NCBI GenBank assembly: GCA_026388335.1
Contig: JAPLJZ010000116.1
Span: forward strand, 1 to 32,192
Length of the DNA stretch: 32,192 bases
Source of the DNA: Deltaproteobacteria bacterium
GTDB taxonomy: Bacteria > Desulfobacterota > Syntrophia > Syntrophales > UBA8958
Direction: 5' to 3'
Positions 1 through 32,192 of the stretch are shown here, one piece after another; positions within the stretch are counted from its first letter, which is position 1; every line of letters begins with the position of its first letter. Under the pieces are notes generated by a model. The model did not search any database. It worked only from the letters and a program-made list of their open reading frames with translations, and had not been told where the DNA came from. Position numbers and translations under genes: made by a program.

Positions 1-139
1 AAAGGGTCGATTTTCCGGCGCCGTTCGGGCCGATCAGGCCGATGATCTCCCCTTCATCAATGGAAAAGGATATGTTTTGGTTGGCCAGCAGCCCGCCGAA
101 ACGTTTGGTGACGCTGTCAATGATCAGCATGTCCTTCAT
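1..139 (-). CDS. livG: Branched-chain amino acid-type ABC transporter ATPase LivG (N-terminal fragment, cut by window edge)
   Basis: Only the first 46 codons lie in the window; the rest continues beyond position 1. Reading from the ATG at 139 the protein begins MKDMLIIDSVTKRFGG and reaches the Walker A loop GPNGAGKS at about residues 37-44, the nucleotide-binding site of an ABC ATPase. The start overlaps the stop of the LivM permease by four bases (ATGA), so it is the next gene of the same importer (binding protein, LivH, LivM, LivG). In this family the subunit sits on the cytoplasmic face and powers uptake with a second ATPase, LivF, which presumably lies to the left of the window. The LivG assignment rests on gene order and on the sequence before the Walker A loop. 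Confidence 0.9.
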   Translation of the reverse strand, partial: MKDMLIIDSVTKRFGGLLANQNISFSIDEGEIIGLIGPNGAGKSTL

Positions 140-1083
140 TTAGCCGTCCCCCTGTTGAAGATCGCCCACAGGCCCTGTGGCCGCAGAATGGCAAGGATGA
201 TGATCAGCAGGGAGTAGATCATCAGGTCGACGCCCTGTCCTTCGCTGCCCAGGTAAACACGTGTCAGTTCCGTTAACGGGATGAAAACAAAGGCGCCAAT
301 GACCGGTCCGTACAGTTTGCCCAGACCGCCGATCAGGCAGATGATGCACAACTGGATGGACATCATCAGGTCCATGGTGCTCGTGGGATGGATATAGAGT
401 ACATACTGGGCATAGAAGGTGCCGCAGATCGAGGTAATGACGGCGGAGATGGAAAAGGCGATCATTTTGTAGCGCTGGATGTCGATCCCAAGGCTGCGGG
501 CGCCGTCCGAGTCTTCCTTGATGGCGCGGCAGTAATAGCCGAGCCGACTTCTTTCAAAAAACCAGCAGACGCCTATAGTCGCAATGAAAATGACAAAAAT
601 AATATAATAATAGGGCAATTTGGACGTATGGAACTCAAAATTCATGAAAGATTCCGGCAGGATGGGCATGTAGATGCCCACGGCCCCTCCCGCAAACTCC
701 CAGTTGGTAAAGACGAGCAACATGATCTCGCCCACGGCGATCGTAGCGATGGCAAAATAGTGGCCCTGCAGCCGGAAGCAGGGATAGCCGACAATGATCG
801 CCAGTGCCACGGAGAAAAAACAGCCGGCCAGCATCCCCAGCCAGGGGTTGATGCCGTAGTTCACCAGCAGAATCGCCGTCGTATAGGCGCCGACGCCGAA
901 AAAGGCGGCATTCCCGAAGGAAACCTGGCCCGTATAGCCGCCGATTATGTTCCAGCCGATGCTCATCGCAGCGTAGAGCATGATCATGATGAGCATATGG
1001 CGGGGGAAGGGATCTTGATAGATCAAGGGGAACGCGATTAGCGCTCCCACAAAGATTATGAATACGATGATTCCCTTCTTCAT
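136..1083 (-). CDS. livM: Branched-chain amino acid-type ABC transporter permease LivM
   Basis: This 315-residue protein is hydrophobic almost throughout, with roughly eight to ten membrane segments. It has the usual LivM landmarks: GWNIIGGYTGQVSFGNAAF near residue 43, the EAA-like loop around ARSLGIDIQRYK near residue 195, and CLIGGLGKLYGPVIGA near 250. It forms the inner-membrane channel together with LivH. It starts with ATG three bases after the LivH stop and its stop overlaps the LivG start, so translation is probably coupled. Substrate cannot be read from the permease; the family moves branched-chain amino acids, other amino acids, amides, and aromatic or aliphatic carboxylates. No defects seen. 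Confidence 0.95.
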   Translation of the reverse strand: MKKGIIVFIIFVGALIAFPLIYQDPFPRHMLIMIMLYAAMSIGWNIIGGYTGQVSFGNAAFFGVGAYTTAILLVNYGINPWLGMLAGCFFSVALAIIVGYPCFRLQGHYFAIATIAVGEIMLLVFTNWEFAGGAVGIYMPILPESFMNFEFHTSKLPYYYIIFVIFIATIGVCWFFERSRLGYYCRAIKEDSDGARSLGIDIQRYKMIAFSISAVITSICGTFYAQYVLYIHPTSTMDLMMSIQLCIICLIGGLGKLYGPVIGAFVFIPLTELTRVYLGSEGQGVDLMIYSLLIIILAILRPQGLWAIFNRGTAK

Positions 1084-1086
1084 TAG

Positions 1087-1950
1087 TTACTTTTTCCCCA
1101 GTAGCCCCTGTGGCCGGATAAGAACCACGGCCAGATAGAGGAACAATACAAACATGAACTTGAACTGCGGGCCGATCAGGAAACCGCTCAGTACTTCGAC
1201 CAGACCCACAATAATACCGGCGGCAAAGGCCCCCGTCACACTGCCGAATCCGCCCAGGGCCACGACGACAAAGGTTATGACGCCGAAATTGGCGCCCACT
1301 TCCGGAAAGACGTAATAGAAACTTGTCAGCAACGCACCCGCCACTCCCACCGTAGCGATGCCGATGCCCCAAGCCAGGGCGAACATGCGGTCGCTGTTGA
1401 TACCCATGAGCCGGGCCGCTTCCTTGTCTTCCGAGACGGCTTCGAGCGCCATGCCAAGGCGGGTCTTTTTGAGAAACCAGAGAAGCAGGCCGTTGCATAT
1501 AATTGCGCCGGCGGCGGCGGTAAGCTGGGGGATGCCGATATACACATCACCCAACTGGATGTTGCCGCTTAAAACGGTCTGGGGGATCATCCGGTAGTCC
1601 ACCTTCCAGAGGAACGTGGCGAGTCCCCGTAGAAAAATTAGCACCCCGAAGGTGACGAAGATCTGGGAGAGCATCGGAGCGTTGATAATCGGTTTGATTA
1701 GAAGATAATAGGTGAGGATGCCCAGACCGAACAGCAGGAGTGTTACCGCGGGCAGGGAATAGAGGGGGTCCATCCCGAAGAGTACGAAGAACCAGTACGA
1801 AAAATACATGGCTATCATGAGATAGTCGCCGTGGGCGAAGTTCACGATTTCCATCATGCCGAAGATCATGGTGAGTCCAACGGCGATCAGGGCATAGAGA
1901 AAGCCGATCAGCAAACCGCTCACCAGCGTTTGGATGAATACCCCCTCCAT
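1087..1950 (-). CDS. livH: Branched-chain amino acid-type ABC transporter permease LivH
   Basis: A 287-residue hydrophobic integral membrane protein, the second permease half of the left importer. The family signature is near the N-terminus (GLLIGFLYALIAVGLTMIFG, then EIVNFAHGDYLM), with an EAA-like loop at EDKEAARLMGINSDR and the C-terminal VVALGGFGSVTGAF motif. The start at 1950 is preceded by a purine-rich AGGAAGG ribosome site. An 89-base spacer separates it from the binding-protein gene upstream, with no terminator-like hairpin, so it is probably co-transcribed. Substrate is undetermined. Confidence 0.95.
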   Translation of the reverse strand: MEGVFIQTLVSGLLIGFLYALIAVGLTMIFGMMEIVNFAHGDYLMIAMYFSYWFFVLFGMDPLYSLPAVTLLLFGLGILTYYLLIKPIINAPMLSQIFVTFGVLIFLRGLATFLWKVDYRMIPQTVLSGNIQLGDVYIGIPQLTAAAGAIICNGLLLWFLKKTRLGMALEAVSEDKEAARLMGINSDRMFALAWGIGIATVGVAGALLTSFYYVFPEVGANFGVITFVVVALGGFGSVTGAFAAGIIVGLVEVLSGFLIGPQFKFMFVLFLYLAVVLIRPQGLLGKK

Positions 1951-2039
1951 TGAAGTTTTCCTTCCTTACTATAAAATATCTTGTGCTTTCTTGTTGCGCA
2001 GAGAAGACTTTATTCCTTAATCAAGATTGTATTGCGAGT

Positions 2040-3296
2040 TCATCGCTTGTTCCATTTCGGGAACGGCCAGACAACATCCTTTGTGGCCATGTTGAAGGGC
2101 CAAACGGTGTAATATTCGCCGTTCTGAACCTGGACGATAATGCCCTTGCCCAGCATGTTCTGATGGGTCTTGGCATCGAACTTGACGCCGTCCCAAGGCA
2201 TGATCAACTGATCGGCCTTCAGGTTCGTTTCCAGAAGGGCCTTTTGAATTTTGGCCGGTTCCGTAGATTTCGCCCGGTTGATGGCGTCGGCCAGGACGAT
2301 CATCGCCGTGAAGGCCCGGGAAGAGCTTCCGTCCATCGACTTACCCGTTCGCTTCTGGAACATATCGGCAATGGTCTTGATCATGGGTTTTTTCTTGGCG
2401 AGGTCTTTCGCCCAGACTTCCCGGCTCAGGATGTAATTGGCGTCCTTACCCAGGGATTTTGTGAACTCGGGATCAATGAAGCCGGCATCGTTGGCCAAGA
2501 TGGCATCGGGGGCAAAGTTCAATTCCTTGAAAGTCTTCATGGACAGGATGGCGTCGGCAATGTAGGACGTCTGCATCACAATCCGGGGATTGTAGCTCTT
2601 TAGCTTCTGGATTTCCGAAGTCAACTGGGTGCTTTTCGCCGGATACAGAACGACTCCTGAGATGGGATAACCGTATTTAGCTGCATATTTTTCCTGGTAT
2701 TTACGGGAATCGATACCGAAAAGTGTATTCTCGTTAAACAAGGCGATAGGATTGGCGTTGATCTTCTTTTTCTTCTTCATATCATTGAGGAAATGGAAGA
2801 AATTCTCGCTTAACAGGTCATCGTTCGGGGTGGTCCGGAAGAACCATTTGAAGCCCCGTTCCGTCAGACTGGGGGAGGTGGAAGTTTCGTTGACGAAGGG
2901 GATGCCATAACGTTCGGCGGCCTGGCTGGCTGTTGCCGTGATCCCGCTGTTGTAGCAACCAATGATGGCCACAACCTTCTCTTGGGTGATCAGACGTTCC
3001 GCCTCGGCCATGCCGATTTCCGGTTTGCCCTGATGATCTCCCGCAATGATCTTGATCTTGGCGCCTTTCAGATTAGGCAGACCGATGCTCTTGGCCAACG
3101 GCATGTTCAGATCGTATTTGTTGTTCACAATATCCGCCGCCAGCTTGACTCCTTCTAGGAGAACCTGGCCGGTGCTGGCTGCAGGTCCCGTCAGAGGAAA
3201 GATGACGCCGATTCGGATCTCATTTTGGGCGTACGCCAGGGATGTGAAAGAAAACAACAACAAAAACAAACAAAAACCCTGCAAAAGCTTTTTCAT
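2040..3296 (-). CDS. Periplasmic substrate-binding protein of Liv-type ABC transporter (left system)
   Basis: A 418-residue type I periplasmic binding protein (Peripla_BP_6 / LivJ-K class). A signal peptide (Lys-Lys start, hydrophobic core, likely cleavage after AYA at residue 23) is followed by the hallmark IRIGVIFPLTGPAASTGQ and then IIGCYNSGITATASQAAERYGIPFVNETSTSPSLT, the part of the fold that lines the ligand pocket. It captures the solute in the periplasm and delivers it to LivHM. The ATG at 3296 has a strong AAGGAGG site upstream and the operon promoter lies at 3377-3405. The 418-residue length and the long KKKKK-containing insertion near residue 175 differ from the shorter binding protein of the right-hand system, so the two importers probably take different ligands. 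Ligand unknown. Confidence 0.93.
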   Translation of the reverse strand: MKKLLQGFCLFLLLFSFTSLAYAQNEIRIGVIFPLTGPAASTGQVLLEGVKLAADIVNNKYDLNMPLAKSIGLPNLKGAKIKIIAGDHQGKPEIGMAEAERLITQEKVVAIIGCYNSGITATASQAAERYGIPFVNETSTSPSLTERGFKWFFRTTPNDDLLSENFFHFLNDMKKKKKINANPIALFNENTLFGIDSRKYQEKYAAKYGYPISGVVLYPAKSTQLTSEIQKLKSYNPRIVMQTSYIADAILSMKTFKELNFAPDAILANDAGFIDPEFTKSLGKDANYILSREVWAKDLAKKKPMIKTIADMFQKRTGKSMDGSSSRAFTAMIVLADAINRAKSTEPAKIQKALLETNLKADQLIMPWDGVKFDAKTHQNMLGKGIIVQVQNGEYYTVWPFNMATKDVVWPFPKWNKR

Positions 3297-3339
3297 GATA
3301 CCCTCCTTATGTTATGAGTTAAGGCCAGCGGCGGACCTT

Positions 3340-3359
3340 CCAGACGGATGCCCGTCCGG
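3340..3359 (-). other. Small GC-rich hairpin in the 5' leader of the left liv operon
   Basis: The arms GACGG (3343-3347) and CCGTC (3352-3356) are fully complementary around a four-base loop. They are extended by a CC/GG pair beyond one mismatch. It lies between the predicted start site near 3370 and the ribosome site at about 3305. It could stabilise the transcript or slow ribosome loading; no attenuator-like alternative structure was seen. Confidence 0.35.
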
Positions 3360-3376
3360 TTGCTGGATGCCGATAC

Positions 3377-3405
3377 GTCATAAACTGTCTTGCTTTTCCT
3401 GTCAA
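3377..3405 (-). promoter_or_regulatory. Sigma70-type promoter of the left liv operon
   Basis: On the minus strand TTGACA (3405-3400) is separated by exactly 17 bases from TATGAC (3382-3377), four of six matches to the -10 consensus. It lies in the 220-base gap between the stop of paaK and the binding-protein start and points into the binding-protein gene, giving a predicted leader of about 75 bases. Seen by eye; not experimentally supported. Confidence 0.6.
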
Positions 3406-3516
3406 CGATTGTTTTTTTGGATGCTGTAGAAAAATAATGAAATTCGGGTCCCTGTCCACAATGCAGGTGGGCATTCCGGGATGGATGATTTCAATCAAAT
3501 GCTCGCAAATTCGACC

Positions 3517-4815
3517 TTATCGCCGATCTGCGACACGGACCACGGCTCCTTCCGACCGGGGCAGGCTTCTTGGCTCTACAAGGCGTAGCTTGGCGTCAAT
3601 GCCGACAACCGATCTGATCCGCTTCTTCATGAGATTCAGAACGGCCAGTTGCTCCTGGAAGTCGAGGGCAAAGATCTTTTCGGTCACCTCGATCAGCACC
3701 TCCAGGGTATCCATGGCGCCCCGGCGCGACACGACGAGTTGATACGACGGTCGTTCTTGATAGAAACTGAATATGACCTCCTCGATCTGGGAGGGGAAGA
3801 CGTTCACCCCCTTGATGATCAGCATGTCATCGGAGCGGCCCATCGTTTTTTTCATGCGCACCAGGGTCCGGCCGCACGGGCAGGGCCCATAGTCGAGGCT
3901 GGTCAGGTCCCCCGTCCGATAGCGGATCATGGGGAATGCTTCTTTCACCAGAGTCGTCAGGACCAGTTCGCCGACGCTGCCGGGAGGCAGGGTCGCCCCC
4001 GTCTTCGGGTCGATGATTTCAGGCAAAAAGGCGTCTTCGAAGATGTGCATGCCGTTTTTGCACTGACATTCGCCGGCGATCCCCGGTCCCATGACCTCCG
4101 AAACGCCGTAATTATCCATGGCCGTAATCGCGAGCCGGTCCTCAATCTCGGTCCGGAGTTCTTCGGACCACGGTTCGCCGCCAAAGAGTCCGACCCTCAG
4201 TGTCAAGCCCTTGGCATCGATGCCGTGCCGTTCCATGTAATCCGCCAGGGCCATGGCATAGCTCGGGGTGCAGACCAATACGGTCGCCCGGTAATCCTGC
4301 AAGATCATAACCTGCTTTTCCGTATTTCCCGTGCTCATGGGGATTACCGACGCCCCGATGGCTTCCGTTCCGTAATGAAGGCCGAAGGCACCCGTATAGA
4401 GGCCGTAGAGAAAGGCGATCTGGACCAGATCGTCACGGGTTACCCCGGCGGCGGACATAAAGCGGGCTACCAGGTTGGACCACGTGTGGATATCGTTTTT
4501 CGAATAACCGACGACAATGGGCTTGCTTGTCGTTCCGGAAGAGGAATGAATGCGTACTACCTCACGCAAGGGGACGGCGAACATGCCATAAGGATAATTC
4601 AGGCGCAGATCGTTTTTGGTAGTGAAGGGGAAGCGGGTCAAGTCGGAAAGAGATTGAATGTCTTCGGGAATAATGCCCAGTTCGTTGAACGTCTTTCGGT
4701 AATAGGTTACATTCTTGTGAACCCGGTTCAAGGTTGCCTGAAGTTTTTCCAATTGGAGCTGCTCCAGGTCCTCCCTGGGCATGCATTCATGAAGAGGGTC
4801 CCATATTTTCATCAT
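3517..4815 (-). CDS. paaK: Phenylacetate-CoA ligase (AMP-forming)
   Basis: A 432-residue cytoplasmic enzyme of the PaaK branch of the ANL superfamily. It activates phenylacetate or a related aryl/acyl acid with ATP and CoA to the CoA thioester plus AMP and pyrophosphate. The order of motifs is typical: P-loop-like HSSSGTTSKPIVVGYS near residues 90-105, NYGVSEVMGPGIAGEC near 235, RYRTGDLTSLDYGPCPCGRT near 300 and the hinge MLIIKGVNVFPSQIEEV near 335. Length is normal for the family. Two ATGs in tandem (4815 and 4812) follow GGGAGG; the second has the better spacing. It lies 64 bases after livF of the right-hand importer, same direction, suggesting uptake is tied to CoA activation. In anaerobes the same ligase often processes arylacetates from aromatic amino acid fermentation, an equally good reading here. 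Confidence 0.93.
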   Translation of the reverse strand: MMKIWDPLHECMPREDLEQLQLEKLQATLNRVHKNVTYYRKTFNELGIIPEDIQSLSDLTRFPFTTKNDLRLNYPYGMFAVPLREVVRIHSSSGTTSKPIVVGYSKNDIHTWSNLVARFMSAAGVTRDDLVQIAFLYGLYTGAFGLHYGTEAIGASVIPMSTGNTEKQVMILQDYRATVLVCTPSYAMALADYMERHGIDAKGLTLRVGLFGGEPWSEELRTEIEDRLAITAMDNYGVSEVMGPGIAGECQCKNGMHIFEDAFLPEIIDPKTGATLPPGSVGELVLTTLVKEAFPMIRYRTGDLTSLDYGPCPCGRTLVRMKKTMGRSDDMLIIKGVNVFPSQIEEVIFSFYQERPSYQLVVSRRGAMDTLEVLIEVTEKIFALDFQEQLAVLNLMKKRIRSVVGIDAKLRLVEPRSLPRSEGAVVRVADRR

Positions 4816-4879
4816 CTACCTCCCGGTTAATGATTAGTGATGCGCCGTTTTCGTTGTCGGCCGCTTATAATCGTTCGTA

Positions 4880-5623
4880 TTATCGTTCCCATATCTCTTT
4901 CTTGTCCCGGCCGAGATAAGCCCGCTGAACGTCTCTGTTTTCCATGAGATCGGCAGCGTCACCGTCGAGAATCACTTTTCCCGTCTCCAGGACGTATCCG
5001 CGGCTGGCCGTTTTCAGTGCCACCCTGGCGTTCTGCTCTACAAGTAGGACGGTCGTTTTCTTTTCCCTGGCCAAGTTTTCGATGACCCGGAAGATTTCCT
5101 GAACCACCAGGGGTGCGAGTCCCATGGACGGTTCGTCGAGAAGCATGATTTTAGGTTTTGCCATAAGGGCGCGGCCGATGGCAAGCATTTGTTGCTCACC
5201 GCCCGAAAGGGTGCCTGCCAGTTGTTTCCTCCTCTCCATAAGAATCGGAAAGAGGTCGAAGACCATCGTCATCGTTTCTTTGGCCTCTTTTTTACCGTCT
5301 CTTTTCCGGCAACGCAGATAGGCGCCTAATTCAAGATTATCTTCCACGGAAAGGGGCTTGAAGACTTGCCTGCCTTCGGGGACCTGGGAAATGCCTCGTT
5401 CTACAATGCCGTGGGGGGGAAGTTCGTGAATCGGTTCACCTGAAAACAGAATCTGGCCGCTTTTAGGGGGAACGATGCCCGAGATGGAGTTCAGGAGCGT
5501 CGTCTTCCCGGCGCCGTTTGCGCCGATGAGGGTGACGATCTCTCCCTCCTGCAGATGGAGGGAAACGTTCTTCAGGGCATGAACCTGGCCGTAGTAGGTA
5601 TTGATATTCTTAATAGTTAACAT
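4880..5623 (-). CDS. livF: Branched-chain amino acid-type ABC transporter ATPase LivF
   Basis: A 247-residue ABC ATPase of the LivF type. It starts MLTIKNINTYYGQVHALKNVSL and has Walker A GANGAGKTT near residues 34-42, the ABC signature LSGGEQQMLAIGRAL near 140, Walker B IMLLDEPSMGLAP near 160, and the switch His region VLLVEQNA. All catalytic motifs are intact. It works as a heterodimer with LivG under the LivHM permease. It starts eight bases after the LivG stop with an AGGA ribosome site, and is the last transport gene before paaK. Confidence 0.96.
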   Translation of the reverse strand: MLTIKNINTYYGQVHALKNVSLHLQEGEIVTLIGANGAGKTTLLNSISGIVPPKSGQILFSGEPIHELPPHGIVERGISQVPEGRQVFKPLSVEDNLELGAYLRCRKRDGKKEAKETMTMVFDLFPILMERRKQLAGTLSGGEQQMLAIGRALMAKPKIMLLDEPSMGLAPLVVQEIFRVIENLAREKKTTVLLVEQNARVALKTASRGYVLETGKVILDGDAADLMENRDVQRAYLGRDKKEIWER

Positions 5624-5631
5624 TTACAATC

Positions 5632-6384
5632 CTATCCATCGCCCAGATAGGCGGCAATCACTTCGGGATTTTCCTGGATCTCCCGGGGCGTCCCTTCCGC
5701 CAGTTTGCGCCCGAGGTTTAGAACGACGACGGCGTCGCAGACGTCCATAACCAGTTCCATGTCGTGCTCCACGAGGACGATGGTGATTCCCGAGTCCTTG
5801 ATTTTCTTGATGAGTTCGGCCAGCCCCATTGTTTCCCTGCTATTGAGCCCTGCCGCCGGTTCGTCCATGAGAATGATCCGAGGTTCCGCGGCCAGGGCGC
5901 GGGCAATCTCCAGAAGCCGCCCCTTGCCGAAGGGCAAGCTTCCCGCCGTCATTCCGGCTAGATCGGCTATCCCTGTATATTCAAGCCATTTCAGCGCCCG
6001 GCTGCGGATACTCTTCTCTTCCCGTCTCTGGCCGGGGAGCTTAAAGGCGCAGGAAAAGATGCCGCTTTTACTCTTCGTGTGGAGGCCGACCATGACATTT
6101 TCCAGGACGGTCATGTGTCCGAAGAGTTCCACATTCTGGAAGGTGCGGACCATGCCGAGGCAAACCAGCCTTTCCGGGGGCATCCGGGAGATATTCTGCT
6201 CCCCAAGATAGACATTCCCCGCATCCTGGCTGTAAAGGCCCGTGGCGATATTGAAGAGAGTTGTCTTCCCCGCGCCGTTGGGGCCGATGACCCCGGTAAT
6301 GGTGCCGCTCTCCACGTTGAACGAAACGTCCTCAAGAGCCGTCACGCCTCCAAATTTCTTGGTTATTTTTGTCAGGCTCAGCAA
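5632..6384 (-). CDS. livG: Branched-chain amino acid-type ABC transporter ATPase LivG (TTG start)
   Basis: A 250-residue ABC ATPase with the LivG pattern: MLSLTKITKKFGGVTALEDV, Walker A GPNGAGKTT near residue 34-42, the LivG-specific MVRTFQNVELFGHMTVLENVMVG region near 80-100, Walker B IILMDEPAAGLN near 165 and the switch LVEHDMELVM near 200. The signature loop reads LPFGKGRLLEIARAL, a Lys where LSGGQ-type loops carry Gln; LivG proteins are already variable at this spot, so activity is expected. No ATG fits: the start is TTG at 6384, two bases after the LivM stop, supported by AAGAGG seven bases upstream. Confidence 0.94.
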   Translation of the reverse strand: MLSLTKITKKFGGVTALEDVSFNVESGTITGVIGPNGAGKTTLFNIATGLYSQDAGNVYLGEQNISRMPPERLVCLGMVRTFQNVELFGHMTVLENVMVGLHTKSKSGIFSCAFKLPGQRREEKSIRSRALKWLEYTGIADLAGMTAGSLPFGKGRLLEIARALAAEPRIILMDEPAAGLNSRETMGLAELIKKIKDSGITIVLVEHDMELVMDVCDAVVVLNLGRKLAEGTPREIQENPEVIAAYLGDG

Positions 6385-6386
6385 AC

Positions 6387-7343
6387 TCAGGCCTCTTTTC
6401 TTCTCTTGATTGCCGCGGCCAGGGCTTCGAAGCCGCCGATCAGGCCGCCGGGCATGAACATGGTCATTACAATCAAAAGCAGCCCATAGATAACGATATC
6501 AAAATCATGGAAAACCCGCAGAAATTCGGGAAGCAGAGTCAGAATGGCGGCGCCGAGGAAGGAGCCGTAGATACTGCCCAAACCGCCGATGATCACCATG
6601 GTAACGAGTTCCACGGAAAAGTTGAATCCGAATGACGCCGGGGCGATAAAGGTCATGGTATGGGCATAAAAGCTTCCCGCTAAGGCGGAAATGAGGGCGG
6701 AGACGGTGAAAATCTGCACCTTGAGGAGCCGTACATTGACCCCCATGACCCGGGCCGCCACCTCAGAATCGTGGATAGCCCGTAGCGCCCGGCCGATTCG
6801 GGAGTTGGCCAGGTTGATGGACAAAAGCATCGTCAACAGGGTGAAGACCCAGATCAGGTAATAATTGGTCATGTCGCTGTCGAAGATTAAGGGGCCGAGA
6901 GCAAGATTGGGTATCCCGGACATCCCCGATGGACCGCCTGTCCAGGCGACCGTTTCATTGAAAACAATATACATGATGATGCCGAAACCCAGGGTGGCCA
7001 TGGCCAGATAATGCCCCTTCAGTTTCAGAATGGGGAAGCCGATGATGAAGGCCATCACGCCCACGCAAACGGCTGCCGCGACCATAGCCATCCAGGGGTC
7101 GATGGCGTAGCGTGTCGTAAGAATTCCTGAAATATAAGCCCCGAGGCCGAAAAAGGCCGCATGGCCCAGAGAGATCTGACCGGCAAAACCCAGAAGCAGG
7201 TTCAAGGCAACGGCCAGCATGGTGTTGATCCCGATGAAGACGAACACATTCAGGAGGTAATTGCCCTGTAGCAGCAGGGGCGTGACCAGGACAACCAGTC
7301 CAAAGGCTGTAAATATGAGGATATCCCGTTGTTCTTTTGTCAT
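6387..7343 (-). CDS. livM: Branched-chain amino acid-type ABC transporter permease LivM
   Basis: A 318-residue inner-membrane permease starting MTKEQRDILIFTAFG. Family marks include NLLLGFAGQISLGHAAFFGLGAYISG near residue 50, the loop DSEVAARVMGVNVRLLK near 190-205 and VIIGGLGSIYGSFLGA near 255. The open frame continues upstream to 7433, but that part would overlap livH and is charged rather than hydrophobic, so I start at the ATG at 7343, ten bases after the livH stop. It pairs with LivH in the right-hand importer. The C-terminus ends in a basic cytoplasmic tail (AAIKRRKEA). Confidence 0.94.
   Translation of the reverse strand: MTKEQRDILIFTAFGLVVLVTPLLLQGNYLLNVFVFIGINTMLAVALNLLLGFAGQISLGHAAFFGLGAYISGILTTRYAIDPWMAMVAAAVCVGVMAFIIGFPILKLKGHYLAMATLGFGIIMYIVFNETVAWTGGPSGMSGIPNLALGPLIFDSDMTNYYLIWVFTLLTMLLSINLANSRIGRALRAIHDSEVAARVMGVNVRLLKVQIFTVSALISALAGSFYAHTMTFIAPASFGFNFSVELVTMVIIGGLGSIYGSFLGAAILTLLPEFLRVFHDFDIVIYGLLLIVMTMFMPGGLIGGFEALAAAIKRRKEA
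6392..6397 (-). promoter_or_regulatory. Ribosome binding site that fixes the TTG start of livG
   Basis: AAGAGG on the minus strand lies seven bases before the TTG at 6384. There is no in-frame ATG nearby, so this site is the main evidence for the start. It sits within the last codons of livM, implying coupled translation. Confidence 0.55.
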
Positions 7344-7353
7344 TGCCACGATC

Positions 7354-8238
7354 TCAGACCCTTTCCGTCTCTTTTTTGCCAAAGACCCCCTCAGGCCGGA
7401 GAAAGAGGATAAGCAATAAGATGATGAAGGCAATGGCGTCTTTGTAGCCGGAGGAGATGAGGCCTGCTCCCAGGGATTCGAGAATACCGAGGAGAAGTCC
7501 GCCGATGACGGTGCCCAGGCCGCTGCTCATGCCGCCGATGATGGCTGCACAGAATCCTTTCAGACCGAGCATGATGCCCATATCATAAGACGTCATCGTG
7601 AGGGGAGCAATGATGATGCCGGCCAGAGAGCCGATGGCGGAACTGATCATGAATGACAAAAGGACCATGGTTTTTACGCTGATGCCGACGAGGCTTGCCG
7701 CCTGGCTGTTGAAGGCGCAGGCGCGCATGGCCTTGCCGAAGATGCTGTACTGGAAAAAGAGTTTGCTTGCCATGATAATCACCGCCGTGAGGGCAAAGAT
7801 CCAGAGATTCTGGGGAAGCATCGTAGCCCCCATAAGATAAAGGGGATCATTTCCGGAGAAGGCGGGCAGGGCGTGGGTGTCTTTTCCCCATACGAGCATG
7901 GCGGCGCCACGGATGAGGATGCTGGCGCCGATGGTGATGATGACCAGACTCAAAGGGCTGGCGTTTTTGAGGGGCCTAATGGCCAGCCGCTCAAAAACGA
8001 CGCCGACGGCGGTAGCAACGGCGACGGCCAGGACAATGGACGTTATGAGGGGCAGTTGGAAAACATTGAGGAAGAAGATGGTCAGCATCCCCCCCAGCAT
8101 CACGAACTCGCCTTGGGCGAAGTTGATAATTCCCGTGGCGTTATAGATGATGGCAAATCCAAAGCCGATCAATGCATAGATTGATCCGTTCGAAAGGCCG
8201 GAGAGGATATACTGAATTATTTGGTCGCTGTTTTCCAT
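7354..8238 (-). CDS. livH: Branched-chain amino acid-type ABC transporter permease LivH
   Basis: A 294-residue membrane protein with the LivH opening IIQYILSGLSNGSIYALIGF and NATGIINFAQGEFVMLGG, an EAA-like region (NSQAASLVGISVKT) and the C-terminal AIIGGMSSGLGTVIGG motif. The frame is open back to 8289, inside the binding-protein gene. I choose the ATG at 8238 (MENSDQ) because similarity to the family begins there. It lacks a convincing ribosome site directly upstream, so translation may be coupled to the binding-protein stop 30 bases earlier, where a GGGG run lies. Confidence 0.92.
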   Translation of the reverse strand: MENSDQIIQYILSGLSNGSIYALIGFGFAIIYNATGIINFAQGEFVMLGGMLTIFFLNVFQLPLITSIVLAVAVATAVGVVFERLAIRPLKNASPLSLVIITIGASILIRGAAMLVWGKDTHALPAFSGNDPLYLMGATMLPQNLWIFALTAVIIMASKLFFQYSIFGKAMRACAFNSQAASLVGISVKTMVLLSFMISSAIGSLAGIIIAPLTMTSYDMGIMLGLKGFCAAIIGGMSSGLGTVIGGLLLGILESLGAGLISSGYKDAIAFIILLLILFLRPEGVFGKKETERV

Positions 8239-8267
8239 AGCTATGGGAGTATAAATGTCATCCCCTC

Positions 8268-9413
8268 TTATTCCTTCGCCAAAACCCACTTCTTTTTCTT
8301 CACTTCCACGAGGACAAAGGCGTCCTTGGTGAGCCCGGCATGATCTTGGGGTGAAAAGCTGAATATGCCGCCGATTCCGGAGAAGCCCTTGGTTTTTTCA
8401 AGCTGATCCCGGATGGCTGCCGGCGTATCGCCGCCCCGCTCGATAGCGCCCTTGAGGAGCATCACGGCGTCCCAGGCATGGCCGCCGAAGTGGTCGCCTT
8501 CCGTCTTGTAGCGTTTCTGGTAATTTTTTACATAGGCGATTAAGGCCTTCTTCTGGGGATCGCTGTTGGGCAGGAAATTGGCCACCAGCACCCGGCCGGA
8601 AGGAAGAATAATCCCTTCCGCGGCATCACCGGCGAGTTCAATGAATTTCTTCGAGGAGACGCCGTGGCTCATATACAGAGGAATCTTCAGGCCCAGTTGC
8701 TTAACGTTCCTTGCTATGACCGCCGGTCCCGGATTGGTGCCCCAACAGATAAGGGCCTGAGCCTGGGAACCGCGAATTTTCGTTACTTGGGCCGTCATAT
8801 CCGTATCCTTTGGCCCGTAAGTCTCGTCGGAAATTATCTGGATATTGTAATTCTTTGCCTGGGCTATTAATTGTTCGCGTCCGGATGAGCCGAAACCGTC
8901 GGAAACGGTGAGAATGGCCACTTTGCTTATCCGGCGCTTTTGCAGTTGTTCATAAATCCTGGCAACGGCCAAAGCGTCGTTCTGGGCTGTCTTGAAGACC
9001 CACTTTTTGACGGGTTCCGTAATCTTGACGCCGGCGGCACAGGAAATGAGGGGAATCTTGGCCTTCTCGACGATGGGGATGATAGCCATTGTTTCGCCCG
9101 TCGTGCTGGGACCGATAATGGCCACTACCTTATCTTCCTTGATCAGTCTCGTTGCCGCCTGATTGGCTTTGGTGGGATCGCCTTGGGTATCGTAGATGAC
9201 AAGCTGAACCTTACGACCCTTCAGGCCGCCCGATTTATTGATCTCGTCTGCGACCATCTGGGCGGTATTGCGTTCCGGCTCTCCCAGGAAGGAAGGCGGT
9301 CCGGTGATGGAAAACAGCGCTCCGATCTTGACCGGCTCTGCGGCGCCGGCGGGAATGGCCATGATCGCCAATAGCAGGAACATAAAAAACACCCTAAAAG
9401 TTTTTGTTGACAT
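8268..9413 (-). CDS. Periplasmic substrate-binding protein of Liv-type ABC transporter (right system)
   Basis: A 381-residue Peripla_BP_6 protein, first gene of the importer that continues through LivH, LivM, LivG and LivF. A signal peptide (residues 1 to about 24, ending AGA) precedes VKIGALFSITGPPSFLGEPE, and the ligand-pocket stretch AIIGPSTTGETMAIIPIVEKAKIPLISCAAG follows near residue 95. The conserved C-terminal segment GGHAWDAVMLLKGAIERGG is present. The ATG at 9413 has an excellent AGGAGG ribosome site. It is the promoter-proximal gene of a run ending in paaK, so the ligand may be an aromatic amino acid or an aryl/acyl acid; the sequence alone does not decide. Confidence 0.93.
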   Translation of the reverse strand: MSTKTFRVFFMFLLLAIMAIPAGAAEPVKIGALFSITGPPSFLGEPERNTAQMVADEINKSGGLKGRKVQLVIYDTQGDPTKANQAATRLIKEDKVVAIIGPSTTGETMAIIPIVEKAKIPLISCAAGVKITEPVKKWVFKTAQNDALAVARIYEQLQKRRISKVAILTVSDGFGSSGREQLIAQAKNYNIQIISDETYGPKDTDMTAQVTKIRGSQAQALICWGTNPGPAVIARNVKQLGLKIPLYMSHGVSSKKFIELAGDAAEGIILPSGRVLVANFLPNSDPQKKALIAYVKNYQKRYKTEGDHFGGHAWDAVMLLKGAIERGGDTPAAIRDQLEKTKGFSGIGGIFSFSPQDHAGLTKDAFVLVEVKKKKWVLAKE

Positions 9414-9538
9414 AAACTCCTCCTTTATTTTGTCTCCCTAATAAGCGCTAGGGGTAAAACGTTAATAATATCTGCCAACAGGACAGAATGTGCCCGTTGT
9501 ATCGATCAAAAACTTTCTTGAGATTTGAACTGGGAAGG

Positions 9539-9571
9539 CCTGCTCGCCCATCATAAGCAATGGGCAGCAGG
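9539..9571. repeat. Imperfect inverted repeat (strong hairpin) between divergent genes
   Basis: The left arm CCTGCTCGCCCA (9539-9550) and the right arm TGGGCAGCAGG (9561-9571) pair over 11 positions with a single bulged C, around a ten-base loop. There is no T-run on either side, so it is not a standard terminator. It could be an operator for a dimeric regulator or an mRNA structure. Confidence 0.5.
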
Positions 9572-9752
9572 CGTTAATACATGTAGGTGCTCGAAAGGTT
9601 GTAAAAATGCATTTGCTGCCAAAATTTGATTGTCATTACTATGTTTTTCACCATTTTTGATGGGGAATGAATATTTTATTTTCGATACCATGTCAAGTTC
9701 TAATTTAGTAAGGCTGCTAAAGTTTTCCCCGATTCTGCCGATGAGCATTTCA

Positions 9753-9758
9753 AAGGAG
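9753..9758 (+). promoter_or_regulatory. Ribosome binding site that fixes the start of the TPR gene
   Basis: AAGGAG nine bases before the ATG at 9768. The reading frame is open further upstream to a TTG at 9630, but no ribosome site precedes the earlier candidates. Confidence 0.5.
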
Positions 9759-9767
9759 CTTTCGTCG

Positions 9768-10343
9768 ATGTTATTCATGATGCCTGGGCGGCTGGCAGCC
9801 GCCTGTGTAACTTTGCTTCTTCTCATCATTCTTCTATTTCTGATGATGCCTGCTCATTCCGCAGCTGCCGGAGAGGCAGTTCTTAGCATGAGCGCCGAAG
9901 AATGGTTAAGGAAGGGGTATGTGTATGAGGAAATGGGAAACTCCCGCGCCGCTGTAAGGGCATACACTCAGGCCATCAAGATGAACCCGGGATATGCAGA
10001 CGCATATTCCAATCGGGGGATATCCTACACCGAACTCGAAGAGTTTCGTCCAGCCATCCGGGATTTCAATAGGGCCATCCAGCTGAATCCCGGTGAGGCC
10101 AAATACTATTTCAATCGCGGCATTGTGTATGGAAAGTGCGAAGAATACCGTCTTGCCATGGTCGATTTCGACCGGGCCATTGCGAGAAACAGGGAATACG
10201 CGGCAGCATATTTCTGGTCGGGGATCATTCAAAGCATGTACGGAGACGCAAAGATGGGCAGGGAAAAAGTGAAGGTGTCGGCCAGTTTGGGATATGAAAA
10301 AGCCCAGACTTATCTAAAAGCCCGTTTGGTAAGGTGGAATTGA
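9768..10343 (+). CDS. Small exported or membrane-anchored tetratricopeptide repeat protein
   Basis: With the ATG at 9768 the product is 191 residues. Residues 9-27 form a leucine-rich hydrophobic segment followed by PAHSAAAG, which is a signal peptide or an N-terminal anchor, so the repeats should face the periplasm. Three consecutive TPR units follow (about 42-75, 76-109, 110-143), with the typical AYxxRGxxYxxxxxxxxAxxDFxxAIxLNP pattern, and a fourth degenerate unit reaches residue 177. TPRs are protein-binding scaffolds; the partner cannot be named. It stands alone between a divergent liv operon and the convergent permease gene, 19 bases from its neighbour's stop, with no room for a terminator. 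Confidence 0.8.
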   Translation: MLFMMPGRLAAACVTLLLLIILLFLMMPAHSAAAGEAVLSMSAEEWLRKGYVYEEMGNSRAAVRAYTQAIKMNPGYADAYSNRGISYTELEEFRPAIRDFNRAIQLNPGEAKYYFNRGIVYGKCEEYRLAMVDFDRAIARNREYAAAYFWSGIIQSMYGDAKMGREKVKVSASLGYEKAQTYLKARLVRWN

Positions 10344-10362
10344 AGAAACTAACACCGCCCGC

Positions 10363-12069
10363 TTAATGCTCAAAGTGTAACGAGATACGCTGCCGCTCTT
10401 TCTGGGCGTCAAAGACAACCCGATCGGCGTACTGACGGATGAGTGAACCGGACAGGCGCATGACGGCGTTTTCGTCCGCGAGGAGCTGTTCCGGCGACGG
10501 GCATTCCTCTGATGCAGGAAACGGCAGGCCTGAATAGAGCACCATCACATCGAGATGATATTCATCAAAACGGGCCTGGATATCAATATTTCCCTCCGCC
10601 AATTCCAACAGGATCACCGTCTCCAATAATTCACTGACCGCTGCCTGGACTCGCTGAATCACTTGGCGGCGGGCGCCCCAGGCACCGCCCCTGCTCTCAA
10701 AAAAGCGTACGGCCTCGGAGATACTTGTGAGTTGAGGTTCGATGCGCAAAGCCGCGTTCTGCGCCGTTCCAATACGGAACAGTAGATTCAGCACGATGGC
10801 GCATAGAGAAGCAACGGCAAAGGGCGAACCGACGATGCTGTATAGCCAGGGCGGAAGTTTCTGGATGAGTTCCGTTAACTGGATGGCAGCCAGGCCGACG
10901 ATTATGGAACCACCGACCATAAAGATGCGTCGGGTGTCCAGCATTCTGGAGACGATCAGTTCCATTCCCGAGGTGATGAGAAAGGCGGCGGCATAGACCA
11001 GGACGGCCCCGATTACCGGCGCCGGCATGCGGGAGAGCAGTTTTGCGATGGGGGGAACAAATGCCGTTGCCAAAAGAACAATGGCCGTCAATAGTCCGAT
11101 GCGACGGGCGGTGGCGCCCGTCGCTGATGAAAGGGCAATATGAGCGGAAGAAACCCCGGTTCCAAGAGTTCCCAAAGCACCGGCCATGGCAGCGCTGACG
11201 CCGTCTGCGAGGACGCCGCGACTGACCTTGGCCATGTCTGGGCGAACCCATTCCGACTGATTGATCTTCTGGCACGTAATGATACAGGCGACAGTATCCA
11301 ACGAAGAAACCAACGCCGTCATCAAAAAAGGGGTCAACAATGCCCATTGAAACTTCCAGTCCGGTATCGGTATCGTCGGCAGCGCCAGAAATCCTCCCTC
11401 CATGACACCCTGCAGGCTGGCATGGTCAATCACACCTAACCACAGGGCGGCGCCGTAACCGGCTGCCAGACCGATCAACACCGAATACAGGCGAATTTTA
11501 CCCCGGGGCCAGATGCTCAGGGCAACCATAAGGGCCAAAGTAATTAAAGCTACGGCGATAGCATGAGGATCGACGGAATTGCCGCCATGAAGGCCCAGAA
11601 AACGCGTAATCGCCGGCCTGACCATGGATATTCCGAGCATTACGACCGCCACGCCGCAAACCTCGGCCGGAAAGAGATGGCGAAAATGCTTCAGGAACCG
11701 GGAGAAAACGATGCTGAATATCCCGGCAATGACGGTCATCCCGAACGTGAGGCCCAGGCCGCCAATTTTGGCTGCCTGAATGGATACGGGCAGATAGATG
11801 GGAGTGGTGAGGTTGACGGCCAAATAACCGCTGCCCATGCCTTTCCGACCCAGGCATTGCAGGAACGTGCCCACAGCCATGGCCAGGATGGATGCCGTCA
11901 CAACCCCTTCGGCATCGATCTGCGTTCCCCCAGATTCGGAGACTAACATCAGGGGATAAACGATAAAGACAAGGGCAAGGATGGCATGCTGAACCGCCAA
12001 CAATAATGTTGTACGGAAGGGCGGTATATCGTCAACCCCATAGATGATGTTAGCGGGTTTTTGTTCCAT
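10363..12069 (-). CDS. NCS2 (xanthine/uracil-type) permease with C-terminal degenerate anti-sigma-kinase-like domain
   Basis: A 568-residue fusion. Residues 15-435 are a nucleobase-cation symporter-2 permease: about 14 membrane segments, the family QH motif in segment 1 (AVQHAILAL), the conserved acidic region SSLDTVACI near 255-263, and the motif region GTGVSSAHIALSSATGATARRIG near 303-325. Residues 465-568 are soluble and by eye resemble RsbW/SpoIIAB-type HATPase domains (VQAAVSELLET, then LDVMVLYSGLPFP, then GSLIRQYADRVVFDA and ISLHFEH). The Mg-binding Asn of the N-box is Thr484 and the DxGxG Asp is Tyr512, so ATP binding is doubtful. It begins eight bases after a STAS protein gene. NCS2 members import purines or pyrimidines with H+ or Na+; with 5-oxoprolinase genes upstream another cyclic amide is possible. 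Confidence 0.85.
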   Translation of the reverse strand: MEQKPANIIYGVDDIPPFRTTLLLAVQHAILALVFIVYPLMLVSESGGTQIDAEGVVTASILAMAVGTFLQCLGRKGMGSGYLAVNLTTPIYLPVSIQAAKIGGLGLTFGMTVIAGIFSIVFSRFLKHFRHLFPAEVCGVAVVMLGISMVRPAITRFLGLHGGNSVDPHAIAVALITLALMVALSIWPRGKIRLYSVLIGLAAGYGAALWLGVIDHASLQGVMEGGFLALPTIPIPDWKFQWALLTPFLMTALVSSLDTVACIITCQKINQSEWVRPDMAKVSRGVLADGVSAAMAGALGTLGTGVSSAHIALSSATGATARRIGLLTAIVLLATAFVPPIAKLLSRMPAPVIGAVLVYAAAFLITSGMELIVSRMLDTRRIFMVGGSIIVGLAAIQLTELIQKLPPWLYSIVGSPFAVASLCAIVLNLLFRIGTAQNAALRIEPQLTSISEAVRFFESRGGAWGARRQVIQRVQAAVSELLETVILLELAEGNIDIQARFDEYHLDVMVLYSGLPFPASEECPSPEQLLADENAVMRLSGSLIRQYADRVVFDAQKERQRISLHFEH

Positions 12070-12077
12070 GCTTATTT

Positions 12078-12455
12078 CTATCGCAAAGAATCCAAGACCT
12101 TTTTCTGCATGGCGTCAAAATAATCGTCGGCTTCCTTAATGCTGGCAAAGAGTGTCATCCCGTGCAGCAGATTGGCAATCTTAAACACCTTTTCAATTTG
12201 CGGCTGCATATTGATCGTATGGACGCCGCCGCCGTTACCCTCAATAAATTTTCTCGTTTTAATGACGATACGCAATCCCATGCTACTTATGTAATCCAGA
12301 TTGGTCATGTCAAACATTATGTCCTTCGTTTCGGGAATCAGAAGCGAGTTAATTTTTTCATCACAGTCTGCATATGTTGTCCCGTCCAGGCGACCGATAA
12401 GCTTGACAACATAGAAACCGGACATCTTGTTTTCAATTTTCATGATCAGAGACAT
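12078..12455 (-). CDS. STAS-domain protein (anti-sigma-factor antagonist, SpoIIAA/RsbV-like)
   Basis: A 125-residue single-domain protein starting MSLIMKIENK at 12455, with AGGAGG just upstream; the open frame extends to 12536 but that part overlaps acyP. The STAS fold is clear: VVKLIGRLDGTTYADCDEKI, then DIMFDMTNLDYISSMGLRIVI. The Ser pair 57-58 is in the position of the serine that RsbW/SpoIIAB kinases phosphorylate, so it is probably phosphorylatable. Family members bind anti-sigma kinases in partner-switching circuits. No sigma factor or intact anti-sigma kinase is nearby; the next gene, eight bases downstream, is a permease whose C-terminal domain resembles such a kinase. I infer that the two proteins interact. 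Confidence 0.9.
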   Translation of the reverse strand: MSLIMKIENKMSGFYVVKLIGRLDGTTYADCDEKINSLLIPETKDIMFDMTNLDYISSMGLRIVIKTRKFIEGNGGGVHTINMQPQIEKVFKIANLLHGMTLFASIKEADDYFDAMQKKVLDSLR

Positions 12456-12471
12456 TTCTTTCCTCCTGAAT

Positions 12472-12750
12472 TTATTTGTTATACAGGATGGTGAATTCCA
12501 TGAATTCTCCCATATAATCTTCCTCACTTGAATCAACCCCGGTCACCCGGGCCAGCGGGGGGCCATGTTCACACCAGCGGTGCATGATTTCCACTTGACC
12601 GTCTTCACCCTCAAAAACCGCTTCTACCCGTCCGTCCCGAAGGTTTTTCACCCAGCCCGTCAAATTAAGTGTTATTGCCGCCTCCCGGGTGGAGGCGCGA
12701 AAAACGACTCCCTGGACGCAACCGGAAATGATGATATGGATACGCTTCAT
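12472..12750 (-). CDS. acyP: Acylphosphatase
   Basis: A 92-residue cytoplasmic enzyme hydrolysing acyl phosphates such as carbamoyl phosphate or 1,3-bisphosphoglycerate. The signature GCVQGVVFR supplies the phosphate-binding loop and the catalytic Arg18; the second signature GWVKNLRDGRVEAVFEG supplies catalytic Asn36. Length is normal for the family. It starts 66 bases after pxpC with CGGAG upstream, and its stop is 16 bases before the STAS gene start. Next to the ATP-dependent 5-oxoprolinase, whose reaction passes through a phosphorylated intermediate, a link through acyl-phosphate chemistry is possible but unproven. Confidence 0.95.
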   Translation of the reverse strand: MKRIHIIISGCVQGVVFRASTREAAITLNLTGWVKNLRDGRVEAVFEGEDGQVEIMHRWCEHGPPLARVTGVDSSEEDYMGEFMEFTILYNK

Positions 12751-12777
12751 TTAGCGACTCCGCATGGGCTAATTTGG

Positions 12778-12811
12778 GACGGCCCTATTTATTAGAAAAA
12801 ATAGAACCGTC
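12778..12811. repeat. Hairpin in the pxpC-acyP spacer
   Basis: GACGG (12778-12782) pairs with CCGTC (12807-12811) and inner CTATTT (12785-12790) with AAATAG (12799-12804), separated by a 2x2 internal loop. It lies just after the pxpC stop in the direction of transcription. No T-run follows on the minus strand, so it is better read as a processing or stabilising element than a terminator. Confidence 0.4.
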
Positions 12812-12816
12812 ATCAA

Positions 12817-13800
12817 TTATTCCTGTATCGGACCGGGGGGTGGGGTGGAACCGGTAAGGGATTGCAACTGAGTGATTCGTTTTTGCTTGTCCCTCCAGAG
12901 TCGCTCTCCCTCTTCCACGATGATCCTTTCGAAACAAACCAGATCGTTGGCCTTCAGGTGGGCGAGGCGGTCCTGATCCGCCCGGGCAATCACGGCTACC
13001 CGGGCATAGCCGCCGATCGTTCTTTCATTAAGCATGATGATCGGCAATCCGTCGCCGGGGATCTGGATCGTGCCGGGGACGATACCCTCGGATACAATGC
13101 TTTTTGGGGCTTCCGGCTTGAAGACCAGAGGCGTACCATCAAGGCGGATTCCTGTCCGGTTGAGATTTGTCGAGACGGTAAAGAGCTCATGGTATCCCTT
13201 TTCCCAGAAATGGCGGCATGAGTCAGCGGTAAAAGAGTCGGCTTCGGGGCCTTCCATGACCCGGAGTATGTGGGGGGAATTCATGGACGGGATCAGGTTC
13301 AATGGGATGAGGTTTGTTTCTATTTCCCTGGATTCCTCCAGGTGGAGGATGTCGCCGCTTTTAAGCGGAGTGCCGTTTAAACCGCCGAAACGGCATTCCA
13401 GATTGGTCGTGTAACTGCCCATGACCGCCTCCGCTTTTACCTTTCCCGCAAATCCTATGTAGTAGCGAAAGCCTTCCGTAACTTCCTTGACCAGCAGGAG
13501 ACTGCCCTTTTTTGCACGGAAGGATGTCCAGGGTCGCAGGGGGGCATCGTCGAGGAAGGCCATGACCCGGGCCCCGGTGATGGCGCAGATTACGTCGGCG
13601 TCAAATTGCAGGGCAAATTTCGGACCTATAACTTCCAGGAGTGGTGCGTTTGCACAATCCAGGAGGCAGTAGAGAGCCTGACAGGCGTAACGGTCCAGGG
13701 CCGATGACGAGGGCACGCCGACGGCGCCAAAACCAGTACGCCCCAGATCGACGATCAGGGAGAAGATGGCGGGATTGCGAACGGTAATGGCAGGAGTCAT
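12817..13800 (-). CDS. pxpC: 5-oxoprolinase subunit PxpC (biotin-dependent carboxyltransferase-like)
   Basis: A 327-residue protein of the allophanate hydrolase subunit 2 / KipA family. The N-terminus carries the signature FSLIVDLGRTGFGAVGVPSS followed by ALDRYACQ, and the C-terminal half contains IQIPGDGLPIIMLNERTIGGYARVAVIARADQDRLA. The frame is open upstream to 14088, but family similarity begins at MTPAIT, so I use the ATG at 13800, four bases after the pxpB stop. With PxpA and PxpB it makes the ATP-dependent enzyme that opens 5-oxoproline (pyroglutamate) to glutamate. The C-terminal tail ends in a proline-rich stretch (GSTPPPGPIQE) of no known role. Confidence 0.93.
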   Translation of the reverse strand: MTPAITVRNPAIFSLIVDLGRTGFGAVGVPSSSALDRYACQALYCLLDCANAPLLEVIGPKFALQFDADVICAITGARVMAFLDDAPLRPWTSFRAKKGSLLLVKEVTEGFRYYIGFAGKVKAEAVMGSYTTNLECRFGGLNGTPLKSGDILHLEESREIETNLIPLNLIPSMNSPHILRVMEGPEADSFTADSCRHFWEKGYHELFTVSTNLNRTGIRLDGTPLVFKPEAPKSIVSEGIVPGTIQIPGDGLPIIMLNERTIGGYARVAVIARADQDRLAHLKANDLVCFERIIVEEGERLWRDKQKRITQLQSLTGSTPPPGPIQE

Positions 13801-13804
13801 CTCT

Positions 13805-14445
13805 TCATTGCACCTCGATAAACCGGACTTTGTCGCCGATCTGCATGAGGCTGTAGGGTGGCCGCGCCGGATCGAAAAGCCGAATATCCGTACGGCCGAT
13901 AATCTGCCAGCCCGCCGGTGATTCAAAGGGATAAATCCCCGTCTGTCGCTGGGCGATGCCCACTGAACCTGCCGGAATTCTCGTCCGGGGGGTTTCGAGC
14001 CGGGGCGCCGTAATCCGTTCGTCGAGGGTTCCCAGATAGGGAAAGCCGGGGGTGAAGCCCACGGTAAAGACGGTATAAAGCTCGGCACAGTGTCTTTCGA
14101 TTACCTCGGAGACAGATAGTTGGCAGTGTTTAGCCACGAAGGACAGATCCGGTCCGTAGTCGCCGCCATAGTGGACGGTAATTTCGTGGACCTGCGGGGG
14201 GGGCATCTCAACGGCCGACAAGTTGGCAAGGCGTTCATTCAAAAGGTCCGCCAGGGTCTCGTAAGACGTCAGATCATCTTCGTAAATCACCAGGCAGGAA
14301 CAGAAGGAAGGAATTATCTCTATAATATCAATACGATGCAGTGATATGAGGAGGAAAAAGGCCCGCCGGACCTGCTCGTGGACTTCCATGTCTATCTGGC
14401 TGCCAAAGATGATTCTGAGGGCGTTCTCGGCGTAGCGCTGGATAA

Positions 14446-14449
<4 letters not shown>
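13805..14449 (-). CDS. pxpB: 5-oxoprolinase subunit PxpB (KipI family)
   Basis: A 214-residue protein of the allophanate hydrolase subunit 1 / KipI family. The C-terminal half carries the signature VGFTPGFPYLGTLDERI, then PRTRIPAGSVGIAQRQTGIYP and SPAGWQIIGRTDIRLFD. Order and length agree with PxpB. The ATG start overlaps the pxpA stop by four bases and the stop is four bases before pxpC, as expected for a stoichiometric complex. In Bacillus the KipI homologue inhibits a sporulation kinase, but the complete pxpABC set here favours the metabolic role. Confidence 0.93.
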
Positions 14450-17569
<3,120 letters not shown>

Positions 17570-17602
17570 AAAAACCTCACAACTGATGATAAATTACCGC
17601 GC

Positions 17603-17631
17603 ATTCTACCGATCCGAGACGATAATGTCAA
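17603..17631 (-). promoter_or_regulatory. Strong sigma70-type promoter of the ligA-pxpABC operon
   Basis: On the minus strand TTGACA (17631-17626) is a perfect -35 box and TAGAAT (17608-17603) matches the -10 consensus at five of six positions, with a 17-base spacer. The predicted start near 17596 gives a leader of about 27 bases ahead of the ATG at 17569. It is the best promoter match in this intergenic region. Confidence 0.75.
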
Positions 17632-17651
17632 CATACATATCCAAATAACAC

Positions 17652-17679
17652 TTGTCTTTTTGGCGGCTATCATGATAAT
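17652..17679 (+). promoter_or_regulatory. Sigma70-type promoter of the HIT gene, almost abutting its start codon
   Basis: TTGTCT (17652-17657) and GATAAT (17674-17679) are 16 bases apart on the plus strand (four of six and five of six matches). The predicted start site would fall near 17685-17687 and the ATG is at 17689, so the mRNA would have almost no leader. No Shine-Dalgarno sequence is present, which agrees with that. Confidence 0.5.
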
Positions 17680-17688
17680 TTGCCCGCC

Positions 17689-18180
17689 ATGAAAGCCATC
17701 GGCGCCCCTTGGAGAATGACCTACATTCGCGGAGAAAAAGTCGAAAACTGCGTCTTTTGCACAGATTCGGAAAACTGCACCTGCACCGATCTGCGGCTTC
17801 TGGAGGGCGAAAAATCCTTCATCATGATGAACCGCTACCCTTATACAACCGGGCATCTCATGATTATTCCCTACCGACATTGCAGCCGGATTGAAGATCT
17901 GGCGGCGGAAGAAAAAGTTGAGATATTTGATTTTGTCTCCCTGTCGGTCAAGGTTCTCAAGGAGAGTATCCATCCCGACGGCTTCAATATCGGGATGAAC
18001 CTGGGCAAGGCGGCGGGGGCCGGCATCGAGGATCATCTGCACGTCCATGTAGTCCCCCGGTGGAACGGAGACACAAATTTTATGAGTGTTGTGGGTGATT
18101 GCCGGGTAATCCCCGAGGATGTTGTCAAGACATGGGAGCAGTTGCTTCCCTATTTTCAGAAATACCGCCAGGAGGCATGA
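17689..18180 (+). CDS. HIT-family nucleotide hydrolase/transferase (Ap4A phosphorylase-like)
   Basis: A 163-residue histidine-triad protein. Zinc-type cysteines CVFC near residue 22-25 are followed by FIMMNRYPYTTGHLMIIPYRH and the catalytic triad loop DHLHVHVVPRW near residue 127; the middle His attacks the alpha phosphate. Members of this branch hydrolyse or phosphorolyse dinucleoside polyphosphates or nucleoside phosphoramidates; the exact substrate is open. The segment APWRMTYI at residues 6-13 is typical of the family N-terminus and supports the ATG at 17689 over the later ATG at 17716. The gene is one base from the LapA-domain gene, so the two form a short operon divergent from the ligA operon. 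Confidence 0.93.
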   Translation: MKAIGAPWRMTYIRGEKVENCVFCTDSENCTCTDLRLLEGEKSFIMMNRYPYTTGHLMIIPYRHCSRIEDLAAEEKVEIFDFVSLSVKVLKESIHPDGFNIGMNLGKAAGAGIEDHLHVHVVPRWNGDTNFMSVVGDCRVIPEDVVKTWEQLLPYFQKYRQEA

Positions 18181-18181
18181 T

Positions 18182-18493
18182 ATGAAAGTTATCTATACCG
18201 TGATTGTCGTTATTCTCATCCTGTTTATAATAACGTTTTCCCTTGCCAATACCTTTCCCGTCCAATTGCGTTACCTGGACGTCTTCAATGTCATCCTGCC
18301 GGCGTATATGCTGATTTTCATCTGCTTTCTCATCGGGGTCGTCTTTACGGGCTTCATGGGTATCGTAGAGCGCTTCCGTCTGAACAGGACCATTGCCCAC
18401 CTGAACAAGACCATTCGGGAACTGAGACGGGAAATTCGAGCCAACGAGCCCCCACCGATTATCGAGGATAAAGAAGGCGCCGGACCTGTATAA
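18182..18493 (+). CDS. LapA-domain (DUF1049) small inner-membrane protein
   Basis: A 103-residue protein with two membrane helices (about residues 3-20 and 38-60) separated by ANTFPVQLRYLDVFNVILPAY, the pattern of the lipopolysaccharide assembly protein A domain. A cytoplasmic basic coiled segment follows (RFRLNRTIAHLNKTIRELRREIRANE), then a Pro/acidic tail. In E. coli LapA works with LapB in regulating LpxC and hence lipopolysaccharide amounts; whether that holds here is inference. The start has GGAGG six bases upstream, within the last codons of the HIT gene, and lies one base after its stop. Confidence 0.85.
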   Translation: MKVIYTVIVVILILFIITFSLANTFPVQLRYLDVFNVILPAYMLIFICFLIGVVFTGFMGIVERFRLNRTIAHLNKTIRELRREIRANEPPPIIEDKEGAGPV

Positions 18494-18516
18494 AGGCGAT
18501 CAGAAATAATCCTAAA

Positions 18517-21156
18517 TCAAATTACTTCCCGAATTATCCGGGACAGATCCTCCATTCGAAAAGGTTTCTGAATAAATGCCTTGATGCCCCGGGCCATGAT
18601 GTCTCTGGCCATTCCGTTCAAGCTGTAGCCGCTGGAAAGGATCACCTTGACATCGGGACGGATGGCTTTGACCAGGTCATAGGCCTCGCCGCCATTCATG
18701 CCCGGCATGATCATGTCCATGATCACCAGGTCGATGCGGTCCTGATTCTTTCCGTAAATCTCTATGGCCTCCTGGCCGGAACGGGCGATCAGTACCTGAT
18801 AACCCATTTGTTCAAGCATCCCCTGCGTCACATCGATAATGATCTTTTCATCATCCACGACCAGGATGGTTTCCTGACCTTTCAGGATATCCTGAGCCGG
18901 CATTTCCTTTATGGCAACCTTCTGGTCAGAGGCGGGCAGGTAGATATTGAAGGTTGTTCCATGCCCTTTCTCACTGTAAACATTAATGACACCGCCGTGA
19001 CCCTTGATGATGCCATAGGCGGAGGCGAGACCGAGGCCCGTTCCCCGCCCCATTTCTTTCGTGGTGAAAAAGGGGTCGAATATCCGCTGGCGGGTCTTTT
19101 CGTCCATTCCCACCCCGGTGTCGGTCACCGATAACTTGATATAAGCGCCGGGTGGAATGTCATAGGCCTGGACATAGTTGCTGTCCAGGGTAACATTATC
19201 TGTTTGTAGATAGAGATCTCCCCCTCCAGGCATGGCCTGCCAGGCGTTGACAAACAGATTCAGCAACACCTGCTCGATCTGTCCCTGATCTACATTGGCC
19301 GAGAAAAGATGTTCCCCGTATTTTTCATAGACCCGGACTTCTTTTTTCGTTCTACCAAAAACGGCGACAGATTTTTTAATCAGATCATTCAGATTCGTCG
19401 GTTTGATCTCGTAGCGGCCGCCCCGGGCAAATCCCAGCAATTGCCTCGTTAAATCGGCGCCGCTCTGGACCTGCAATTCAATTGCCCGCAGCTTTTCGTA
19501 ATGAGGATGTCCCTGATCCATGCGCAACAGCATGAGGGAGGCATACCCCTGAATGCCCATGAGGAGATTGTTGAAGTCGTGGGCAATGCCGCCGGCAAGA
19601 GTGCCGATGGCCTCCATCTTCTGGGCCTGGAGGAGTTGTCCTTCGAGGCGGCGTCTTTCTTTTTCGGCTTCTTTTTGCTGGGTGATATCCATGGTGTTAC
19701 CCAGAACCGCCGACCGCCCCCTATAGGTAATAGGGGTAACCGTTTCCAGCAGCCACTTGACCTGATTGTCCTTGGTAACGATCCGGTATTCATAGGGAGA
19801 GCTCAACTCTCCCGCGAGCATCTTTCGGGCCTTTTCCCGCACCGTCTCCCGATCCTCGGGGTGGACGAAATGGAGGATCCGCTCACCTAACAGTTCTACT
19901 TCCGTATAGCCGGAGTAGTCAGGGATGTGGGGATTGATAAAACAGAGCCTGCCGCCCTGCACGATGTAAACCCCGGCCTGGGAGCTGTCGGCCATTGTCC
20001 GATATTGGTCTTCCACCTGTTTTCTGTCTGTGACGTCCCGGACGATCCCCATGAAACCACGGCGGTGTCCCTCTTCATCCCGGAGCAGGGAGGCGGAAAA
20101 TTCAACCGCCCTCCTAACCCCATCCTTGTTGATGATCTCCCATTCAAATCTTTTCATGGGGATTCCCGTTTTGTACATCTGATTGTAGGCGCGATAAACT
20201 CGGTCGGCGGTATTTTCGTCGGCGGCATAACGCCGGAAGTTCGTGCCCAGGAGTTCTTCTTTGCTGTAGCCGAAGATCTTGCGGAAGGATTCGTTGAAAA
20301 AAGTAAAATTCCCATTGATATCCACTTCCTGATAACCGTCTTCGATCTCCTCTAGAATGGTCCGGTATCTCTCCTCGCTTTGCCGCAGGGTCGACTCCAC
20401 CCGCCTGCTCGTCGTGATGTCATGGAAGAGAGAAAGGACAACCTGCCCCCCTTCGTAGCTGATGACTTCCGCAGAGCAGAGGATATCCCTGATGTCTCCC
20501 GCCTTGGTGCGCAGGTGAATCAGTTCATCCCGACAACGGCCTGCTACCAGGAAGTTGTCGATCAGGGCGGTTCTTTCTTCCGAATAGGGCCATATGGTGA
20601 GATCTTCGGCTGTCCTGCCGATCATTTCTTCCCGCGCATAACCCATCATGCGGCACCACTGGTCGTTTACGGCGAGGTAACGGCCGTCGGCAATGGTGCT
20701 GATAATGGCCGGTGCCGGGCCGGCGTGGAAGGTCTTGGAAAAACGATCCTCGCTTTTTTTCAGCGCATCGTCCATTTCCATGCGCTCGGTCATATCTCGC
20801 AGGACGCCGCAGGTGGCCGTTTGGCCTTCGTAGGAGATGTAGGATACCGACGCCTCCAGATGGAGCTTGCGTTTGTCCCTGGTCAGGGCGGTAAACGTGT
20901 ATTTGGCATCCAGCAGTTCTTTTTTCTTGATCTTACCCTGTCGGTCCCGAATCAGGGCCTGACTCTCCGGGGCCACCAGAAGCAGGAAGTCGAAATCCGA
21001 ATGATATATCTCTTCACGGGTTATCTGAAACAGCTTGACAAAGCTCTGATTGACAAAGATAAAGCGCCCATCAAGCAACAGGTAAATGGCATCGTTGGAC
21101 TGCTCGACCAGTGAGGCATAAAGGTTGGCTTTATCTGGCTCATTTCCATTGTTCAT
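18517..21156 (-). CDS. Soluble hybrid sensor histidine kinase with four PAS domains and C-terminal receiver
   Basis: An 879-residue cytoplasmic signalling protein with no membrane segment. PAS domains occupy about 11-125, 135-252, 260-380 and 388-497; the usual DITxRK-type linkers end each one. The HisKA motif [11 protein letters not shown] carries the phospho-accepting His526. The ATPase domain has N-box Asn637, DTGVGM (679-684) and GTGLGL (705-710). The receiver (about 763-879) has acidic pair Asp768/769, phospho-acceptor Asp814, a Ser at 841-842 and Lys864. All active residues are present, so kinase and receiver should both work. No output regulator is encoded beside it; signal and target are unknown. 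It follows mogA by 69 bases on the same strand and may share the fusA-like operon. Confidence 0.95.
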
Positions 21157-21225
21157 CGCTTCACCATATCACGCTCAAAATATCAGATGGGGTTTATACT
21201 TGAAATATTATGCCTTTGGTTCTTC

Positions 21226-21714
21226 TCAGGAGGCGCAATCCGTATCGCTGCCCTGGATCTTTTCGACGGCATGGGGGATGGCGGGCAGGACGACGGCAAG
21301 GTTTTCCCGGACCCCTTTCGGGCTGCCGGGCAGGTTGATGATCAGGGTTTTACCGCGGAGGCCTGCCAAAGCCCGGGAGATCATGGCGTGGGGTGTCTTG
21401 GCCATGCTGGCTTGACGCATGGCCTCGGCCATGCCGGGAATCTCTTTTTCAAGAACTTCACGGGTCGCATCCGGCGTTACATCCCGGGGGGTAACGCCGG
21501 TGCCGCCGGTAGTGATAATCAGATCCAGCCCCTGACGGTCGGCGCAGTCAATGAGGGCGGCCTTGATTTCGTCCGGCTCATCGGGAACGACAAGGGTGCA
21601 GGCAACCTCGATTCCCTGAGCCTCCAGAAGGCGAACCGCCTCCGGACCGCTCAGGTCTTCCCGTTCCCCCCGGGAACCTTTATCGCTCACGGTGATGACT
21701 GCCGCCCGGATCAT
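21226..21714 (-). CDS. mog: Molybdopterin adenylyltransferase (MogA/MoaB family)
   Basis: A 162-residue protein of the MogA/MoaB fold that adenylylates molybdopterin before molybdate insertion. Seen motifs: AAVITVSDKGSRGEREDLSG at the N-terminus, LIITTGGTGVTPRDVTPDAT near residues 65-84 (the substrate loop), and the C-terminal LPGSPKGVRENL. Length fits single-domain MogA. The ATG overlaps the last base of the EF-G-like stop codon, so it is coupled to that gene even though the functions are unrelated. No other molybdenum cofactor gene is in the window. It could equally be called MoaB. Confidence 0.92.
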   Translation of the reverse strand: MIRAAVITVSDKGSRGEREDLSGPEAVRLLEAQGIEVACTLVVPDEPDEIKAALIDCADRQGLDLIITTGGTGVTPRDVTPDATREVLEKEIPGMAEAMRQASMAKTPHAMISRALAGLRGKTLIINLPGSPKGVRENLAVVLPAIPHAVEKIQGSDTDCAS

Positions 21715-23801
21715 TATTTCTCCGTTTCTTCCTTTTTCTTTGCTTCCGCGACAATCTTATCGACGATGTGGGCCGGAACCTCTTCGTAATGGGAATGTTC
21801 ATAGGTAAACGTTCCCCGGCCGCTCGTCATGGAACGCAGATCCGGCGCGTACTTGAGGATTTCGGCCAGCGGCACCTGTCCTTTGATGATCTGGTGGGAT
21901 CCCTTCGTATCCATCCCCTGGACCCGGCCCCGGCGTGCGTTGAGGTCGCCGATCACATCGCCCATATATTCATCGGGTATTTCAATATAGATAAACACAA
22001 TCGGTTCGAGAAGGATAGGTTGACAGGCCAGGATGCCCTTCTTGAAACCCATGGAACCGGCGATCTTGAAGGCCATTTCCGAGGAGTCCACCGTATGGTA
22101 GGTGCCGTCCACCAGGGAGACCTTGAAGTCCACAACGGGATAGCCGGCCACTACGCCTTCATCCATCGCTTCCACGATTCCCTTTTCCACTGCCGGGCGG
22201 TACTGATTGGGAATGACGCCGCCCACGATCTTGTCCTGAAATTCAAAGCCGGAGCCCCGGGGCAGGGGTTCAATGTCGAGCCAGCAATCCCCGTACTGAC
22301 CCCGACCGCCGGACTGCTTCTTGTATTTTCCCTGCACATTGGTCTTCGCTTTAATGGTCTCTTTGTAGGGAACCTTGGGGGTTTTCAGATTAACTTCCAC
22401 ACCGAACTTGCGTCGCATCTTCTCCACGGCGACTTCAATATGGATCTGACCCATGCCGGAGATAATCATTTCCTTGGTCTGGTCATCCCGGTGAAAACGC
22501 ATGGTCGGGTCTTCCTCGATGAGGCGGTTGATGGAAGAACCAATCTTGTCTTCATCGCCCCGACTCTTCGGTTCGATGGCGAAGGACATGATGGTCGGAG
22601 GCGGCACAACCTTGTCGTAGATAATGGGGCTTTTTTCATTGCAGATGGTATCGCCGGTGCCCGTCTCCTTCAGTTTCGCAAAGGCGGCGATATCACCGGG
22701 AATCACCATATCGGTGGGTTTTTGCGTCTTGCCGTCGAGAAAGAATATATTTCCGAACCTCTCCGATATCTTGTGGGAGGCGTTATACATTCCGACGTCT
22801 GGGGTCAGGGTTCCGGAATAGACCCGGAACAGGGTGAGGCGGCCTGCATAAGGGTCGGCGATGGTCTTGAAGACCAGGGCGGAAAAGGGTGATGCTTCCT
22901 CTGGGGCCCTGATTTCCTCTTCATCCGTGCCCGGTTTCATGCCTTTTACGGGACCTCTGTCCACAGGAGAGGGAAGGTACTGGGTGATAATGTCCATGAG
23001 GAGGGATGTGCCCATGTTCTTCAGGGCCGAGCCGCAGGCCACCGGAATCAGGGCGCCGGAATTGACTCCTGTTTTCAGGCCGGTTCTTAATTCCTCCGGG
23101 GTAAGCTCCCCGGCCTCGAGGTACCTATCCATCATGGCTTCGTCCGACTCGGCAATATCTTCCACCATCGTCTCCCGGTAGGTTTGGGCCTCCTCGATCT
23201 GGTCGGCGGGAATGTCCGCCGTCTTGAAAGTCCCCTTCAGATCGTCATAGATGATGGCCTGCATGGAAAGCAGATCGATCACCCCCCGGAACGATTCATG
23301 AGTGCCTATGGGCAGGCAGATGGGAGTAACTTTGACGTCCATCTTTTCTTTGATAGTGGCCACGGCGTTCTGGAAGTTGGCCCGCTCACGATCCATACGG
23401 TTGATGAAGACCATCCGTGGTAATTTGAAATCATCGGCGTATTCCCAGACTTTCTGGGTCTGGAACTCGACGCCGCTGACGGCGTCAAGGACGATGATCG
23501 CAGCGTCCGCGATGCGGAGGCAGCTCTGGGTGTCAAATGAAAAATTCGAATCGCCGGGGGTATCGACGAGATTGATCTTGAATTTCTGCCAATCGACGAA
23601 GGTGGTTGCCGAACTGATCGAAATCCTCTTCTTTTGCTCTTCCGGCTCATGATCGAGGGTGGAGGTTCCCTCATCAACTCGTCCGAGGCGGTCCGTTTTA
23701 CCTGAGACAAAGAGGAAGGATTCACAAAGGGAGGTTTTTCCCGTCGAACCATGTCCGACGACGACGACATTCCTTAGAGATTTAGAGTCATATTTGGCCA
23801 T
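21714..23801 (-). CDS. Elongation factor G-like GTPase (FusA2-type)
   Basis: A 695-residue translational GTPase with the full five-domain EF-G layout. P-loop GHGSTGKTS is at residues 16-24, G3 is DTPGD at 80-84 and G4 NRMD is near 135. Domain II runs from about 295, and domains III-V include EDPTMRFHRDDQTKEMIISGMGQIHIEV and PLAEILKYAPDLRSMTSGRG near the end. Two points set it apart from housekeeping EF-G: the P-loop is GHGxxGKT rather than AHIDAGKT, and the catalytic His after DTPG is Asp84. Such paralogues occur in many bacteria beside the true EF-G and their job is unclear. Transcription probably starts at 23853-23880; mog follows with a one-base overlap. Confidence 0.92.
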   Translation of the reverse strand: MAKYDSKSLRNVVVVGHGSTGKTSLCESFLFVSGKTDRLGRVDEGTSTLDHEPEEQKKRISISSATTFVDWQKFKINLVDTPGDSNFSFDTQSCLRIADAAIIVLDAVSGVEFQTQKVWEYADDFKLPRMVFINRMDRERANFQNAVATIKEKMDVKVTPICLPIGTHESFRGVIDLLSMQAIIYDDLKGTFKTADIPADQIEEAQTYRETMVEDIAESDEAMMDRYLEAGELTPEELRTGLKTGVNSGALIPVACGSALKNMGTSLLMDIITQYLPSPVDRGPVKGMKPGTDEEEIRAPEEASPFSALVFKTIADPYAGRLTLFRVYSGTLTPDVGMYNASHKISERFGNIFFLDGKTQKPTDMVIPGDIAAFAKLKETGTGDTICNEKSPIIYDKVVPPPTIMSFAIEPKSRGDEDKIGSSINRLIEEDPTMRFHRDDQTKEMIISGMGQIHIEVAVEKMRRKFGVEVNLKTPKVPYKETIKAKTNVQGKYKKQSGGRGQYGDCWLDIEPLPRGSGFEFQDKIVGGVIPNQYRPAVEKGIVEAMDEGVVAGYPVVDFKVSLVDGTYHTVDSSEMAFKIAGSMGFKKGILACQPILLEPIVFIYIEIPDEYMGDVIGDLNARRGRVQGMDTKGSHQIIKGQVPLAEILKYAPDLRSMTSGRGTFTYEHSHYEEVPAHIVDKIVAEAKKKEETEK

Positions 23802-23852
23802 GACATCCCCTTTCTATGACGCGATGGTTGGATTAGTGCTGCGATCGGGTTG

Positions 23853-23880
23853 TTTATCCTGACAAATCCTGCTAAGTCAA
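23853..23880 (-). promoter_or_regulatory. Sigma70-type promoter of the EF-G-like gene
   Basis: TTGACT (23880-23875) and GATAAA (23858-23853) on the minus strand are 16 bases apart (five and four of six matches). The predicted leader is about 45 bases and ends in an AAAGGGG ribosome site before the ATG at 23801. Confidence 0.5.
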
Positions 23881-23892
23881 GACAAATTTGAC
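23876..23892. repeat. Short inverted repeat in the divergent promoter region (possible operator)
   Basis: GTCAA (23876-23880) and TTGAC (23888-23892) form a 5-7-5 palindrome. It overlaps the -35 box of the leftward promoter and lies 17 bases before the rightward -35 box. The heptamer GACAAAT also occurs twice, at 23861 and 23881. A shared regulator site is possible, but such short repeats can arise by chance. Confidence 0.25.
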
Positions 23893-23908
23893 GGTGTAAA
23901 CAATGATG

Positions 23909-23937
23909 TTGACAGAAAGATCTGTAATCAGTATAAG
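23909..23937 (+). promoter_or_regulatory. Strong sigma70-type promoter of the pycA-pycB operon
   Basis: TTGACA (23909-23914), a 17-base spacer, then TATAAG (23932-23937) match the consensus at six and five of six positions. The predicted start near 23944 gives a leader of about 37 bases to the ATG at 23981. Confidence 0.75.
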
Positions 23938-23980
23938 GGCCGACTTAAATTGATAGAAGTATCTAATGGGAAGGTAATCC

Positions 23981-25441
23981 ATGACGAAGACAAACGGAAA
24001 AATCAAGAAGGTGCTCATTGCTAATCGCGGCGAGATTGCCCTTAGGATCATGCGTACGGTCAAGGAATTGTCTCTGGACGCGGTGGTTATATATGAAAAA
24101 CCTGATTCGGATGCCTACTATGTTCGTCTGGCCGATGACGCCATCATGATCGGTGAAGGACCCCGTAAAGATTATCTCGACATCGACAAGATCATCTGGG
24201 CGGCAAAAAAAACAGGGGCCGATGCCATCCATCCCGGGTATGGTTTTCTGGCGGAAAATCCTGATTTTTCCGCCGCCTGTGAGCAGGCAGGGATCATTTT
24301 TATCGGCCCCCCCCCGCAGGTCATTCGCGATCTGGGCAATAAGGTCGTCGCCCGCAATATTATGGAAAAGGCCGGAATCCCTTTCATCCCCGGAACATCG
24401 GATATTCCCAAAGGCGGTAGCGGCATTAATGAAGCCTTTTCCTTTGCCAGTGCCTGCGGTTACCCCGTCATGCTGAAGGCTTCCTGCGGCGGTGGGGGGA
24501 GAGGAATCCGCAAGGTTAAAGATGAGGCGGACCTGATGGTTCAGTTGCCCGTTGCCCGTTCCGAATCCATGTCGGCCTTTAAAGACGACAGCATATACAT
24601 GGAAAAATGTATTGAATCCCCCCGTCATGTGGAAATTCAGATTTTAGCGGATAAACACGGCAATATCATGCATCTTGGTTCCCGGGATTGTTCCATTCAG
24701 CGGCGCCATCAAAAGCTGCTAGAAATTGCCCCGGCGGACCTACCGGAGGACGTACTTGAGGCCATGTACGAATGCGCCATTCGCGCGGCAAAAGAGTCCG
24801 GGTATGTCAACGCGGGAACGGTGGAATTTTTAGTGGACGCCCGGACAAACGAATTTTGGTTCATGGAAATGAACACCCGTCTTCAGGTTGAACATACGGT
24901 TACAGAGGAATTGACGGGCATCGACATCGTCAGAGAGCAGATCCGTATCGCTGAGGGGGGCGTTCTTGATATTCCAAAGGAACGTGTCCGTCTCTACGGT
25001 AAGGCGGTGCAGGTAAGAATCAACGCTGAAGATCCGAAGAACAATTTCATGCCCGAAGGAGGGAAACGGGTGGAGGTCTATCAGTCGCCGGGAGGGCCGG
25101 GTGTCCGCCTTGACGGCGCCGTCTACCAGGGTTTCAGAATACCTACGGAATATGACTCGCTCCTCGTCAAGATGACCGTGCGCGGATATAACTGGGAGCA
25201 GACCCTCCAGAGGTTGAAACGCTCTTTGCGCGGTTTTGTCATTGTCGGGCCCAAGACCACGATTCCGTTTTACCTAGCTGTCTGTGACGAAAAGGATTTT
25301 CAGGCCGGTAAATTTGACACGGGCTATATAGATACCCATCCTGAGATCTTCAACTATCCGGAAGCGGAGCGGGAGATCGCCAAGCTTGGTAAGCTGATCG
25401 CAGAAATACACGCCAGAAAAGTCAACAAACATGCCTATTAA
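23981..25441 (+). CDS. pycA: Biotin carboxylase subunit (pyruvate carboxylase subunit A type)
   Basis: A 486-residue ATP-grasp enzyme that carboxylates the biotin carried on the partner subunit, using ATP and bicarbonate. Motifs in order: VLIANRGEIALRIMRT, AIHPGYGFLAENPDF, the glycine-rich ATP loop ASCGGGGRGIRKV near 167, RDCSIQRRHQKLLEIAP near 230, and FMEMNTRLQVEHTVTEE near 290, whose His-Thr resembles pyruvate carboxylases rather than the His-Pro of acetyl-CoA carboxylases. The C-terminal domain is complete (SLLVKMTVRGYNWEQTLQRLKRSL). It is the first gene after a strong promoter and precedes the biotin-bearing carboxyltransferase by 27 bases. The pair should form a two-subunit carboxylase; pyruvate is the most likely acceptor. 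Confidence 0.9.
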   Translation: MTKTNGKIKKVLIANRGEIALRIMRTVKELSLDAVVIYEKPDSDAYYVRLADDAIMIGEGPRKDYLDIDKIIWAAKKTGADAIHPGYGFLAENPDFSAACEQAGIIFIGPPPQVIRDLGNKVVARNIMEKAGIPFIPGTSDIPKGGSGINEAFSFASACGYPVMLKASCGGGGRGIRKVKDEADLMVQLPVARSESMSAFKDDSIYMEKCIESPRHVEIQILADKHGNIMHLGSRDCSIQRRHQKLLEIAPADLPEDVLEAMYECAIRAAKESGYVNAGTVEFLVDARTNEFWFMEMNTRLQVEHTVTEELTGIDIVREQIRIAEGGVLDIPKERVRLYGKAVQVRINAEDPKNNFMPEGGKRVEVYQSPGGPGVRLDGAVYQGFRIPTEYDSLLVKMTVRGYNWEQTLQRLKRSLRGFVIVGPKTTIPFYLAVCDEKDFQAGKFDTGYIDTHPEIFNYPEAEREIAKLGKLIAEIHARKVNKHAY

Positions 25442-25468
25442 TAAGGGAGACATGAGCGGGAACAGACT

Positions 25469-27415
25469 ATGAAAAACGACAGCTATCGTAACAGTGACTT
25501 ACGTATCGCACCAAAAGAACTAAGAGAAAAGGGCGCCCACTACGTCCTCGATAAAATTAGGCGACAAAAGGGTTACTATGTGACCAACACGGAGCGGGAC
25601 CTCTCCCAGTCAGACTTCAAAAACCGGATCATGCCCCATACCCAGTTGCTGGTGGCTGAAGAGAGGAACCGGGCGGGATACTTTTCCCTCGAAATTACCG
25701 GGGGCGCCTCCGTTCATGTGGATATGCTCCGCAAGCAGATCAACCCCCTGGAAAAACTCCAGGTCTTGAGCGAAAAAATGCCCGACACCCTGTTTCAGAC
25801 TCTTTGCCGGGGGATCAACCTCTTCGGTTACCGCCCCTACCCGGAAAATGTCATTCGGATGACGGTACGGGGTTTTGCCCCTTACGTTCATGTCTGGCGG
25901 GTTTTCGATTTCCTGAATCATATTCCCAATATGGTCTCCGTTTTTGAAGAAGTGAAGGCGGCAGGGTGCATCCTGGAACCGTCTATCTGTTTTTCCACCG
26001 GACCCGAGCATACGGATGAGTATTATGTTAAAAAAGTTACGGAAATATTGATGGTTACCGGTGAAGACATCCTCCTGTGCATCAAGAATCACGGTGGTCT
26101 CGGAACGTCGAAGCGCATAGGAGAACTGGTGCGGGCCATCCATACCAGATATCCCGATCTTATCATCCATTATCATGGTCACAACACCGATGGAGATGAT
26201 ATCGGGAGGATCGTGGCGGCCGTGCAAAATGGCGCTAAAATCGTCGATGCCAGCGATCACGCGTTTACTGGATTCTACGGCCCCCCGCCGTTACTGTCCG
26301 TTGTTGATATCCTTGCCGAATATGGTTATGATGCCGTCGGTATTGACCGCCAGGCAGTCATCGATACCTCTAACAAACTGCGACCGGAGCGGGAATATTA
26401 CCGGGATTTTGAATCTCAGTTTCTTGGCTTCGATCCGACTGCGCAGATTCACAAGCTTCCCGGCGGCGCTACCGGCTCCAGTTTCGAGCAGGCCGTCAAA
26501 GGGGGATTTTTACAGAAGATGCCCGAGATTCTTCAGAAAGAACTACCCCGTGTGCAGGTTGAGCTGGGAAACTGGTGGAGTGTGACGCCGGGTTCGCAAA
26601 TCCTCTGGACGACGGCGGTCAACAATGTTCAGAAGGGGGAACGTTACAAAGACGCCAACGACGATCTCAAGAATCTCATGCTCGGCCGTTACGGGGATCT
26701 GCCATTTTACCAGCCTGCGGATGAGGTTTATCATGCCGTCTTCGGGGCCGACTGGAAGAAGATCGTTGAATGCGACACCTGCTACCAGAAAATTGAGGAC
26801 ATCGATCTGGAAGTCGAAAAGAAGGTTCTGGAACATCGTCTGGGACGGGAGGCAACGGATGACGAACTTGTTCTTTATCTTCAGCATCCGAACGACGCCG
26901 TAGATTTTTTCAAGTTTGAAGCCAAATACGGCAAGACCTGGGTCTTGTCGCCGCGCATCTGGTTCAGGAAGGGCGGCTTTAACCTCGGGGAAAAATTTGG
27001 AATCCCCGACGCCGAGGGCAAACTTCACAGCGTCGAGATTGGTCCGCAGCGCAAGACTAAATCAGGAGATACCGCCACTTATCTGATCATTGACCATCAC
27101 ACCGAGCCGATCATCACCGAACAGGACGAAGAAGAAGGGGATAAGAAGAAAAAGAGGGCCTCCATGTCCCCCAAGGAGATTGATGCGGCCTGGAAGGCGG
27201 GAGACATCCGTTCCCACATTACCGGCACTGTTAATGATATCTCTGTGGAGCAGGGCGAGGAGGTGTCTGCCGGCCAGATGCTGATCGTTCTTGAGGCCAT
27301 GAAAATGCTCAACAACATCACCGCGGAGATTGGCGGTAAGGTGACCGAAATCCATGTCTCCCCTGGAGACAAGGTGGCAATGGGCGATCAGCTCATGTTT
27401 ATTACCAAGGAATAG
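25469..27415 (+). CDS. pycB: Biotin-containing carboxyltransferase, divergent PycB/OadA type
   Basis: A 648-residue protein: HMGL-type TIM barrel carboxyltransferase (about 35-330), PycB/OadA-type helical domain (about 330-470), a Lys-rich linker (DKKKKR), and a C-terminal biotinyl domain with EAMKM and biotin-accepting Lys612. Compared from memory with transcarboxylase 5S and OadA, the metal ligands are kept (Asp44 in RDLSQS, Lys206, His236 and His238 in HYHGH). The usual RDAHQS is RDLSQS, the KDMA loop is KNHGG, RGQN is RGIN and the PGGM loop is PGGATGSS. It acts with the adjacent biotin carboxylase, most simply making oxaloacetate from pyruvate. Because the pocket loops differ, another 2-oxoacid or acyl-CoA acceptor is possible. 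No membrane decarboxylase subunits are nearby. Confidence 0.85.
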   Translation: MKNDSYRNSDLRIAPKELREKGAHYVLDKIRRQKGYYVTNTERDLSQSDFKNRIMPHTQLLVAEERNRAGYFSLEITGGASVHVDMLRKQINPLEKLQVLSEKMPDTLFQTLCRGINLFGYRPYPENVIRMTVRGFAPYVHVWRVFDFLNHIPNMVSVFEEVKAAGCILEPSICFSTGPEHTDEYYVKKVTEILMVTGEDILLCIKNHGGLGTSKRIGELVRAIHTRYPDLIIHYHGHNTDGDDIGRIVAAVQNGAKIVDASDHAFTGFYGPPPLLSVVDILAEYGYDAVGIDRQAVIDTSNKLRPEREYYRDFESQFLGFDPTAQIHKLPGGATGSSFEQAVKGGFLQKMPEILQKELPRVQVELGNWWSVTPGSQILWTTAVNNVQKGERYKDANDDLKNLMLGRYGDLPFYQPADEVYHAVFGADWKKIVECDTCYQKIEDIDLEVEKKVLEHRLGREATDDELVLYLQHPNDAVDFFKFEAKYGKTWVLSPRIWFRKGGFNLGEKFGIPDAEGKLHSVEIGPQRKTKSGDTATYLIIDHHTEPIITEQDEEEGDKKKKRASMSPKEIDAAWKAGDIRSHITGTVNDISVEQGEEVSAGQMLIVLEAMKMLNNITAEIGGKVTEIHVSPGDKVAMGDQLMFITKE

Positions 27416-27442
27416 CAACAACATACAAATTGTTTTCTTTCT

Positions 27443-27479
27443 AAAATTCCGGTAATATGCTGCCGGAATTTTTCCTTTT
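27443..27479 (+). terminator. Rho-independent terminator after the pyc operon
   Basis: AAAATTCCGG (27443-27452) and CCGGAATTTT (27463-27472) are perfectly complementary around a ten-base loop, followed by a T-rich tract ending at 27479. It begins 27 bases after the pycB stop and ends 12 bases before secA. Confidence 0.8.
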
Positions 27480-27491
27480 GAAGGTTAAATT

Positions 27492-30008
27492 ATGATTGTT
27501 TCAGTACTGAAAAAGGTTTTCGGAACGAAGAATGACCGGATCATCAAGGAACTCTCCGTTATTCTTGATGAAATAAGCCGTCTCGAACCGGCCTTGACGA
27601 CCTTGACCGATGAGGAACTTAAGGCCAAGACACCCCAGTTCAAGGAAAGGCTTCAAAATGGCGCCAGCCTGGACGACATCCTGCCGGAGGCATTTGCGGT
27701 CGCCAGGGAAGCCGCCCGCCGGACGGTGCAGATGCGGCCTTTTGATGCTCAGATCATCGGTGGTATTGTCCTCCATCAGGGGAGAATCGCAGAGATGAAG
27801 ACGGGAGAGGGGAAGACCCTGGCGGCAACCCTGCCTATGTATCTCAATGCCTTGACCGGAAAGGGTTGTCACCTGGTCACGGTCAATGATTATCTTGCCC
27901 GCCGCGATGCGGGATGGATGGGTCCGATCTACACATTTCTCGGTCTTACCGTCGGCGTGATCGTCCACGGTATGGATGACGATGAACGGCGAGCGGCTTA
28001 TCATGCCGATATTACCTACGGGACCAATAACGAATTCGGATTTGATTACTTGCGGGACAATATGAAGTTTTCCCTTGAGGAATACGTCCAGAGAGATTTC
28101 CATTACGCCATCGTGGATGAGGTGGACAGCATTCTTATCGATGAGGCGCGCACCCCGCTGATCATTTCCGGACCTTCCGAGGAATCCACGGAAAAGTATT
28201 ACCGGATCAACCAGGTCATTCCCCGGCTGCGTAAAGAGGAGGATTATTCGATCGAAGAAAAATCCCGGACCGTGGTGCTCACGGAAGAAGGAATCGCCCG
28301 GGTAGAGAAATATCTCAAGGTCCAGAATCTTTATGAACCGCGCAATATTGAAATCCTTCATCATGTGAATCAGGCCCTGAAAGCCCATACCCTCTTCAAG
28401 AGAGACGTGGATTATGTCGTCAAAGACGGTGAGGTGATCATCGTTGACGAGTTTACCGGTCGCATCATGCCGGGCCGCCGTTACAGCGACGGTCTCCATC
28501 AGGCCCTCGAGGCCAAGGAAAAGGTCAAGATCGAGCGGGAGAACCAGACCCTTGCCTCGGTTACCTTTCAGAATTACTTTCGCATGTATGAAAAACTGGC
28601 GGGGATGACGGGAACGGCGGATACGGAAGCGGAGGAGTTCAAGAAGATATATAAACTCGAAGTCGTTGTTGTTCCCACGAACATGCCTATGATTCGAGCC
28701 GACCAAAATGATGTGATCTACAAGACGGAAAAAGAAAAATTCAACGCCGCCATCGAAGAGATACAGGAGATGTACGCGCTGGGCAGGCCGGTCCTGGTAG
28801 GGACGATCTCGATTGTAAAGTCGGAACTTCTCAGCACGATGCTAAGCAGAACGGGGATCAAACACCACGTCCTGAACGCCAAGCACCATGAAAGGGAAGC
28901 GGAGATCGTCGCCCAGGCCGGTCAGCGCGGGATGGTGACCATCTCTACAAATATGGCAGGACGTGGCACAGACATCAAGCTGGGGGAAGGGGTCGCCGAC
29001 CTCGGGGGACTCCATATCCTGGGAACGGAGCGACATGAAAGCCGCCGCATTGACAATCAGTTGCGAGGCCGTTCCGGACGTCAGGGAGATATGGGGTCAT
29101 CGCGATTTTATCTGTCCCTCGAAGACGATCTGCTGAGGATTTTTGGAGCCGAAAAGATTTCGGCCATCATGGACCGGATCGGTATCGAAGAAAACCAGCC
29201 CATAGAAAACAGGCTGGTCTCCAAGGCCATTGAAAATGCCCAGAAGCGCGTGGAAGGGCAGAACTTTGACATCCGGAAGCATCTCCTGGATTTTGACGAT
29301 GTCATGAACAAGCAGCGTCAGCTCATCTATGATCAGCGACGGAAGGTATTGAAAGGTCAGGATCTCTGGACGGACATCGAGGGGATGATCGAGGAGGTCG
29401 TTGCCGATATTGTTGCCAACTATGTCGATGAAAAAGGTCACCCCGAGGACTGGGATCTCAAGGCCCTTGACGACCGGATTTTTCAGCAGTTTTCCCTGAA
29501 GCTCAATCTCAACGAAAAAGGGCGGGACTTGAATGCCCTGGAAATCGAAGAGACGATCATCGCCGCAGTTAATGCCCACCTGTGCCGGAAGGAAGAGGAT
29601 TTCGGAGTGCCCCTCATGACCTACGTCATGACGATGATCATGCTGCAAAGCATCGATACCCAATGGAAAGATCACCTCCTCGGCATGGACCATCTCAAGG
29701 AGGGTATCGGTCTCCGAGGTTACGGACAAAAGGATCCGGTCCGGGAATACCAGAAGGAAGGGTACGACATGCTCATGGCCATGATTGAGCGGATCAAGGA
29801 GGATACCCTCGAAAAACTCTGTATGGTCCAGGTGCGGAGGGAAGAAGACATTGAGGAAATGCAGCGGAAGGCTGAGGAGGATTACATCCTTAGCAGGGGC
29901 GAAGATGAAAGTGCAACCCCGGTCAAGCGGGACAAGGAAAAGGTGGGACGCAACGATCCCTGCCCCTGCAGGAGCGGTAAGAAATACAAGAAGTGCTGCG
30001 GGAAGTAG
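27492..30008 (+). CDS. secA: Preprotein translocase ATPase SecA
   Basis: An 838-residue motor that drives unfolded preproteins through SecYEG at the inner membrane. Seen features: Walker [16 protein letters not shown] near residue 100, [23 protein letters not shown]-type box [20 protein letters not shown] near 205, the preprotein-crosslinking insert, motif [13 protein letters not shown], and [19 protein letters not shown] near 525. A C-terminal zinc-binding tail, [15 protein letters not shown], binds SecB and phospholipid in homologues. Length is typical. The ATG at 27492 has AAGG eight bases upstream. With a terminator just before it, its promoter must lie within or beside that hairpin; TTGTTT/TAATAT with 17-base spacing at 27430-27458 is a weak candidate. 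Confidence 0.98.
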
Positions 30009-30024
30009 TATAAAGTCAAATATT

Positions 30025-30030
30025 AAGAGG
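30025..30030 (+). promoter_or_regulatory. Ribosome binding site deciding the GTG start of argJ
   Basis: AAGAGG is 11 bases before the GTG at 30042. The earlier in-frame GTG at 30030 overlaps this site and is therefore unlikely. Confidence 0.4.
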
Positions 30031-30041
30031 TGTATTTCCAG

Positions 30042-31235
30042 GTGATAAACGAGAATATTAGTGTCCCCGGTTTTTTAGCAAGCGGGGTCAGCGCCGGGAT
30101 CAAGGAGACGGGGGACAGGGATCTGTCGTTGATCTACTCCACTGTTCCCGCCCGGGCTGCCGGCGTCTTTACCACCAACGCCTTCAAGGCCGCCCCGGTG
30201 CTGGTTTCCATGGAACGAATCAAATCCGGTCGAGCCCAGGCAATCCTGTCCAACAGCGGCAACGCCAACGCCGCAACCGGAGCGGCAGGTTACCAGGACG
30301 CCCTTGACATGTCCAGGTCCCTTTCCTCGTACATGAAAATCAAGGACGATCTTGTCCTCGTCGCCTCTACCGGGGTTATCGGACATAGGCTGCCGGTGGA
30401 AAAGATCAATCACAATATCCCTGCCGTGGTAAAGGAATTACGTTCCGATGGCATTTCCGAAGCGGAAGCGGCGATCATGACGACGGATCGCTTTCCCAAG
30501 ATAGGTTATCAAAAACGGTTCATCGCTGACCGGGAAATCAGCATCTGCGGCATCGCCAAAGGGGCGGGAATGATCCAACCGGACATGGCCACGATGCTGG
30601 CCTATGCCATGACGGATGCCGATATCGACACTGTCGCCTTGGGAAAGGCATTTCGTTTTGCCGTGGAGAGGACTTTCAATTCCGCTTCCGTGGATGGATG
30701 CATGAGCACCAACGATACGGCCATTATCCTTGCCAACGGGTGCGCCGGAAACCGTATGATTCGAAGCGGATCACGATACTTCCACATTTTTCGGGACATG
30801 GTCTGCGAAGTTCTCATGAAGCTGGCCAAGGATATGGTCAAAGACGGCGAGGGGGCGACGAAGGCCATCGAAATAGTAGTAACCGAGGCCAGAACACGGG
30901 GGGAGGCAAAAAAAATAGCCTACGCCATTGCCAACTCCAATCTCGTCAAAACAGCCTTTTTTGGCGGCGATCCAAACTGGGGGAGGATCATTGCCGCTGC
31001 CGGCGCCATCGGCATTCTCCTGCCCGTTGATGAAGTCCGGCTATCTTTCGAGGATGTTCCCGTTTTCCAGCATGGCCGGGGCATAGACAGCAACATCCCG
31101 TTTCTGAAGACGATTATGGAGCAGGAAGAAATAAAAATTGTCCTCAGGGTAGGGATGGGGAGGAAAGACTGGCGAATCTTCACCTCCGATCTGGGGTTTG
31201 AGTATATCAAGATCAACGCCCACTACCACACCTGA
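30042..31235 (+). CDS. argJ: Glutamate N-acetyltransferase / amino-acid acetyltransferase ArgJ
   Basis: A 397-residue Ntn-type enzyme of arginine biosynthesis. It moves the acetyl group from N-acetylornithine to glutamate and, in bifunctional forms, also makes N-acetylglutamate from acetyl-CoA. The autocleavage site is in KGAGMIQPDMATMLAYAMTD: chain cleavage precedes the Thr (about residue 194 from the chosen start), which becomes the nucleophile of the beta chain. Other family marks are ARAAGVFTTNAFKAAPV, SNSGNANAATG, VDGCMSTNDT and FFGGDPNWGRIIAAAGAIG. I prefer the GTG at 30042 because AAGAGG precedes it. It follows secA by 33 bases and is probably co-transcribed. Whether it is bifunctional cannot be told by eye. 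Confidence 0.95.
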   Translation: MINENISVPGFLASGVSAGIKETGDRDLSLIYSTVPARAAGVFTTNAFKAAPVLVSMERIKSGRAQAILSNSGNANAATGAAGYQDALDMSRSLSSYMKIKDDLVLVASTGVIGHRLPVEKINHNIPAVVKELRSDGISEAEAAIMTTDRFPKIGYQKRFIADREISICGIAKGAGMIQPDMATMLAYAMTDADIDTVALGKAFRFAVERTFNSASVDGCMSTNDTAIILANGCAGNRMIRSGSRYFHIFRDMVCEVLMKLAKDMVKDGEGATKAIEIVVTEARTRGEAKKIAYAIANSNLVKTAFFGGDPNWGRIIAAAGAIGILLPVDEVRLSFEDVPVFQHGRGIDSNIPFLKTIMEQEEIKIVLRVGMGRKDWRIFTSDLGFEYIKINAHYHT

Positions 31236-31394
31236 TATCCAATTAAATTAGACTTGCGTATTGGTTGGCATTGTGCTAAGTCTCCTTGAATTTCACACAT
31301 TCCTGGATGGACACGTGTTGCATCTCGACGGTGAGATGTTCGATGTCTGATGGAAGGGAGTGGCGGAAAAAACACAACATAAGGAGTTTTAAAT
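31236..31394 (+). promoter_or_regulatory. argJ-rpsB intergenic leader region
   Basis: A 159-base gap before the ribosomal protein S2 gene. No terminator follows argJ. It contains the hairpin CATCTC/GAGATG (31321-31338, six-base loop) and the ribosome site AAGGAG at 31381-31386. No -35/-10 pair is convincing; TTGCGT at 31254 lacks a fitting -10 box. rpsB leaders are autoregulatory in several bacteria, so this stretch probably holds promoter and control elements, but I cannot define them. Confidence 0.4.
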
Positions 31395-32192
31395 ATGGCG
31401 CACATTTCCATGAAGTTACTGCTTGAGGCAGGGGTCCATTTTGGTCACCAGACCAATAAGTGGAACCCTAAGATGAAAACCTACATCTTCGGGGCCAGGA
31501 ACGGAATCTATATCATTGATCTTCAGCAGACCGTGGTTCTCTTTCATAAGGCCTACGAATTTGTCGTGGACATGATTGCGAACGGCGGCGAGTTGCTGTT
31601 CGTGGGAACGAAGAAACAATCCCAGGAATCCATCCGGGAAGAGGCTTCAAGATGCGAAATGCCCTATGTCAATCAGCGCTGGCTGGGGGGAATGCTGACC
31701 AATTTCACAACCATCAAGAAGAGTATCGATAGACTCAACACGCTCGATAAAATGATCGCCGATGACACAATCCGTGCATTCCCGAAGAAAGAGATCCTTT
31801 CCATGCAGAAGGAAAAAGTCAAAATGGATAAGATCCTGGGTGGTATTCGCAAAATGAAGGGGAGGCCGGGCGGTCTGTTCATTGTAGATCCCAAGCGGGA
31901 AATCATCACGGTCCAGGAAGCAAGAAAGCTGGGGATTCCCATTGTGGCCATGGTTGATACCAACTGCAATCCCGATGATGTCGATTACATCATCCCCGGG
32001 AACGATGACGCCATTCGGGCCATCAAGTTGTTTTCCTCCAAGATCGCCGACGCCGTGCTCGAAGGTAAAAAGAAGTTTGAAGAGCGCATCCAGGCCGAAA
32101 GCGACAAAGAAGATACGCCCCGGGAGGTAGCGATCATGGAACAGGAAGAAAACGATGTTCCGGAGAGCATTGAAACAAAAGATAATTTGGGC
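31395..32192 (+). CDS. rpsB: Small-subunit ribosomal protein S2 (3' end cut by window edge)
   Basis: The first 266 codons of S2, open to the last base of the window. It starts [20 protein letters not shown], with the S2 signature [20 protein letters not shown] near residue 98 and [32 protein letters not shown] near 165-195, then [16 protein letters not shown] near 200. The conserved core ends at about 230. Beyond it the chain carries a Lys/Glu-rich extension, longer than the roughly 240 residues of E. coli S2, and the stop has not been reached. AAGGAG lies eight bases before the ATG. Elongation factor Ts usually follows rpsB and would be expected outside the window. Confidence 0.98.

Follow-up and report, generated by a model that had tools for sequence, protein, structure and literature searches.

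A permease with a degenerate anti-sigma-kinase domain as the probable output of a STAS partner switch

The permease locus and its STAS gene

The window, meaning the whole stretch of 32,192 nucleotides analyzed here, carries on its reverse strand a gene for an NCS2-type permease with an extra C-terminal domain and, ahead of it, a gene for a small STAS protein (Table 1). Residues 20-399 of the permease match the Pfam family Xan_ur_permease (PF00860) with an E value of 5.5e-45. The AlphaFold2 model of the full chain (pLDDT 85.9) has short strands in the membrane part at residues 86-88 and 304-306. UraA was the top Foldseek match of this model (2.3e-15), UapA and SVCT1 were also among the best, and SLC26 chains appeared in the list as well. 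Sequence family and UraA fold both place the protein in the NCS2/SLC23 (Xan_ur_permease) group.

Table 1. Coordinates of genes and sequence features at the permease locus
Feature	Position	Strand	Remarks
Acylphosphatase gene just upstream of STAS gene	12472..12750	-	context
Single-domain RsbV/SpoIIAA-like STAS protein	12078..12455	-	125 aa from ATG at 12455; Pfam, NCBIfam, PDB
Ser58 codon, phospho-serine position in YISSMG	12282..12284	-	SpoIIAA alignment
Gap from STAS stop codon to permease ATG	12070..12077	-	8 bases
NCS2-type permease with C-terminal RsbW-like domain	10363..12069	-	568 aa
Membrane part, residues 1-437, UraA/SLC23 fold	10759..12069	-	AlphaFold2 and Foldseek
C-terminal domain, residues 438-568, HATPase_c_2 RsbW/SpoIIAB fold	10366..10758	-	without nucleotide-site Asp and Asn
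Glu480 codon, equivalent of RsbW Glu49	10630..10632	-	kept in 70/71 domains
Thr484 codon, kinase Asn position	10618..10620	-	Asn in 0/71 domains
Tyr512 codon, DxGxG Asp position	10534..10536	-	Tyr in 66/71, Asp in 0/71 domains

The STAS reading frame has an alternative, longer start (TTG at 12536); an 82%-identical relative (locus L198) begins at the same Met as the ATG start. The protein matches Pfam STAS with an E value of 2.7e-14, scores above the threshold of TIGR00377, the anti-anti-sigma model, and finds SpoIIAA chains as its best PDB matches, which bears out the original prediction of a SpoIIAA/RsbV-like gene immediately upstream of the permease. The phospho-serine had been placed at Ser57-58; Ser58 stands, as it aligns to Ser58 of SpoIIAA, and Ser57 does not. 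With a single STAS domain and a phosphorylatable serine, the protein belongs with RsbV and SpoIIAA, and the serine is kept in all 21 of the permease-linked STAS sequences found. A full partner-switching set of PP2C, STAS and kinase genes is absent at the window locus, where only STAS is present.

The C-terminal domain has an anti-sigma-kinase fold

An RsbW/SpoIIAB-like domain had been claimed at the C-terminal end of the permease, at about residues 465-568. AlphaFold2, run on an alignment of 71 permease domains that included no separate kinase, modeled residues 438-568 with a pLDDT of 93.9. When Foldseek was run with this model, the 19 best chains were all anti-sigma kinases (SpoIIAB, RsbW and UsfX; E from 2.4e-6 to 1.6e-4). 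In VIA-align the ten best entries, every one an anti-sigma kinase, had structural Z scores of 16.0 to 14.2, followed by LvrC (12.8) and SiaB (12.0); no entry from the thirteenth on, where histidine kinases begin, exceeded 9.5. Structure prediction and fold search, proposed as the check on the claim, thus match the domain to RsbW/SpoIIAB folds and confirm the kinase-like region, with its start moved to near residue 438.

At the level of sequence the resemblance is faint. The Pfam model HATPase_c_2 matched the window permease with E values of 0.079 (whole protein) and 0.0036 (residues 438-568), both below the curated cut-off. The same model matched 36 of the 71 C-terminal domains of the family at E ≤ 1 (best 1.5e-6), and in six-frame searches two family permeases, one on contig C21 of genome G262 and one in G025, reached the cut-off, the latter lying at the cut-off together with its neighbors. 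Given these matches and the clear predicted fold, we consider the weak hit to be above chance. A profile of the 71 domains, which contained no kinase, was run against PDB sequences and found Bacillus subtilis RsbW (6m36) as its best whole-domain match; with an E value of 8e-4 and an unrelated chain next at 0.0014, this result does not decide the matter by itself. An iterative profile seeded with a permease-linked kinase recruited permease domains. A Pfam scan limited to the last 105 residues (10363-10680) gave no match, because the true domain is longer. By its HATPase_c_2 fold the domain falls into the RsbW/SpoIIAB family.

Within the genus the C-terminal domain is under purifying selection, with dN/dS of 0.13-0.16 compared to 0.08-0.10 for the membrane part and 0.17-0.31 for STAS; decay of the domain was rejected on this ground.

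ATP-site residues are lost and a STAS-facing glutamate is kept

Kinase activity in this fold needs the nucleotide-site Asn and the Asp of the DxGxG motif. The original prediction had put Thr484 and Tyr512 of the permease at these two positions, and the alignment of the 71-domain profile with RsbW upheld both assignments. Neither the Asn nor the Asp occurs in any of the 71 domains and, judged by these residues, we do not file the domain as a kinase.

The most conserved residue of the domain is Glu480. According to PMC7340262, its equivalent in B. subtilis RsbW, Glu49, contacts the RsbV serine that is phosphorylated by RsbW (Ser56). Among the other RsbV-contacting positions in the contact list taken from that paper, Arg23, Asp42 and Lys44 are not retained in the 71 domains: Asp42 is replaced by Arg or Lys in 56, and the Arg23 and Lys44 positions vary. 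The Ser48 position is Asn in 37 of the domains and the Tyr118 position is Phe or Tyr in 39. Glu480 is the only sign of STAS binding in the domain sequence itself, and an indirect one.

We also considered that charges had been exchanged between residue 473 of the domain, which is Arg or Lys in 56/71, and the residue of STAS that corresponds to Arg87 of RsbV, the latter being placed by what we take to be the residue order of RsbV. The idea was dropped since acidic residues at this position are also found in STAS proteins away from permeases, so that it does not discriminate.

Partner-switching genes recur beside fused permeases

We surveyed the surroundings of NCS2 genes, both those that have the domain and those that lack it, and searched them for STAS, SpoIIE and RsbW with profiles built here. 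Fused loci (n = 75, counted as loci and not as genomes) were those with a domain score of at least 60 against a domain profile built here, and they include fragments cut by contig ends (L046, L064, L077, L127 and L138). Four weaker loci (L068, L069, L073 and L076) are in neither the fused nor the unfused set, and two were left out: L140, whose permease is cut by a contig end and which has SpoIIE and STAS, and L044, likewise cut. The samples start from the phylum of the window, the search threshold was E 1e-60 in one survey and 1e-130 in others, and the scan of genome contigs covers close relatives only; the search from G025 at E ≤ 1e-130 returned only its own fusion.

STAS and/or SpoIIE were present in the fetched flanks of 20/75 fused loci versus 0/26 unfused NCS2 loci (Fisher p = 0.0015). 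One unfused locus, L075, has a weak kinase-profile match, and without it the contrast is 20/75 versus 0/25. Where flanks of at least 3 kb were available on both sides, the counts were 12/39 and 0/21 (p = 0.005). These p values overstate the evidence because the loci are related to one another. STAS was found near 19 of the 75 fused loci, SpoIIE near 17 and an RsbW-like kinase, as a gene or domain of its own, near 9; all three lay near 7. The 55 loci outside the 20 had no STAS or SpoIIE in the fetched flanks, some of which are short. Partner families were confirmed with Pfam for representatives of each. Clustering of neighbors without a preselected function also returned STAS as the commonest cluster, at 13/62 core loci; an ABC-type ATPase cluster came second with 11.

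A 5TMR-LYT or Cache sensor part was present in 12 of the 14 linked SpoIIE proteins scanned, the exceptions being L052, with its Cache part on a neighboring ORF, and L155, which is cut by a contig end. Eight linked kinases retain both Asn and Asp, as judged by eye, the ninth (L156) being outside the comparison. The separate, real kinase that had been predicted is thus encoded, as an RsbW-like gene or domain, near a minority of fused loci.

Linkage occurs in several subclades and in at least six gene orders. The permease follows SpoIIE and STAS in L049 and L116-L120, and precedes STAS and SpoIIE in L047, on a contig labeled as a Methanospirillaceae MAG. The order is STAS-kinase-permease in L043 and L046, permease-binding protein-SpoIIE-STAS-kinase in L048, and permease-SpoIIE-STAS in L128 and, with the Cache ORF in between, in L052. 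In L130 and L131, and with a larger gap in L132, SpoIIE and the permease are accompanied by kinase and STAS on the other strand; in L154-L156, SpoIIE fused to the kinase is followed by the permease and then by STAS. The taxon labels of the MAG contigs L042, L043, L046 and L047 were taken as given. Mapped on a tree of 71 fusions, linkage takes 8 changes to explain, and well-supported branches force at least 5 of them. Compared with 17.0 changes in shuffles the label is clustered, and some of the changes may be losses, so the loci are not independent of one another.

The domain could alternatively be a kinase-derived module for dimerization or stability that binds no STAS protein, in which case the linkage would stem from co-regulation or from the ancestry of the fusion. 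RsbW itself dimerizes via helix 1 and strand 1, as PMC7340262 describes, several STAS-contact positions are not conserved, and most fused loci have no STAS nearby. We nevertheless regard this as improbable, since a glutamate kept in 70 of 71 domains points the other way and linkage that reappears, with the genes in different orders, in several subclades is not what simple inheritance of one fixed cluster would be expected to give.

The STAS gene within the genus of the window

The two closest complete homologues of the permease, in genomes G010 (93% identity) and G007 (91%), have no STAS gene between the acylphosphatase gene and the permease, which the acylphosphatase directly precedes. Conserved STAS adjacency, originally proposed as a check, is borne out in part by the survey (where the count is for STAS and/or SpoIIE) and fails in these two homologues, which by the original criterion counts against a fixed local pair. 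The window STAS might be a bystander, a free-standing protein that serves some unlinked partner and whose gene lies beside the permease by chance. G010 does carry an 81% STAS relative on another contig, away from the permease. G007 has four STAS-family genes but no close relative of the window STAS among them, even though its permease is 91% identical. In G004, on the other hand, the oxoprolinase-type genes, the acylphosphatase and a STAS gene (82% identical) follow in the same order up to the contig end, and another contig ends inside the permease; the arrangement is thus not unique to the assembly of the window. An assembly artefact behind the STAS placement was rejected for the same acylphosphatase-STAS order. 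More distant homologues also have STAS directly upstream or downstream of the permease, and we judge a chance neighbor to be decidedly improbable.

Elsewhere in the window genome there are STAS-kinase gene pairs on contigs C230, C132 and C123 as well as five SpoIIE genes, so kinase and phosphatases are available, again in keeping with the predicted separate kinase. The C230 pair is the one most like the permease-linked pairs. We dropped it as a dedicated partner because its kinase also occurs in the genus-mates G006, G008 and G009, in which no match to the permease was found.

A permease as the probable output of a partner switch

We lean towards the permease being the output of a partner-switching module, with STAS docking on a pseudo-anti-sigma-kinase domain. 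The domain has lost the usual ATP-site residues and kept the STAS-facing Glu480. Unphosphorylated STAS protein would dock on it and alter transport cycling in the UraA-type membrane part; a genuine RsbW-type kinase would phosphorylate Ser58 and so release STAS, and a sensor-bearing PP2C phosphatase of the SpoIIE type would reset it. All switch genes are local in several relatives; in the window only STAS is, and kinase and phosphatase would act from elsewhere in the genome. The analysis establishes the domain folds, the lost and kept residues and the recurrent gene linkage. We infer that STAS binds, that phosphorylation governs the binding, which way the effect goes, and gating and transport by the membrane part.

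Support for partner-switch control of a transporter comes from the recurrent family context and not from the window alone. Dead-kinase fusions, together with switch genes beside many relatives, suggest that cells control a transporter with a signaling module known chiefly from gene control, and a transporter-like protein is the probable output of this partner-switching variant. It seems evenly poised whether this extends to a widespread class of NCS2-fold permeases, present in several bacterial lineages and perhaps in methanogenic archaea, which use a fused dead anti-sigma kinase as STAS receptor and have their transport set by a sensor phosphatase and a kinase.

The linked loci resemble RsbU-RsbV-RsbW and SpoIIE-SpoIIAA-SpoIIAB in having STAS with the phospho-serine position, a sensor PP2C and a HATPase_c_2 kinase, and the fused permease domain has the same fold as SpoIIAB and RsbW. 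They differ in that the partner fold sits on a membrane permease and lacks ATP-site residues, and in that no sigma factor is found among the commonest neighbor families. Known partner switches act on sigma factors, and on the diguanylate cyclases HsbD, BgrR and SiaD (PMC8457831, PMC5085249). HsbA-HsbD, BgrV-BgrR and SiaC-SiaD are likewise cases with a non-sigma target, but their targets are enzymes, whereas the target proposed here is a permease to which a STAS-receptor fold is fused.

Transporters with STAS partners are also known. MlaB is a separate STAS subunit bound to the ABC transporter MlaFEDB, and a phosphomimetic at its serine-equivalent Thr52 weakens binding, although the same article states that there is as yet no experimental evidence of Thr52 phosphorylation (PMC7367683). 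A separate STAS protein accompanies a transporter there as here, but by that account MlaB docks on the ABC ATPase MlaF, and the dock proposed here is a kinase-like fold. SLC26/SulP anion transporters combine a related 7+7 membrane fold with a STAS domain, according to PMC6497670. The window permease is not of this STAS-fused type: STAS itself is fused in SLC26, whereas here the fused domain is HATPase_c_2-like, a STAS-binding fold, and STAS is a separate gene and protein. Among the listed matches to titles and opening lines of abstracts of open-license PubMed Central articles, none described an NCS2 permease that carries an anti-sigma-kinase fold, and the main text of a review of STAS-only proteins (PMC8256260) contains neither "permease" nor "HATPase".

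Through a permease fused to a dead kinase copy, partner switching would come to govern membrane transport directly and quickly, in a mirror image of SLC26, where the fused part is STAS. Sensor phosphatase and kinase would then act straight on transport and not on transcription. The fused domain is a concrete case of a pseudo-anti-sigma-kinase, and the old question of how STAS domains affect transporters becomes testable with two small soluble proteins.

The membrane part and its possible ligand

The window permease shares sequence family and fold with the UraA and UapA nucleobase transporters, but differs from them by replaced binding-site residues and by the extra C-terminal domain. The binding site of UraA includes E241, H245 and E290, as given in PMC11362169. 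In a profile alignment with UapA, the fused-permease family has Lys at the position of the TM8 Glu and Ser at that of the TM10 Glu/Gln, and the window permease has Asp258 and Ala309; in the window clade TM8 is hence still acidic and TM10 is neither acidic nor amide. The combination of an acidic TM8 residue with an acidic or amide TM10 residue that characterizes NCS2 nucleobase transporters in the narrow sense is thus not found. Since these residues are replaced, a canonical nucleobase is an unlikely substrate, transport by the permease is not assured, and we do not, from its binding-site residues, file it as a nucleobase transporter.

The main alternative to STAS-controlled transport reverses the flow of information: the NCS2 part would be a transceptor with lost or reduced transport, whose occupancy sets how much STAS is held by the pseudo-kinase and thereby acts on other kinases and gene control. 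The replaced TM8 and TM10 residues speak for it, as do the other membrane residues, which are invariant in the family as expected of a changed ligand site, and the STAS-kinase pairs found elsewhere in the window genome. But the linked SpoIIE proteins mostly have sensor domains of their own already and look like the input, and the switch genes recur as partners more often than any other functional class. No sigma-factor family was present among the 25 commonest Pfam families in 112 neighbor proteins scanned (from 137 ORFs at 19 linked loci). We consider the transceptor unlikely and retain the permease as the probable output.

Clustering of neighbor genes returned no metabolic gene common to several subclades, and hence no substrate could be named. 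A 5-oxoprolinase-type cluster (LamB_YcsF, CT_C_D, CT_A_B) adjoins the permease locus; it is a hint to the substrate for the genus of the window only.

A second fused permease in the same genome

The genome that supplied the window also encodes a second NCS2 permease (L002), which carries a C-terminal degenerate RsbW-like domain of its own. Overall identity to the window permease is 26%, and by eye a Glu in TM10 is retained. In the tree of fusions this permease was placed in a separate clade of 8 fusions, and neither STAS nor SpoIIE genes were found in the fetched flanks of any of them (0/8).

Positions of the features discussed
Feature	Location	Remark
5-oxoprolinase-type genes (LamB_YcsF, CT_C_D, CT_A_B)	window 12817-15228	upstream of permease
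SpoIIE protein, then STAS gene (L190)	L190 3731-5375 (on G010:C29)	
Second NCS2 permease (L002)	G000:C175:3286-4920	same genome as window permease

Gene neighborhoods

The 5-oxoprolinase-type genes upstream of the window permease are accompanied by an acylphosphatase gene, and in G007 and G010, the genomes with the two closest complete homologues of this permease, the set is mostly retained next to the permease gene. The window also encodes a multi-PAS hybrid histidine kinase with a receiver domain (18517-21156). In G010, a STAS gene with no adjoining kinase comes after the gene of a SpoIIE protein that has a receiver-like domain (L190), amid polysaccharide-synthesis-like genes (domain and surroundings judged by eye); this pair is possibly a separate switch.

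At three loci without STAS (L060, L122 and L123), a large protein, approximately 1400 residues where complete and by eye resembling a 2-hydroxyacyl-CoA dehydratase activator, is encoded directly upstream of the fused permease on the same strand.

The permease frame is broken into two overlapping ORFs in a Chlorobiaceae MAG (L046, 4968-6603), one fused permease is followed on its 3' side by two STAS genes (L156, 403-741 and 1052-1408), and two overlapping ORFs carry separately the Cache sensor and SpoIIE parts otherwise found in a single protein (L052, 2941-5008).
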